Source: Hyphomicrobium sp. (GTDB lineage Bacteria; Pseudomonadota; Alphaproteobacteria; Rhizobiales; Hyphomicrobiaceae). Taken from it: a stretch of 64,000 nucleotides of DNA. The number at the start of each line of letters is the position of its first letter. The stretch's first letter is position 1. The notes beneath the pieces were generated by a model. The model was not told where the DNA came from and did no database searches. It saw only the letters and a program-made list of their open reading frames with translations. The translations under genes and the position numbers were made by a program. Below are positions 1 to 64,000 of the stretch, one piece after another. Where the stretch lies: NCBI GenBank assembly GCA_025351425.1, contig JANXVY010000094.1:1-64000 (forward strand), read 5' to 3'.

Positions 1-2
1 TC

Positions 3-125
3 GTCAGGAAGGCAAGAGCACGAAGCATCGACGCGATGGCCGACGCCATCCGTGAGAGCCTGCCGCGTTTCCTGCCCGATGAGTGCCGGAACTACTTCAC
101 CAACTCAGGCTACGCTTCCATTTGA
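3..125 (+). pseudogene. C-terminal tail of an IS630-type transposase (partial, cut by window start)
   Basis: An open frame enters from the left edge and stops with TGA at 123-125. Its last 40 residues include ALPRFLP-like and NYFTNSGY segments (seen: LPRFLPDE, then NYFTNSGYAS at the end), which resemble the terminal residues of IS630-family DDE transposases. Only the tail is visible, so whether the element is intact upstream cannot be judged. No terminal inverted repeat was identified between 125 and the next gene; a dispersed palindromic repeat starts right after the stop. Family call is from remembered sequence similarity of the tail only. Confidence 0.6.
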
Positions 126-129
126 GGTG

Positions 130-207
130 AACGCGCTCTAGGTTATTGTTTTGTCGCGCGTTTTACGGAAAACCGCTTCACACTTTTCTTAACGCGCTCT
201 AATTCCA
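130..207. repeat. Dispersed ~70-bp intergenic repeat, copy A
   Basis: The spacer between the transposase tail and the GST gene is bounded by two GCGCTCTA boxes (about 135-142 and 196-203) and contains a TTGTTTTG tract and CACACTTTTC. The same order of boxes recurs at 54790-54860 and more weakly at 21335-21410. The pattern is typical of short mobile palindromic repeats common in Rhizobiales genomes. It may carry no function for the GST gene. Confidence 0.55.
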
Positions 208-226
208 ATCTGGAGGCTGTTCGATA

Positions 227-835
227 ATGAAGCTCTATTCGGCGCCGGCTTCTCCGTTCGGACGCAAAGTGAAGATCACGTCATACGTGAAGGGCCTGTC
301 CGGGCAGATCAAACTCGAGCACGCTGATACCCGCTTGCCCCACAATCGGGAACTTGCCGCCGCCAATCCGCTATCGAAAATACCCGCGCTCGTGCTGGCT
401 GATGGCACGCAGCTCTACGACAGCAAGGTCATCTGCGAATATCTCGACAGTCTCGTGCCCGCGCCCGCGTTGTTTCCGGCCAGCGGCCTTGAGCGGTACA
501 AGTGCCTGACGCGGGCGGCGCTGGCCGATGGCATCGCCGAAGCCGCCCTGCTGATCGTCTACGAAGCGCGCTATCGCCCGGCCGACAAGCGCGTCGCCGA
601 ATGGATTGCACGCCAGCAGGCCAAGGTCGACGCCGGGCTCGCCGCACTCGAAGCCACGCCACCCGTCTGGACAGGTCATCCAGACTACAGCCACATCTCG
701 GTTGCCTGCGCGCTCGGCTATCTCGACCTACGGTTTGCCGGCGCATGGCGAGCGAGCCATCCCAAGCTCGTTGGTTGGCTCGAAAAGTTTGCAGCCCAAG
801 TTCCCGCATTCGGGGAGACCGTTGCAGTCGGTTGA
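227..835 (+). CDS. Glutathione S-transferase family protein
   Basis: The 202-residue product starts MKLYSAPASPFGRKV, the typical beta1-turn of an N-terminal thioredoxin-fold GST domain, with SPFGRKV at the glutathione-site position. NPLSKIPAL (about residues 48-56) is the conserved cis-Pro loop and the following DSKVICEYL matches the Glu/Asp-Ser element that holds the gamma-glutamyl group. The helical C-terminal domain occupies about residues 85-200. Substrate is unknown; cytosolic conjugation or dehalogenation-type roles are possible. It is convergent with ligA with a 54-base gap, so it is not part of the division cluster. A dispersed repeat lies just upstream; the AT-rich leader before 227 may hold its promoter. 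Confidence 0.9.
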   Translation: MKLYSAPASPFGRKVKITSYVKGLSGQIKLEHADTRLPHNRELAAANPLSKIPALVLADGTQLYDSKVICEYLDSLVPAPALFPASGLERYKCLTRAALADGIAEAALLIVYEARYRPADKRVAEWIARQQAKVDAGLAALEATPPVWTGHPDYSHISVACALGYLDLRFAGAWRASHPKLVGWLEKFAAQVPAFGETVAVG

Positions 836-889
836 GAGACCAAGCCAAGGCCAGGGGGCTCGTCGCCAGGACCCCATGACAAGGTAAGC

Positions 890-3268
<2,379 letters not shown>

Positions 3269-3366
3269 CTAGCACAGCGCAGGAGCGGGCACACGCCTTG
3301 GTCGCGCGGGATCAACAGCTCGCTTGCGTAAACCCTCGCCTTGCCACGTGGCCTTTATCGGCGCAG

Positions 3367-4218
3367 CTAGAACGGCCCGCCGAGGCCGAGTTTTGGCATG
3401 TTCTTCCAGGCTTTCTGGAGCCAATTTCCATCCTGCTCCTGTGGCGCCAAACCGTCGGATGCAAGCAACTGGTAGGCACTCTTGTACCACTTGGATTCGG
3501 GGAAGTTGTGCCCTAGCACGGCCGCCACGTTTTGGGCTTCCGGCTTGATGCCAAGCGCCATGTAGGTTTCGGTGAGGCGCATGAGAGCCTCTTCCACGTG
3601 CGCGGTCGTCTGATAATCGGTCACGACCGTCTTGAAGCGGTTGATCGCACCCGTGTACTCGCGCTTTTTCAAGTAATAGCGGCCGACTTCCATCTCGGCG
3701 GCGGCAAGGTTGTCCTCGCACACGCGGATACGGTTTTCGGCCTCCTTAGCGTACGGGCTGTCAGGGTACCGAGTCTTCAGGGTCTTGAGGGCTGCGAGCG
3801 CCTTTTTGGTCGTACCCTGATCGCGGTTGGGGCCTTTGATGTCGTCGTAATACGACGACGCAATAATGTATTGGGCAAGCGCTGCTTCCTTGGTGCCCGA
3901 GTGCAGGGTCGAATAGCGCTCAGCGCCTGCGATCGCTTCGGGGATTTTACCGGCCTTGTAGTTGGCGAATGCACCCATCACCATCGCACGGCGGGCTTCG
4001 GGGGCATAAGGGTGGTCGCGGTCGATGTCTTCGAATTTCTTGGCCGCGTCTTCGAACTTGCTTGAGCTCATCAAGGCGTCGGCATCGGCAAACATCTTTT
4101 CCGGCGGATCTGGATTGAGAGCTTTGGTGAGGTCGGTCCCACCTGCGCAACCGGCGAGAAGCAACGCCATCGATGCGACAGCTATCATGGACCAGCGACT
4201 GTGGAATTTGACGGGCAT
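3367..4218 (-). CDS. bamD: Outer-membrane assembly lipoprotein BamD (ComL/YfiO family)
   Basis: Periplasm-facing lipoprotein of the BAM complex that inserts beta-barrel proteins into the outer membrane. I start it at ATG 4218 rather than the ORF's first ATG at 4305, because this gives a compact signal peptide ending in the lipobox LLAGC and a product of 283 residues, close to the family length. Five TPR-like repeats follow, with typical pieces such as FEDIDRDHPYAPEARRAM and RYPDSPYAKEAENRI. It sits between lpxC and ligA on the same strand, a common alphaproteobacterial order. A 242-base gap separates it from lpxC and may hold its own promoter. Confidence 0.95.
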   Translation of the reverse strand: MPVKFHSRWSMIAVASMALLLAGCAGGTDLTKALNPDPPEKMFADADALMSSSKFEDAAKKFEDIDRDHPYAPEARRAMVMGAFANYKAGKIPEAIAGAERYSTLHSGTKEAALAQYIIASSYYDDIKGPNRDQGTTKKALAALKTLKTRYPDSPYAKEAENRIRVCEDNLAAAEMEVGRYYLKKREYTGAINRFKTVVTDYQTTAHVEEALMRLTETYMALGIKPEAQNVAAVLGHNFPESKWYKSAYQLLASDGLAPQEQDGNWLQKAWKNMPKLGLGGPF

Positions 4219-4460
4219 GGTTCGCTTCGTCTCTCTGGTTTCGGCACTCAAGGTTGCGGCCGCCAATTTATCATCGGTCGTCCAACGGCGCGCTTGCTTC
4301 GTCAACTCGCCGGTCCGATGGTCCTACCCCTGAGCGTTGTAGCCCAGACCAGCGATGACCGTCGACCGATTCCCAAGCCTTACGCAATGGGTCCACCTAT
4401 GGGCGGCCAAGTGTGGCGAAAATAGAGCCGTAAGCCCGAGAAACGCGAGCCATTCTCCTG

Positions 4461-5399
4461 TTACTCCCCTGCGGCGAGCGCAGACATGCCTGCCGGGAGG
4501 GCGTAGTGATCGCGCAAACGCGGGGCTTGAACGATGGTCCAAGCCGAACTGTCTGCGAAGAGAGCCTTCAGAACGTTCGCGTTGAGGCGATGTCCGCCGC
4601 GAACCGAGCGGAATGCGCCCAGCAAGGGAAGACCAGCCAGTGACAGATCGCCGACGGCGTCCAGCATCTTGTGGCGAACGAATTCCTGGGGATAGCGCAG
4701 GCCTTCACGATTGATCACACGGTCGTCGCCAATCGCCACCGTGTTCGACAGGTTGGCACCGAGCGCAAGACCCGCCTTCCAAAGCCGCTCCACGTCACTC
4801 ATGAAGCCGAAGGTGCGGGCGCGCGCCAGTTCATGGCGGAACACGCCTGGGCTCATCTCGTGCACGATGCGCTGACGGCCAATGAGCGGGGTGGCAAAAT
4901 CAATCTCGACATCAAGATGAAAGCCAGAATGGGGTGCGATTTCGCCCCAGCAGTCGCCGTCCTCAACGCGGATCGGCTTTAGAACCTTGATAAAACGGCG
5001 GGGAGCGGAAAGTTCTTTGATGCCGGTTTCGTCGATCGCGTCGACGAAATGGGACGAACTGCCATCCATGATGGGCAGTTCCTTGCTGTCGACCTCGATG
5101 TAACAGTTGTCGATCGAGAGGCCGCGAAGGGCAGCAAGAAGATGTTCTACGGTGCCGATGGTGGTGCCGCCCTCGTCACCGATGACGGTACACAGCGTCA
5201 GGTTCTTTACGTTATCGACGTGGGCCGGAATCTCGGCGATCAATCGTCCGCGCTTGGTAACAATAAACCGGAAACCCGTATCGGCCTCGGCGGGGTGGAG
5301 GATCAGCGAAACCGGTGCCCCGCTGTGAACCCCCGTACCCGTCAACTCGATCTCTCGGGCAATCGTCGTTTGTCGCGCGCCGATAAATCTATTCGACAT
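4461..5399 (-). CDS. lpxC: UDP-3-O-acyl-N-acetylglucosamine deacetylase LpxC
   Basis: Catalyses the committed, zinc-dependent step of lipid A synthesis in the cytosol. The 312-residue length and the motifs fit: GTGVHSG (21-27), VEHLLAAL with the catalytic Glu85 and metal ligand His86, the metal-binding block HKMLDAVGDL with His243 and Asp247, and GGH with His270. It lies between ftsZ and bamD, the order seen in many proteobacteria. The 250-base spacer upstream probably holds an independent promoter, but no clear hexamers stand out. Confidence 0.97.
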   Translation of the reverse strand: MSNRFIGARQTTIAREIELTGTGVHSGAPVSLILHPAEADTGFRFIVTKRGRLIAEIPAHVDNVKNLTLCTVIGDEGGTTIGTVEHLLAALRGLSIDNCYIEVDSKELPIMDGSSSHFVDAIDETGIKELSAPRRFIKVLKPIRVEDGDCWGEIAPHSGFHLDVEIDFATPLIGRQRIVHEMSPGVFRHELARARTFGFMSDVERLWKAGLALGANLSNTVAIGDDRVINREGLRYPQEFVRHKMLDAVGDLSLAGLPLLGAFRSVRGGHRLNANVLKALFADSSAWTIVQAPRLRDHYALPAGMSALAAGE

Positions 5400-5649
5400 C
5401 CTGCGGCTTCCCTCGGTGCGAATTTATAGTTCCCCCAGTTGCCTGAAGGTACCTATCCCCAGCGATGTGTGCCCCGTGGCAGGCGCCTCGTTGAACCTTC
5501 ATACCGGGCTCATTCGAGGCACTCAGCAGCATCGCCAACCGTTAATGTCCAAACGATACGCGTCGTTGTGGACGAACGACAAATCACGGTTTCTTACACT
5601 CTGTTACCGTTCAACCACACTCTTGATAGTCCGCCTTTTTAGCAGATGA

Positions 5650-7344
5650 TCACTTACGATCTCGTGAAAAAAATTCAGGGAATTCAACGCTTTGATCGGT
5701 AGCTCCGGCGACACCCGATGAGGCGCGGTCGCCCGGCTGCGTCGTGCGCGACCGGGTCGCTGATGGTGTTTGTGGGTGCTGAAGAGGGCTCGAATCTCCT
5801 TGGGGTGTGCCCGCCGAGTGCGAATCATCTGCGCGGCGGCCCATTCCTGAAAGCCGTTCAAACAGCCCCGGCCGCTTTGCAGGGGACGGCGCGGGAGCCG
5901 TCTTGGCGCGGTATTCCCGCTGAGCGATGGGAGAAAATTCGTTCAGTTCCGGTATCCGGCGCGCCGGGCGTCGGATGTCCACCGGCATTTCCGGACTGAA
6001 GGTCTCGTGGGGCTCGAGGTTCGGCCGCGCTTTCGGCTCGGCCTGGCGCTTATGACCCACCGTAACGGGCGTTTCTTCGATCAGCACGTTGCCGGGTGCC
6101 TGCCACACCTGCCGGGCGGGCTGGGGACCAGCTGCCGTACGGTGTGGGTTCGGCGACCAATCGGTTGCGGTCAGCTGCTCTGAGGGTTCCGGCGATTGAA
6201 GCGCTGCGGACAGCCGGCGCTGGATTTCGCCGGCATCGACCGCATTCGGTGACGTCTGGAGCGTGCCCTGATGGGACGAATGGGGAAGCGCCTGACGCTG
6301 GACGGGCGCAGCAGGGGGCGGCATCGGGGCCGGCGCCTGATAGAAACCGGACTCCCCTGGGCGTCCGGCTGTCTCTGTCTGGCGCATCATGCCCGACGCG
6401 ACGATCGATACCCGGACGCGATCGCCCAGGCTCTCGTCGAAGGTGGCACCGACGATGATGTTGGCGTCGGGATCGACTTCCTCGCGAACGCGGGAAGCTG
6501 CTTCATCGACTTCATAAAGGGTCAGGTCGCGTCCGCCGCTGATTGACAGCAGCAGCCCGCGTGCGCCCTTGAGCGACACGTCGTCGAGCAGCGGATTAGC
6601 AATGGCCTCTTCGGCGGCCATAATGGCGCGGCGCTCACCCGAAGCTTCGCCGGTTCCCATCATCGCGGTGCCCATGCCGCTCATGACGGTGCGCACGTCG
6701 GCGAAATCGAGGTTGATCAGGCCTTCCTTGATGATCAGGTCGACGATGCAGGCAACGCCGGAATAGAGCACTTGGTCGGCGAGCACGAACGCCTCGGCAA
6801 AGGTCGTGCGTTCGTTGGCGACCCGGAACAGGTTCTGGTTGGGAATGACAATCAGCGTATCGACGTATTTCTTGAGTTCTGCGACGCCGATGTCGGCGAT
6901 CCGCATGCGCCGCGTGCCCTCGAACTGGAAGGGCTTGGTGACGATGCCGACGGTCAAAATCCCCATTTCTCTGGCGATGCGCGCGATGACGGCTGCCGCG
7001 CCCGTGCCGGTGCCGCCGCCCATGCCGCCTGCGATAAAGACCATGTGCGAACCGGCCATCTGAGAGCGCAGCTCTTCGATCGCTTCTTCGGCTGCGGCTT
7101 CACCGATTTCGGGCTTGGATCCGGCACCCAGGCCCTCGGTCAGGTTTACACCGAGCTGCACTCGGTGCTCCGCACTGGAGGCCGCCAGCGCTTGCGCATC
7201 GGTGTTGGCGACGACGAAGTCGACGCCCGTGAGGCCGGCGGCGATCATATTGTTGATCGCGTTGCATCCAGCTCCGCCAACGCCGATGACCGTCAGGCGC
7301 GGCCGCAGATCGGTCAATTTGGGTAGTTGCAGCTTGATGCTCAT
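5650..7344 (-). CDS. ftsZ: Cell division GTPase FtsZ
   Basis: Tubulin homologue that polymerises into the division ring. The GTP-binding signature GGGTGTG is at residues 109-115 and the synergy loop [11 protein letters not shown] follows in the C-terminal half of the folded domain. At 564 residues it is much longer than E. coli FtsZ; residues from about 320 on form a Pro/Gln/Arg-rich linker, as in other alphaproteobacteria. The extreme C-terminus reads [12 protein letters not shown] where the family usually has a DIPAFLRKQ-like peptide, so the partner-binding tail is divergent. It follows ftsA after a 116-base spacer, probably with its own promoter. Confidence 0.98.
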
Positions 7345-7460
7345 CGCTTGTCCGTTCTCGTGCTTTTACACGAAGCAAGTCCCGCAAAAGACCCAATCCG
7401 TCACTGGGATACGCACTTGAACAGCGGACTTAACAGTAGCGAACACGCATCGCGCGTCCT

Positions 7461-8687
7461 TTAGAGTGCGCCACCAATCCACCGGCCGACCCGGGTGAGG
7501 TAGCCTTGGGACTGTTGCCTGGCGCCAGGCGACTGCTCTTCTGTCTCGGGCGCCGCCAGCACAAGACCGACTGCCGCCGCAAAGGCTGGATTGTCGGCGC
7601 CGGTTGCCGATCCCGTCAACGGCTGCGGACGGCCGAGGCGAACCGGGGCTGCCAAAACCGTCGAAGCGAACGCCACCAATCCCACCAACTGGCTTCCTCC
7701 ACCCGTCAATACGACCTGACGTCCAAAACTCTCCGACGGCAATTTTTCAGCGACCAGCTGAAGCAAGCACTCGATCCGGGGCCTTATGCACTCGGTCAGT
7801 TGCGCCCTGGTCATCTGAAACACGCCGTCTTCACCTTCGCTCGCGACAGAGTAGCTAAACCTGTCGCTAACGTCGGACTTGGCATTGACGATACTACCGT
7901 AAAGCGCCTTGATTCGCTCGGCTTCCGCAAGGGACGTGCGTAGATTTTGTGCAATATCAAAGGTTAAGTGGTGCCCGCCGGTCGCAAGTGCCCCGCAATT
8001 CTCGAAATTGCCCGCGCCGAACGTCGCCCAACTGGTGGTCCCACTGCCCAAATCGACGACCGTCACGCCCAGACGCCGCTCGTCTCCGGTTGTAACCGCA
8101 AGGGCGCTGGCGTAGGGCGCGGCGACCAGACCTGCTACTGAGAGATAACTGCGCTCCACGACGTGAATGACATTGCGAAGGGCTCCTTCGTCGGCGGTGA
8201 CGGCGTGGAGATCGGCGGTCAGCCTCGCGGCGGCCATGCCGGTCGGGTCTGCACCTGCAAACTCGCCATCGAGACGGTACGCCAAGCGGGTCATATGCAG
8301 CAACGAGCGCCCATCGCGTTCGGCATAGACGCGGGCGCCGTCTTGAACGCGGGCGATGTCGACTTCAGTCACGCCAGCCGGTCTGATTTCGGCGTGGGCC
8401 GAAAATACGCGCGAGGAAATGCGCCCGCAGGTGATGGCGACGTAGACCGCCTCCAGGCGGAGGCCCGCTTCACGCTCCGCCTGCGCCACTGCGGCGCGGA
8501 TGGCGGATTCCGCTTCGGCTGGATCGGTGACCGCGCCCGACACGAGGCCGCGGGAGCGCTGGTGGCCCAGCCCCAGTACGCGGAGGTTTGCGCCCTCCAC
8601 CTCGCAAATGAGGGTGGCGATCTTGCTCGTGCCGATATCGAGCACGCCAACGAGGCGCTTCCCGCTGTGCGTTCGCCTGCCTGCCAC
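7461..8687 (-). CDS. ftsA: Cell division protein FtsA
   Basis: Actin-like ATPase that tethers FtsZ filaments to the inner membrane and recruits later divisome proteins. The N-terminal phosphate-1 motif LDIGTSKIATLI (about 16-27) and the later VVDLGSGTTSW and VLTGGGSQLVG loops mark the actin/Hsp70 fold. The SHS2-type 1C domain lies around residues 85-165. The C-terminus ends LTRVGRWIGGAL, an amphipathic helix of the kind used for membrane attachment. It begins one base after the ftsQ stop, so it is almost certainly cotranscribed and perhaps translationally coupled. Confidence 0.96.
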   Translation of the reverse strand: MAGRRTHSGKRLVGVLDIGTSKIATLICEVEGANLRVLGLGHQRSRGLVSGAVTDPAEAESAIRAAVAQAEREAGLRLEAVYVAITCGRISSRVFSAHAEIRPAGVTEVDIARVQDGARVYAERDGRSLLHMTRLAYRLDGEFAGADPTGMAAARLTADLHAVTADEGALRNVIHVVERSYLSVAGLVAAPYASALAVTTGDERRLGVTVVDLGSGTTSWATFGAGNFENCGALATGGHHLTFDIAQNLRTSLAEAERIKALYGSIVNAKSDVSDRFSYSVASEGEDGVFQMTRAQLTECIRPRIECLLQLVAEKLPSESFGRQVVLTGGGSQLVGLVAFASTVLAAPVRLGRPQPLTGSATGADNPAFAAAVGLVLAAPETEEQSPGARQQSQGYLTRVGRWIGGAL

Positions 8688-8688
8688 G

Positions 8689-9519
8689 TTACTGGCCTCC
8701 CGCGGGGAGACCGGATGGGCTGACGGCGATGCGTGTCTTTGACCGCAGATCGACGACGGTCTTGGGCGCCTCCAAAACCTCCGGGGCTTCTTGCAGCACG
8801 CCTGCGAGGGCCGTCGCTTCTCCTTCGGAGGGGAGTTCGACTTGAATGCCGCCGGTCAGCGTCAGGGACCAGCGCCGCCCGTCAACCCGGGTCGCCAGTT
8901 GCAAACGGCCTGCAACGGTTGGATAGTTGGCAAGCATCTGGAACAGATTGCCGGCTGCCTGGGGTGCGCCAGCACCGCTGATGCGGGGCAAGTGCGGCAT
9001 GTCGGATGGTCGGATTGCCGACAACTGGCGGCCCGTCTCGTCGACCAACATGGCGCTCGCGTCATTAATCCAGACGGCGGAGGCTGACCGCTCGGTCACG
9101 ACGACGCTCACGCGGCCGGGAAAATTGCGCGTTAGCGTTGCGGTTGCGATCCACGGCAGCCGCTCGAGGCGAGCCTGAACACGGGCGGTATCGAGCGCAA
9201 TCATGGTCTTGACGTTGGTCAAATCGAGGCTGTCGAACACATCGCTGTCGGGGGTAAAGCGGTGGCCGGAAACGGTAACTTCATCGATGCCGAAACCAGC
9301 AACCGTCAACAGTTGCTCGGCGGTTGCGGTGGGAAACAACTTCGACTGCCATGCCAGCAGCGCCAACCACAAGGCCGCGGCAGCGCCAACCGCGAACGCG
9401 AACAGCAGGCGGAGGGGACGAGATTTTGAACGGGGAGGACGGCGCTTGGACTTCGACACACGGGTGCGACCGGGAGCAACCGCCGGCCGTGCCCATCGCT
9501 GCTGTCCTACCTGTTGCAA
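8689..9519 (-). CDS. ftsQ: Cell division protein FtsQ
   Basis: Bitopic divisome scaffold. A basic cytoplasmic tail (about residues 1-36) precedes one membrane segment, LLFAFAVGAAAALWLALLAW (about 39-58), then a POTRA domain with GIDEVTVSGHRFT and the FtsQ beta domain with LPWIATATLTRNFPGRVSVVVTER. The 276-residue length is normal. The start overlaps the 3' end of ddl by 13 bases. Its position between ddl and ftsA is the canonical dcw order. Confidence 0.93.
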   Translation of the reverse strand: MQQVGQQRWARPAVAPGRTRVSKSKRRPPRSKSRPLRLLFAFAVGAAAALWLALLAWQSKLFPTATAEQLLTVAGFGIDEVTVSGHRFTPDSDVFDSLDLTNVKTMIALDTARVQARLERLPWIATATLTRNFPGRVSVVVTERSASAVWINDASAMLVDETGRQLSAIRPSDMPHLPRISGAGAPQAAGNLFQMLANYPTVAGRLQLATRVDGRRWSLTLTGGIQVELPSEGEATALAGVLQEAPEVLEAPKTVVDLRSKTRIAVSPSGLPAGGQ

Positions 9520-10442
9520 CTCGCATCCTCGATGATCCAGGCCACGAGAGCGCCGAACGATTGCCCTGCGTGTCCAGCTAGTTCAGGCACCAGAGACGTT
9601 GCCGTCATGCCAGGTTGCGTATTCACTTCCAGGCAGATCAGCTCGCCGGTGCCGCCCGGCGTGTCGTCGTATCGGAAGTCCGCCCGCGAGACGCCGCGGC
9701 AGCCGAGCGCGTCGTGGGCCAACACCGCGTATTTCCGGACCAACTGGTAAATATTCGGTAAAAGTTCCGCCGGCAGCACATGCTTTGAGCCGCCGGGAGC
9801 GTATTTCGCTTCGTAATCGTAGAACGTGAGCCCCTTCAACGGCACGATCTCGATGACGTCGGTTGCCTTGCCATCGATGACGCCGCAGGTCAGCTCACGG
9901 CCGGCGACGAAGCGTTCGACCATTACGATCTCATCGGGGGCGCCGCCTTCGGAGATTTTCAGCGGTGGTTCGTTGAGATGCGGGCCGACGATGATCACGC
10001 CGACGCTGGAGCCTTCGGCGATGGGCTTCACCACGTAGGGCTTCGGCATGACATGGGCGGCTTGCGCCGATGCTCGTGTCACGAGCCTTGCCTCAGCGAC
10101 AGGCACGCCAGCGGCCTTCATCGCATCCTTGGCGCGTTCCTTGTGCATGGCCAGTGCCGACGCCAGTACGCCCGAATGCGTATAGGGTATTCCCAGTGTT
10201 TCCAGGATGCCCTGGATGCATCCGTCCTCGCCGTACTTCCCGTGCAGCGCGTTGAAGCAAGCGTCTGGCTTTAGCTCGGCCAAGCGTTGCGCGATGTCGC
10301 GGCCGACGTCGACCTCAGTGACGCGGTAGCCTTCACCCTCAAGCGCCTTGGCGACCGCCGCGCCAGAGCGCAGTGAGACTTCGCGCTCGGCAGACAGGCC
10401 GCCTTTGAGGACGGCGATGTGTTGGTACTTGCGGGTGGTCAT
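9507..10442 (-). CDS. ddl: D-alanine--D-alanine ligase Ddl
   Basis: Makes the D-Ala-D-Ala dipeptide used by MurF. I place the start at ATG 10442, giving 311 residues beginning MTTRKYQHIAVLKGG; the longer open frame upstream reads through a hairpin repeat and has no family similarity. Diagnostic parts are GGLSAEREVSLRSG near the N-terminus, the ATP-grasp lid with VKPIAEGSSVGV, DFRYDD and the metal-binding LEVNTQPGMT near the end. The last 13 bases overlap ftsQ. It is separated from murB by a short spacer carrying a GC-rich double hairpin. Confidence 0.96.
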   Translation of the reverse strand: MTTRKYQHIAVLKGGLSAEREVSLRSGAAVAKALEGEGYRVTEVDVGRDIAQRLAELKPDACFNALHGKYGEDGCIQGILETLGIPYTHSGVLASALAMHKERAKDAMKAAGVPVAEARLVTRASAQAAHVMPKPYVVKPIAEGSSVGVIIVGPHLNEPPLKISEGGAPDEIVMVERFVAGRELTCGVIDGKATDVIEIVPLKGLTFYDYEAKYAPGGSKHVLPAELLPNIYQLVRKYAVLAHDALGCRGVSRADFRYDDTPGGTGELICLEVNTQPGMTATSLVPELAGHAGQSFGALVAWIIEDASCNR

Positions 10443-10480
10443 GTTGGTTGAACTCGTTGCTGATCGTGGCGCTGCGCGCA

Positions 10481-10540
10481 CAGGGCTACCGCCCTGTAAC
10501 CCGTTCGAGGGGACCAGTCCCCTCGAACTCCCCTCTAGCC
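10481..10540. repeat. GC-rich double-hairpin intergenic repeat (copy 1), between ddl and murB
   Basis: Two adjacent inverted repeats: CAGGGCTACCGCCCTG, then CGAGGGGACCAGTCCCCTCG, followed by AACTCCCCTC. The same architecture recurs near 24531, 33736, 47500, 53904 and 54660. It reaches to the last base before the murB stop, so it could cap murB transcripts or be a neutral dispersed element. Confidence 0.6.
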
Positions 10541-11515
10541 TTAAGTGAGGGCCAACGTTTCGCCCGTCGTGTGGCCGTGGAGCGGATTGCCGAGGCGAAT
10601 AATTTCCCAGTGGAGCGCGATGCCAGACTTCGCGAGCACGCGCGCGCGGACGGTTTCGCCAAGGCGTTCGATGTCCTCGGCGGTCGCCGTGCCGGTGTTG
10701 ATCAGGAAGTTGCAATGCATTTCCGACACCATCGCGCCGCCAACACGCAGGCCGCGGCAGCTGGCGGCGTCGATCAGCTTCCAGGCGCTGTGACCGGGCG
10801 GGTTCTTGAACGTCGAGCCGCCCGTCTTTTCACGTACCGGCTGGTTCTTTTCCCGATAGTGCGCAACTTCGTCCATGGCTTTGACGATATCCGCGGTTTC
10901 GCCGGGCGTGCCCTGGAACGTGGCTTGCGTGAAAATCCAATCCGGCGAAATTGCGCAATGGCGATAGGTAAAACCCATGTCGGCGTGGCTCAGCACGTGG
11001 ACCGTGCCTTCGCGGTCGACCGCGCGGGCGGACACAAGCACGCTGGTCGTCTCTGCGCCATGTGCCCCTGCGTTCATGCGCAAAGCGCCACCGATTGAAC
11101 CGGGGATGCCGCGATAAAACGCGAGGCCTGAAATACCCGCCGTAGCGGCTGCCTGAGCGAGCTTAGCGTCGGGCACGGCCGTGCCAGCGCTGATGCGATG
11201 GAGCGCCTTATCCGGCGTGATCTCGCCGAAACCCTTCCCCAGGCGGATCACAATGCCGGGGAAGCCGCCGTCGCGCACCAGCAGGTTCGACCCCAGGCCG
11301 ACAACGACGATCGGCAGATCGCGGGGAGCCGCCTTAAGGAAATAGGCGAGGTCGGCCTCATCGGCGGGCGTGAACACAACTTGAGCGGGGCCGCCGACAC
11401 GAAACCAAGTCAATTCCGACATCAGCGCGTCGGCAACCAAGCGCCCGCGCAACTCCGGCAGCCGCTCACGTAGTGCGCTCGCCTCATCGATCCGCTGAGC
11501 TGTGGTCGTCGTCAC
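10541..11515 (-). CDS. murB: UDP-N-acetylenolpyruvoylglucosamine reductase MurB
   Basis: FAD/NADPH enzyme that completes UDP-MurNAc. Start chosen at GTG 11515, whose first four bases GTGA contain the murC stop, giving 324 residues; the upstream ATG at 11560 would extend the protein into murC. Visible motifs are [24 protein letters not shown] for FAD phosphate binding, [18 protein letters not shown], and GGSTFKNP carrying the catalytic Ser. [16 protein letters not shown] near the end fits the type I family. Translational coupling to murC is likely. Confidence 0.96.
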
Positions 11516-12930
11516 TGGGCGGCCTCGACGTCGAGCCACTCGGCGAGCGCATGGGCCCATTCGGTCGATTGACCCGCGCCGAGGAAAATCACGCTGTCGC
11601 CCGAGCGGCCGTGACGGCGCAGCAAGGGCACGATCTCGCGTGCGCTATCGATTGCGACCACTGGCTTGCCGGCGGCTGCGATGCCGCGCGCGAGGGAATG
11701 CTGGTCGATGCCTTCGATGGGCTGTTCGCCGGCCGAGTAGAGCGGGGCGACGATCACGCTATCGGCGTCTTTGAAGCAGGCGCAGAACTCGCCGAACAGG
11801 TCGCGCACGCGGGTATAGCGGTGCGGCTCGACGATGGCGATGATGCGGCCACGCGCGCCGCCGCGGGCTGCGGCCAAGACCGCCGCGATCTCGGCGGGGT
11901 GATGGCCATAGTCGTCATAGATCGTCAACCCATTCCACGTGCCCGCGACCTGATAGCGGCGTTTTACGCCCGAGAAGTTGGCAAGGGCTGCACGGATCGT
12001 GTCGTCGGGCACGCCGGCTTCGGTCGCGACAGCAATGGCCGACAGCGCGTTCAATGCATTGTGGTGCCCCGGCAGCGGCAGGGACCATGCCCGCAACTGA
12101 CGCGCGCCGCCCTTCACGCGGGGGCCGAGATCGGCGTCGAACAGCATCTGGCCCCGGTCGAAGCTGATGCCCTTCAGCATCAGGTCGCAGCCTTCGCCCG
12201 CGCCGTACGTCAGCAGGCGGCGGCCGTCGTTGCGCAGGGCCAGCCGCTCTATCATTTCGCGGACCACAGGATGGTCGGTGCAGGTGACGGTGAGGCCGTA
12301 GAACGGGATGTTCTTGTAGAAGGCTTCGAATTCGCGATGCATGTTCTCGACCGTCTTGAAATGATCGAGGTGCTCAGGGTCGATGTTGGTCACGATGCCG
12401 ATTTCGGTCGGCAGCTTGGTGAAAGTGCCATCGCTTTCGTCGGCCTCGACGATCATCCACGGACCCTTGCCGAGACGTGCGTTCGAGCCCCAGGCGTTGA
12501 TGATGCCGCCAGTGATCACGGTCGGGTCGAGGCTCCCTTCCGTGAAAATGTGCGAGATGAGCGAGGTGGTCGTCGTCTTGCCATGGGTGCCGGTAACCGA
12601 CACGGTCTGGTAGAGGCGCATCAGTTCGGCAAGGATTTCCGCGCGGCGCACGATCTGCAGCCCCTTTGCGCGGGCGGCGTCGAGTTCGGGGTTGCCTTTC
12701 TTGACCGCGGTCGAGATGACGACCGTGCGGGCGCCGACCAGGTTGATCGCATCGTGGCCGATGAAGATGCGGATGCCCTTGGCGCGCAGGCGGCGGACGT
12801 TGGCGCCATCCTTCTGGTCGCTGCCTTGGACCGTATAGCCCTTGGCCAGCAGGATTTCGGCTATGGCGCTCATGCCTATGCCGCCGATCCCGATGATGTG
12901 AAACGTTCCAACGTCGCGTGGCATCTGCAT
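11512..12930 (-). CDS. murC: UDP-N-acetylmuramate--L-alanine ligase MurC
   Basis: Adds L-Ala to UDP-MurNAc. The ATG at 12930 gives 472 residues starting [20 protein letters not shown], matching the Rossmann loop of the family; the open frame extends 16 codons further but into unrelated sequence. The ATP-binding loop GTHGKTTTT starts at residue 114, with DESDGTF and [10 protein letters not shown] typical of the central Mur ligase domain and [10 protein letters not shown] in the C-terminal domain. It lies 16 bases after murG and overlaps murB. Confidence 0.97.
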
Positions 12931-12946
12931 GGGTCGTGGGTCTCCA

Positions 12947-14083
12947 CTATTCCTTGGACGCAACCGTTGGCGCCGCATTTTGTTGGCCTGCGCCCGCCAT
13001 CAGGGCGACCGCTAAATCCGCCAAACGCTCCACCGCATCGGGACGGCCTTGCGCCTTTGCCGCCGTGGCCGCATTCGCGAGCATCGCCGGCCGAGCGATC
13101 AGCATTTCGACCTCGGCTGCCAGCCGGTCGGCTGACAGATCCTTTTGCTCGATACACCAAGCGCCGCCCGATTCGGCAAGCCTGCGAGCATTATGCAGCT
13201 GATCGTTGTCGAGGGAATGTGGCAAGGGCACCAGGATCGACGGGCGGCCGATGACCGTCAATTCCGCAACCGTGGAGGCGCCCGCGCGGCCTATGACGAG
13301 ATGGCTCCCTGCCATGCGGAACGGCAAGTCCTTGAAGAAGCTCGCGACTTCGGCGCGAATGCCTTTGGAGGCGTAAGCGGCCTTCACGCGGGCGAGGTCT
13401 TCCTCGCGGGCCTGCTGGGTGACGCTCAGCCGGTCGCGCATCGAGGGGGGCAGCAGGGACAGGGCGACAGGAACCACATCCGAAAAAAAACGGGCGCCCT
13501 GGCTGCCGCCGAAAACCAGCAGGTTTACGGGCTGGCTCGGCTCGGGGCGCCAATAGTGGCGCTGCGCCGCTTCGATGACGACGCTGCGGACCGGATTGCC
13601 CGTGTGATGGGCCTTTGCCAACAGCGGGCCCTCTATTCCGGACGTCGCTGCAAACGATGTGGCGATGGCGTCGACGCGGCTCGACAGCATGCGGTTGGCC
13701 CGGCCCAGAATCGCATTCTGCTCGTGGATAGCCGTTGGGATGTTGCGCAGTTTGGCGGCCATGAGCGGGGGAAACGTGGGGTAGCCGCCGAACCCCAAGA
13801 CAAGGCTGGGGCGCACCTCTCCCAATAGCTTATGCGCGACGGCGAGGCCCCGGCTCAGCTGGATCGCGGCCAAAGCCGCCTTCAACGCGTTGCCGCCGGT
13901 TCCCGAGGGGACTTGATAGACGTTGCGGGCGGGAAACCCGGTACCGTATCGATCGCCCCGGGTGTCGGTCACCAAGTCGACGGGTATACCGCGCCGGCCC
14001 AGCGCCTCCGCCAGAGCAAATGCTGGAAACAGATGGCCGCCGGTTCCCCCAGCGGCCAGCATGACAGACGCCTGCCCGTTCAT
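12947..14083 (-). CDS. murG: UDP-GlcNAc:lipid I N-acetylglucosaminyltransferase MurG
   Basis: Converts lipid I to lipid II on the cytosolic face of the inner membrane. The first glycine loop GGTGGHLFPA (about 13-22) is the classic MurG signature; the second half carries VIGRAGASTVAEL and PLPHSLDNDQLHNA, which bind UDP-GlcNAc. The 378-residue length is usual for alphaproteobacteria. It starts seven bases after ftsW ends and is followed at once by murC. Confidence 0.97.
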   Translation of the reverse strand: MNGQASVMLAAGGTGGHLFPAFALAEALGRRGIPVDLVTDTRGDRYGTGFPARNVYQVPSGTGGNALKAALAAIQLSRGLAVAHKLLGEVRPSLVLGFGGYPTFPPLMAAKLRNIPTAIHEQNAILGRANRMLSSRVDAIATSFAATSGIEGPLLAKAHHTGNPVRSVVIEAAQRHYWRPEPSQPVNLLVFGGSQGARFFSDVVPVALSLLPPSMRDRLSVTQQAREEDLARVKAAYASKGIRAEVASFFKDLPFRMAGSHLVIGRAGASTVAELTVIGRPSILVPLPHSLDNDQLHNARRLAESGGAWCIEQKDLSADRLAAEVEMLIARPAMLANAATAAKAQGRPDAVERLADLAVALMAGAGQQNAAPTVASKE

Positions 14084-14090
14084 GGCGATT

Positions 14091-15284
14091 TCAACTCCCG
14101 CGGCCCATGCTGTTCGCGCTTGATTTTTGCATCCCCGATGGACGTGTTGCTACCAAGCGCGGCTTTTTTACGTTGGCAAGCCCGGTTCGTTTGCGTGTTA
14201 ACGCAATCAGCATGCCGAGTGTCAAGGAAACCGCGAGCGTGGAGGATCCGCCGGCCGAAATGAACGGCAGCGTCATCCCTTTCGCCGGCAGCAGGCCGAC
14301 GTTCACTCCCATGTTGATCAGGGCCTGGAGCGCGAACACCAGCGCAAGCCCCAGGATGGCCAGCCGGTTGGCGCTATCAGGCTCGCTTCTCGCCCGCAGC
14401 ACCGCCTTACCCGCGATAACGGCAAACAGCGCCAGCAAAGCGAGGCAAGCCAAGACGCCGTATTCCTCGGCCAGAACGGCGAAGATGAAATCTGTGTGGG
14501 CGTCGGGCAGCACGATCTTGACAGTGCCTTCGCCGGGACCGCGGCCGAAAAACCCGCCCTCCATGAAGGCTTGCAGGGCGCGGTCGACCTGGGAATGATC
14601 GCCGGCCGAGCCTGCAAAGTGGCGGTCGACCCGGGCCTGGACATGGGGCAGCATCACGTAGGCGCTGCCCGCGCCAGCCGCGCCAATCGCGCCGATCGCA
14701 ATCGCGCCAATGCGGGACTGGCCCGAGACAACGTACAGCGCGCCCCAGACGAAGCCGACCAGTAACGTCTGTCCGAAGTCGGGCTCCAGGATCAGGAGCA
14801 CGGCCATGGCGATCATCAGGGCACAAGCAACCGCGAGGGCCGGCATATCCGGACGGCGCTTGGTTTCGGCGAACAGCCAGGCCGACATCACGATGAAGCC
14901 GGGCTTGGCGAACTCGGAGGGCTGGAGCGTTTGGCCAAGAATGGGCAGCCACCGGCGCGCACCGTTGATCTCGGTGCCCGCAAACAGCACAGCAATGAGC
15001 CCGGCAAGGCTTGCCGCGAGGGTCACCAGTGCGAGGCGGCGGACCTGGGCTGGCGACAACAACGAAACAGCGATCATCACCGCCGCGCCTAGCCCTGCGA
15101 AGACGAACTGCCGCCAGACGAAATGATAGGTCGCGAAGCTGCGCTTCATCGCAATCGCAGGACTGGCTGCGAGCGACAGCAGCAGCCCCGCGCCCATCAG
15201 CGCGAAGATCAGCACGATCAGCTGGCGGTCGACGGTGAACCACCATTCCGCGAGGCGCGAGCGATCTGTGCGCGAAAAGCTCAT
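14091..15284 (-). CDS. ftsW: Lipid II polymerase FtsW (SEDS family)
   Basis: Septal peptidoglycan glycosyltransferase working with FtsI. Start chosen at ATG 15284, which overlaps the murD stop as ATGA and gives 397 residues; the longer frame has an Arg-rich extension lying inside murD. About ten hydrophobic segments are visible. Signatures include LQPSEFAKPGFI, and the LPFISAGGSSTL segment near the C-terminus that is diagnostic for SEDS proteins. AVLAEEYG, in the large loop region, is also typical. Confidence 0.95.
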   Translation of the reverse strand: MSFSRTDRSRLAEWWFTVDRQLIVLIFALMGAGLLLSLAASPAIAMKRSFATYHFVWRQFVFAGLGAAVMIAVSLLSPAQVRRLALVTLAASLAGLIAVLFAGTEINGARRWLPILGQTLQPSEFAKPGFIVMSAWLFAETKRRPDMPALAVACALMIAMAVLLILEPDFGQTLLVGFVWGALYVVSGQSRIGAIAIGAIGAAGAGSAYVMLPHVQARVDRHFAGSAGDHSQVDRALQAFMEGGFFGRGPGEGTVKIVLPDAHTDFIFAVLAEEYGVLACLALLALFAVIAGKAVLRARSEPDSANRLAILGLALVFALQALINMGVNVGLLPAKGMTLPFISAGGSSTLAVSLTLGMLIALTRKRTGLANVKKPRLVATRPSGMQKSSANSMGRGS

Positions 15285-16747
15285 GTGGGTTTTCTCGGCG
15301 TGAAACCGGGCAGCGCCTGGACGAGCGCGCGGAAAACGTCGCCGCGCTTTTCGAAGTTTGCGAACTGGTCGTAGCTTGCGCACGCCGGCGACAGAAGGAC
15401 GACGGGCTCGGCGGCCTTCGATGCGGTCGCATCCGCCGCCGCTTTGGCGACGGCGATGTCGAGGGTGCCGCAGCGCTCGTACGAAACAGTGCCGTCGAGA
15501 GTCGCCGCAAACTCTTCGGTGGCTGCGCCGATCAGGTAGGCTTTGGCGATGCCGGGGAAATAGGGCTTGAGGCTCTCGATGCCACCGTCCTTGGGCTTGC
15601 CGCCAAGGATCCAGTACACGTTCTTCGGGAACGAGAGTAGCGCCTTTTCCGTGCTGTCGGCATTCGTCGCCTTGCTGTCGTTGATGAACAGCACCTCACC
15701 CACCCGCCCGATCTCCTCCATGCGATGAGGAAGGCCTGGGTACGTTCGCAATCCATGCTGCACGTCCTCGTCGTAGAGCCCCTGTAGCTTTGTTGCGACT
15801 GTCGCAGCCAGCGCATTTTGCGCGTTGTGACGACCCCGCAACGTGCTGATGTCGGCGAGGTCAGCAATCTGTCGGTGGTCGGTCCAATTCGTCGTGTGTT
15901 CGAACGGTTTGGAGCTGTCGAGCGGCGGCGACCAGATTTCACTTCCGCGCAGCGTCCAGGTATGGTCGGATGTCCTCTTCGTTGACACCATGTCCAGCCC
16001 GATCCGGCGAGCGACCGGTACGTAGAAGCGATCTGCGATACGCTGGCACGTCTCGTCGTCGATTCCGAGCACTACGTTGTTCGCACTTTCGATCAGCCGC
16101 TCCTTGATCGCCGCGTAATTCTCCATCGCCAGCGCCAGATCGTTCGCCGGGCCGTGACGGTCCAGATGATCCGGCGTGATGTTCAAGAGCACGCCGACGG
16201 TTGGATTGACCGACGGTGTCAGGTCGATTTGGAACGAGCTCATCTCGATCACGTGATAACGGCCCATCGCAGGCGGCTCCAACGCCAGGACCGGCACGCC
16301 GATGTTGCCGCCCATCTGCACGTCGCGGCCAGCCTCGCGCAGGATGTGCGCGATCAGTGCCGTCGTCGTCGATTTGCCGTTCGTCCCCGTGATCGCGATA
16401 AACGGCGCATCCGGGGCGATTTTGTTGCGCTCGCGGCAGAACAGCTCTATGTCGCCGATCACCTCGGCGCAGGCCGCGCGTGCTTTCAGTACCGTCCAGT
16501 GCGGCTCGGGATAATTGAGCGGCACGCCCGGCGCCAGCACAAGTGCTGCGAACATCGACCAGTCCGCCGTGCTCAAATCGACCAGCGGCACGCCCGCCTT
16601 GTGCGCGCCATCGCGCCCCGCCTGCCCGTCGTCCCAAGCCGCAACCGTCGCGCCACCCGCCATCAAGGCCTGCGCCGTCGCTTTGCCCGACGCGCCCAGC
16701 CCGAAGACCGCGACTGTCTTGCCATTAAATGTTGTGACCGGGATCAC
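15281..16747 (-). CDS. murD: UDP-N-acetylmuramoylalanine--D-glutamate ligase MurD
   Basis: Adds D-Glu to UDP-MurNAc-L-Ala. I choose GTG 16747 because a strong purine-rich site (GAGGGGGAAGAG) lies just upstream and the frame before it is a dispersed repeat. The 488-residue product has FGLGASGKAT, the ATP loop GTNGKSTTT from 121, NITPDHLDRH and the C-terminal NDSKATN and LGGKPKDGG. Residues about 240-305 are longer and more polar than I expect for the family (see findings). The stop overlaps the ftsW start. Confidence 0.96.
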   Translation of the reverse strand: MIPVTTFNGKTVAVFGLGASGKATAQALMAGGATVAAWDDGQAGRDGAHKAGVPLVDLSTADWSMFAALVLAPGVPLNYPEPHWTVLKARAACAEVIGDIELFCRERNKIAPDAPFIAITGTNGKSTTTALIAHILREAGRDVQMGGNIGVPVLALEPPAMGRYHVIEMSSFQIDLTPSVNPTVGVLLNITPDHLDRHGPANDLALAMENYAAIKERLIESANNVVLGIDDETCQRIADRFYVPVARRIGLDMVSTKRTSDHTWTLRGSEIWSPPLDSSKPFEHTTNWTDHRQIADLADISTLRGRHNAQNALAATVATKLQGLYDEDVQHGLRTYPGLPHRMEEIGRVGEVLFINDSKATNADSTEKALLSFPKNVYWILGGKPKDGGIESLKPYFPGIAKAYLIGAATEEFAATLDGTVSYERCGTLDIAVAKAAADATASKAAEPVVLLSPACASYDQFANFEKRGDVFRALVQALPGFTPRKPT

Positions 16748-16749
16748 GT

Positions 16750-16870
16750 CTCTTCCCCCTCGCCCCATTCCTGCACTCAATGGGGAGAGGGTTAGGGGCG
16801 GCGTCAAGCATCGGCGCCTGTTGCCGCCCCTCACCCTGACCCTCTCCCCGTGAGGACGGGGAGTGGGGAC
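16750..16870. repeat. Large palindromic dispersed repeat (CCCTCTCCCC family), intergenic copy
   Basis: The 138-base gap between mraY and murD is mostly this element: CCCCATT...AATGGGGAGAGGGTTAGGGGCGGC, then its inverse GCCGCCCCTCACCCTGACCCTCTCCCC and a terminal GGGGAG. The inverted halves meet near 16815. The same element is found inside murF (19504-19633) and between truB and rbfA (46498-46665). It supplies the purine-rich ribosome-binding region of murD. Confidence 0.8.
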
Positions 16871-16885
16871 TATGCCGTGATTCGC

Positions 16886-17971
16886 TTACCGCAGCTTCAA
16901 CGTCGCGAGGCCGATCAGGGCGAGGATGACCGATATGATCCAGAAGCGAACCACAACCGTCGGCTCGGACCAGCCTTTCTGCTCGAAATGGTGATGGAGC
17001 GGGGCCATCCGGAACACGCGCTTCCCCGTCAGCTTGAAGGACGCCACCTGGATGATGACCGAGAGCGTCTCCAGCACGAACAGGCCGCCCACGACCGCCA
17101 GCACGATCTCGTGCTTCGTCGCCACCGCAATCGCGCCCAGCATGCCGCCCAACGCGAGCGAGCCCGTATCGCCCATAAAGATCATGGCGGGCGGCGCGTT
17201 GAACCACAGGAAGCCTAGCCCTGCGCCAATCATTGCGCCGCACAGGATCGCCAGTTCCCCCGTGCCGGCCACATAGTTGAGTTGCAGGTAGGTTGCAAAC
17301 TTGGCGTTGCCGATCAGGTAGGCGATCAACCCGAACGTCGCCGCCGCGATCATCACCGGCACGATCGCCAGTCCGTCGAGGCCGTCGGTGAAATTGACTG
17401 CGTTGCCCGCGCCCGTGATGACGAACGAGCCCAGGAACACGAAACCGAACACTCCCAAATGAATCAGCACGTTCTTGAAAAACGGTACCGTCAGCGCGTC
17501 CTGCAGGTTGGTCTTGCTCAGCGACATAATCAGGTAGGTCGCGACGGCTGCGACCAGCACTTCGAGCAGCAGCCTGAACCGGCCGCCGAAGCCAGAGCTC
17601 GTGCGTTTCGTTACCTTCAAATAATCGTCGTAGAAGCCAATAATCCCATAGGCAACCGTCACGCCGAAGACGATCCATACGTAGGGGTTCTTGAGATTGG
17701 CCCAGAACAGAGTACCAACCGTGATGCCGGCCAATATCATCAAACCGCCCATGGTCGGGGTGCCGCGCTTGGCCAGGTGCGTCTTAGGCCCGTCTTCGCG
17801 GATCGGCTGGCCTTTGCCCTGCTTGATGCGCAGCAAATCGATGATGCCGGGGCCGAACAGCATCACGAACAGGAGCGAGGTAAAGATCGCGCCGCCGGTG
17901 CGAAACGTTTGATATTTGAAGACGTTCAACGCGCCGATCTGGTCGCTGAACTGGATCAATTCATAAAGCAT
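16886..17971 (-). CDS. mraY: Phospho-N-acetylmuramoyl-pentapeptide transferase MraY
   Basis: Integral membrane enzyme that makes lipid I from UDP-MurNAc-pentapeptide and undecaprenyl phosphate. The 361-residue protein has ten hydrophobic segments. Conserved blocks are [21 protein letters not shown] with the Asp pair needed for catalysis, [22 protein letters not shown], and [11 protein letters not shown], the family's HHH signature. It lies between murF (42-base gap) and murD (138-base gap containing a repeat). Confidence 0.98.
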
Positions 17972-18013
17972 TGCGTCCCCTTACCTTCCCCTCAGACGTG
18001 GCGGCGAACCCCC

Positions 18014-19693
18014 TCAAGTTGAGCCGCACCCGTCTGAGAGCCTCGCACTATGGCTTTTTTTGAGCGCGTCCACGAGGGTGGACAGCTTCATCCCGTTCGA
18101 GCCCTTGATCATAACGACGTCGCCGCCCTTAACCGTCGCCAGCAGCGGCGCTTCGAGCTCGCGCGCCGTCAACGCCCAGCCGTCTTTGGCACGTTTTTCG
18201 GCGGGTAGCGCGTCGTACAAATGTCTCATGAGCGGCCCGCAGGCAAACACTAGATCGACGCCCGCCTGTTCGATCGGCGCCACTAGGTCGCGATGGAGCT
18301 CTGTTGACTGCTCGCCCAGCTCCAACATGTCGCCCAGGACTGCGATGCGGCGGCCGATCATAGGCTTTCCGTTGGCGTTGAGCCATTGAGCGGGATTATT
18401 CAACAGAAGAATCCCTAAAGCGGCTCGTACCGACGCGGGATTTGCATTGTAGCTTTCGTCAAAGATGTCCAACGAAGACGGGCCATCTGCAATTAGCTTC
18501 GGCACTGAAACCGTGGTTCTACGGCCACGCCCATCAACTGGCCCTAGCGTACTTAGTGGCCGCAGTGCGTCACGAATCCTCTTGAGCGATGATGGTAATG
18601 TGGTCGGTTGAAGCACTGTGAAGAGCGCTGCAACAACAGCGAGGGAGTTGTCTGCATTGTGCTGTCCAACCTGTCTGAGTTCATACTGAATTATGCTAGG
18701 TGCGTTATTGCCGTCGGGATTGCGAGTAGGAATTTGTAGTTTAATGACGGATCTGGACGGGTTAGGAATTAGCAATATCAGGATTACATCCGAGCCCGTC
18801 ACGCTACCAAATGAGATGCATCTTACGGATCGCTCTTTGGCGCGGGACTCCAGTAGATCAAAATACTGGTTTTCTCGCGGGAGGATCGCTGTATCGCCAG
18901 CTGCAAGGCCAAGAAATATTTCCGCCTTCGCGTCCGCGATTTCAGAGACGTCCTTGAAGTTGCCCAGGTGCGCGGGCGCTATGGTGGTGATAATCGCCAC
19001 ATGCGGACGAACCATCGGCGACAGCAGCGCGATCTCGCCTGCGTGATTCATGCCGATCTCGAACACGGCGTATTCCGTCTCGGCCGGCATGCGCGCCAAC
19101 GTCAGCGGCACGCCCCAATGGTTGTTGTACGACTTTTCACTCGCGTGCGTTTTGCCAAGCGGTGTCAGGCACGCGCGCAGCATCTCTTTCGTCGTCGTCT
19201 TGCCGGCCGAGCCGGTCACGGCGATCACACGCGCCTCTGGCGACAGCCGCGCACGCGCGACGCTGCCAAGTCGACGAAGTGCCTCCAACGGGGCTTCATC
19301 CGGTGCTATGCCATCTGCGGAATAGTCGACCCGCAACAGGCGCGGGTCGGTGTTGCCAGCGTCATAGTCGCGCCGCACGAGCGCTGCGGCCGCACCCCGC
19401 TCGAACGCCAGCGCCACGAAGTCGTGGCCGTCGCGGACGTCTTTCAGCGCCACAAACAGATCGCCGGGCTTCAACGTCCGTGTGTCGATCGAGATGCCGG
19501 ATATTCCCTCTCCCAGCTGCTTTGCGGGGAGAGGGTCAGGGTGAGGGGCGGCGCCAGGCAATGGCCCATCCTCGTTGCCGCCCCTCACCCCGACCCTCTC
19601 CCCATCCAAGCGCAGACGATGGGGAGAGGGGGTGTCGACGTGCGCACCTGTCGCGGCGACAATGTCAGCCAACTTCCACAGCGGTTCTGTCAT
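18014..19693 (-). CDS. murF: UDP-N-acetylmuramoyl-tripeptide--D-alanyl-D-alanine ligase MurF (with in-frame repeat insert)
   Basis: Adds D-Ala-D-Ala to complete the UDP-MurNAc-pentapeptide. The ATP loop GSAGKTTTKE starts at residue 161, with HAGEIALLSP, NHAD-like and DESYNANPASVRAAL motifs further on. At 559 residues it is longer than usual (about 450-480). Residues 21-63 are translated from a palindromic dispersed repeat and are rich in Pro, Gly, Arg and Asp (for example PHPDPLPAKQ); they fall between the first helix and the SGISIDTRTLKPGDLF strand. A second oddity is the AT-rich stretch at 18541-18860 (about residues 278-384). The start overlaps the murE stop as ATGA. Confidence 0.95.
   Translation of the reverse strand: MTEPLWKLADIVAATGAHVDTPSPHRLRLDGERVGVRGGNEDGPLPGAAPHPDPLPAKQLGEGISGISIDTRTLKPGDLFVALKDVRDGHDFVALAFERGAAAALVRRDYDAGNTDPRLLRVDYSADGIAPDEAPLEALRRLGSVARARLSPEARVIAVTGSAGKTTTKEMLRACLTPLGKTHASEKSYNNHWGVPLTLARMPAETEYAVFEIGMNHAGEIALLSPMVRPHVAIITTIAPAHLGNFKDVSEIADAKAEIFLGLAAGDTAILPRENQYFDLLESRAKERSVRCISFGSVTGSDVILILLIPNPSRSVIKLQIPTRNPDGNNAPSIIQYELRQVGQHNADNSLAVVAALFTVLQPTTLPSSLKRIRDALRPLSTLGPVDGRGRRTTVSVPKLIADGPSSLDIFDESYNANPASVRAALGILLLNNPAQWLNANGKPMIGRRIAVLGDMLELGEQSTELHRDLVAPIEQAGVDLVFACGPLMRHLYDALPAEKRAKDGWALTARELEAPLLATVKGGDVVMIKGSNGMKLSTLVDALKKSHSARLSDGCGST
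19504..19633. repeat. Palindromic dispersed repeat inserted in frame within murF
   Basis: The + strand reads CCCTCTCCC...GGGGAGAGGGTCAGGGTGAG then GGCGGC, and after a short centre the inverse GCCGCCCCTCACCCCGACCC and TCTCCCC...GGGGAGAGGG. This matches the intergenic copies at 16750 and 46498. Here it contributes about 43 codons to murF without stop or frameshift. Confidence 0.85.
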
Positions 19694-21201
19694 ATCGCGT
19701 ACTCCGCCATCGCGGACCGCAGCACCTCATGGTCGCTGAACGGCAGCACCTGCGTCCCCACGATCTGGCCGGTTTCGTGGCCCTTGCCGGCAACGACGAC
19801 AACATCGCCGGGCTCCATCATCGAAACCGCCGTCCGGATCGCTTCGGCGCGGTCGCCGATCTCCGAAGTGTTTTTCAATGCCCGCGATTGTGGCGTCGGC
19901 TCAGACCGCAAGACTTGGGTCATATAAATCCCTTGCACTATTTCGGCTCGGATCGCCGCCGGAACTTCGGTGCGCGGGTTGTCGTCGGTCACGATGACGA
20001 CGTCGGCTTTTTCAACCGCAATCTTGCCCATGATCGGCCGCTTGCCGCGGTCCCGGTCGCCGCCGCAGCCGAACACACAGATCAGCCTGCCGGTCGCGAA
20101 CGGGCGCAGCGCATCGAGGGCGGCCGCGAGCGCTTCGGGTTTGTGGGCGTAGTCAACGACGCCGAGGCCGCCGTTCGCCCGGCCGATGATTTCGAGCCGT
20201 CCTTTGACGCCTTTCAGGTGAGGCAAGGCTGCCATCATTGCCGCAGGATCTTCGCCGGTTGCGATTGCCAACCCTGCGGCCACCAGTGCATTCAACGCCT
20301 GATAGGTGCCGACCAGCGGCAGGTTCACGGTGTAGGTCACCCCTGCGTGCCGGATGTCCAAGCGTTGGCCGAACCCGTCCGGGCTGACAGACACGAGCTC
20401 CAAGGTGCCGCCGTTCACGCCCACCGTGACGATTTCGAGGCTATGGCTGCGTGCCGCTTCCAGCACGTCGAGCGCGTGCGCATCATCGGCGTTCACGACG
20501 GCTGTGCTGCCGGGCGGCAAAACGTTCAGGAATAGCCGCAACTTGGCGGCCAGATAGGCGGCGACCGTCGCATGGTAATCCAGATGATCGCGGCCGAGGT
20601 TGGTGAAGGCACCCGCCTTCAGCTTTATGCCGTCCAGGCGGAACTGATCGAGCCCGTGGGAGGAGGCTTCCATCGCCAGATGGGTCACGCCCTCGGCGCG
20701 CAATTCGGCGAGCGTGCGGGCGAGCGTGATCGGATCGGGCGTCGTCAGCGTGCCGTAGCTCGCGCCGCCCGGTTTCACGATGCCGAGCGTGCCGAGGGAA
20801 GCCGCCTTGTGGCCGGCGTGGGCGAAAATCTGGCGGGTGAATTCGGCGACCGACGTCTTGCCGCTCGTTCCCGTCACGGCGACGATCGTTTCAGGACCGG
20901 GTCCATAAAATCGAGCGGCCATGCGGGCAAGAGCGAGCCGCGGTTCGACGGCGCGCACGACCGGCACGGCGAACGGCTCCGGCAGCACAACGTCGTCGCC
21001 GACGAGAACCGCCGCGGCGCCTTTCGACACCGCGTCATCGATGAACTCGTTGCCATGCGCCTTGAAGCCTGGAACCGCTGCAAACAGAGTGCCCGGCACG
21101 ACGGCGCGGCTGTCCGCCGTCAGCCCGGTAATGGCGACGCTTGCGCAATCGCTGCCGGCGGAAACTTCCAGACCCAGGAGATCGGTGAGAGGCTTCGTCA
21201 T
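19690..21201 (-). CDS. murE: UDP-MurNAc-L-Ala-D-Glu--2,6-diaminopimelate ligase MurE
   Basis: Adds the third stem-peptide residue. The DNPR motif in VTDDNPRTE is the signature of meso-diaminopimelate specificity, so the wall is DAP type. The ATP loop GTSGKTS begins near residue 111. Three in-frame ATGs (21216, 21213, 21201) compete and none has a clear ribosome site; I choose the one giving MTKPLTDLL, 503 residues. The stop overlaps murF. A 190-base spacer with a dispersed repeat separates it from ftsI. Confidence 0.95.
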   Translation of the reverse strand: MTKPLTDLLGLEVSAGSDCASVAITGLTADSRAVVPGTLFAAVPGFKAHGNEFIDDAVSKGAAAVLVGDDVVLPEPFAVPVVRAVEPRLALARMAARFYGPGPETIVAVTGTSGKTSVAEFTRQIFAHAGHKAASLGTLGIVKPGGASYGTLTTPDPITLARTLAELRAEGVTHLAMEASSHGLDQFRLDGIKLKAGAFTNLGRDHLDYHATVAAYLAAKLRLFLNVLPPGSTAVVNADDAHALDVLEAARSHSLEIVTVGVNGGTLELVSVSPDGFGQRLDIRHAGVTYTVNLPLVGTYQALNALVAAGLAIATGEDPAAMMAALPHLKGVKGRLEIIGRANGGLGVVDYAHKPEALAAALDALRPFATGRLICVFGCGGDRDRGKRPIMGKIAVEKADVVIVTDDNPRTEVPAAIRAEIVQGIYMTQVLRSEPTPQSRALKNTSEIGDRAEAIRTAVSMMEPGDVVVVAGKGHETGQIVGTQVLPFSDHEVLRSAMAEYAI

Positions 21202-21334
21202 TGCCGTCGGCATCATCGCGCGCTGTTTTGGGGGTTGTGCAGGTTCGTTGCGATCGCCCGAGCCCTCGCTGGTTCATATGGTCCGCGGCTGGTTGCGTCA
21301 AACGTTAGGGACTTTCCGAAGCTCGGTTGCATCG

Positions 21335-21412
21335 CGGAAATCCCCTAGCTCTTTGTTTCACCATGCTTCTTTCTGGCAAGATGCTCCATTCCTTTCCCGG
21401 AAGCATTCTATC
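21335..21412. repeat. Dispersed ~70-bp intergenic repeat, copy B, between ftsI and murE
   Basis: CCCCTAGCTCTTTGTTTCAC, then ATGCTTCTTT and a terminal AGCATTCTA resemble the boxes of copies A (130-207) and C (54758-54862). Similarity is weaker than between A and C. It fills much of the gap after the ftsI stop. Confidence 0.4.
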
Positions 21413-23117
21413 GCTGCGCGCCGGATTTGTTGGGCAAATCCAGCAACGGTCCGATCCGGCGCATGATGCCGGCGGCCACGGGGGCGGCGGTCAGCCCCGC
21501 CAGCACCTTGCCGCCGGTTTCAGCGGACGGCTTGGGCTCGAACAATAACACCAGCGCGACATAGCGGGGAGAACTCATCGGGAAAGCGGCGAAGAACGAC
21601 GAGATCACGCCGCCTTGCCGGTAGCCGCGCGGACCCGCGATATCTGCGGTGCCGGTTTTTCCGCCCACCTCGTAGCCCTCGACGTCCGCGCGACGGCCAG
21701 TGCCGCTTGCATCGGTCACATTGGCGCGCATCAGGGTGCGGATATCGCGGCTGGTCGCTTCCGAAATCACCCGTGTTACCGGCGGCGCACCGCTCGCAGC
21801 ACTGCGGACGAGGTAGGTCGGGACCACCGACATCCCGCCATTGACGAGGGCGGCCGCACCGGCTGCAAACTGCAGCGGCGCAACGGCCAGGCCGTGACCG
21901 TAGGCGATCGTGATGGTTTCCGCCCGGTCCCAATGGTTCGGCGTGCGTGGCACGGCGACAGTGCCTGCCTCGGTTGTCATCTCACTCACGAGCCCAGCCC
22001 GGGCGAGGAACTCCTTCTGGGCCGGCGTACCCGCTTCCAGCGCCAGCATCGCCGCGCCGACGTTGGAGGAGTGGATAAAAATCTCGCTCACCGACAGCGG
22101 ACGGCCCGCCGGATGCAAATCCTTGATCTCAAAGCGGCCGACGTTCAAGGGAACGCGCACGTCCACCATCGTACCCAGCGTCGCCTGCTTGCGATCCAGC
22201 GCCATGGCGATGGTCATCAGCTTGAAGATCGAGCCCAGCTCATACGTGCCGCTTTGCAGGCGGTCGCGCTTGGCTTGATCTGTGACGTCGGCTGCTCGCG
22301 CCGGCTCCACGCGCGGCAGGGATGCGGCCGCGACGATCTCGCCGGACTTGGCGTCCATCAGCAGAGCGCCGGCCGAGACGGTTTGATAGCGCGCCATGGC
22401 ATCAGCCAGCTCCGCTTCCAGGCCGGCCTGCACGGCCATGTCGATCGACAGGCGCACCGGCGCGCGATCCGACGGCCTCGTTGCGTGCACCGCGTCGATG
22501 CCGACGTGCTCGTCGATGTAGGCTTCGACGCCGGCGATGCCCTTGTTGTCGGCGTCCACGCGGCCCAGCACATGCCCAGCCAGCGCGCCCAGCGGATAGG
22601 CGCGGCGCAGCTCCTTGCGGAAACCAAAGCCCGGTAAGCCCAGATCGTGCACCGTCTGGGCGACCTTCGGCGTCAGGCCGCGGCGCACCCAGACAAACCG
22701 CTTGCTGCCGTCCGACAGCGACTTGCGCAGGTCTGCCTCGTCGAGACCCGGCAGCAGCGCCGCCAGCTTCTCGATCGCCTCGTCGGCATCCAGCACGCGC
22801 GCAGGATCGGCATACAAGGAGTGAACTTCGACGTCGGTCGCGAGCAGCCGGCCATTGCGATCGACGATATCGGGGCGGGAAAAACTGGTTGCGACCGGCT
22901 CGACCATTGCTGCTGACACCATCGATTCAGCCTTCCAGGCGAGGCTCGCCAGCTGCCCCGCAACGGCCAGGAACAGGAGGCTTAGCGCGCCGCCCACCAG
23001 TCGCACCTGATCGGCCGCACGCGGCTCCGGCAAGGGAATGGCCGGCTCGGGCTGCGCTGCTTGCGAGCGTTCGCTCGGAGTTCTCGGGTGCGCCAGGATC
23101 AGCATGGCGTCACTCAA
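21408..23117 (-). CDS. ftsI: Septal peptidoglycan transpeptidase FtsI (PBP3)
   Basis: Class B penicillin-binding protein that cross-links septal wall. A Pro/Ala-rich cytoplasmic tail precedes one membrane helix, about residues 39-60. The dimerisation domain has RPDIVDRNGRLLA (81-93). The transpeptidase triad is present: Ser296 in GSIFKL (SxxK), SSN at 350-352, and GGKTGTAD near the C-terminus. Length 569 is normal. The start overlaps the ftsL stop by four bases. Confidence 0.97.
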   Translation of the reverse strand: MSDAMLILAHPRTPSERSQAAQPEPAIPLPEPRAADQVRLVGGALSLLFLAVAGQLASLAWKAESMVSAAMVEPVATSFSRPDIVDRNGRLLATDVEVHSLYADPARVLDADEAIEKLAALLPGLDEADLRKSLSDGSKRFVWVRRGLTPKVAQTVHDLGLPGFGFRKELRRAYPLGALAGHVLGRVDADNKGIAGVEAYIDEHVGIDAVHATRPSDRAPVRLSIDMAVQAGLEAELADAMARYQTVSAGALLMDAKSGEIVAAASLPRVEPARAADVTDQAKRDRLQSGTYELGSIFKLMTIAMALDRKQATLGTMVDVRVPLNVGRFEIKDLHPAGRPLSVSEIFIHSSNVGAAMLALEAGTPAQKEFLARAGLVSEMTTEAGTVAVPRTPNHWDRAETITIAYGHGLAVAPLQFAAGAAALVNGGMSVVPTYLVRSAASGAPPVTRVISEATSRDIRTLMRANVTDASGTGRRADVEGYEVGGKTGTADIAGPRGYRQGGVISSFFAAFPMSSPRYVALVLLFEPKPSAETGGKVLAGLTAAPVAAGIMRRIGPLLDLPNKSGAQR

Positions 23118-23404
23118 CGCGCGCTATCGGCATCCGCGAGGCGGGCAGGCGTTGCACGGCTCACGAACTGGCGCGCAAGGGTTGGTTGAAGCCCTTGCGC
23201 CCGCGCCAACGGCTCGATGCGTTCGGGACGCGCTAGATGGGCGCGCTCGGCGCGCAGCAACGCGATATCGTTGCGGGCGCGGTCGGCTGCGCGTTCGCCG
23301 GCCTGCACGCGCTGCTCGATCAGCCGGGTATCGTAGTTGAGGCCGTAGAGCAGGACCGCGCTCGACAGCGCCAGGAAGGCTGCGGCGAGAGTTAAGGTAT
23401 GCAT
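23114..23404 (-). CDS. ftsL: Cell division protein FtsL (divergent)
   Basis: Small bitopic protein of 96 residues: a membrane helix at about 5-22 (LTLAAAFLALSSAVLLYGLN), then a leucine/arginine-rich coiled coil (YDTRLIEQRVQAGERAADRA onward), which would pair with FtsB in the FtsQLB complex. Sequence similarity within FtsL is always low; the call rests on size, topology and the position between rsmH and ftsI, with an ATGA overlap to ftsI. A 30-base gap separates it from rsmH. Confidence 0.85.
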   Translation of the reverse strand: MHTLTLAAAFLALSSAVLLYGLNYDTRLIEQRVQAGERAADRARNDIALLRAERAHLARPERIEPLARAQGLQPTLARQFVSRATPARLADADSAR

Positions 23405-23434
23405 GACGCTACTCCGCTCGTTGTGGCGGCGTCC

Positions 23435-24463
23435 TCACGTCTTGATCCCGAACCTCAGCCGGGCGGATCGCGCGCGTGGGTTGCCGTCCAATTCTGGTTG
23501 AGAAGGACTTAACGGGCGCTGGTTAACAATTTGGAAACTTGGGGGCGATTTTGACTCGGCCTGGGGAGGTAAATGGCGCGAACCGCCCGGCTGGCGGCCC
23601 GAACGGTCAATAAAAAATTGTTTTACGATCCGGTCTTCAAGGGAGTGAAACGTCACCACCACGAGCCGGCCGCCCGGCTTCAAGATCCGCTCGGCGGCCG
23701 CAAGCGCCGACCTCAGCTCGCCGAGTTCATCGTTGACGTAGATGCGCAGCGCCTGGAACGTGCGGGTCGCGGGATGCCGCCCATCCTCGCGGCGGCCACC
23801 CAGCACGCGAGAGACGAGCCGCGCCAGCTGCAGCGTCGTCGTAAACGGCGCAGCACCCCGATCCTGCGCGATCGCACGCGCAATCGCGCGGGAGCGTTTT
23901 TCCTCCCCCAGCTCATAGAGGATATTGGCGAGCGGCTCCTCGTCCATCGTATTCACCACGTCGGCTGCCGTCGGGCCGTGGTCGGCCATGCGCATGTCGA
24001 GCGGACCGTCGGCCTGGAACGAGAACCCGCGCTCGGGCTGGTCGAGTTGCATCGACGATACGCCGATATCCAGCACCACGCCGTCGACTTTCTTAGTGGC
24101 GCTTGGCTGCGGCAAGCTCGTCTGCCCCAACGTGCGAGGTCCGGTACTGGCCGGATCGCCATGCGCGTGTGCCGCAACCTCGTCCAGCGTGCTGAACGGC
24201 GCTTCCACCAGCGTCAGGCGGCCTGCGAATTTTTCGCACAGCGCCAGCCCGTCCGCGATCGCCCGGGGGTCGCGATCCAGCGCCAGCACACGGCAATCGG
24301 CTGCCTGCAAAATCGCGCTCGTATAGCCGCCCGCGCCGAACGTGCCGTCGATGTAGGTTTCACCGTCCGCAGGCTGCAGCGCGGCCAGCACCTCCGCCAG
24401 CATCACGGGAACGTGGCGTCGCTGCGCGGCGGGGGCGTTGGTCATCGGGGATCGCTCGGTCAT
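23435..24463 (-). CDS. rsmH: 16S rRNA m4C1402 methyltransferase RsmH (MraW)
   Basis: SAM-dependent methyltransferase acting on C1402 of 16S r[13 protein letters not shown] and [14 protein letters not shown] near the N-terminus, [23 protein letters not shown], and [15 protein letters not shown] and [16 protein letters not shown] are family hallmarks. The ORF starts at 24463; ATG 24445 is an alternative. The 342-residue length includes a linker with Pro/Thr after about residue 100. Usually rsmH follows mraZ directly, but here 640 empty bases and a cytochrome gene intervene, so it probably has its own promoter. Confidence 0.96.
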
Positions 24464-25105
24464 GGACCGCGCTCATGCGCCTGATCCGGGCCGGTTGTCC
24501 AGGGGAAGCCGCCGGGCATCCAAGTGAAGGCGAGGGGACCCGTCCCCTCGACCCCTTACAAAGTGGGGGCCCAACGACGGCTCGCGCGCTTCCCTTACGT
24601 CCGCGGGTGCAGGGCACGCGTGCCCTGGCCTTCTCTTCACGCGCGTTCGCCCTCCGCAGCCATGGGCTCGGAGTTAAAAGCGGGGGGAGGAGCGGCGCGT
24701 TACCGCGCGGGCATTCCGTGGTGATTAGAGTGGCGATAAGGCGCCGCTCCGTCGCAGGGTTGTCTGTGAAGTTCGAGCCATCGCGGCCGCCTGGTTTGAT
24801 CCAGGTGGCTGTACTCCGGAGCCGCCAGACCCGCGCACGTGCATTAGCGATTCACAAGGTCCATGTCCGGTGCGTCTGGACACGTCCGCCTGCCCCCCAT
24901 ACCACATTTCGAGACGCCCTCGAGTGCGTCCCCCCGTGTATGGGTTGCGCACAGCGTAACGCTGGCTGGAGGGCGCGGGGATAAGTTTGTCTGAAAAATA
25001 ATTCGCAAAGTCCGCGTGTCGCTGCCCCGCTGCGCGCCGGGGCGATCCCCTTTGGAGAACCGCAGAAGGGGCGCCCCATGATCCCGAGATAGTCGCATCT
25101 GCCGC
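24464..25105. other. 642-base gene-free spacer upstream of rsmH
   Basis: No open frame here shows a domain, plausible ribosome site or codon pattern. It holds a GC-rich hairpin (24531-24550) of the dispersed double-hairpin family. A possible minus-strand promoter is TTGCGA (25003-25008) and CTTATC (24980-24985) spaced by 17 bases within the only AT-rich stretch, which would serve rsmH and the downstream division genes. The promoter reading is a guess from hexamers only. Confidence 0.4.
24525..24575. repeat. GC-rich hairpin repeat (copy 2)
   Basis: CGAGGGGACCCGTCCCCTCG at 24531-24550 is a perfect inverted repeat followed by ACCCCTTACAAAGTGGGGGC, which itself can pair CCCC with GGGG. It belongs with the hairpins at 10505, 33762, 47500, 53904 and 54685. 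Confidence 0.55.
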
Positions 25106-25558
25106 TTACGACGGTGCGGGGTAGCGGGGCTTGGCGACCACGCCCGGCGGCAGCAGGGACGGGGCCGACTTGTCGGTTCGCAACGTGTCGAGATACGTGA
25201 TGATGTCGAGCATTTCGTCGTTCGTCATCTGCATGTCCGGCATGGGCGGGTGCGGCTGCATGAGCGCGTTCTTGATGCGGTCCACCGTTTGGCCCGGCTT
25301 GTTGGCGATGCTCTTGAAAGGAGGCGGGCCCACCTGGGCCGTGGTCGCGCCGTCGCCAGCGATCAGATGGCAGCCCGTGCAGAGTTTGTCCGCCAGGTCA
25401 CGGCCGCCGTCCGCCGAGGGCTGCCGCACCACTTCGTCCGGCAACGCGGTCTGCGCCACTTCGTCCGGCGACGCGGTCTGCGCCACCGCTGACCCGAATG
25501 CCGCCAGCAAAGCGAACAGAGCAAGCGGCGCGGCGAGGCGGCGTTTCAGTGTCGGCAT
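25106..25558 (-). CDS. Small periplasmic c-type cytochrome
   Basis: Monohaem electron carrier by sequence. Starting at ATG 25558, which has GGAGG eight bases upstream, the 150-residue product has a signal peptide (MPTLKRRLAAPLALFALLAA, cleavage near AVAQ), the haem motif CTGCH at 60-64, and a Met-rich segment (PMPDMQMTNDEM) that offers the distal ligand. Two 27-base units repeat right after the signal peptide. It lies between mraZ (about 80 bases upstream) and rsmH on the same strand, an unusual place for a cytochrome. Redox partner is unknown. Confidence 0.88.
   Translation of the reverse strand: MPTLKRRLAAPLALFALLAAFGSAVAQTASPDEVAQTALPDEVVRQPSADGGRDLADKLCTGCHLIAGDGATTAQVGPPPFKSIANKPGQTVDRIKNALMQPHPPMPDMQMTNDEMLDIITYLDTLRTDKSAPSLLPPGVVAKPRYPAPS
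25430..25483. repeat. 27-bp tandem duplication in the cytochrome c gene
   Basis: Two near-identical 27-base units (one mismatch) starting CACTTCGTCCGGC on the + strand encode the repeated DEVAQTA(S/L)P region of the cytochrome, just after its signal peptide. The frame is kept. Confidence 0.85.
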
Positions 25559-25638
25559 CGGATCCTCCGGTGAAGGGTGAAGGATCGTGATAGCAAGCGG
25601 CACCGGCCCGGCATTGCGCCAGCGCAATACGGCGCCCG

Positions 25639-26130
25639 TCAAGCCGCCGTTCCGCCGCCGCCACCCAGCAGCTTGCGGTGTTCCTGGACCTTGTCTCTAG
25701 CGGCTTTGCGGCGGGCTTCGAAGGCTACGGGCGCCCAGATCTGAAACTTGTCGCCCAGGCCGACAAAAGTGACTTGACCCCCGCCGCCTGCCTCAGTGAG
25801 GCCCGCGTGGGCGCGAAGCGCTTCAGGAACAACGATACGGCCGTCCCCATCAACCGAGAGGATCTGGACGTCGCCGTAGAGCGCGACAGAGAGTTCGTCC
25901 CGCTCGTCCGAATAATCCGGGAGGCCAGCGAGAAGCCCGTCGATTTTTTTCGCAAGTCTTTCGCCGCCGCAATCGAGGGCTGGAGCATCAAGCGAGGGGT
26001 AGCAGTAGATCCCGGAGCTGCCTGCGGACGCGTACCCGTCGCGCTCGAGAACCGCGCGGAATGGGGCTGGGATGGAGACCCGGCCTTTGGCATCGATCTT
26101 GTTTGTGAATGTTGAGACAAAGCGGTCCAT
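25639..26130 (-). CDS. mraZ: Transcriptional regulator MraZ
   Basis: First gene of the dcw cluster; a ring-forming DNA-binding protein with two AbrB-like halves that represses the cluster in E. coli. The 163-residue protein has FTNKIDAKGRVSIPAPFR in the first half and SVDGDGRIVVPEALRAHAGL in the second, both with the family's DxxGR core. The Gly-rich tail (GGGGGTAA) is extra. Candidate target repeats lie about 200 bases upstream (26336-26370). Confidence 0.96.
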   Translation of the reverse strand: MDRFVSTFTNKIDAKGRVSIPAPFRAVLERDGYASAGSSGIYCYPSLDAPALDCGGERLAKKIDGLLAGLPDYSDERDELSVALYGDVQILSVDGDGRIVVPEALRAHAGLTEAGGGGQVTFVGLGDKFQIWAPVAFEARRKAARDKVQEHRKLLGGGGGTAA

Positions 26131-26335
26131 CCCCCTGTTCGCTGCCCTAGCGCTCCTTACTCCTCACTCACATGCGGCCCACTGGGACCAGCTCACGCGC
26201 GGCCCGCTCGCCTTCCGGCGAAGGGGGCCTGTTTCCATTTATTCGGTGCAGTTCACCCGTGGCGGTCGCCCAGTTCACGGCCCTCGACGCAAACCGGAGC
26301 CCTGCCACGGGCTCACCCGTTTTGAGCGGGTATTT

Positions 26336-26371
26336 ATGGGATCACATGGAATTTTATGGGCGTCAATGGTT
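26336..26371 (+). promoter_or_regulatory. Candidate MraZ-box array: four ATGGN units at exact 10-bp spacing
   Basis: ATGGG starts at 26336, ATGGA at 26346, ATGGG at 26356 and ATGGT at 26366, with AT-rich spacers. MraZ of E. coli recognises TGGGN direct repeats separated by five bases, the same period. Here the units read on the strand opposite to mraZ and about 200 bases upstream of its start. A TAAAAT hexamer for a minus-strand promoter overlaps the third unit. Function is inferred. Confidence 0.5.
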
Positions 26372-26420
26372 TGGTAAGGATTCTTAACAGGTGAACGCCG
26401 GTTAGCTGTGGAGTGATGTA

Positions 26421-26771
26421 TTTTGCGCTCACGGGCCGTACCGACCACATCGGATCGAAGGCGATCCGATGTGGTCTGGCCCTCCGCGGGGGCGGCGCAC
26501 CGGCGCCGGGGGCGCTTGCGCCCCGAAGCGGCTTCCGCCGCTTAAAATGAGGTACGCTGGGTGTGGTGGCCTCACGGGGGGGAATCGGGTGGCCTCACGC
26601 GCTTCGGCCAGGGCGCGGGACCGCCCGCGGGGCGCTTGCGCTCCCCGAGCCGCTTACGCGGCTGAAGTTTGGTTCCAGCCCCACTTCAAGCGGCGCAGCC
26701 GCTTATGGAGCGGCGCGACCCGGCGCCAGTGCGCCGCCCCCGCGGAGGGCGACCAGCCCGTGAGCGCCAAA
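26421..26771. mobile_element. MITE-like inverted-repeat element between mraZ and the hydrolase gene
   Basis: Outer arms of 16 bases (26421-26436 and 26756-26771, one mismatch) start with TTTTGCGCTCACGGGC. Inner arms of about 32 bases (26478-26510 and 26719-26750) include CCTCCGCGGGGGCGGCGCAC. A perfect 15-bp hairpin sits between the left arms (26443-26476). The interior shows further short palindromes based on GCGGC and GCCGC. It encodes no credible protein, and no target duplication is obvious. The class is inferred from structure alone. Confidence 0.5.
26443..26476. repeat. Perfect 15-bp stem hairpin with AAGG loop
   Basis: GACCACATCGGATCG, loop AAGG, then the exact complement CGATCCGATGTGGTC. 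No T-run follows on either strand, so it does not look like a simple terminator. It interrupts the left arm of the larger inverted repeat. Confidence 0.85.
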
Positions 26772-26871
26772 GGGAGAAGCACTGCGCCCATGAACACTCA
26801 TTATCGTTGCGGTAACCATCCCGGCGCTAAATGGCGTGTGGAGACGCGTGTGCGTGGGTGGAGCAGTCTTG

Positions 26872-27819
26872 ATGTTGCGTTTGCGTTTGCGGCGCGCCGT
26901 TTTGGGCGTCGCGGTTATTTTCAATTCATTGTTGCCTGCAAACGCCTTTGCTGGGCCGCAAGAGGCGGTTTCCGCCTACCGGATCGCTGTCGCCGTGAAC
27001 GATGGCGCGCCATTGTCGCTGTATGCCGAAGAACGCGGGCGCGGGCCCGTCGTCGTGCTGCTGCACGGGCTGGGCGCGTCGACGTACTCCTGGCGCTACG
27101 TGGCGCCGATTCTTGCCCGTACGCACCGGGTGATTGCGATCGATTTCAAGGGTTTCGGACGTTCGGACAAGGCCTTCGATACGGCCTATTCGGCGGCCGA
27201 CCAGGCGCGCCTCATCGAAACCTTCCTGGCGCGACGGGGGGTGCGCGATGTCACGCTCATCGGCCATTCGTTCGGGGGGCAGGTGGCGCTAGTGACCGCG
27301 CTCAATCTCGCCCGCCGCGATCCCCACCGGATTCGCCAACTGGTGCTGATCGATACGCCGGCGCTGCCGCAGCCACTGTCGCCGTTGGTCGCCTTGATGC
27401 AGCGGGCGGTGCTGCCGTATGTGCTTGCGACCGCGGTGCCGGCCGAGATCATGGCGCGGATTGCGCTTGCGCTGTCGCCCGCGCGGGGGCCGATCGACCG
27501 GCGCTACACCGACGCCGACGCCAGCGCCTACGCCGCACCGTTCAGCGATGCGGCCGCGCGGCATGCCTACGTTCAGACCTCGCGCCAGATCGTGCCACAG
27601 GATTTCGACCGCGTCGTTGCAGGTTACCGCCAGCTACAGCAGCGCACGCTGCTGGTTTGGTGCACGCAAGATCAGGTGGTCCCGCTTGCGACCGGGCGGC
27701 GGCTGACCGGTATCTTGCCCAACGCACGCCTGGTCCAGATCGCCGGCTGCAACCACGCGCCTGCCGACGAAGCCCCCGCCACGCTCGCCCGCACTCTCGT
27801 GCGTTTTCTCGACCATTGA
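26872..27819 (+). CDS. Alpha/beta hydrolase, probably exported
   Basis: ATG 26872 has GGAG nine bases upstream and is preferred to 26836; the product is 315 residues. A basic, hydrophobic N-terminus ending NAFAG looks like a signal peptide or anchor. The fold markers are LLHGLGAS (oxyanion loop), DFKGFGRSDK, the nucleophile elbow GHSFGG with Ser133, the acid loop around CTQDQVVP, and the catalytic His in GCNHAPADE. Substrate is unknown; esterase, lipase or haloperoxidase-like activities are all possible. It is 22 bases from the PilZ gene on the same strand. Confidence 0.88.
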   Translation: MLRLRLRRAVLGVAVIFNSLLPANAFAGPQEAVSAYRIAVAVNDGAPLSLYAEERGRGPVVVLLHGLGASTYSWRYVAPILARTHRVIAIDFKGFGRSDKAFDTAYSAADQARLIETFLARRGVRDVTLIGHSFGGQVALVTALNLARRDPHRIRQLVLIDTPALPQPLSPLVALMQRAVLPYVLATAVPAEIMARIALALSPARGPIDRRYTDADASAYAAPFSDAAARHAYVQTSRQIVPQDFDRVVAGYRQLQQRTLLVWCTQDQVVPLATGRRLTGILPNARLVQIAGCNHAPADEAPATLARTLVRFLDH

Positions 27820-27841
27820 ATTGTTTGCTGGAGTCATTGCC

Positions 27842-28198
27842 ATGTCATTTGCCAAGACCGCCGCCGCGCCCGCCCCCCACTTCGTCGAACGCCGTCAGTT
27901 CGGGCGCCGCAACACCTGCCTGCACGGGTGGATCGTGCTGGATGGGCGTCCGCGCCTCCCGTGTCTCGTACGCAACGTCTCGGAGGGCGGCGCGCTGCTC
28001 GAATGCGCCGTGCCGAAGGTGATGCCGTTCCGGTTCTCGCTCGTCATCGACTGCAAGGGCTTCCAGGCCTGGTGCGAGACGCGCCATCACACCGAACAGT
28101 GGATGGGCGTGCGGTTCGTGCGGTTCGACAAGGTCGCGGCGCCGATCGCAGAATGGTCGCCGCTGCTCGAGGACCAGTGGGCCGGCAAGAAGCGGTGA
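27842..28198 (+). CDS. PilZ-domain protein
   Basis: 118 residues from ATG 27842, preceded by a GGAG. The N-terminal ERRQFGRR (about 18-25) resembles the RxxxR part of the c-di-GMP site and VSEGGALLE (about 50-58) the second motif, usually D/NxSxxG; here it is NVSEGG. The rest is a short beta barrel ending in a Lys/Arg tail. Because the second motif is altered, ligand binding is uncertain. It probably shares a transcript with the hydrolase upstream and converges with rnpB. Confidence 0.8.
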   Translation: MSFAKTAAAPAPHFVERRQFGRRNTCLHGWIVLDGRPRLPCLVRNVSEGGALLECAVPKVMPFRFSLVIDCKGFQAWCETRHHTEQWMGVRFVRFDKVAAPIAEWSPLLEDQWAGKKR

Positions 28199-28213
28199 GC
28201 GTAAAAGATATTT

Positions 28214-28592
<379 letters not shown>

Positions 28593-28645
28593 GCCTTGAC
28601 ATGAGGCTGCGGGCGTTATCCGTCAAGGACGAAACGCAGACGCGA

Positions 28646-28894
28646 TCAGGGCGCGAGACCTGCCGATGCAATCTCGATCTGGCAGCGCTTGCCAAGCCGC
28701 ATGAATTTCGAAAGCACGCAATCGCGCACGCTCTCCAACGTCGCGCCTGGCTTGATGCACAGGCGGCGCACGTCAGTTTCGCAAGCGGCCCGCATCGAAG
28801 GCGTCACTTCGGGCGGCAACTTGATGTCGTCGCCAGCAAAGGCCTGACCGGCAAAGGCGCACGCCAGCACGGCGACAGCGGTTCGTTTTTTCAT
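28646..28894 (-). CDS. Small secreted cysteine-rich protein
   Basis: ATG 28894 gives 82 residues: a clear signal peptide (MKKRTAVAVLACAFAGQAFA) and a mature part of about 60 residues with four Cys in the spacing CETDVRRLC ... DCVLSKFMRLGKRC. This resembles Cys-rich repeat (FGFR/GLG1-type) units found in many alphaproteobacterial secreted proteins, a likeness I judge from memory. Two disulfides in the periplasm are likely. Function is unknown. It sits just upstream of rnpB on the same strand. Confidence 0.75.
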   Translation of the reverse strand: MKKRTAVAVLACAFAGQAFAGDDIKLPPEVTPSMRAACETDVRRLCIKPGATLESVRDCVLSKFMRLGKRCQIEIASAGLAP

Positions 28895-29199
28895 CGTCTC
28901 TCGCAGATTCATGGATTGAAAAATCAGTTCGGAACCTGTGCTTCGATAGGTGCGGCGCAGCAAAATCATGGCGGTTTGCGGCACTGCGACAGCGGACCGC
29001 TGGATAAAATCCACCGAGTGGCGGCCCTTTCGGCGGTTCCACCGGCGGTTTTCGCTGCACGCGTAAGGGGTTGCGCGGACGCCGGCCGCGCGGTATCGTG
29101 CACTGGTTAACGAGCCTTATGTTGTATTTTTGATACGGTTTTGATCCAGCGGCGGGCCTGTGCCGCTGCCGCATGCGTTTGGTTTTTGGAGTTTCAGGC

Positions 29200-30357
29200 A
29201 TGCTTGCCCGGGCTTTTCCGCGCCAGTGCTCCCGATTGACGATCTTCGTGAGCTACGCCAGCGAGCAGCGCACCCAGGGCGAGGAGATCGCCCAGGCGCT
29301 CAAGAACGGCGGGCACGACGTCTTCTTCGACCTCGACAGCATTCCGGCGGGTAGCGACTATAACGAGCGGATCCGTTCGGCGGTCATGGATTGCGACCGG
29401 ATGGTGTTTCTCGCCAGCCGCCAGTCGATCACGCCTGGAAAGTTTACGCTCACCGAGCTGCAGTTCGCCAAGGAGCGCTGGCCCTCACCCGAGGGCCGCG
29501 TCATTCCCGTGCTCGTGGACGACACCCTCGCGCCCGCCGATCTGCCTGTTTATTTCCGGTCGGTGAGCGTGATGCGGCCAACGGGAAACGTCACGGCCGA
29601 AGTTCTCGCCGCCGTCGAGAAAACCCGCACCATCGGCACGTTTTGCAGGAGCGTGACGGCGCTGACCGCCTGTGCGGTTGCGGGTGGGGCCTGGATTGCA
29701 GCCGGCGGCGGACTGCCGTCTTCTTCGACCGATGTCGTGTTGCTTCCACCGCAGAAGATCCATTTCAGGTCGGTCGCCGAAGCGCCCCTGAAACCGGATG
29801 CACCCAGCGCCGCCACGGACTGGGTCGACAGTCCGATGACGATCACGGTGATGCCTGTCACATTCAACCACCGTACGGAGCCGGGCCGCAAGGTGCGCAT
29901 TCTGGGCGAGACCCTCGACTTCTTCTACGGTGGCCAGTCCACGCGGTACCGCGCGCTTTATGTGGTCGAGATCACGGACGTGCCGTGCGGAGAGCATTGG
30001 TATTGCGTCAAAAGCAACGCCGGGCCCGAGACGCTGGAGCCGGGCCGCTCGATCAGCCGGGAAACCATGTTCATTCCGACGGTTGCGGGCAGCGGGCCGA
30101 AATGGGGCGCGTTCGTCGATGACGTCTTGTCGAAGCCAGACTTGACGGTTTCGGTCGTCTATCGCGCCAACGTCGAGCTGCCGTCTTGGCGCGGCGTCGA
30201 AACGGTCGAGATGACGGCCGCGTGCCGGATCGATAACGCCCAAATGCGCGCCGATTTGGTCGCTGCGAAATTCCGGCCGAAGGATGCCGCGCGGCCGGTC
30301 TTCCTCGAGCCCGAGTGCCTTCCTGCCATCAACGCGGCTGCGGTCCAGAAGAAATGA
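29200..30357 (+). CDS. TIR-domain protein with a transmembrane segment and C-terminal periplasmic region
   Basis: ATG 29200 is chosen over 29173 because GGAG lies nine bases before it (385 residues). Residues about 12-135 form a TIR domain: TIFVSYASEQRTQGEEIA (strand A and helix A), DVFFDLDSIPAGSDYNERI (BB loop), DCDRMVFLASRQSI, and FTLTELQFAKERW, where the Glu of TEL is at the catalytic position of TIR NADases. A hydrophobic stretch (about 154-171, ALTACAVAGGAWIAAGGG) follows, then about 210 residues of beta-rich sequence with Cys residues that I do not recognise. Enzymatic activity is inferred. The next gene follows after 45 bases. Confidence 0.85.
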   Translation: MLARAFPRQCSRLTIFVSYASEQRTQGEEIAQALKNGGHDVFFDLDSIPAGSDYNERIRSAVMDCDRMVFLASRQSITPGKFTLTELQFAKERWPSPEGRVIPVLVDDTLAPADLPVYFRSVSVMRPTGNVTAEVLAAVEKTRTIGTFCRSVTALTACAVAGGAWIAAGGGLPSSSTDVVLLPPQKIHFRSVAEAPLKPDAPSAATDWVDSPMTITVMPVTFNHRTEPGRKVRILGETLDFFYGGQSTRYRALYVVEITDVPCGEHWYCVKSNAGPETLEPGRSISRETMFIPTVAGSGPKWGAFVDDVLSKPDLTVSVVYRANVELPSWRGVETVEMTAACRIDNAQMRADLVAAKFRPKDAARPVFLEPECLPAINAAAVQKK

Positions 30358-30402
30358 GGGTTTGGCGCGTTGTTCTCGTAATCACATCAGCGGAGATCTC
30401 AC

Positions 30403-31431
30403 ATGCTGTGTATCGATCGACCTAGTCTCACGATTGGCGCGCTCGTGTTCGCCGCCGCCTTGGCCACGGCTACCGCGTCGGCCAAGGACAAGGGAGGCGG
30501 GGGCGGCTCCCAAGAGGGCAGCGCGAAATCGTCGGAGACCGGAGGCGGGAGCGGTGGATCGAGCGTCACGCACGCACCCAAAGACGTTGTCGTGAAGTCA
30601 AAGCCCCGGCAAGACCGCGAAACCGGCAAGGACGCGAAGAAAACTATCCACCCGCCCTCAACGTCCGTAGGAAACGTCGGTTCCAGGCGGCCGTCGGGAC
30701 CAGGAACGGCAGACGGCGGGCCGGCCAAGACCTCGACCGGTGGCGCACCGGCGCCGCCCCCTGCGTCCGGAGGTGCCAACAAGCAGATCACGACCACCCC
30801 GGTCGGACCGGCCCGATCGTCGGGAACCACCGACACCATCAAGACCGGCGGCACTGGCCCTGCACCCTCGCCGCAAAGCGGTGGCCGCGATTTACCACCG
30901 GCGCTGGCGCCGAGTGCGGCTGCCATCACCGACGAGGCGGCTGATCCGAAGCGCTCAGGCGCTGCCGGCGCGCCGAAAGCGGCGGTGGGGGCTGCAAATC
31001 CTGCCGAACGGGCGGTGAGCGAGCCACCACCTAAGTCCGCTGCTGCGGCAATCGCGCCAGCGGCAGTTGCTGTCGCTGTGGCAGCGGCCGCATCCGCAGC
31101 CGTCTACCGGCACAACAACTCGACCATGAAGTTCATCCCCGAGGGCGATGGTGTGCGCGTCATCTACGACAAGCCCCGCGGAGGCCTCGATGCGCTCGGC
31201 ATCAAGGCGGGAACGCCACTGTTCGAGGGCAAGAAGACCGGGCCCAATAGCTATGCGGGCGAGGCGACGACGTTCTCGCGCAATTGCGGAACGGCGAAGT
31301 TCCCAGTCGCAGGGCAGTCCGACGGCGGCGTCGTCACCTTGCGAGGCGAGAAGCCCAAGCGTGGCGGCGACTGCAAGGTCACCGGCTACAGCTCCGAGAC
31401 CCTCGTGTTCGAGGCCAACGGCAAGCCATAG
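30403..31431 (+). CDS. Secreted low-complexity protein of unknown function
   Basis: 342 residues with an ATG preceded by GGAG. A signal peptide (ending ATASA) is followed by about 170 residues rich in Gly, Ser, Thr, Pro and Lys (for example GGGGGSQEGSAK), then an Ala-rich hydrophobic stretch near 200-225 that could cross a membrane. The last about 110 residues look folded, with paired Cys in SRNCGTAKF and GGDCKVTGY. No family recognised. It is 45 bases downstream of the TIR gene, so it may be cotranscribed with it. Confidence 0.75.
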   Translation: MLCIDRPSLTIGALVFAAALATATASAKDKGGGGGSQEGSAKSSETGGGSGGSSVTHAPKDVVVKSKPRQDRETGKDAKKTIHPPSTSVGNVGSRRPSGPGTADGGPAKTSTGGAPAPPPASGGANKQITTTPVGPARSSGTTDTIKTGGTGPAPSPQSGGRDLPPALAPSAAAITDEAADPKRSGAAGAPKAAVGAANPAERAVSEPPPKSAAAAIAPAAVAVAVAAAASAAVYRHNNSTMKFIPEGDGVRVIYDKPRGGLDALGIKAGTPLFEGKKTGPNSYAGEATTFSRNCGTAKFPVAGQSDGGVVTLRGEKPKRGGDCKVTGYSSETLVFEANGKP

Positions 31432-31582
31432 GAGGATGGCGAACTGCCGCCCCGGCCGGACCAGGGCCGCCTCTACCCGGCCCAAAGCCGGCCTGGCCTG
31501 GATTGGTTGGATCGCAGGATCGGACACATTTTGAACAAACCCTGGGCCGCCAACTCTCGGGGTCTGTTTAGAAAGGTGTCCC

Positions 31583-31882
31583 ATGGCGAAATTCGATTTT
31601 GGTGCCGAGGCCGAACTCTTTCCGACGCGCGGGCGCATGTCGAAGCGGGCGCCGGTCGGGTATAAGCGCTTTGCCACTGCGGCCGAAGCGGTGCAGTATG
31701 CGGTCGAAGTGCTGGCGCCGGAGCACCTGATCGGCGCCTACCTTGAGGTCGATGAAGAGCGTTTCGATGGCGCGGGCATTCAACACCTTTATGCGAGTTC
31801 CAACTATCCCCTGCCGCGCTTAAGGGCGGTTCAAGTTGAAGATGCGGACGACGCCGTGCCTGAACCGATCCCTCCAGCCTAA
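31583..31882 (+). CDS. Conserved-looking small hypothetical protein
   Basis: 99 residues, start supported by AAAGGTG seven bases upstream. It begins [18 protein letters not shown] and contains [17 protein letters not shown] and a final acidic/Pro tail. No signal peptide, membrane segment or motif. The pattern of an amphipathic helix followed by two strands suggests a compact cytosolic protein. The stop codon overlaps the ribosome site of the next small gene. Confidence 0.65.
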
Positions 31883-31893
31883 GGACGATGCCC

Positions 31894-32031
31894 ATGGGCA
31901 AAGAACAGCGCAGCAACAAAGAAAAGCGTAAGCCCAAAGCCGACAAGAAGCCCGTCGCGGCTCCCTCCTCGTCACCGTTCTCTTCCTCGGAAGCCAAGCA
32001 GAAAGCCGGCGGCGGTAAGAAGAGCAAGTAA
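31894..32031 (+). CDS. Very small Lys/Ser-rich protein (45 residues)
   Basis: Begins MGKEQRSNKEKRKPKADKK and ends GGGKKSK. AAGGA ends eight bases before ATG 31894; ATG 31888 is in frame but too close to it. About one third of residues are Lys or Arg and the middle is Ala/Pro/Ser, so it is probably unstructured and may bind RNA or other acidic partners. No family assigned. The gap of 11 bases from the upstream stop indicates one transcript. Confidence 0.6.
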   Translation: MGKEQRSNKEKRKPKADKKPVAAPSSSPFSSSEAKQKAGGGKKSK

Positions 32032-32061
32032 CCCGCCGCGAAACTGCGCACACTCAATTCG

Positions 32062-32088
32062 TCATCCTCGGGTCAGACCCGAGGATGA
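32062..32088. terminator. Strong hairpin between convergent genes, possible bidirectional terminator or dispersed repeat
   Basis: TCATCCTCGGGT, loop CAG, then ACCCGAGGATGA: a perfect 12-bp stem. It lies 30 bases after the small Lys-rich gene and 118 bases before the convergent mmsA stop. No U-run follows, so factor-independent termination is not assured; the same sequence is a frequent dispersed palindrome in rhizobial genomes. Confidence 0.5.
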
Positions 32089-32205
32089 TGCTTCATGGGA
32101 AGGGCCTTGAGACCCATTCCGGCGCGCGAGTCTCTGCTTTGCGCGCGGCCGCCCCACCAACCCCGCGCGCGGATGCCAGCGGTCAAAACTTTTTGACCGC
32201 TAGAA

Positions 32206-33705
32206 TTACTTCATCGTCGGGATGACGTATTCGGCGCCTTCCTTGATGCCGGACGGCCAGCGGGTCGTGACCGTCTTGGTCTTCGTATAGAAGCGGATGC
32301 TGTCGGGGCCGTGCTGGTTCAAATCGCCGAAGCCCGACTTCTTCCAGCCGCCGAACGTGTGGTAGGCGAGCGGCACCGGGATCGGCACGTTGATGCCGAC
32401 CATGCCGACGTTCACCTTGGATGCAAAATCGCGCGCCGCATCGCCATCGCGGGTGAAGATCGCGACGCCGTTGCCATAGGCGTGTTCCGAGGGCAGGCGC
32501 AGCGCTTCCGCGTAGTCCTTTGCGCGCACGACGGCGAGCACGGGTCCGAAAATCTCTTCCTTGTAGATGCGCATCTCCGGCGTCACGTGGTCAAACAGGC
32601 AGCCGCCCATGTAGAAGCCGTTTTCATAGCCCTGCATCTTGAAGCTGCGGCCATCCACCTTCAACGTCGCGCCCTCTTGGAGGCCGATCTCGACGTAGGA
32701 TTTGACCTTTTCGAGGTGCGCCTTCGTCACCAAAGGCCCCATGTCGGCGTCGAGCGACGTCGAGGGGCCGATCTTGAGCGCCTCGATCTTGGGGATGAGC
32801 TTTGCCAGCAAGGCGTCGGCGGCCTTATCGCCGACTGGAACCGCGACCGAGATCGCCATGCAGCGCTCGCCCGCCGACCCGTAGCCGGCGCCGATCAGCG
32901 CGTTCGCGGCCAGTTCCATGTCGGCGTCGGGCATTACGATCATGTGGTTCTTCGCGCCGCCGAAGCACTGCACGCGCTTGCCAGTGCTGGCCGCCCGCGC
33001 GTAGACGTAGGCTGCGATATCGGTCGAGCCGACGAAGCCCACGGCCATGATGTCCTCGTGGTCGAGGATCGCGTCGACCGACTCCTTGTCGCCGTTGACG
33101 ACGTTCAGGATGCCGGCGGGAAGACCTGCTTCCATCATCAGTTCGGCCAGCATCAGCGGCACGCTCGGGTCGCGCTCCGAAGGCTTCAGGATGAACGCAT
33201 TGCCGCATGCGATCGCGGGCGCCAGCTTCCAAAGCGGGATCATGGCCGGGAAGTTGAACGGCGTGATGCCAGCTACCACGCCCAGCGGCTGGCGCATGGA
33301 GAAGATGTCGATGGCGGGCCCGGCGCCGTCGGTATACTCGCCCTTCAGCAGGTGGGGGATGCCGCAGGCGAACTCCGCCACTTCCAGGCCGCGCTGAATG
33401 TCTCCTTTGGCGTCGAGCAAAACCTTGCCGTGCTCGCGGGCGAGGACATCCGCCAGTTTGTCCATGTCGCGGTTGATCAGTTCGACGAACTTCATCATCA
33501 CACGGGCGCGGCGTTGCGGGTTCGTCGCGGCCCAGGCGGGCTGCGCGGCTTTCGCGTTGGCGACGGCTGTTGCGAGCTCGGTCTTGGATGCCAGCGGGCA
33601 GCGCGCGGCCACTTCGCCCGTCATCGGCCAATAGACGTCGCTGAAGCGGCCGGATGTTCCTTCGACGTGTTTGCCGCCGATGAAGTGCGTAAGCGTTTTG
33701 GTCAT
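32206..33705 (-). CDS. mmsA: CoA-acylating methylmalonate-semialdehyde dehydrogenase
   Basis: Oxidatively decarboxylates methylmalonate or malonate semialdehyde to propionyl- or acetyl-CoA in valine, thymine and inositol breakdown. 499 residues, ALDH fold: GITPFNFPAMIPLW (146-159), FILKPSERDP, GFVGSTDIAAYVY for NAD binding, and the nucleophile Cys282 in SAGERCMA, the arrangement of the CoA-dependent subgroup. A LysR gene is divergent, 154 bases away, and probably regulates it. Confidence 0.95.
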   Translation of the reverse strand: MTKTLTHFIGGKHVEGTSGRFSDVYWPMTGEVAARCPLASKTELATAVANAKAAQPAWAATNPQRRARVMMKFVELINRDMDKLADVLAREHGKVLLDAKGDIQRGLEVAEFACGIPHLLKGEYTDGAGPAIDIFSMRQPLGVVAGITPFNFPAMIPLWKLAPAIACGNAFILKPSERDPSVPLMLAELMMEAGLPAGILNVVNGDKESVDAILDHEDIMAVGFVGSTDIAAYVYARAASTGKRVQCFGGAKNHMIVMPDADMELAANALIGAGYGSAGERCMAISVAVPVGDKAADALLAKLIPKIEALKIGPSTSLDADMGPLVTKAHLEKVKSYVEIGLQEGATLKVDGRSFKMQGYENGFYMGGCLFDHVTPEMRIYKEEIFGPVLAVVRAKDYAEALRLPSEHAYGNGVAIFTRDGDAARDFASKVNVGMVGINVPIPVPLAYHTFGGWKKSGFGDLNQHGPDSIRFYTKTKTVTTRWPSGIKEGAEYVIPTMK

Positions 33706-33734
33706 GACCGTTTCCTATCGATGTTGCTGCGCAG

Positions 33735-33795
33735 GAAGGGCTGCCGCCCTTCAAATCCGCTTGAGGGGCCCCCTACACTCCCGCGCTTTTGGGGA
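33735..33795. repeat. GC-rich double-hairpin repeat (copy 3), in the mmsA-LysR spacer
   Basis: AAGGGCTGCCGCCCTT (33736-33751) followed by a second, shorter palindrome TGAGGGGCCCCCT and by CGCTTTTGGGG. It occupies the mmsA leader and belongs to the family seen at 10481 and 53862. Confidence 0.5.
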
Positions 33796-33828
33796 CTTAC
33801 GTGACCCTCTATCCCACCCTTTGACGTT

Positions 33829-33844
33829 ATGCGGCAATGCGCAT
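33829..33844. promoter_or_regulatory. Short palindrome upstream of the LysR gene, candidate operator
   Basis: ATGCGGCAATGCGCAT has matching ends (ATGCG/CGCAT) and lies 16 bases before the LysR start in the divergent spacer, where an autoregulatory site would be expected. It does not show the full T-N11-A core convincingly, so the call is weak. Confidence 0.25.
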
Positions 33845-33859
33845 AGTATCGGAACGGAT

Positions 33860-34789
33860 ATGCAGAAATTCAAGTTCGATTTCGATTGGGATCATGCCCG
33901 CGTGTTTCTGGCCGTGGCCCGCGAGGGCCAGCTGCTGGCGGCCGCGCGTAAGCTCAAGCTCGATCAGGCGACCGTCACGCGGCGCATCACGGCGCTCGAA
34001 ACTGCCCTCGGTGTGCGCCTGCTCGACCGGCGGACCACGGGCAGCGAGCTCACCCAGCAAGGCCAGGCGTTTCTAGACCATGCCAGCCGCATCGAGTCCG
34101 AGTTCCTCGCGGTCCGGTCCGCATTCATCCGCGACGACGGCGCCATCGACGGCGTCGTGCGGGTCGGCGCGCCCGATGGGTTCGGCACACTGTTTCTCGC
34201 CCGCCGGTTTGCGCCATTGCTGAGCCAGCACCCTAAGCTTGCCGTGCAGCTGGTTCCGCTGCCGCGCTCGTTCAGCCTTGCGAAGCGCGAGGCCGATATC
34301 GCCATCACCGTCGAGCGTCCGATCGAAGGCCGGCTGCGGGTGCGCAAGCTCACCGGCTATGCGCTCTCGCTCTATGCGAGCGAGGCCTACCTTGCGCAAA
34401 GTCCGCCGCTCAAGACCAAGGCCGACCTGAAGCAGCACCGGCTGATCTCGTACGTCGGCGACCTGCTGTTCACCCGCGCGCTCGATTTCACAGCCGAACT
34501 CGGCTTATCGGCCGCGCCTCAATTCCAATGCGCCAGCGTGCTTGGCCAGATGGAAGCGGTCGAGGGCGGCGTCGGCGTCGGATTGCTACATGACTACGCC
34601 GTTGCGCCGGGCTCGGAGCTGAAGCGCGTGCTGCCATCCGTGACCGTGCGGCGGACCTATTGGATCGTAACGCATGCCGACATGGAGCGTGCGCTGCCCG
34701 TGCGCGCGGTGCATGACTTCATCGTGGCGACCGTCGCTGACGCGCTGCCGATGTTCCTGGCCAAGCGGGCAGATCAGGTCAGATTGTAA
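33860..34789 (+). CDS. LysR-family transcriptional regulator
   Basis: ATG 33860 gives 309 residues starting MQKFKFDFDWDHARVFLAVA; the longer open frame covers the intergenic region. The winged HTH occupies residues about 8-65 (GQLLAAARKLKLDQATVTRRITALE, with the typical LLDRRTTG wing). The remainder is a periplasmic-binding-type effector domain. Divergent arrangement with mmsA suggests control of that gene, perhaps by a semialdehyde or acid. Its 3' end overlaps the convergent receiver gene by 16 bases. Confidence 0.9.
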   Translation: MQKFKFDFDWDHARVFLAVAREGQLLAAARKLKLDQATVTRRITALETALGVRLLDRRTTGSELTQQGQAFLDHASRIESEFLAVRSAFIRDDGAIDGVVRVGAPDGFGTLFLARRFAPLLSQHPKLAVQLVPLPRSFSLAKREADIAITVERPIEGRLRVRKLTGYALSLYASEAYLAQSPPLKTKADLKQHRLISYVGDLLFTRALDFTAELGLSAAPQFQCASVLGQMEAVEGGVGVGLLHDYAVAPGSELKRVLPSVTVRRTYWIVTHADMERALPVRAVHDFIVATVADALPMFLAKRADQVRL

Positions 34790-35229
34790 ACGCGGGCCAG
34801 GGCTTCGGCGAGGCGCACGCTGTCGACATCGTCCTTGTGGATCACATCGGTCGCGCCCAACGCGATCAGCTCGGCTTTGCGCGCGCGCGTCACCTGGCCG
34901 CTGATGACCACGATGGGGCCTTCGTATTTGGCGCGGCGCAGGAACGGTATGGTGTGGCTTGCCGTGTCGGTCGGCTTCAGCAGGTCGTCGAGGAACACCA
35001 GCTCGGGCTGCTTGGCGATCACGCAATCGAGCGCTGCTCCCAGAGTTGCCGCGCGGCGCACCGTCAGATCGTAGCCCAACACCACGCGCAAGGTCGCTCG
35101 CAGCCGGTCGGCGTCGAAATTCTCGTCTTCGACAATGAGCACTTGCGTGATCTTCGGCAATTGCTTGCTCTGATGCACCGCGTCGCTCTTCTTTGCCAAA
35201 AAGTCGCCGCCTGAGCTGGTGGTCGTCAT
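34774..35229 (-). CDS. Stand-alone receiver-domain response regulator
   Basis: 151 residues: a 28-residue polar leader, then a receiver domain with the acidic pair in VEDENFDAD, phospho-acceptor Asp82 in FLDDLLKP (Pro at +4), Ser in VVISGQ, and the conserved Lys132 in VIHKDD. There is no output domain, so it acts through a partner or as a phosphate sink. A 185-base gap containing a hairpin separates it from the histidine kinase upstream, its likely partner. Confidence 0.88.
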   Translation of the reverse strand: MTTTSSGGDFLAKKSDAVHQSKQLPKITQVLIVEDENFDADRLRATLRVVLGYDLTVRRAATLGAALDCVIAKQPELVFLDDLLKPTDTASHTIPFLRRAKYEGPIVVISGQVTRARKAELIALGATDVIHKDDVDSVRLAEALARVYNLT

Positions 35230-35264
35230 GGGGGTTCCTAACAGCGGGCCGTCCTAATAGGGTC

Positions 35265-35298
35265 TTTGCCCGGGAGGTTGCTCCCGACGATGGGCAAA
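35265..35298. repeat. Imperfect hairpin between histidine kinase and receiver genes
   Basis: TTTGCCC-GGGAG, loop GTTG, CTCCC, a six-base bulge, then GGGCAAA. It sits 36 bases upstream of the receiver start. No U-run follows in the direction of transcription, so it is not an ordinary terminator; it could set the ratio of kinase to regulator. Confidence 0.55.
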
Positions 35299-35414
35299 AA
35301 CTCTTATGCCAAGTTGTATCATCCTGAGCCTAACGCAGTTGGAAACTAGGCCGTTTGTTCCGGAATGCCAACCAAAAGCGCCAAGCGCGCTTAAAGGCGT
35401 CTTGCTAGCCGGCT

Positions 35415-36542
35415 CTATAGTTTCAGTTTTTTGGGCCAGGCGACCTCGAACGCTGCGCCGCGCCCGCCCGCCGCGCCCGCCCGAAGAGTGATCGAGCCGC
35501 CTACGCTTTCGACCGTGCGATCAACCAGCGCCAGCCCCATGCCGATGCCGGCTTCGACGCGATCGTCACCCGTTTTCAGGGTTCGGAACGCCAAAAATAC
35601 CGCCTGGGCGTGTTCCGGCGCGATGCCCGGGCCATCGTCGCGGACACAGATCACCAGCGATGTTCCACTGTCCCGGCACGATAGCCAGACGTTGCCTGCC
35701 GGCAGGTCGTGGTGCTTGATTGCGTTATCCGTCAGGTTGCGCAGCACCAGATCGAGCGGCGCTTTCAGGGTTTCGATCACCGGCCAGTCGCCCTCGACCG
35801 TGATCGCGATGCCGCCGCGTCCGTGGGGCAGGGAGCTGACGATCGCGCGGGCCAGCGCGCCTGAGTCTACCGTCTCGATCGCCTGCGACTTGCGGCCGAC
35901 GCTCGAATAGTCGAGCAGGCTCGTCAGCATAGACGACATGCGGCGCGACTGCGCTCTGATCCAGCCCACCTCGGCGCGCGCGTCATCGACACGGTTGGCG
36001 GCCAGTGCTGCCTCGACATCGTCGGTGCGGTATTGGAGGGCGCGCATCGGCGCCTTTAAATCGTGGGATATGATCGCGGCGAAGTCTTCGAGATCGCGGT
36101 TGGCGCGGGCGAGTTCGTCGGATTTCGCCTTGATTTCGGCTTCCGCCATCAGGCGCGCGCGCACATGGCGCAGCAGCTCGATCTCGAGGCCTGCGTCGAT
36201 GGAAGCCCGCGCGACCAGCAGCAGATAGTTTGCCTCTTCGGGCGACCAATACAGCGTCAGATTATAGCGGATTTGGGTGTCGGCACCGGTCACGATCACG
36301 ACGCCGGGGAGTTCGAGCGATTGCGCGGGATCGTGCTGAAGGTTCAGAATGAGCTCTTCCATGCCGATGAAGGGAATGACGCTGTCAGTGAGGGGGCGGT
36401 CAGGCGCGATGAAGTCCGTCTTCTGGCCATAGCGCGCGCGTACGATCAGCTGGGCGTCGATCCAGACCAGGCCAAAAACATCGCGGCCGGCGAAAACCCG
36501 GGCAGCCGCCACCAAATCTGAGGAGGTCGGATCAACTGCCAC
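35415..36542 (-). CDS. Cytosolic sensor histidine kinase of the GTPase cluster
   Basis: 375 residues with a GTG start at 36542 that overlaps the GTPase gene by 11 bases. Residues 1-120 resemble a PAS-type sensor (VFGLVWIDAQLIVRARYG); a short coiled coil (MAEAEIKAKSDELARANRDLED) leads to the dimerisation domain with phospho-acceptor His160 in ISHDLKAPM. The ATPase domain has DNAIKHHDLP (N box), DDGPGIAP (G1) and GIGMGLALV (G2). No membrane segment, so the signal is internal, perhaps relayed by the GTPase or OmpA-like protein. Confidence 0.93.
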   Translation of the reverse strand: MAVDPTSSDLVAAARVFAGRDVFGLVWIDAQLIVRARYGQKTDFIAPDRPLTDSVIPFIGMEELILNLQHDPAQSLELPGVVIVTGADTQIRYNLTLYWSPEEANYLLLVARASIDAGLEIELLRHVRARLMAEAEIKAKSDELARANRDLEDFAAIISHDLKAPMRALQYRTDDVEAALAANRVDDARAEVGWIRAQSRRMSSMLTSLLDYSSVGRKSQAIETVDSGALARAIVSSLPHGRGGIAITVEGDWPVIETLKAPLDLVLRNLTDNAIKHHDLPAGNVWLSCRDSGTSLVICVRDDGPGIAPEHAQAVFLAFRTLKTGDDRVEAGIGMGLALVDRTVESVGGSITLRAGAAGGRGAAFEVAWPKKLKL

Positions 36543-37038
36543 GGCGCAAAATCGCCTGGGCGGTGGTGATGAATGCTTGCGCCACCTGCATCCCCGACAA
36601 TGCGCTGGTCCGCGTCACGGGGATGCCGCCGCCGCCCAGCCGCTGCTCAAGAGCTTCGCTTTCGGCCGCGCCGATGAGGTCCGACTTGTTGAGGATGAAA
36701 TGGATGAAGCGGCCGGGCAGGACCTCGGCGAAACCCTTGGCGAGCCGCACCATGCTATCGATGGTTTCCGGGCGGGACTGGTCGCCGACAACGACGGCGG
36801 CGGCAGCCTGTTTCAGGTAGACGTGGCGGAAGATTGCGTCGCCAAAGTTGCCGTCCGTGTCCCACAGGATGAGCGAGGTGGCGACGCCGGCCTGCTCGGC
36901 GGGGATATCGTAGCGATAGACCTCGACGCCGATCGTCGGCTTGTAATCGCGGGTGAAGCGGTCGAACACGAGCCGCCGGGCCAGTGACGACTTGCCGACC
37001 CCGATCTCTCCCAGCAGCATCACTTTGTGCGCTGACAC
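36532..37038 (-). CDS. Ras/Rab-like small GTPase
   Basis: 168 residues, GTG start sharing one base with the stop of the upstream gene (TAGTG). All nucleotide motifs are visible: P-loop GEIGVGKS (10-17), switch I Thr35 in YKPTIGVEV, DTDG (60-63) in place of DTAG, NKSD (117-120) and TSAL (144-147). The residue after DTDG is Asn where Ras has the catalytic Gln, so intrinsic hydrolysis may be slow and depend on a partner. No lipid-modification tail. Closest type is the prokaryotic Ras-like family that includes MglA, but it is not a clear MglA. Confidence 0.92.
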   Translation of the reverse strand: MSAHKVMLLGEIGVGKSSLARRLVFDRFTRDYKPTIGVEVYRYDIPAEQAGVATSLILWDTDGNFGDAIFRHVYLKQAAAAVVVGDQSRPETIDSMVRLAKGFAEVLPGRFIHFILNKSDLIGAAESEALEQRLGGGGIPVTRTSALSGMQVAQAFITTAQAILRRGS

Positions 37039-39143
37039 TAAGGTGCGCTTTCGCCGATGAAGCCGACTTCGAATTCGACCCGCCGGTTGGCGCTGCCGGA
37101 ACCCACAACGGGACTGACTGCGGTCGCGCGCGAAATCGTAACCAGCCGGCCCGGTTGCACGCCCCGTGACCGGAGCGCGGCCGCAACGATTTCCGCACGC
37201 GCCTTGCCGAGGGTGGCATTCTGGACCGGCGTGCCAGCTTCATCGGTGTAGCCCACAACGCGCACCAGGGCGTCGCCGCGGATGATCAGCTCCGCCAACC
37301 CTGCAATCGTGCGTTCGGCCGCCTTCTCGTCGCGATAACCGGTGCCTTCTCCAAAGAAGATCGCGTGGGACCCTGCAAACTGCTGGAGCGCCTCGCGCGG
37401 GCCGGGCGCTGCAGGGGGCGGCAAAGCTGCAAGCTGATCGCGCAGCTGCTTCAACTCGCCATCGCGCTTCTGTAGCGCTGCGGCGCGTTCGGCGCTGTCG
37501 GCTTCAAGCCGGTGCTTGACGGCCGACAGCCCCACCAAGGCGTTGGCCGCGTTAGCCGCCCGGCCGGCCGCTTCGACCAGCTGCTCGTGACCTTCCATGA
37601 CGGGCTGCTCAGCGGAGGCCGCCTGCATAGCGGCGGCGGCTTCGGGTTCAAGTCCGGACAGCGCCAGCTTGTTGATCTCGCGCGTGAGGGCGCGCAGCTG
37701 GTCCACCGGATCGCTTTCGTTGGGGACCGGTTTGGTATCGGGTTTCAACGATTGCTGGATCGCATCGGCCAGGCTTGCCAGGCGCGCAATCGCCGCGCGC
37801 TCGGGTGCGCCGCCATGGCCAGCCGGCAGCTTCAGAAGCGTTGCCGTCTCGTCAACCAGCCGGAACGCGCGGAAATAGGATTGAGCGGCAGCCGCCGTCT
37901 TCTGGTCCGCCTCGAACGTGCGCTGGTCGCTTTTCAGCTCGGCCAGTAGCGGGCGGACGTCGGCGCTTGCCGTGGGTACGGCGCTCAACTGGTCGCGGAC
38001 TTCAACGTCCGGCAGCACCGTGCGCAGATCGGCGATGAGCTTGGTCTTGACCGCCGTGTCGGGGGCGAGCCCCGCCAGCGTCAACGCGCGACCGCGCTCA
38101 GTCACCTTCACCTCGGTTGGATAGCCGCTCATGGGTGCGCTGGCGTCGACGACGCGGCGGGCGACGGCTTCCACGTGGCCGATCCGGTAATCGATATAGA
38201 TGCTCCAGGCGAGCCAGGCCAGCAACGGCACGCCAATCAGCGTCGCCAGCACGGTCAGGGGCTTTACGCCGGGGTTCAGCCTATCGTTGCCCGGCTGCAG
38301 CTCGGTGATGCGCGCTTCGAGCCGCGAGGACAGATCGCGCAACAGCGGCACGCTTTGGGCGGGCGCCGCCCCGGTCTGGCTTTCAGCGTCCAGCGCTGCA
38401 TGATGGCGGCCGATGAGCGCCAAGAACTCCTCGTCGAATACCTGCTCGGCGGCGACCGGGGCCACACCCGAACATTTGGCCGCCAGCAGGAAGCCCGGCG
38501 ATACCCGCAGGTAGACGCGAGCGTCGCTCAGATCGATCTGGCGTAGCGCGCTGCCTTCGGCTTTGAAGGCTTCGGAGGTGAATTCGTTGATCGCGGTCAG
38601 CACGCCGCCCAAAACGTGGTCGGAGTTCGAGCCCGGTGTTCCCTCGGGCCAACGGGCGACCAGTTCGCCGGTTGCGCGGCGGATCAGGAACACGTCCGCG
38701 ACCCGCAGCTGCTGGCTTTCGGCGAGCACCAATTCGCCGACTGAGCGGCCGGTGAGCAGCGCATTGATGCGCAGCATGACGGGGTTTGCGCCCAGCTTGC
38801 GGTTGATGTCGTTGGTCAGGTCCTTGATGGCGCTGGCGACGTACGCTTTCACCATACGGCCGGTCGCGGGATAGAGCGCCTCGACCAGATCGTCGGTGCT
38901 GTTATGGATCTCGGTCTTGACGGTCTTGACGATCAGCGGCGCGATGGCGGACGCGACCTCTTCGTGGCGCGCGACCTCGGCGTCGCGCAGCGCGCCATCG
39001 AGCACGGTCGCAACGCTGGAACGGAAGCGCTCGACCGTTCCCGCGCGGTCGAACACGACCTCGATGCGCTTCGACAGCTCGGCGATGGCCTCGCTCTCGG
39101 GCTGGAACAGCAGTTCTTTGAGTTTATCGACGGATTGGGACAT
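37038..39143 (-). CDS. Inner-membrane protein with cytosolic N-domain and periplasmic OmpA-like C-terminus
   Basis: 701 residues. Residues 1-290 are cytosolic by prediction; within them about 150-225 (VFLIRRATGELVARWPEG, then VLGGVLTAINEFTSEAF and YLRVSPGFLLAAKCSG) look like a small alpha/beta sensor of the longin/roadblock kind, which is my inference. One membrane helix lies at about 296-317. The periplasmic part has a BON-like stretch (about 340-390), a long Ala-rich coiled coil and an OmpA/MotB peptidoglycan-binding domain from about 600 (VVGYTDEAGTPVQNATLGKARA, ending ANRRVEFEVGF). Its stop overlaps the GTPase start. Confidence 0.88.
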   Translation of the reverse strand: MSQSVDKLKELLFQPESEAIAELSKRIEVVFDRAGTVERFRSSVATVLDGALRDAEVARHEEVASAIAPLIVKTVKTEIHNSTDDLVEALYPATGRMVKAYVASAIKDLTNDINRKLGANPVMLRINALLTGRSVGELVLAESQQLRVADVFLIRRATGELVARWPEGTPGSNSDHVLGGVLTAINEFTSEAFKAEGSALRQIDLSDARVYLRVSPGFLLAAKCSGVAPVAAEQVFDEEFLALIGRHHAALDAESQTGAAPAQSVPLLRDLSSRLEARITELQPGNDRLNPGVKPLTVLATLIGVPLLAWLAWSIYIDYRIGHVEAVARRVVDASAPMSGYPTEVKVTERGRALTLAGLAPDTAVKTKLIADLRTVLPDVEVRDQLSAVPTASADVRPLLAELKSDQRTFEADQKTAAAAQSYFRAFRLVDETATLLKLPAGHGGAPERAAIARLASLADAIQQSLKPDTKPVPNESDPVDQLRALTREINKLALSGLEPEAAAAMQAASAEQPVMEGHEQLVEAAGRAANAANALVGLSAVKHRLEADSAERAAALQKRDGELKQLRDQLAALPPPAAPGPREALQQFAGSHAIFFGEGTGYRDEKAAERTIAGLAELIIRGDALVRVVGYTDEAGTPVQNATLGKARAEIVAAALRSRGVQPGRLVTISRATAVSPVVGSGSANRRVEFEVGFIGESAP

Positions 39144-39243
39144 GCGTGGTTACCAGAGCCCAAATCGTTAAGCAGCGCAACCGTTCAGCCTACAGCTTTT
39201 GTACTGAGGCGGCACACGCATTCCAGCTCAGACGCCGTCTGCC

Positions 39244-39552
39244 TCACACGCGGGAAATCGCGCGGATCTTGTCGCCCAGTTCCAATACGCTGCCGGCCAA
39301 TTCTCGGAACGCGGCATTGCGATCGAGGGTATGGTCGGCCGACATCGCCTCGATGCGGCCATGCAATTCAGTCAGCCGCTGGCCGAGACCGTTTTCGAGG
39401 TCCCGGAGCCGCGTTTCCATCGCTGTCATGCGGGCCTGCATCTCCCGGATGAAGTCGCCGACCAGCAGGTCGCGGATCTGGTTCATCTTCTCATCGGCCA
39501 GATCGCGCGCCGGGAAAACGTTGCGCAGGTCGTTGAGGGTCGGCGCATTCAT
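39244..39552 (-). CDS. Small coiled-coil protein heading the GTPase cluster
   Basis: 102 residues, mostly helical. Heptad-like runs (RMTAMETRLRDLENGLGQRL and the following TELHGRIEAM) suggest a dimeric coiled coil between about 38 and 72. No signal peptide or membrane segment. It lies 100 bases upstream of the OmpA-like gene on the same strand. The name is unknown to me; proximity suggests it is a cytosolic partner of the membrane protein or GTPase. Confidence 0.7.
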   Translation of the reverse strand: MNAPTLNDLRNVFPARDLADEKMNQIRDLLVGDFIREMQARMTAMETRLRDLENGLGQRLTELHGRIEAMSADHTLDRNAAFRELAGSVLELGDKIRAISRV

Positions 39553-39731
39553 GTCGAAACTCGCTTATTTGCTCTCTCGGCGGCACACTCCTGCCACCAA
39601 ACATCTAACAACCACAAGCCTTTGCAACGCCCGTCGCGGGAAGCGGCATTCAATCGCAAATAGATTAACACATCTCATGCGTGGTGAGAAATGGGACGAT
39701 GGGAGGCGTGCCTACGTCTGCTGGCGAACAT

Positions 39732-40139
39732 TCAGGGCGCGTGGCTACGCATCCACTTGATCGCTTTGAAAAATCCATCCGGGCCCATGTAGCCCGGCGA
39801 GCGGGCAACTTCGCGATTGGCTTTGACCAGCAGAATCGTTGGCACCGTCGTAACGGGGCCTTCGGTCAGTTCGAGCAGCTTGGCTTCGGGCGTGTTCAGG
39901 TCGACGAAGCGCAGCGGGAACTCGCGCGCTTCGGGGGACGCGTTGAACGCCGGCATCACGTCGCGGCGCAAGACTTCGCAGTAGGTGCAGCCTTCGACCT
40001 CGATCACCACCAGTTCATAGGGGCCTGAGGCACCCGTCACGATGGTCTCGTTCAAGGCTGCATCGACGCGGACGGCGGGGACCAGAACGAGGCCCGCGGA
40101 TAAGAGGGCTGCGAGAAGAGCGAACGGGGGACGCGACAT
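39732..40139 (-). CDS. Periplasmic thioredoxin-fold protein
   Basis: 135 residues from ATG 40139 (an in-frame GTG at 40151 would add four). A signal peptide ends near VRVDA; the mature part has the redox motif CTYC (51-54) after VVIEVEG, and the cis-Pro segment VTTVPTILL. The pattern matches SoxW/thioredoxin-like exported reductases. Substrate is unknown. It stands alone between the GTPase cluster and the metal-transport genes. Confidence 0.82.
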   Translation of the reverse strand: MSRPPFALLAALLSAGLVLVPAVRVDAALNETIVTGASGPYELVVIEVEGCTYCEVLRRDVMPAFNASPEAREFPLRFVDLNTPEAKLLELTEGPVTTVPTILLVKANREVARSPGYMGPDGFFKAIKWMRSHAP

Positions 40140-40274
40140 GGTAGACTTCACGCTATTTACGCGGGAGGGTTACCCGCGCGTAAAGACTAGCCCAGCTGTG
40201 AGGCAGACGTAAAAATAGACGCTCCGCTGGTAAACGGGTGTCCCCATTTGGGACAGCGGCGGTAAGAGCCCCGC

Positions 40275-41354
40275 TCAGAACGGCGCGGGGCCGCGGAGCG
40301 CAACGATGAAGCCGGTGGTTCCGAGCAGGATCACCAGCACCGCGCCTGCGACGCCGATTACCGTCTCCAACCGCGCGGCCCACGGGCTTTCCTGGCCCGC
40401 CCACCGCACCGCGAGGTCGCGCGACCCGACCGCAAGCGCTGCCAGCGCCGACACCGTCAAAGCCGTGCCGAACGACATCATGAATGTCGCGAAGACGCCG
40501 GCCCAGAGCAGGCCCTGACTCAACGCGAACAGCATGACGAGGATCGCGCCGGTGCACGGCCTGATACCGACCGTCATGGCGAGCGAGATCGCCTTGCTCC
40601 AGACCCAGGGGCCTTGCAGCTGAGAGGGCTCCGGCATGTGAACATGGCCGCAGTGCTCGTCGTGGACGTGTTCGATGGCGGGGGCAACGGCTGGCGCTTG
40701 GTCATGGCCGTGATCGTGATTGCAGCCGGGACCATGCACATGCGTCGCGTGGCCGTGATCATGATCATGATCATGAGCGTGGCCCGACCGACTCAACATC
40801 GGCGCAACCTGGCGATAAAGCAACCAGACGCCGACGAGGGCGACTAGCGCCCAGCTCAGGATTTCGATCCACGATTCAGCCGATTTCATCTGCAGGCTGG
40901 TGGCCTTGATCGCCAGCGCCAGGATGCCGACCAGCAGGATCGCCGAACAGGCTTGGAAAAACGCCGCCAGGAACGACAGGAATATCCCGCGCCGCATGGT
41001 CTGGCGGTTGGCCAGCACGTAGGACGAGATCACCGCCTTGCCGTGGCCTGGACCCGCTGCATGAAGCACGCCGTACATGAAGCTGATGAAGGCAAGCGAC
41101 ATCGCGGCTGCGAACGGGTTTGCCGTTTTCAAGTCGCGCACGGCCGTCGCCATCTCGCGCTGATAGTATTGCTGCGTCGCCATCAGCCACCCCCAAGCGC
41201 CGCTTGCGCCCGTTGCCTGAGGGGGAGCGGTTTGGGCCGTTGGCGCAGGTCCCACACCAAAGGGCGATTTTTTTACGTCCGCCTGCGCGGACGCCAGCGA
41301 TGTCACGAGCAGCAAAGCCGCCAGCACGGCGACCGACCGGCTCAGAATTCCCAT
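40275..41354 (-). CDS. NicO/RcnA-family divalent metal transporter
   Basis: Probable Ni/Co/Zn permease. ATG 41354 shares one base with the stop of the DUF1007 gene (TGATG) and gives 359 residues; ATG 41369 is an alternative. A signal-like N-terminus precedes about six membrane segments. [20 protein letters not shown] carries the family HGK signature, and [14 protein letters not shown] the second one. Between them a His-rich cytosolic or periplasmic loop ([20 protein letters not shown]) could bind metal. The neighbours and the Zur-like site suggest zinc handling. Confidence 0.88.
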
Positions 41355-42007
41355 CAGGACTTCGCGCATGTCACTACCGCCGACTTGGTTGTGCCCGAAC
41401 CCATGCCCATCGTTCCCAACTGCTGGGACATGGCGCCGGTCAGCGTCTTTTCATCGGGGGTTTCTTCCATCTGGCCGACTGTCACCTTGCAGCCGGCCGG
41501 GGCGCCCGCCAGCGTCACCGCATCGCCTTTGGCCAGTTCGAACGCAATGAAAAAGCTCGGATCGTAGACGGCGAACTGGAAGCCTGCCGCGTCGGCTGCC
41601 AGCGGCTCTTTCAGCGGCAGCTTGAAATGCAGCGTCAGGATGCCGTCCTTATGTTCGAGCCAATAATCCTGGGGCGGGCCGAAAACGAGCTTGTTGCCGG
41701 CGAGCTTGGCGTAGGTGAAAAAGTCGAACTCCTTCAAGCCGTCCATGTTGACCTTGGCAAGTTCCGCCAGTTCCTCGCGCGAATAGACGCCGTCATTGTT
41801 GGTATCGAGGCCCTGGATTGCCATAGCCGTATAGAACTCGTCGAACGTCCAGTGATGCTGGACCGCCGCGATCTTGCCCGCCTCGTAGACGACTTCCGCC
41901 TTCGACGTCACCCACACGTGGGGGTGCGCCAGGGCCGGGGCCGCCGCGCCCGTTATCACTAGGGCTAACGCCGCCACCAGCGCCTTTATGCGCGATGTTT
42001 GCTGCAT
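41354..42007 (-). CDS. DUF1007-family secreted protein
   Basis: 217 residues with a signal peptide (cleaved after APALA) and a mature N-terminus HPHVWVTS, the typical start of DUF1007 proteins, whose His-x-His could bind metal. An EF-hand-like loop [12 protein letters not shown] follows. In many alphaproteobacteria this gene is paired with a NicO-type permease, as here with a one-base overlap. It is divergent from znuA across a Zur-like operator. A metal-chaperone role is inferred. Confidence 0.87.
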
Positions 42008-42200
42008 GATGTCTGCCTCTTTCGCATTCGACCGCGGCGATTGCGCCCACGTCCGTTCGAGCCCAAGATCATTCGATAACTACAGCAACAGCGTGGCGCG
42101 CTGCCCGCGACACGGTGGCCTAACGCAATCGTGTCCTCTGGTCCGTCGGAGCACTTGGTGCGCGCGCCCACTTGCGCGACCGCCCGCAGGTGTGCCATAC

Positions 42201-42218
42201 GTAATGTTATATTATTAC
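42201..42218. promoter_or_regulatory. Zur-like operator between DUF1007 and znuA
   Basis: GTAATGTTATATTATTAC is an 18-base near-palindrome (7 of 9 positions pair), close to the alphaproteobacterial Zur consensus with TGTTATA and ATAACA cores. It lies 23 bases before the znuA start in the only AT-rich part of a GC-rich spacer, so it would overlap the promoter. It could serve both divergent units. Confidence 0.75.
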
Positions 42219-42240
42219 ATATGCACACAGGAGACGCTGC

Positions 42241-43206
42241 ATGGTTCGCCACTCGACATTTGCGTTCGCCGCGCTGCTCGCATCGACCGCTTGCGCCTCC
42301 GCCGACGGCGTGCGCGTGGTGGTCACATCGAAACCCATCCATTCTCTCACGGCCGCCGTGATGGCCGGGGCGGGCGAGCCCAAACTGCTGGTCGAGGGGT
42401 CTGCCTCGCCGCATACGTTCTCGCTGAAGCCGTCGGGTGCGGCGGCGATCAACGCGGCCGACGTCTTCATCCGCGTTTCCGGGCACATCGAGCCGTTTTC
42501 GGAAAAGATCAGCGAAGCGCTGCCGCCCACCGTCAAGCTGGTCACGCTCGCCGACACGCCGGGATTGAAGCTGCTCGACCAGCGCCTCGGCGCGACGTTC
42601 GAGGCTCACAGCCACGACGAACACGGGCATGACCACCACGATGCGCACGCCGATCACGACGACCATGACGATGACGAGCACGGCGGCAAGGATGGCCACG
42701 TCTGGCTCGATCCCAACAATGCCAAGATGATGGCGGGCCAAATCGCTGCGGTGCTTTCAGAAAAAGACCCCGCGCACGCCGATATCTACAAGGCCAATGC
42801 CGCCAAACTCGGCGGCGAGATCGATACGCTTGCTGCCGAGATCGAAACCCAGACCAAGCCGCTGGCTGGCCGGCCGTTCATCGTGTTCCACGACGCGTAT
42901 CAATATTTCGAGAGCCGCTTTGGCCTGACCGCCGTGGGTTCCGTCACTGTCAGCCCCGATGTGCAACCCTCCGCCAAACGGCTGACGGCGTTGCGCCAGA
43001 AAATCGCCAAGCTCGACGCTGCCTGCGTGTTTGCCGAACCACTATTCCAGCCCAAGCTGGTCGCGGCCGTCACCGAAGGCACGAAAGCCCGCGCCGGCAC
43101 GCTCGATCCCGAAGGGATCGCTCTGGAGCCCGGTCCGCAGTTGTATTTCACGCTCATGCGGACGCTGGCGGGCAACCTGACCTCATGCTTGAAGCCTGCC
43201 GCTTAA
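42241..43206 (+). CDS. znuA: Zinc ABC transporter substrate-binding protein ZnuA
   Basis: Periplasmic zinc receptor, 321 residues, AGGAGA eight bases upstream of ATG. After the signal peptide (ACASA), VVTSKPIHSL and a metal site PHTFSLKPS match cluster A-I binding proteins. A His/Asp-rich loop (about 121-150, HSHDEHGHDHHDAHADH) is the hallmark of zinc receptors. HVWLDPNNAK and VFHDAYQYFE supply more ligands. znuB and znuC are not in the window, so the permease and ATPase must be elsewhere or this receptor works with another system. Confidence 0.95.
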   Translation: MVRHSTFAFAALLASTACASADGVRVVVTSKPIHSLTAAVMAGAGEPKLLVEGSASPHTFSLKPSGAAAINAADVFIRVSGHIEPFSEKISEALPPTVKLVTLADTPGLKLLDQRLGATFEAHSHDEHGHDHHDAHADHDDHDDDEHGGKDGHVWLDPNNAKMMAGQIAAVLSEKDPAHADIYKANAAKLGGEIDTLAAEIETQTKPLAGRPFIVFHDAYQYFESRFGLTAVGSVTVSPDVQPSAKRLTALRQKIAKLDAACVFAEPLFQPKLVAAVTEGTKARAGTLDPEGIALEPGPQLYFTLMRTLAGNLTSCLKPAA

Positions 43207-43261
43207 TTTCGTGCTGAATTCAAGATAAGGCCGAAGGGCGCGGCCGTTGGAAACCCTTTCT

Positions 43262-43894
43262 TCACGTGGTCCGGCGCGCGGGTTTTTGGTAGGCGTCCCA
43301 GACGCGCCACAGCAGCAGTGCGCCCGTGATGGCCGCATACACCAGCGGCTCGGGCGGCCAACGCTTCACGACCATGATGAAATGCAGGCACGCGGCGGCG
43401 GAGGCCAGATACACCCACTTATGCAGCCGCTGCCAGAGGGTTGCGCCCAGCCGCTTGATCATCGCCGTATTGGAGGTGATCGCCAGCGGAACCAGGATCG
43501 CGAACGACAGCATCCCGATGGTGATGTAGGGCCGCTTCAACAGGTCTTTGCCGATCGCCGCCGCATTCCAATCCATGTCGAACCAGAGGTAGGCCAGCAC
43601 GTGCAGGCTCGCGTTGAAGAACGCGACGAGTCCGATCGCCCGGCGGTAACGGACGAGGTTGATCCCGGCGATCTTGCGCAGCGGCGTGATCGCGAGCCCG
43701 ATCACGAGGAAGCGCAGCGCTACCAGCCCCAGAGCATGCTCAAGCCCTTTGACGGGCTCCGCACCCAGCTGGCCCGTAAACGCGTAATAGAACGCAAACG
43801 CTGCAGGCGTCATGCCCAACGTATAGATGGCGATTTTGATCCACTCAGGTTGGATCGCAATCGCTCGCGGCCGAGTCGAGGCTTGTGTGTTCAT
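43262..43894 (-). CDS. msrQ: MsrQ, haem-binding membrane subunit of methionine sulfoxide reductase
   Basis: Passes electrons from the quinone pool to MsrP. 210 residues with six hydrophobic segments. His residues at LEHALGLVALR, FNASLHVLAYLWFD and LWQRLHKWVYLASAAACLHF match the haem ligands of the YedZ/FRD family, and RYRRAIGL is also conserved. It follows msrP after 33 bases on the same strand and converges on znuA. Confidence 0.95.
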   Translation of the reverse strand: MNTQASTRPRAIAIQPEWIKIAIYTLGMTPAAFAFYYAFTGQLGAEPVKGLEHALGLVALRFLVIGLAITPLRKIAGINLVRYRRAIGLVAFFNASLHVLAYLWFDMDWNAAAIGKDLLKRPYITIGMLSFAILVPLAITSNTAMIKRLGATLWQRLHKWVYLASAAACLHFIMVVKRWPPEPLVYAAITGALLLWRVWDAYQKPARRTT

Positions 43895-43927
43895 TGCTCG
43901 ATGTCCATTTTCGATTTCATCGAGCCA

Positions 43928-44872
43928 TCAGAAATTGGTTTTCAGATCCATGCCCGAATAAAGGCTCGCCACCTGATCGGCGTAGCCGTTGAAGGGCAGC
44001 GTTTCGCGGCGCTTGTTGAATACGCCGCCTTCGCCGATCCGGCGCTCGGTCGCTTGCGTCCAGCGCGGGTGATCGACTGCCGGATTGACGTTGGAATAGA
44101 AGCCATATTCGCCGGGGTTGGAAATGTTCCAGGTCGTGCGGGGCTGCTTGTCGGTCAGCGTGATGCGCACGATGGATTTGATGGACTTGAAGCCATACTT
44201 CCAAGGTACCACGAGGCGCAGCGGCGCGCCGTTCTGGTTGGGCAGGGTCTCGCCGTAAAGCCCCGTCGCCAGAAGCGTCAGCGGATGCAGCGCTTCGTCG
44301 AGGCGCAGGCCTTCCACGTACGGCCATGGCAGGGGTTGGAACAGCCCCTTCTGGCCCGGCATTTCGGGGGGACGGACCACCGTCTCGAACGCCACGAACT
44401 TGGCGGAGCCCTGCGGGTCGGCCCGCTTGATCACATCTGCGAGCGGGATGCCGACCCAGGGGATGACCATCGACCAGGCTTCGACGCAGCGCAGCCGGTA
44501 GATGCGCTCTTCGACCGTCGAGGGCTTGATGAAATCCTCGAGCTGATAGTCGGCGGGCTTATTCACCAGCCCATCCACCTTCACGTTCCAGGGCGTGGGC
44601 TTGAAGGCTTTCGAGTTGGCGGCCGGATCGGACTTGTCGACGCCGAACTCATAGAAATTGTTGTAGCTCGTCACGTCCTTCAAGGACGTCGGCTTTTCGT
44701 CGGTCGAGAACTTGCTCTTTGCAGCCTCGATCTTGGCGGCGAAGGCTTCGCCACCGATCAGCCCGCTTGCACCTAGGCCCGCAGCGCCTGCGATGAGGTC
44801 GCGGCGATTGAGGTAGACATCGCGCGGCGTGATCTCGGAGGATTTGATAACGCGTTGGCGGCCGATCAGCAT
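43928..44872 (-). CDS. msrP: MsrP, periplasmic molybdopterin methionine sulfoxide reductase
   Basis: Repairs oxidised Met in periplasmic proteins. Start at ATG 44872 (AAGGA upstream), 314 residues; the longer frame runs through tandem repeats. A Tat signal has [13 protein letters not shown] with the Arg pair at 23-24. The Mo ligand Cys129 lies in [28 protein letters not shown] near the end and the full sulfite-oxidase fold are clear. msrQ follows. Confidence 0.96.
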
Positions 44873-45179
44873 GGCATATCCTTGGGTCAATGAGCGTGGA
44901 GTCGATGAGTGCGGTGTCTGCAGGCTAAGTGACTGCGGGCGTAGTGTCTGCGGGCGTAGTGTCTGCGGGCGTGAACGTCCCACACCTATATTACGCCGTG
45001 GCCGGCGGTATGGTTTCGACCACTGTTCAAGACTTCGTGTCGGCTCGTCGATTGTTACGCGCTGGCGCGTTGGCCGAATATGAGAATACTGATCGATCCG
45101 GGCGCTGTTTTCACGTACCATTCACCTTGTAGATGTTTGATATCCGCATTGCGATTGTAGCAATATCGGAGGTTTTTTC
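44873..45179. other. 307-base spacer between divergent msrP and a secreted-protein gene
   Basis: Holds the 15-bp tandem repeats near msrP (44914-44973), then GC-balanced sequence with a TATATTACG tract at about 44988 that may be part of the msrP promoter, and AT-rich sequence before 45180 with GGAGG for the secreted-protein gene. No gene found. Confidence 0.5.
44914..44973. repeat. 15-bp tandem repeat, four copies, in the msrP leader
   Basis: Units GTGTCTGCAGGCTAA, GTGACTGCGGGCGTA, GTGTCTGCGGGCGTA and GTGTCTGCGGGCGTG run head to tail from 41 bases upstream of the msrP start. The first two units are diverged, the last two nearly identical, as in a slippage-prone array. Confidence 0.9.
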
Positions 45180-45500
45180 ATGTTCGACATGTTGAAAACG
45201 ATCGGCCGGACGTGCCTGGCCGGCGCAACTCTGTCCACCATACTCACCGCTTCTTCCGCAGCCTACGCGGGTCCGGCTTGTTCCAGCCTGCCGGCGCCGT
45301 TCCCTTGCGGGCAGGGTACGCATCCCGTCTGCATCAAGCGCGAGCCGTGCATCGACGGCGCGGGCCTCGTGCCTAAGACCAAGACCGTCTGCACGATGAC
45401 CAGTTGCGTAAACAATCCGCCCAAGCCGGTCCCGCAGAATACCCAGGCCAAACCCAATAAGCTCAATCCGCAGCCCGAACCTCCCGGCCGGACCAAGTAG
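45180..45500 (+). CDS. Small secreted Cys/Pro-rich protein
   Basis: 106 residues, GGAGG eight bases before ATG. Signal peptide to about residue 30 (ASSAAYA), then six Cys (ACSS, FPCG, VCIK, EPCID, VCTM, SCVN) in about 50 residues, ending in a Pro/Asn/Lys-rich tail (PQNTQAKPNKLNPQPEPP). Three disulfides are possible. No family recognised; similar proteins of this layout are common in Hyphomicrobiales. It converges on truB with an 18-base gap. Confidence 0.7.
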   Translation: MFDMLKTIGRTCLAGATLSTILTASSAAYAGPACSSLPAPFPCGQGTHPVCIKREPCIDGAGLVPKTKTVCTMTSCVNNPPKPVPQNTQAKPNKLNPQPEPPGRTK

Positions 45501-45518
45501 GTCCCGCTGGCGGAGACT

Positions 45519-46481
45519 TCAGCGCGGCCCAGTGCCCAGGTTGAATACGCGGGTCGGCTGCAGCGCGCCCTTCTCGATTTCGCCGATGGCGACGATCTGG
45601 CCTTTGCAGATCGCGTACGCTGCGCCGGTGTGGATAGGGGCGTCGCGGCCGCGGATCAGCACGGGCTGGCCCCGGCCCAGCGTCGCCGCATCCGACGGGC
45701 TGACGCTGACCTCAGTGATCTCGGTCAGTGCTGCCTCAACCGGCAGCATCAGGCCCGATGCGTGCGGCTCGGGGATCGGCTGAATGGGTTCGCCCTCGGC
45801 GACCTTGGGGTTCATAATGGCCTGGATTTCCTCCAGCGTCACCGCGTCCTCTTCGGTGAACGGGCCGACTCGGGTGCGGCGCAGCGCAATCACGTGGCCG
45901 TAGCAGCCCAGCGCGATGCCGAGATCACGGGCGATGGCGCGCACGTATGTGCCCTTGCCGCATTCGGCCTCGAACACGGTCGTATCGTCATCGGGCATGG
46001 CGACGATCGCGAGCCGGTCGATGACCACGGCGCGCGGCTCCAGCGGCACGGTCTCGCCCTCGCGCGCCAGATCGTAGGCCCGGTTGCCGTCGACCTTTAT
46101 TGCGGAGAACTGCGGAGGGGTCTGCATGATCTCGCCGGTGAACCCGGGCAGCCGCGCCTCGATGTCGGCCAGCGTCGGCCGCTTGTCGCTCGACGCCGTC
46201 ACCGGGCCTTCCGTGTCGTCGGTCGTCGTCTGCGCGCCCCAGCGGACCGTGAAGCGGTAAGCCTTTTCGCCGTCCACGGCATACGACACGGTCTTGGTCG
46301 CCTCGCCCAAGGCGATCGGAAGAATGCCGGTTGCCAGCGGGTCGAGCGTCCCGGCGTGGCCGGCCTTCTGGGCGTCCAACAGCCGCTTGATCACCGCTAC
46401 CGCCGTGGTGGAGGTCATCTCCAGCGGCTTGTCCAGGATCAGCCAGCCGTGGACGGGATTGCCTTTTTTGCGTCGTGCCAT
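45519..46481 (-). CDS. truB: tRNA pseudouridine-55 synthase TruB
   Basis: Makes pseudouridine 55 in the tRNA T-loop. 320 residues; the catalytic Asp47 lies in HAGTLDPLATG, with GWLILDKPLEMTS before it, QTPPQFSAIKVDGNRAYDLAR, and CGKGTYVRAIARDLG. A PUA-like C-terminal part follows. It lies after rbfA, separated by a 205-base spacer that is mostly a dispersed palindromic repeat. Confidence 0.97.
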   Translation of the reverse strand: MARRKKGNPVHGWLILDKPLEMTSTTAVAVIKRLLDAQKAGHAGTLDPLATGILPIALGEATKTVSYAVDGEKAYRFTVRWGAQTTTDDTEGPVTASSDKRPTLADIEARLPGFTGEIMQTPPQFSAIKVDGNRAYDLAREGETVPLEPRAVVIDRLAIVAMPDDDTTVFEAECGKGTYVRAIARDLGIALGCYGHVIALRRTRVGPFTEEDAVTLEEIQAIMNPKVAEGEPIQPIPEPHASGLMLPVEAALTEITEVSVSPSDAATLGRGQPVLIRGRDAPIHTGAAYAICKGQIVAIGEIEKGALQPTRVFNLGTGPR

Positions 46482-46497
46482 GAGTGATGCTCTTGAT

Positions 46498-46665
46498 TCC
46501 CTCTCCCCATGCTCGTCACTGGCATGGGGAGAGGGTTAGGGTGAGGGGCGGCCGCAAGTGCCGTTGGATTTGAAAGTTTGGATGCCAATAAACACGGCGC
46601 CGCGTGTGGGACCGCCGCTCACCCCGACCCTCTCCCCGTCAAGTGCAACAACGGGGAGAGAGGGA
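46498..46665. repeat. Palindromic dispersed repeat (CCCTCTCCCC family), between rbfA and truB
   Basis: CCCTCTCCCCATGCTC, then GCATGGGGAGAGGGTTAGGG and TGAGGGGCGGC; about 60 bases later the inverse CCGCTCACCCCGACCCTCTC and CCCGTCA...AACGGGGAGAGAGGG. The centre is larger than in the murF and murD copies, suggesting an insertion or divergence. It fills most of the rbfA-truB spacer. Confidence 0.75.
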
Positions 46666-46686
46666 AGGAAGTGCGCGCCACGTCGG

Positions 46687-47172
46687 CTACTTCTTCTCGA
46701 TGTCCTGGCGGACACGGTCTGAGTGGAGCAGTTTGTCGATGCGCATCGCCTCGTCGAACGTTTCGTCGTGGCGGAAGCGAACCTCTGGGGCAAACTTCAG
46801 GTTCACCGCTTTGGCGATCACGCTGCGGATGAATTTCTTATGCGTGTTGAGCGCGTCCACCACGGCCTCGACCTTCAATCCGCCAAGCGGCATCACGTAG
46901 ACCGTCGCCAGCTTCAGGTCGGTCGACATGCGCACTTCAGGGATCGTCACCACGGACGCCGCCAGCACGTCGTCATGGATCTCGCCACGTGACAGCACTG
47001 CGGCCAGTTCGTGACGAATCATTTCGCCGACGCGCAGCATCCGCTGCGAGGGGCCAATTGCAGCGCCTGGAACTGCGGACTTGGATTTGGTCTTGGGCCT
47101 CGGCTTGCGGTCGTCGTCATCGTCGCGGTTTTTGCCGCGGCCAGCGCGCACGCGTGAATTGCTGTTTGCCAT
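46687..47172 (-). CDS. rbfA: Ribosome-binding factor A
   Basis: 30S maturation factor with a single KH fold. 161 residues: a basic N-terminal extension ([20 protein letters not shown]), then [39 protein letters not shown], and [20 protein letters not shown] near the end, all family blocks. The N-terminal extension of about 45 residues is unusual in length. It follows infB after about 390 bases. Confidence 0.95.
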
Positions 47173-47564
47173 CTCTGCTCCGCCGCGGAGTCGAACCGCG
47201 CACGGCCTCTTGTTCAGTGAAATTCGAAGCCGCGACTGATAGCGGCTTGCTGCACGGATGGCAATGGCGGGAACGCCTGAAAGGGCCTTTGCTTTGCGCG
47301 CGGCCGCAGCGCAAGCGGCGTAAAGCGGTCAAGGCCGGACATTGGACCCACAGTGGACCCAAATCGCCGATCGCGGGGAGATTGAGACTGGCTTTCGGGA
47401 TCGTGAGCTCTACCTTGGCCCATCCCGATTGGCGCAGATAGAGGCCGGCTGCGTTCTCACAACACTCTTGCGGAACACTCTTGCGGAGGACGTGGCGGCA
47501 AGGGGGCTTGGGGGTTTTGGCCCCCTTGACCCCGTTACCGTTTTTGTCGTGCCGCAAGGGCGGA
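47173..47564. other. 392-base spacer between infB and rbfA
   Basis: No convincing gene. It contains a direct repeat of about 14 bases (ACACTCTTGCGGA twice near 47462-47487) and a long GC hairpin at 47500-47527. Codon pattern is absent on both strands. An rbfA promoter could lie here, but hexamers are not clear. Confidence 0.5.
47498..47550. repeat. GC-rich hairpin repeat (copy 4), downstream of infB
   Basis: AAGGGGGCTTGGGGGTTTTG followed by GCCCCCTT pairs over eight or more bases, and ACCCCGTTACCGTTTTTGTC follows. It lies about 40 bases after the infB stop (minus strand) and may end the infB transcript; A/T runs flank it. Confidence 0.45.
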
Positions 47565-50546
47565 TTACAGCGTTCTTGCGATCGTCTCGACCTGGAAGCA
47601 CTCGATTTCGTCGTTCTCGCGAATGTCCTGGTAATTCGCGAACGCCATTCCGCATTCCTGGCCCGACGGCACCTCTTTGACTTCGTCCTTGAAGCGCTTG
47701 AGGATCGAGAGCGTGCCTTCGTGGATGACGACCTTGTCGCGCAGCAGGCGAACCTTCGCGCCGCGTTCCACCTTGCCTTCGGTGACAATACAGCCCGCGA
47801 CCTTGCCGACCTTGGTGATGTTGAACACCTGCTTGATCGTCGCGTAGCCGAGGAAGTTCTCCTTCTTGGTGGGCGCCAAGAGCCCCGACATCGCCGCTTT
47901 CACGTCATCCACCAGATCGTAGATGATCGAGTAGTAGCGGATTTCGATGCCCTGCTGTTCGGCCGCCTGCTTCGCCTGCGCGTTGGCGCGGACATTGAAG
48001 CCGATCACGATCGTGCGCGAGGCGTTGGCAAGTGCGATATCGCTCTCGGTGATCTGGCCGACGCCTGAGTGGACGATGCGCGCCATGACTTCTTCGTTGC
48101 CGACCTTGGCGAGCGAGCCGAGGATGGCTTCGACCGAGCCCTGCACGTCGCCCTTGACGATCAGGTTGAACTCCTGCTTGCCGGCGGCGTCCTTCAGGTT
48201 CTGCATCATCTGTTCGAGCGTGCGCGGCGTGCCGGCAGAGCCCAGCGTCTCGCGACGCTTTCTGATGCGATAGTCGGTGATTTCGCGGGCGCGGGCTTCG
48301 CTTTCGACGACGGCGAAGGCATCGCCGGCTTCAGGTGCGCTATCGAAGCCCAAGACTTCGACGGGAACCGAAGGGCCGGCGGACGGCGTGTTGTCGCCGT
48401 GGTCGTCGATCAGGGCGCGGACGCGGCCCCAGGCCTGGCCCGCCACGATGATGTCGCCGACCTTCAACGTGCCGCGCTGTACGAGCACGGTGCCGACCGG
48501 ACCGCGGCCGCGTTCGAGCTTGGCTTCGATGACGGCGCCTTCGGCAGGACGATCGACGTTCGCCTTCAAGTCGAGGATTTCGGCCTGAAGGTGGATCGCC
48601 TCCAGCAGCTTGTCGAGGTTCGTCTTCTTGGTGGCGGAGACGAGCACATCCTGCGTGTCGCCCGACAGACTTTCGACCACGATATCATGAGCGAGCAGCT
48701 CGGTGCGCACGCGCATCGGATCGGACTGCGGCTTGTCCATCTTGTTGATCGCAACGATGATCGGCACGCCGGCGGCTTTCGCGTGGCTGATCGCCTCGAT
48801 CGTTTGCGGCATGACGCCGTCGTCGCCGGCCACGACCAGCACGACGATGTCGGTGACCTTGGCGCCGCGCGAGCGCATGGCCGTGAAGGCTGCGTGGCCC
48901 GGCGTATCGATGAAGGTGACCTTCTCGCCAGAGGGGGTCAGCACCTGATAGGCGCCGATGTGCTGGGTGATGCCGCCGGCTTCGCCGGACACGACGTTGG
49001 TCTGCCGGATCGCGTCGAGCAGCGAGGTCTTGCCGTGGTCGACGTGGCCCATGATGGTGACCACGGGGGCGCGCGGTAGCATGGAGCTGTCGTCGGCGTC
49101 CTTCTTGCCCACGAAGTCGATTTCGACATCGGCTTCGGACACCCGCTTGGCCGTGTGGCCGAATTCGCCCACGAGCAGCTCGGCGGTGTCGGCATCGATC
49201 ACGTCGGTGATCTTGTGCATCGCGCCTTCCTTCATCAAGAACTTGATGAGGTCGACGCCGCGCTCGGTCATGCGGTTGGCGAGTTCCTGGATGGTGATCG
49301 CATCTGGAATAATAACTTCGCGCACGATCTTCTCACGGGTCTGGGTGATGCCCATGGCCTTGAGCTTTTCGCGTTCGCGCTTGCGCTTCAAGGACGCGAG
49401 CGAGCGTTCGCGCTGGTGCTCGTCGAAGGCGTTGTTGATCGTCAGCTTGCCGCGAGCTTTTTCATCGAGCTTGGGCGGAGCTTTGGGGATTTTCGAATAA
49501 TCGATGACGCCGCCGCGCTTCTTGCGCACGTCGTCGTCGCCTTCGGTCACGGGTACGGCCGCGGCGCGCACGGGCACCTGGCGGGTGGGACGCTTGATTT
49601 CGCTCGGATCGGGCGCGCTCGGCACGATCGGCGCGGGACGGCGGTCACGCGGCAACTCGATGTTGCGCGGGCGGCCGGCTTCACGCGGCATGAAAGAGGG
49701 TGCGTTGGCCGTGGGTGCGACCGAGCGCGGACGGTCACGATCGTAGCCGCCGGTCGAATGGCCGCCTGCGGGGCGGTCACGCGGGGGGCCGCGGTCGTCG
49801 CCGCTGCGGGCATAGGGCGCCGATCCGCCAGGACGCTGGGCGCCGGAGGGCGCGGACATGGGCGCACGCGGCGAGGACATGGGCGCACGCGGCGAGGACG
49901 CGACCGGGAGCGGGCGCGCGGACGGTGAGGACGGGGCCGTTGAGGATGTAGCCTGCGGGCGGTCGCCAGCGGCGCGAACCGGGGCTGAGTGCGCCGGTGT
50001 TTGGCCAGAACGGACTTCGGGGGCTTTCACTTCCGGGGCTTTGACGCCGGGCGTCTTCGCCTCGGGCAGTTTGGCTTCGACGGGCTTCACCGCGGCGGCG
50101 GGTTCCACCGCTGGCGGCGACTTCGCGGCGAGAGCTGCGGCGTCGGCTGCGGCTTGGGCGGCGAGAGCTGCGCGTTCCCGTTCGGCAATGACTGCCTTGG
50201 AGCGATCGTCCTCTTCGCGTTCACGGGCGGCGGCCAGCGCGCGGGCGCGGGCATCCTGTTCGCCCACCGAAAGCGTGCGTCCGGCGGTCTGGCGCGGGGG
50301 CTCGGCCGGTGGGGCCATTTCGCGCGCCGGCATGACGCGCTGCTCGACGACAGGAGCTGACCGTTCGACCACTGGCTCGGGACCGGTGAGCTTGCGGGTC
50401 TTCTTCTTTTCCACAACCACCGCTTTGGAACGGCCGTGGCTGAAGTTCTGCCGCACCTGACCAGACTCAACCGTGCGCTGCAGGGTCAGCGGCTTGCGTG
50501 CGCCCCCGCCTGTTGTCTTACCGGTCGAATCTTTCGTTTCCGTCAT
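47565..50546 (-). CDS. infB: Translation initiation factor IF-2
   Basis: GTPase that brings initiator tRNA to the 30S subunit. 993 residues. The first about 400 form an Ala/Pro/Arg/Glu-rich linker with a repeated SSPRAPMS unit, usual in alphaproteobacteria. The IF2_N-type helix is at about 405-470, the G domain starts with [14 protein letters not shown] near residue 500, with DTPGHAAF and NKMDKPQ, then domains II-IV ending [13 protein letters not shown]. ylxR precedes it by 46 bases, the usual nusA-ylxR-infB order. Confidence 0.98.
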
Positions 50547-50592
50547 GCGATTTCCGTCCGAACTCTCAAGATTTACAGGCTGTTAACGCATT

Positions 50593-51258
50593 TTACGACG
50601 TCGCTGGCGAAGCCCTGAAGCGCATCAAACGCTTCGCTTCTTCCAGCAGCCGCGTCGCCGCTCCGCCCGATAGGATAGCAGCATGTACCACATTTGACCG
50701 GCCTATGGCCAAACTGATTTGTTCAATTGTGAGGCCTGCGATGATTGTGGGGGAATTTCCCGCGGCCGTTACAATCGCGTTGTATTTACGGTTAAGACGG
50801 TCCGTGCCGTCGTCGGCGCCATCACTGCCATGCAGTAGTCCTGCGACATCGCCGCGCTCCAGGGCTGCTTCGACCTTCGCGAACCCCGGCGTCACGAGGC
50901 CCGCCTTGTTGGCCAGCGACAGCGCGTCCAGTACGCGTTTCAACAGCAAGGCTTCGACGCGGACTGGCAGCTCGGCCGGCGCCGTCACCGCGCGCTTCAG
51001 GCTCTTGGCAAACACGTTGCGACGCACGGCCTCCTCCAGCTGCGCGCGGGTCCCCGTAATCCACACACCGCGGCCCGGCAGACGGCGCGCAAGATCGGGC
51101 ACCATCACGCCATCCAGCCCTGCGCCAAACCGGATCATCTCCTCTACGGGGCGCACCACGCGCGTCAGAGCGCACAGACGTTCCGGGCCGGTCAGCTCGG
51201 GGGCATCTGCGAACTCGTCTGCGATGGTTTGATCGTCGGCTTCACCGTCGGCCAGGAT
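50593..51258 (-). CDS. ylxR: YlxR-type RNA-binding protein fused to an L7Ae-like domain; unusual start codon
   Basis: The nusA-infB spacer gene. The first standard start (GTG 51159) would remove the conserved RLCALTR segment. Extending the frame upstream gives ILADGEADDQTIADEF and LTGPERLCALTRVVRPVEEM, with an AGGAG six bases before ATC 51258 and no ATG, GTG or TTG in that frame. Related proteins begin MLA-, matching ATC CTG GCC here. The YlxR part has DLARRLPGRGVWIT; the C-terminal half (about 115-215) has the L7Ae-like AGLTIEQISLAIGRSNVVHA. I place the start at the ATC; CTG 51255 is the alternative. 221 residues. Confidence 0.8.
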   Translation of the reverse strand: MLADGEADDQTIADEFADAPELTGPERLCALTRVVRPVEEMIRFGAGLDGVMVPDLARRLPGRGVWITGTRAQLEEAVRRNVFAKSLKRAVTAPAELPVRVEALLLKRVLDALSLANKAGLVTPGFAKVEAALERGDVAGLLHGSDGADDGTDRLNRKYNAIVTAAGNSPTIIAGLTIEQISLAIGRSNVVHAAILSGGAATRLLEEAKRLMRFRASPATS

Positions 51259-51265
51259 GTGCTCC

Positions 51266-52978
<1,713 letters not shown>

Positions 52979-52992
52979 GGTTTATTCCTCTG

Positions 52993-53733
52993 TCACTTTT
53001 TCGTTTCGTTTTGTTCGTCGTTGTCGTGATCGATGTTGGTGTCGAGGTCGGATTCGTCCATCTCGATGCCGTCACCTGCGGCACTTGCACCGCCACCCGC
53101 CTTGTCCTTCTTCGCCCGCGTCAGGGCTTCGCGGATCAGGTCGTCGGTCAGCACCAGCTTGGCGTCGGACACGAGATGCACGGGGAAGCCCAGCAGCTTG
53201 CGGCCGATGCCCTCCACGTCGCATTCCATCAGCACTTCGCCGTTCTCGAAACCTTCGAGGCTGCCCTTGAACCTGCGCCGGTTGTCGACCGGCTGCTTCA
53301 GTTCGATCTTGGCTTCGTAGCCGGCCCAATCCTCGAAGTCGGACGGGCGCACCAAGGGCCGGTCGATGCCGGGCGACGACACTTCGAGACGGTAGGCGCC
53401 CGCAAGCACTTCGTTCACGTCGAGGACCGGGGACACTTGCTTGGAAATCGTTTCGCAATCGTCAATGGTGATCGTGCCGTCCGGGCGCTCCGCCATGATC
53501 TGGACGGTCTTGCCTTCCTTGCCCGAGACCATCACGCGCACCAGGCGAAAGCCCAGATCGACCAGCGTCGGCTCGATGATCGCTGCAAACTGGGCGGCGA
53601 GGCCGGATTCCACGATAAAGCGCTCGGTCGGCGCGCGGTCACCATCGTCGGGGGCCGACTGCATTTCGTCGTCTGGGGACTCGTCGTGGTCTTCGTTCAC
53701 AGCTGGTATGGCGCTCTGTTTCAAAGTCTTCAA
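52993..53733 (-). CDS. rimP: Ribosome maturation factor RimP
   Basis: 30S assembly factor. 246 residues, longer than the family core of about 150: an acidic N-terminal leader (NEDHDESPDDEMQSAPDDGD) and an acidic tail rich in Asp/Asn after residue 200. The core has AAIIEPTLVDLGFRLVRVMV, DCETISKQVSPVLDV and YRLEVSSPGIDRPL, which are diagnostic. It heads the rimP-nusA-ylxR-infB unit; a 207-base spacer with a hairpin repeat lies upstream. Confidence 0.96.
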   Translation of the reverse strand: MKTLKQSAIPAVNEDHDESPDDEMQSAPDDGDRAPTERFIVESGLAAQFAAIIEPTLVDLGFRLVRVMVSGKEGKTVQIMAERPDGTITIDDCETISKQVSPVLDVNEVLAGAYRLEVSSPGIDRPLVRPSDFEDWAGYEAKIELKQPVDNRRRFKGSLEGFENGEVLMECDVEGIGRKLLGFPVHLVSDAKLVLTDDLIREALTRAKKDKAGGGASAAGDGIEMDESDLDTNIDHDNDEQNETKK

Positions 53734-53861
53734 TGCGGGATTGTCCCGGACCCTCGCGGGCCGGATCGTGCAGGTTCACAATGTCTTGGATAGGATGTCA
53801 GGTAAGCCAAATGGCCCGGATTTGCAAGCGAATTCCGGGCCGTTCTTCCTGCTGCGCAGGC

Positions 53862-53940
53862 AGGGCTATCGCGAAGCAAAGCTCCGCTTTGACGCACCCC
53901 ATTCGAGGGGCGCCCCCTCGAACTCCCCTCTTTTTGGGGC
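53862..53940. repeat. GC-rich double-hairpin repeat (copy 5), before trmB stop
   Basis: AGCAAAGCTCCGCTTTG (53876-53892) and CGAGGGGCGCCCCCTCG (53904-53920) are adjacent hairpins, followed by AACTCCCCTCTTTTTGGGG, which can form a third. The layout matches the copy at 10481 (GAACTCCCCTC is identical). It lies between trmB's stop and rimP and could end trmB transcripts. Confidence 0.6.
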
Positions 53941-54642
53941 TTAGGTCACGCAATCTTTGCGCCGGAACCTGAAATAATAGCGCGCGCGGCCCTCCCGGAC
54001 GGCTTTCTGCTCGTAACGGGTTTGCGGCCAATCATCGCCGCGGATGCGCCAGTCCTCGGGCCCCAAGGCCGGCCACTCGAACGCTGGATGGGGCATGACG
54101 GCGAGCAGGATCGTGCGGGCGTAGTCGCCGATGTCGGTGCCGATGCGAAGCTCCGCGCCCGGCTTCAGGACGCGGGCCAGTTCGGCGAGCAACGGCGTAC
54201 CGATCAAGCGGCGCTTGACGTGCTTTTTCTTCGGCCAGGGGTCGGGAAAGAGAATGAAGGCGCGGGCCACGGAAGCGTCCAGCAGCCAGCGCAGCAAGGG
54301 CCGCGCGTCGTCGGCATGGAGCCGGATGTTGGTCAGACCGCGGTCTTCAATGCCGCCCAATGCCTTGACCACGCCGTCCTCGAAGGGTTCGCACCCGATC
54401 AGCGTCACGCCCGGATTGTGCTCGGCCTGCCAAAGCATGTGCTCGGCGCCGCCGAAGCCGATTTCGAGCCAGACGTCGCGGTCCGGGGGGATCTGCGCCG
54501 CCGTCGGTTGCGTCAGTTCGAGTGCGAATTTGGAAAGGTTCTCGTCCCAGAGCCGCTGCTGGCGCGGCCCGAACGAGCGCGCGCGCCGGCGCCCGAACGA
54601 GCGCAGTTCGGAGGTATGGGGGTGGTCGTCGGTATCGGTCAT
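53941..54642 (-). CDS. trmB: tRNA (guanine-N7-)-methyltransferase TrmB
   Basis: Forms m7G46 in tRNA. Start at ATG 54642 (233 residues), because the longer frame from 54696 reads through a hairpin repeat. WLEIGFGGAEH is the SAM loop; LIGCEPFEDGVVKAL and FPDPWPKKKHVKRRL are diagnostic, and TDIGDYA follows. It lies about 220 bases from metK. Confidence 0.95.
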   Translation of the reverse strand: MTDTDDHPHTSELRSFGRRRARSFGPRQQRLWDENLSKFALELTQPTAAQIPPDRDVWLEIGFGGAEHMLWQAEHNPGVTLIGCEPFEDGVVKALGGIEDRGLTNIRLHADDARPLLRWLLDASVARAFILFPDPWPKKKHVKRRLIGTPLLAELARVLKPGAELRIGTDIGDYARTILLAVMPHPAFEWPALGPEDWRIRGDDWPQTRYEQKAVREGRARYYFRFRRKDCVT

Positions 54643-54654
54643 TTCATTTCGCTG

Positions 54655-54721
54655 CGCGTGTGGGGCGACCGCCCCACACCCCGTTCGGAGGGACACCCTC
54701 TGAACCTCCCGCCCTTTTGGA
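54655..54721. repeat. GC-rich double-hairpin repeat (copy 6), trmB leader
   Basis: GTGGGGCGACCGCCCCAC (54660-54677) then CGGAGGGACACCCTCTG (54685-54701) and AACCTCCCGCCCTTTTGG. Same two-hairpin order as copies 1 and 5. Confidence 0.55.
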
Positions 54722-54757
54722 CCGATGTGAAAGCGGCTTGGTGGATTATGTCCCCCT

Positions 54758-54862
54758 AGAGCCCTTCCGCTTCAAATATAATCGCGGAAGCACTCTAGGT
54801 CTTTGTTTTGCCGTGCTTCTTTTAAGAAAGGCCGCTGCACACTTTTCCTCACAACCACTCTA
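54758..54862. repeat. Dispersed ~70-bp intergenic repeat, copy C, after metK
   Basis: CTAGAGCCCTTCCGC...GCGGAAGCACTCTAGG forms a palindrome at 54758-54798; then TCTTTGTTTTGCCGTGCTTC, TGCACACTTTTCC and a last CACTCTAA match copy A at 130-207 box by box. It ends four bases before the metK stop. Confidence 0.6.
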
Positions 54863-54865
54863 ACT

Positions 54866-56071
54866 TTAGACCGCCTTCTTGATAATCTCGGCGAGGTCGG
54901 TCTTTTCCCACGAGAAGCCGCCGTCCTTGTCGGGCTGGCGGCCGAAGTGGCCGTAGGCCGACGTGCGGGCGTAGATCGGCTTGTTGAGGTCGAGGTGCTT
55001 GCGGATGCCACGCGGCGTCAGGTCCATCGATACGGCGACGGCCTTCTCGATTGCGGCTTCGTCGACCTTGCCAGTGCCGTGGGTGTCGACGTAGATCGAC
55101 AAGGGCTTCGCGACGCCGATGGCGTAGGACAGCTGGATCGTGCAGCGCTCCGCGAGGCCGGCCGCCACCACGTTTTTCGCCAGGTAGCGGGATGCGTAGG
55201 CTGCCGAGCGGTCGACCTTGGTCGGGTCCTTGCCCGAAAACGCGCCGCCGCCGTGGGGCGCTGCGCCGCCGTAGGTGTCGACGATGATCTTACGGCCCGT
55301 GAGGCCGCAGTCGCCGTCGGGGCCGCCGATGTAGAATGCGCCTGTCGGGTTGATGTGCCAGACCGTGTCCTTGCTGATCCAGCCCTCGGGAAGCGCGTTG
55401 CGCACGTAGGGCTCGATGATGTCGCGCACCTTGGACGACGACAGGTCCTTGACGATGTGCTGATGGGACACGACGATCGCGGTGACGCCGACCGGCTTGC
55501 CGTTCTCGTAGCGGACCGTCACCTGGCTCTTGCTGTCGGGGCCGAGCTTGGCGGCTTCGCCCTTGCCGGACTTACGCGCGTGGGCGAGGTCGGCGAGGAT
55601 CTTGTGGGCGTAATAAATGGGCGCCGGCATCAGTTCCGGCGTGTCGGTGCAGGCGTAGCCGAACATGATGCCCTGGTCGCCTGCGCCTTCTTCCTGGTTG
55701 CTCGGCTGCTTGGCGTCAACGCCGGCCGCGATGTCGGCCGACTGGCCGTGCAGCAGGACTTCGATGTTGCAGTTGGCCCAGTGGAAGCCGTCCTGCTCGT
55801 AGCCGATATCCTTGATGGCCTTGCGGGCGACGTCTTGAATCATCGCCACCGTCACGGCCTTCGGCGTGTTGGAGTATTCGCCGGCGATGATGACGCGCTG
55901 CGTCGTCGCCATGGTCTCGCAAGCCGCGCGGATCGCCCAGGGGTCCAGCTTGGCCGCAAGGCTTTCGCGATAGAAGGCGTCCACTACCTCGTCCGAAATG
56001 CGATCGCAAACCTTGTCAGGATGGCCTTCGGAAACGGATTCGCTCGTGAACAGAAATGATTTGCGTGCCAC
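54866..56071 (-). CDS. metK: S-adenosylmethionine synthetase MetK
   Basis: Makes SAM from Met and ATP. 401 residues with a GTG start ([21 protein letters not shown]). The adenine loop [12 protein letters not shown] and the P-loop-like [19 protein letters not shown] are the two PROSITE-type signatures. A purine-rich CTGGGGG lies seven bases before the start. The 124-base leader between the XRE gene and metK shows no riboswitch I recognise. Confidence 0.98.
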
Positions 56072-56195
56072 GTGGCCCCCAGGATTGCATCGGCGTTGAA
56101 CTGCTGGCGGGCCTTGTTGCAGTGATCGGGCAGGGGGTCAAGCTGACCTGCTCTGGCATGGACCAAACATCGCAGCCAAAGTCCCTGCGGCTTGC

Positions 56196-56681
56196 CTATA
56201 CCGTCGTGGCCTCTTGACCAGCGAGCGAGCGAACCAAGTCGATCACGGACCGGCGCACCTTGGGGTCGGTGATGCGTACAAATGCCTTGTTCAGTTCGAG
56301 CCCGTCGCGGCTGCCGAGGAAGTCAACGACGTAGGTCTCGGCCGGCCGTTCGGCGAAGCCGTGGGCGTTGACCGCGTCGGCGCCGCCCAATTCGTCGTAG
56401 AAAAACTGGACCGGCACGCCAAGCACATGGGCCAGATCGAAAAGGCGGCTTGCGCCGATGCGGTTGACGCCCTTTTCGTATTTCTGGACTTGCTGGAACG
56501 TCAGCCCAAGGCTTTCGCCCAGCTTTTCCTGGCTCATGCCCAGCAACATGCGGCGCAAGCGGACCCTGGAACCAACATGGCTATCCACCAGGTTCGCGCG
56601 CCGGGCATTGCGTTCTTCCGGGAGGGGGGCCGCAGGCTGGCGAGCGTCGTCTTCAGTATCCGTTGTCATTGGTTCATCCAT
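56196..56681 (-). CDS. XRE-family transcriptional regulator
   Basis: 161 residues. The HTH lies at about 38-92: RVRLRRMLLGMSQEKLGESL, then GLTFQQVQKYEKGVNRIGAS. A C-terminal region of about 65 residues is of unknown fold. The gene is a regular member of the lnt-XRE-metK order in Rhizobiales, where the cognate target is not well defined. It is 124 bases upstream of metK and may control it, which is inference. Confidence 0.92.
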   Translation of the reverse strand: MDEPMTTDTEDDARQPAAPLPEERNARRANLVDSHVGSRVRLRRMLLGMSQEKLGESLGLTFQQVQKYEKGVNRIGASRLFDLAHVLGVPVQFFYDELGGADAVNAHGFAERPAETYVVDFLGSRDGLELNKAFVRITDPKVRRSVIDLVRSLAGQEATTV

Positions 56682-56752
56682 TTACCATTCGCTCCCCAAG
56701 CAATCTTTAGGTGCGGTCAAAGGCCACGTCAACCTGCGGTGAAAAGGGGCGT

Positions 56753-58426
56753 TCACGGCTTCAATCTGTAGTGTTGCAACACCGCAATCCAGATCAGAAA
56801 CAGCAAGATATTCAGCACAAAAATCAGTTCGCCGAACATTGCGTAGATTGTCGGTGGCCGCGGTCCTGACAGTAAGCTGTCTATACTGCCGCGTGCGTCC
56901 AATTGAAGCAACGCCTGAATGCGCCCTTCTGGATCGATCACGGCGGAAATGCCGTTGTTAGCTGATCTGATCACGGTCAAACCTTGCTCAACGGCACGCA
57001 CGCGCGCCTGATGAAAGTGCTGGGGCGGGCCGGTCGAATCCCCGAACCAGCCGTCGTTCGTGACAATCAGTATGAGACCCGGGCGGGGGCCGCTACCCGT
57101 CACTTCGCCTGGGAAAATCGCCTCGTAGCAGATCAGCGGCGCGATCTTGGGCAAGCCTGGCACCACAAGCAAAGGTTTAGGAGTTTGACCGCGCGCAAAG
57201 CCGCCGCGCTGGCGCGTCAGGCTTTGCAGGCCGATGGCCTCAAGCGCCGCCTGGAATGGCAGGTATTCGCCAAACGGCACGAGATGCACTTTGTCGTAGA
57301 GCGTTGTCAGCACGCCGCCGGGACCTAGAACCAGCAGCGAATTGAAGACCTTGCGCTCGCCGGTTTCCTCATTGCGTTCCTGGCGCACGGCGCCTGTCAG
57401 CAAGTGGGCGCCCGGTGGCAGCAGCGCGCCGATCGCTGCCAAGGCCTCGGGATGATCGAGCGGCCCGAACGGCATGGCGGCTTCCGGCCAGACGAGATGC
57501 GTGATGCCGGCCAGATCGTCGATCTGACCTGCGGGATTGGTGCGGGAGAGCGCCAGATGGTCGGCGAAAATCGCCGGCTGTTTGGCCCCGCTCCACTTGT
57601 CGCGTTGGGGCACGCTTGGCTGCACGAGCCGCACCTTCACGCTGGGCAGATCCGGCGAGGGAGGTGCCGCCAGGTGCCAGCTGCCCAACGCAAACGCGAT
57701 CAGCAACGGCGCTGCGGACAGGGCGAGCGCCGTTTGCCTGCGGTTGCCGGCGGGCGTCGCGAGCACGACGGCCGGGATTGCACACAGGAAGACTGCCCAC
57801 AGCGTCAGGCCGTAGATACCAAACACGCTTGCCGACTGCAGAAGGGCGAGCGGATAGGTCAGCGCAAGGCCGGGCACATTCCAGGGAAATCCCGTGAACA
57901 GGTGGCCGCGCAGCCACTCCGTCAGCCCCAGGGCGATTGCCAGTGTCAGCACCCGGCAGATGGCGACGGTTTGGGGATAGGCCGCTATGTCTTGCGGCCA
58001 AACCCGCTGAGCGATTAAGGCCGCCAGCGCCCAGAACAGCGCCATGCCGGCCGGCAGCAGCGTGATCACGAAGGGGATCAGCCAGGCAAAGATTTCGGCT
58101 TCGACGAGGAAGGCTTCGCCGATCCACCACAGCCCCGAGAAGAAATATCCAAAGGCAAACCACCACGCAGCGTGGGCACTTGCGCGGGCTGGACGGGCAT
58201 CCCGCTGGGCGCCCTCGATCAGCCAGACCAGGACAGGGAAAGTCGCAAACAGCACCGGCCACAGGAAGAACGGCGCGAAGGCCAGTGTCGAAAGCGTGCC
58301 CGCCGTGAACGCAAGCGCGCGCTGGCGCCAGCCGCGCACCGACCTCACGGCTTCGGCGATGCGGGCCATCCTGCACCCGGGTTCCATGAGCGAGGGCGGC
58401 ACGCGAGGTTGCACGAGCGCTTCCAT
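56753..58426 (-). CDS. lnt: Apolipoprotein N-acyltransferase Lnt
   Basis: Adds the third acyl chain to lipoproteins at the periplasmic face of the inner membrane. 557 residues: about six membrane helices in the first 230, then a nitrilase-fold domain with the Glu of THLVWPEAAMPF, the Lys of TLYDKVHLVPFGEY and the nucleophile Cys in APLICYEAIFPG, then a last membrane helix. The ATG shares one base with the corC stop (TGATG), supporting this start, though the N-terminus before RGWRQRALAF is not conserved. Confidence 0.96.
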   Translation of the reverse strand: MEALVQPRVPPSLMEPGCRMARIAEAVRSVRGWRQRALAFTAGTLSTLAFAPFFLWPVLFATFPVLVWLIEGAQRDARPARASAHAAWWFAFGYFFSGLWWIGEAFLVEAEIFAWLIPFVITLLPAGMALFWALAALIAQRVWPQDIAAYPQTVAICRVLTLAIALGLTEWLRGHLFTGFPWNVPGLALTYPLALLQSASVFGIYGLTLWAVFLCAIPAVVLATPAGNRRQTALALSAAPLLIAFALGSWHLAAPPSPDLPSVKVRLVQPSVPQRDKWSGAKQPAIFADHLALSRTNPAGQIDDLAGITHLVWPEAAMPFGPLDHPEALAAIGALLPPGAHLLTGAVRQERNEETGERKVFNSLLVLGPGGVLTTLYDKVHLVPFGEYLPFQAALEAIGLQSLTRQRGGFARGQTPKPLLVVPGLPKIAPLICYEAIFPGEVTGSGPRPGLILIVTNDGWFGDSTGPPQHFHQARVRAVEQGLTVIRSANNGISAVIDPEGRIQALLQLDARGSIDSLLSGPRPPTIYAMFGELIFVLNILLFLIWIAVLQHYRLKP

Positions 58427-59517
58427 CAGCTGCGGGGGCCGCTGGCGTCGGCTGCCGACTGCGGTATCAAACGGGCGGCGTCGATGCGGAGCTTCTTGAC
58501 CCGGCGTGGGTCGGCGTCCAAGACTTCGAATTCGAGCCCCGAGTGGGCGTGGCGGACGATCTCGCCGCGGACGGGAACACGGCCCAGAATCGCGAACACG
58601 AGGCCGCCCAGGGTATCGACTTCCTCCGCCTCCTCGTAGGTGACGACGCGGCGGCCGAGCAGGTCTTCGAGATCGCTCACCGGCGTGCGGGCCAGCGCCG
58701 TCATCATGCCCTTGGTGTCGCGAGAAATGGGGGCCACTTCGGCCTCGTCGTGTTCGTCTTCGATGTCGCCCACGACCTGTTCGACGAGATCTTCAATCGT
58801 CACGAGCCCGTCGGTGCCGCCGTATTCGTCGACGACGAGGGCCATATGGACGCGCGTCGTCTGCATGCGCAGCAGCAGGTTCATCGCCGGCATGCTTGGC
58901 GGCACGTACAGCACCGGGCGGCGCACTTTCGCGACCGTGATCGGGCGGGTCAAGTCGATGGCGCTCAGGTTCCATTCGCGTACGGCCGAGCCGCTGCCGG
59001 CTTCGCTTGGTGAGGCTCTTGCTGCTTCGCCGCCTGCGGCCGCGCCTGCATTCGCGGCACTCCTGACCCCGCCTTCCTCCATCAGCCAGTGCAGCACATC
59101 CTTGATGTGGATCATGCCGCGCGGGTCGTCGAGGGTTTCGGCAAACATCGGGATGCGGGAAATGCCGCCCTCCTCGAAGGTGCGCAGCAGTTCGCTCAGC
59201 GGCTCCGTTTCCTCGAGTGCGATGATGTCGGCCCGCGGCACCATGATATCAACGACGCGCAGTGCGCCGAAGCGCAGCATGCGCAACATCATCTGGCGTT
59301 CTTCGGCGGAGAAGGCCGAGTCGGAGGCGGCTTCCTGTTTCAGCGCGCCTTCGATGGTGTCGCGCAACGTCGGCGCGCCTTGCAGCCCCAGCCGCAGACG
59401 CAGTGCCGAAAGCCAGCCCTGGCCCGCCGACTTGTCATCGCCCTGCGTGAGCTGCTGCGGGGCGGCCGGGGCGGGGGCCGGAAAATCTGTCTTTTCGCTC
59501 GTTCTATCGCTGGCCAT
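58426..59517 (-). CDS. CorC/HlyC-type CBS-domain protein
   Basis: 363 residues. Cytosolic: two CBS motifs (VPRADIIALEETEPLSELLRTF and the second around VPPSMPAMNLLLRMQ with VDEYGGTDGLVTIEDLVEQ), then the transporter-associated domain (FEVLDADPRRVKKLRI). A Gly/Ala-rich insertion (about 170-195) splits the first CBS pair. Proposed roles are in magnesium/cobalt efflux, but here the gene sits with ybeY and lnt as in most proteobacteria. It starts seven bases after ybeY. Confidence 0.93.
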   Translation of the reverse strand: MASDRTSEKTDFPAPAPAAPQQLTQGDDKSAGQGWLSALRLRLGLQGAPTLRDTIEGALKQEAASDSAFSAEERQMMLRMLRFGALRVVDIMVPRADIIALEETEPLSELLRTFEEGGISRIPMFAETLDDPRGMIHIKDVLHWLMEEGGVRSAANAGAAAGGEAARASPSEAGSGSAVREWNLSAIDLTRPITVAKVRRPVLYVPPSMPAMNLLLRMQTTRVHMALVVDEYGGTDGLVTIEDLVEQVVGDIEDEHDEAEVAPISRDTKGMMTALARTPVSDLEDLLGRRVVTYEEAEEVDTLGGLVFAILGRVPVRGEIVRHAHSGLEFEVLDADPRRVKKLRIDAARLIPQSAADASGPRS

Positions 59518-59524
59518 CGTTGGC

Positions 59525-60148
59525 TCAAATCTCTCCGTCTAGAGCGCTTGCCGGCAGGGTGCTGGAATACGGGTCGGGAATGCCCATGCTGGCGAGGATC
59601 GCGGTTTCGAGCGCTTCCATGCGCTCGGCCTCGGCGTTCGTTTCGTGGTCGTAGCCGAGGAGATGGAGAAGCCCGTGGAGCACAAGGTGCTGGAGATGGT
59701 GCACGGGAGGCGTTCCGCTTTCCTCCACCTCGCGCAGGATCGTCTCGCGGGCCAGGATGATGTCACCCAGCTGACGCGGCCCCACCGCATGGCTATCCCC
59801 GGACACAGGTGGCCCTGGCAAAGGTGGCGCGGGAAAGGACAGGACGTTGGTTGGCTTGGCCTTGCCGCGATAGGTTGCGTTCAGTTCGGCAACTTCGGCA
59901 TCGGTGGCGAGCGCCACGACTGCTTCCGAGCGCACCTGGATCACATCCTGCCATTTAGCGAGAGCTGCCGCGGCGGCGCGCACGGCGGCCTCGGCATCGC
60001 CGAAGCCTCCCCACGTGACATCCTCCATCACGACGTCCACAGACAGGAAAGGAAATCGACTTGGGGGCTCGGGCTCGTCGGCCCCCGCATCGCGCTCGGG
60101 GGCCGATACGGGCTGCGAATTGGGTTGCATGTCGGAACGTCTGGTCAT
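59525..60148 (-). CDS. ybeY: Endoribonuclease/rRNA maturation factor YbeY
   Basis: Zinc-dependent RNase acting in 16S 3'-end processing and ribosome quality control. 207 residues; the metal site HGLLHLLGYDHE is complete. ATYRGKAKPTNVLSFP and LGDIILARETI are also family blocks. The N-terminal 45 residues are a Pro/Glu-rich extension. The start overlaps the phoH stop as ATGA. Confidence 0.96.
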   Translation of the reverse strand: MTRRSDMQPNSQPVSAPERDAGADEPEPPSRFPFLSVDVVMEDVTWGGFGDAEAAVRAAAAALAKWQDVIQVRSEAVVALATDAEVAELNATYRGKAKPTNVLSFPAPPLPGPPVSGDSHAVGPRQLGDIILARETILREVEESGTPPVHHLQHLVLHGLLHLLGYDHETNAEAERMEALETAILASMGIPDPYSSTLPASALDGEI

Positions 60149-61113
60149 TTGCCTTTGTCGTAAGCCTCAACGATCTTCTGCACAAGGTCGCGGCGGACGA
60201 TATCGGCGTTCAGGAAGCGCACGGACGCAATTCCGGGCACGCCTTCGAGCAGCCCGACAGCTTCCATCAGCCCGGACTTGACGCCCGGCGGCAAGTCGAT
60301 CTGGCTCGGATCGCCGTTGACGAACATTTTCGACCCTTCGCCGAGGCGCGTCAAAAACATTTTCATCTGCATCGATGTGGTGTTTTGCGCCTCGTCGAGA
60401 ATGACGGCGGCGTTCGTCAAGGTCCGGCCGCGCATGAAAGCAAGAGGTGCAATCTCGATGATGCCGGCGGCCATGTCGCGCTCGACCTTCTCGGGCGGCA
60501 GCACGTCGTAGAGCGCATCGTAAAGCGGGCGCAGATAGGGGTCGACCTTTTCCTTGAGGTCGCCGGGCAGGAAGCCCAGCCGCTCGCCGGCTTCAACCGC
60601 CGGTCGCGACAGGATGATGCGCTCGACCGTGCCGCGCTCCAGGCAATGGGCGGCGTAGGCGACTGCGAGGTAGGTCTTGCCGGTGCCGGCTGGCCCGATC
60701 CCGAACACGAGGTCGATTTTTTCCAGCGCGCGGATGTAGGTGCTCTGGGCCGGCGTGCGGGCCTTGATCACGCGGCGGCGGGTGGCGATCTGGGCCTGGC
60801 CGTCCTTGCTCGGCGCAGCCTCCTGCTTGGCGTGGCGGATCAAGCCATCGAAATCGCCGGGTCCCACGGTCTCTCCCTTGGCCACGCGCTCATAAATCTG
60901 TTCCAGAACCTTGCGGGCCAACGCGCAAGGCGCTTCGGGGCCCGTCAGCGTCACGACATTTCCGTGGGCCTGGGCACTGATGCCGAGCCGGTCCTCGATC
61001 AGGGCCAAGTGCGAATCGTATTCGCCCAGCAGGCGCGTCAGGTGGCGGTTATCCTCGAATTGTACGACGACCCGTTTTTCGGTTTTGGTTCCAGTCCCGC
61101 GCGGCGCTGCCAA
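60145..61113 (-). CDS. PhoH-family ATPase (PhoL/YbeZ)
   Basis: 322 residues. Walker A is GPAGTGKTYLA and Walker B VILDEAQNT, as in the PhoH domain; LLGEYDSHLALIEDRLGIS and the KH-like N-terminal part are typical of YbeZ. It is a likely RNA helicase-like partner of YbeY, with which it overlaps. miaB, which often precedes it, is not present; the neighbour is an acyltransferase gene after 121 bases. Confidence 0.95.
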   Translation of the reverse strand: MAAPRGTGTKTEKRVVVQFEDNRHLTRLLGEYDSHLALIEDRLGISAQAHGNVVTLTGPEAPCALARKVLEQIYERVAKGETVGPGDFDGLIRHAKQEAAPSKDGQAQIATRRRVIKARTPAQSTYIRALEKIDLVFGIGPAGTGKTYLAVAYAAHCLERGTVERIILSRPAVEAGERLGFLPGDLKEKVDPYLRPLYDALYDVLPPEKVERDMAAGIIEIAPLAFMRGRTLTNAAVILDEAQNTTSMQMKMFLTRLGEGSKMFVNGDPSQIDLPPGVKSGLMEAVGLLEGVPGIASVRFLNADIVRRDLVQKIVEAYDKGK

Positions 61114-61234
61114 ATCCTGTTCCCTCTTTTGGAGTTCATCTCATCGTCTTCAGGTTGACCCTACTATACAGACCGTTACGGCCAGGGGTGCAGAATTCGA
61201 TTCCAAGCTGTGGATGGACGGGAGGACCGGCCGC

Positions 61235-62311
61235 TCAAGCATCGAGGGCGACGCGGCTTTTGACTTCGTCGGGGCCGCCGAAGTGGCCGAAATAGCGCGG
61301 GTTGATCTTGGCGACCGGCATGATCACCAGCACGTCGGTGGTGCCGAACTGGTGGTCGATCACCGCGCCATCACCGAAGAAGGCGCCGAGCCGCATATAG
61401 CCCTTGATCAGCGGCGGCATGGTTTTCAATGCGGCCTTCAGGTCGAGCTTGTCCTTGGGGATCAAGTCCATCGGCTGATAGAGCGCGGCGTGGGCCTGGC
61501 AGCGCCACTCGGGGGGGGCGAGGGCCTGATGATGAAGCAGGCTTAGCGCCATCGCATGCGCTTGGGGATCAGTGCCTTCGAAGCTTGCACAGCCGATCAT
61601 CACGTCGATCTTGTTTTCGCGCACGTAGGTCCACAGGCCATGCCAGAGCAACTCCACCGTGCGCTTGGTGCGGTAGGGTTCCAGCACGCAGGAACGTCCC
61701 AATTCCAAAAAACGGGTGCCGGCCGGCTGCCGCTTGATCAACGGGGCGATGTCGAATTCGCCCTGGGTGTAAAAGCCGCGCCCGCGCTCCGCCATCTCCT
61801 GGCGCAACAGGCGGTAGGTGCCGACCACCTTCGGATTCGAGCGGCTCGGCCACGACTTCGCGCCGCCTGGCGCCTTGGTGATGTCGGTTACCAGCAGATG
61901 ATCGCAGATCGCGTCGTAGGGGTCTTCATCGCGGCGGCGCATCATGGCCGTGAACGAGGGGCTGGCCGCCATCTCCTCATAGAAAACCTGGTAGCGCAGC
62001 CGCTGGGCGCGGCGGATGTCGGTGCGGGTTTCGGCGAGGCGCACTTCTAGGCCGCCCATCTGGCCATAGATCTTGCGCGGGCGGCGGCGGCGGAGCGCGA
62101 TGGCGTTGGGAACGGCGCGGGTGAGGGCCTTCTTGCACTGGCGCACGGCAGCATCGGCAAGGCCGGCTGGATCGCGCTGCGAATAGCTGGCCAGCACACC
62201 GAGCGGAATTCTGGCCGGTCCAGTCTTGAAAAAACGGTCGCTGCCCGTTCGCTTCAACCGGCCGACCATCCGCTGTGCGACCTGCTTCACGCGATATTCC
62301 TCCGCCCGCAA
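61235..62311 (-). CDS. GNAT-fold acyltransferase, probably OlsB-like (ornithine lipid synthesis)
   Basis: 358 residues. The core VRLAETRTDIRRAQRLRYQVFYEEM and ICDHLLVTD, then FLELGRSCVLEPYR, match the OlsB/Acetyltransf_5 type that moves a 3-hydroxyacyl group from ACP to ornithine. About 90 basic residues precede the core. No OlsA gene is adjacent. ATG 62311 is the ORF start; 62269 is possible. Function is inferred from family. Confidence 0.85.
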   Translation of the reverse strand: MRAEEYRVKQVAQRMVGRLKRTGSDRFFKTGPARIPLGVLASYSQRDPAGLADAAVRQCKKALTRAVPNAIALRRRRPRKIYGQMGGLEVRLAETRTDIRRAQRLRYQVFYEEMAASPSFTAMMRRRDEDPYDAICDHLLVTDITKAPGGAKSWPSRSNPKVVGTYRLLRQEMAERGRGFYTQGEFDIAPLIKRQPAGTRFLELGRSCVLEPYRTKRTVELLWHGLWTYVRENKIDVMIGCASFEGTDPQAHAMALSLLHHQALAPPEWRCQAHAALYQPMDLIPKDKLDLKAALKTMPPLIKGYMRLGAFFGDGAVIDHQFGTTDVLVIMPVAKINPRYFGHFGGPDEVKSRVALDA

Positions 62312-62389
62312 TTGTACCGGTAATCTGCGGCGTTAGCATGATTCCATGACAGGACGACAAAGGCCCAGCCACGCGGTCTCAGACTGAGG

Positions 62390-64000
62390 TCACGCCGCCG
62401 GCCGGTTGGACGCAGTCTCGCGTGAGCTGCCGCCGTTTGTCCAGCGGGCGATGACACTGATGAGCGCCGCGCGATCGAAGGGCTTCGCCAGATAGTCGTC
62501 GAGCCCCAGCTCGAGGTAGCGCTTGCGGTCCTCGGCGAACGCATTCGCGGTCAGCGCTATGACCGGAGGGCACTGGCGGCCTTCGCACAGCCGCTTGATC
62601 GCGGCGGTCGCTTCAACGCCGTCCATCTGCGGCATGAAGATGTCCATCAGGATCAAATCGAACAGCGCCTCATCCGTCGCTAATGCGTTTTCGACGGCTG
62701 CGACGGCGGAACGGCCGTCAGTGACGAGGGTTACGGCGTATCCTTCGCGCTCCAGCATACGGGTGGCGAGCAGGGCGTTGATGGCGTTGTCTTCGGCCAG
62801 CAAAACGGTCTTGCTGGGCTGATGATCGACGGGCGGCTGCTCCACGCTCACATCCTGCCCCGGTTGTTCGCGCACGCGCATGCTGGCCACGCGCGACAGC
62901 CCGATCTGTTCGAGCAACGACTGGGCGCGCACGGGGCGCATCAGGTAGGCAGCAAAGCCCAGCCTGCGAAATTCGGCCAGTGCGGGTCGCGCCAGGACGT
63001 TGACGAGGACCACGCCGCGGACCTCGCGTTCTGGAGCGAAGTGGCGCGCCCGTTCCAGGACCGCGCCCAATGGCTCGGGCTCACTGGAGCCATCGACGAT
63101 GACGACATCGAACGGTCGACCAAGCAGGGCCGCGCTCTCGATCACGTCAACCGCGTCGTTTGCGCTTGCCTCCAAGACCGGAACCCCCGCGGCTTCCAGC
63201 GTCGCCTGAAGCGTCGCGCGCTCCATCAACCTGTCGAAAGCCAGCAGCACCCGCTGTGGCCTTGCGGTACTGGTGGCAAGTTCGCCGTTCGCCTGCGCAG
63301 GCGGGTCGCCCTGCTGCGTCGACGCGATGGGCAACTCGAAGCGGAACGTCGAGCCCCTGCCTGGATGGCTTTCGACCCTGATGTCGCCGCCCATCGCCTT
63401 GGCCAGGCGCTTCGAGATGGCGAGACCTAGACCCGTGCCTCCGTCGCGGCGCAAGACGGCGGCGTCCGCCTGTTCAAACTCGGCAAACAACGTCGCCATG
63501 TCGGCGCCCGAGAGGCCGATGCCAGTATCCGTCACGGCAAACACGATGCGCCGCCGTCCGGGTGAGGCGGCGGTCTCGATCAGCGAAACCTGCACCGATA
63601 CGCCGCCGCGGTCGGTGAATTTGACCGCGTTCGAGATAAGGTTGAGCAGCACCTGGCGCACGCGGGCGGGATCGCCCACCACGACGGCGGGCACGCCGGG
63701 ATCGATGCTCGATGCCATCTCGAGGCTCTTGTCGTGGGCACGAGGAGCCAGCAGTTCGACCGCGCTCTGGACGATCTGGGGGATCGCGAAGGCTTCGTTG
63801 ACGAGCGTGAGTTTGCCAGCCTCGATCTTAGAAAAGTCGAGGATTTCGTCGATCAGGCTCAGCAGATTGCGGGCGGACTGGTCGATGGCTCGGGCATAGG
63901 TCTGTTGCTCGGGCGTTAGCTGAGTATCGTCCAGCAGGCTCGCCATCCCCAGGATGCCGTTCATCGGCGTGCGGATTTCGTGGCTCATGCTCGCGAGGAA
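62390..64000 (-). CDS. Hybrid sensor histidine kinase, C-terminal part (cut by window end)
   Basis: 537 codons in view; the frame enters from the right edge with [15 protein letters not shown], so the phospho-acceptor His and everything after it is visible. The ATPase domain has [22 protein letters not shown] and [12 protein letters not shown] first receiver-like domain is degenerate (FDR instead of an acidic pair at its start; VIVDGSS keeps an Asp). A second one is complete: [21 protein letters not shown] with the acceptor Asp, ALTANAF, and the AKPF Lys. Signal domain is outside the window. Confidence 0.93.

Follow-up and report, generated by a model that had tools for sequence, protein, structure and literature searches.

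Dispersed palindromic repeats lie in frame within murF and other enzyme genes of Hyphomicrobiaceae

How does an essential gene come to hold a long palindromic repeat in its reading frame, and does the same happen in other genes and genera? This question is raised by murF in a 64-kb window, by which we mean the whole stretch of DNA that was analyzed (64,000 nucleotides; contig C41 of a 3.54-Mb draft genome of Hyphomicrobium sp. in 100 contigs). The murF coding sequence (18014..19693, minus strand, 559 codons; TIGR01143 above cut-off) lies in a murE-murF-mraY cluster and is the single murF found in this genome, with no second intact copy. Its start overlaps the stop of murE (19690..21216, minus strand) in an ATGA at 19690-19693 and therefore sits upstream of the repeat. 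Within the gene we located an inverted doublet of two hairpin units (19506..19630, 125 nt), composed of a type-A-like unit on the plus strand (19506..19552, 47 nt; G-rich on plus, second loop TCA), a spacer of 24 nt (19553..19576) and a type-B-like unit on the minus strand (19577..19630, 54 nt; G-rich on minus, second loop TCG). The inner arms (19526-19552 and 19577-19603, 27 nt) are 96% complementary, and the RNA fold of the murF strand over 19490-19650 reaches -102.3 kcal/mol (z -6.87; 0 of 200 shuffles equally stable), so the long inverted repeat that the original prediction described in murF is real. The prediction had also claimed that the repeat encodes residues 21-63 without a stop or frameshift; codons 21-63 indeed correspond to 19633-19505 on the minus strand (19505..19633), and the frame is open across all 559 codons when read from 19693 to 18014. 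In this frame the first unit is read from its C-rich strand as AAPHPDPLP (frame C0) and the second as GERVGVRGG (frame G2). The repeat is dispersed, as had been claimed, with 81 BLAST matches at E<=0.001 in the same genome (best match elsewhere 1.8e-24) and 49 occurrences of a 20-base core at up to 2 mismatches, compared with 2 for the reversed control. Both further copies that had been reported in the window are present by BLAST and unit pattern, one in the mraY/murD gap (16755..16867) and the other, a doublet, in the rbfA/truB gap (46499..46664), and the identities of mraY, murD, rbfA and truB were confirmed by NCBIfam.

By sequence pattern, the murF repeat is assigned to the known G/C-rich intrastrand triplex motif (TM, also called TM-ECO or PIT); the fold computed here is the duplex, and the triplex is predicted. 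A typical unit of this genome runs CCCTCTCCC, loop, GGGGAGAGGG, a three-base second loop and GGGTGAGGGGCGGC, and 45 units show the hairpin CCCTCTCCC...GGGAGAGGG followed by the mirror G-rich third strand GGGTGAGGGG of TM, the sequences of which are given in the accessible part of Holder et al., 2015 (PMC4666352). That part of the source lists 23 TM copies in E. coli MG1655, all intergenic, and inverted pairs that in five of five cases combine a type A (second loop TTA) with a type B (CCG). The second loops of our 45 units are mostly one-base variants (TTA 14, TCA 13, TCG 15, TTG 2, CCG 1), and in 13 of 14 doublets (8 from this genome and 6 from the family genome G005, with L297 as the exception) a second loop ending in A is paired with one ending in G, so that inverted copies combine the two types here as well. 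Frame C0 of the C-rich strand (PHPxPLP) is open in 44 of the 45 units and frame G2 of the G-rich strand in all 45, and a TM doublet can thus be read through; a random GC-rich stretch of 50 bases is often open too, so these open frames are no evidence of selection. The fetched stretches of the genome held 34 clusters, and 33 after removal of L163, a core-pattern match without a hairpin that we discarded as a false positive; L175, a BLAST match with no core within 3 mismatches, was discarded as well. Across the family, TM cores (at most 1 mismatch) occur in 75 of 103 genomes, and the reversed control gave 0 or 1 per genome and strand. A search of Rfam returned 39 matches, all under gathering score, 38 of which were microRNA hairpins. 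In five copies of this genome (L165, L027, L177, L014 and L025), tandem GTGAGGGGCGGC-like units stand beside the hairpin.

We compared MurF across 119 loci, drawn from the family and other alphaproteobacteria, a set in which some genomes are counted twice. The family set comprises 103 genomes of 25 genera, 96 of which gave a MurF match, and this draft genome is the sole representative of its own genus. The Trp-to-DTR distance is 64 residues here, 25-35 residues in 118 of the 119 loci and 49 residues in L066, from genome G029. Among the full-length MurF matches listed, the alignment starts at about residue 49-64 (G029 excepted), and in an alignment of 39 MurFs the residues at the repeat that only this protein has are 21-46 and 50-59. 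The segment is therefore missing in relatives, as the original prediction expected, and since it also belongs to a repeat family, keeps the frame open and lies in a variable linker, the claim of an in-frame insertion is supported. We did not find the segment without repeat similarity in the MurF of any distant relative among the 119 loci. The prediction was only partly right about length: MurF is indeed longer by about the 80 residues stated (559 residues against a median of 474 in 38 aligned relatives, +85), but the repeat supplies about half of the excess, and other longer stretches confined to this MurF lie at residues 124-133, 326-333, 358-366 and 431-438. That the segment was instead ancestral in MurF and lost by the relatives is extremely improbable: although the insertion is undated because no relative of the same genus was compared, the segment is built of a repeat present in 33 clusters of this very genome, and the short linker prevails in all loci but one.

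An assembly error, in which two metagenome contigs were joined at a common repeat, also deserves attention in a draft of 100 contigs, one of which ends in a 96-nt foldback. However, the flanks of the murF repeat are two parts of one murF, in the correct order and frame and in the murE-murF-mraY cluster, and a false join at a repeat is not expected to rebuild a gene; in addition, the same kind of insertion is found in the isoleucyl-tRNA synthetase (IleRS) of two single-contig genomes (G042 and G061). We thus regard an artefact as highly unlikely.

Nearly as unlikely, in our judgment, is that the element goes untranslated, either because MurF starts internally past the insert or because its sole role in the murE-murF operon is a structural one, in mRNA or DNA. 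In favor of this, the hairpin in the mRNA is highly stable, possible start codons exist downstream of the insert (TTG at codon 74, the first, and GTG at codon 81), and Di Nocera et al., 2013 caution, in the accessible part of their text, that many N-terminal REPs are perhaps extragenic through misannotation (PMC3733652). Against this, all 39 aligned MurFs share four residues without exception, L5 and W6 upstream of the insert and D70 and R72 downstream, and a start at codon 74 would lose the latter two; moreover, the inserts in ileS and in the genes for valyl-tRNA synthetase, DNA ligase and hydantoinase, described below, lie well within their genes. With about 60 bases between the start codon and the hairpin, murE-coupled initiation should escape blocking. 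Judged by these residues and the gene layout, translation from the usual murF start through the repeat would be by far the simplest reading. In an AlphaFold2 model (mean pLDDT 89.7, pTM 0.88), the blocks covering residues 21-60 score 46-60 and most of the remainder above 80. The closest solved structure is MurF 4qf5, and eight of the top ten structures are labelled MurF, 4ziy carries the full enzyme name and 2am1 is a MurF. The model thus retains the MurF fold, with the insert predicted as a low-confidence loop.

The exceptional linker of G029 holds a palindrome as well, of a different dispersed family (E5), at the same site (L066:2560-2650). The flanks of this insert are MurF, and its best matches elsewhere are in the genome of the window (89%, E 8.9e-17) and in G030-G032; within G029 itself, the next E5 match reaches only E 0.03. 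The window contains a partial E5 copy by sequence match (54686..54719, minus strand), with more copies elsewhere in the same genome.

Such inserts are not confined to murF. In the genome of the window, a codon-usage scan of cluster flanks together with open reading frame listings identified in-frame TM in three of the 33 clusters, which provides the genome-wide count that the original prediction had called for: apart from murF, these are a doublet with tandem linker repeats in ileS (TM at C88:15582-15758, within C88:15542-15798, equal to L174:2043-2299) and a single unit in a hydantoinase/oxoprolinase gene (C9:19242-19299; L171:1990-2180). In G005, where we examined all 32 core places in 27 clusters with a codon model trained on the window rather than on G005, in-frame TM occurs in five of the 27, all in enzyme genes (valyl-tRNA synthetase, ATP-dependent DNA ligase, MazG, hydantoinase and indolepyruvate oxidoreductase). 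Other open-frame sites of G005, such as L291, L293 and L300, were by eye not enzyme genes and were left out of the count, and L172 in the genome of the window was excluded because by eye the likely start of an open reading frame is downstream of it. This recurrence in other genes and genera goes beyond the earlier prediction. The prediction had drawn a parallel with Rickettsia palindromic elements, which holds as a likeness of behavior, in that the repeat is dispersed and in frame; the repeat itself is TM.

Several observations accompany these sites. In the two hydantoinases, from two genera (L171 on C9 and L298 on contig C96 of G005), TM occupies what by eye is the same loop, after ...LRR-V--V--ALS and before ...FM-S-GGLK. 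At L176:3138-3347 (C100 of the genome of the window), a TM doublet in an open frame overlaps the 5' end of pbpC and may supply its start; candidate starts lie before, inside and after the element, and L176 was for this reason excluded from the count. The last 96 bases of C88 (L174:3185-3281) resemble the reverse complement of inner ileS, and this foldback, with the 5' part of ileS missing, is probably an assembly artefact. In another genus, an open frame of 100 codons (G052:C1:449431-449556, L069) is 64% identical to MurF residues 18-63, and from this similarity it is probably a TM doublet.

The ileS insert led to a loop that could be followed through the family, between PQWF--MD and the LR--AL helix of IleRS. 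Matches to IleRS were obtained in 100 of the 103 genomes, of which 90 were examined and 10 were not fetched; three stretches (G095, G064 and G091) were cut by contig ends with no loop visible and were dropped, leaving 87 loops, whose open frame is partly by construction since the loop-finding pattern demanded it. Loop length ranges from 14 to 113 residues (median 29). TM is present in 14 of the 87 loops, compared with 0.035 per 87 in a codon-shuffled control, and these come from eight of 25 genera, a count in which the genus of G071 is doubtful: its IleRS sequence hardly differs from that of G050, a different genus, so transfer or contamination is possible. One TM carrier, G096, has a stop within its IleRS match. 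The other palindromes found in the loop are E2 (13 loops, one alongside TM), E3 (2) and E4 (2), so that 30 of the 87 loops are filled and 57 lack all five repeats searched for. The median length is 18 residues in unlabelled loops and 43.5 in labelled ones; three long loops without a pattern match (G005, G006 and G051) stayed unlabelled, two of which (G005 and G051) look partly repeat-derived. TM, E2 and E3, the three loop repeats whose copy number was examined, are all dispersed in carrier genomes. E2 gave 6-56 matches in each of six loop carriers searched and none in G000 or G070, and E3 gave 78 in G011, 127 in G012, 104 in G013 and 13 in G010, again with none in G000 or G070. E3 fills the IleRS loop of G011 and G012, not that of G010, and the loop of G013 is outside the 87. 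In the ileS loop of G058 (L274), a 24-base sequence that reads GRGNDASE-like stands in seven tandem copies, in frame, after the TM unit.

The distribution of TM over these loops follows neither copy number nor descent in a simple way. The 14 loop carriers hold 6-44 TM cores per genome, but TM is missing from the loop in the TM-rich genomes G001, G007, G008 and G027, which have 62-114 cores; insertion thus cannot be predicted from copy number alone. On a quick tree of the IleRS flanks (87 rows, about 160 columns), in which 41 of the 84 inner branches are drawn open, at least 12 changes are needed to explain the TM label, and well-supported branches force six of them. Shuffled labels need 13.2 changes, and 90 of 500 shuffles were equally low, meaning that the carriers of TM show hardly any grouping by descent. 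Some of the gains could instead reflect horizontal transfer or loss. The clearest pair is G041 and G042, with E2 in one loop and TM in the other and flanks that are 96% identical.

These occupancies bear on whether the segments are adaptive: selection might maintain the disordered loops, rich in Pro, Gly and Arg, because they modulate the enzymes or have a binding partner. The frequent filling of the IleRS loop (30 of 87), the two different families in the MurF linker of two genera and the TM-rich genomes with no TM in the loop, which make copy number an incomplete determinant, would fit such a role. However, loop content can differ wholly between close relatives, as in G041 and G042, most loops (57 of 87) have none of the five repeats searched, the MurF segment has no confident structure in the model, and the enzymes hit are functionally unrelated. 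We therefore consider adaptation unlikely. TM and the other palindromes are most likely selfish repeats tolerated in exposed loops.

How the repeat moves was approached through transposases and insertion scars. The RAYT (Y1) transposase that characterizes REP/BIME systems is absent from the genome of the window by profile search (PF01797, 0 matches; the same search was positive in 5 of 14 control genomes), and it occurs in just 14 of the 103 family genomes, a group that does not include the TM-rich G001, G005 and G027. By eye, the units, most of which extend from CCCTCTCCC to GGGGCGGC, carry no terminal GTAG or CGTC tag. The flanks of the 14 doublets gave no sign of a target-site duplication (78 of 500 shuffles as high). 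As this genome is the only one of its genus compared, no empty site in a close relative fixes the insertion ends.

Overall, our findings support, at a probability that we put at roughly 85%, the reading that a non-autonomous TM in the form of an A+B doublet entered murF at a variable surface linker, is translated and is tolerated, and that the same process has acted elsewhere. We propose that TM and the other palindromes, being non-autonomous, would insert at many sites, that insertions breaking the frame or the fold would be lost, and that the survivors would be those with an open frame in exposed loops of variable length. The doublet would be read through where its length suits the frame, as may be the case in murF, giving a MurF with about 40 extra residues that are probably disordered. 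An exposed linker that already varies in length may tolerate these residues, and MurF would remain active and the insertion be nearly neutral. At least four distinct palindromes have come to occupy one IleRS loop, repeatedly and in separate lineages. A broader reading, that unrelated selfish palindromes share landing sites in the exposed loops of essential enzymes, where a lineage's own repeats enter the same part of IleRS, MurF and hydantoinase, are translated, decay and are exchanged for another family, and thereby give rise to new loops, we hold to be somewhat better than an even bet. If true, repeat turnover in Hyphomicrobiaceae would be a steady source of new loops in essential genes. The IleRS loop offers a natural series of empty and differently filled sites in 25 genera, which makes it testable whether such insertions are carried along neutrally or supply the material from which new segments of protein arise. 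The findings also hold a caution for annotators and structure modellers, since translated repeats may underlie loops that are rich in PHPxPLP and modelled with low confidence.

In-frame palindromes are known from Rickettsia and Wolbachia, along with scattered REP cases. Our literature search of openly readable texts found no TM in coding sequence (PMC10845240 and PMC7311995 contain the core string and are outside scope) and no protein loop filled repeatedly by different repeat families. Rickettsia palindromic elements (RPEs; Ogata et al., 2000) are described in the accessible part of PMC2229807 as dispersed palindromes of about 105-146 bp in frame in conserved genes, and a guanylate kinase carrying one was shown to be made and active (PMC2229807). 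The inserts described here agree with this account, as palindromes dispersed through the genome, 100-150 bp long and in frame within conserved protein genes (125 nt in murF; ileS; a single unit in hydantoinase), where they are apparently tolerated. They differ in that the organisms are others and that one RPE product is proven active, whereas the activity of this MurF is predicted; the likeness is one of behavior, by description, and we do not file TM under RPEs. GTAG/CGTC REPs, in the accessible part of Di Nocera et al., 2013 (PMC3733652), provide a second parallel, with REP dimers inside open reading frames, including those of tRNA synthetases, and a REP whose position in recB is about the same in two Xanthomonas species, much like the shared sites reported here. 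Unlike those REPs, TM units are without a GTAG or CGTC tag, and here various repeat families occupy one site across many genera. The closest match is TM itself as given in the accessible part of Holder et al., 2015 (PMC4666352), with which the repeat shares the core of CCCTCTCCC arm, loop, GGGGAGAGGG, three-base second loop and GGGTGAGGGG, the TTA-like and CCG-like second loops, the inverted A+B pairs and the dispersed copies. Several copies here carry tandem GTGAGGGGCGGC-like extensions that set them apart from TM of E. coli, and TM, always intergenic in E. coli MG1655 according to that text, here lies in some cases in frame inside essential genes.
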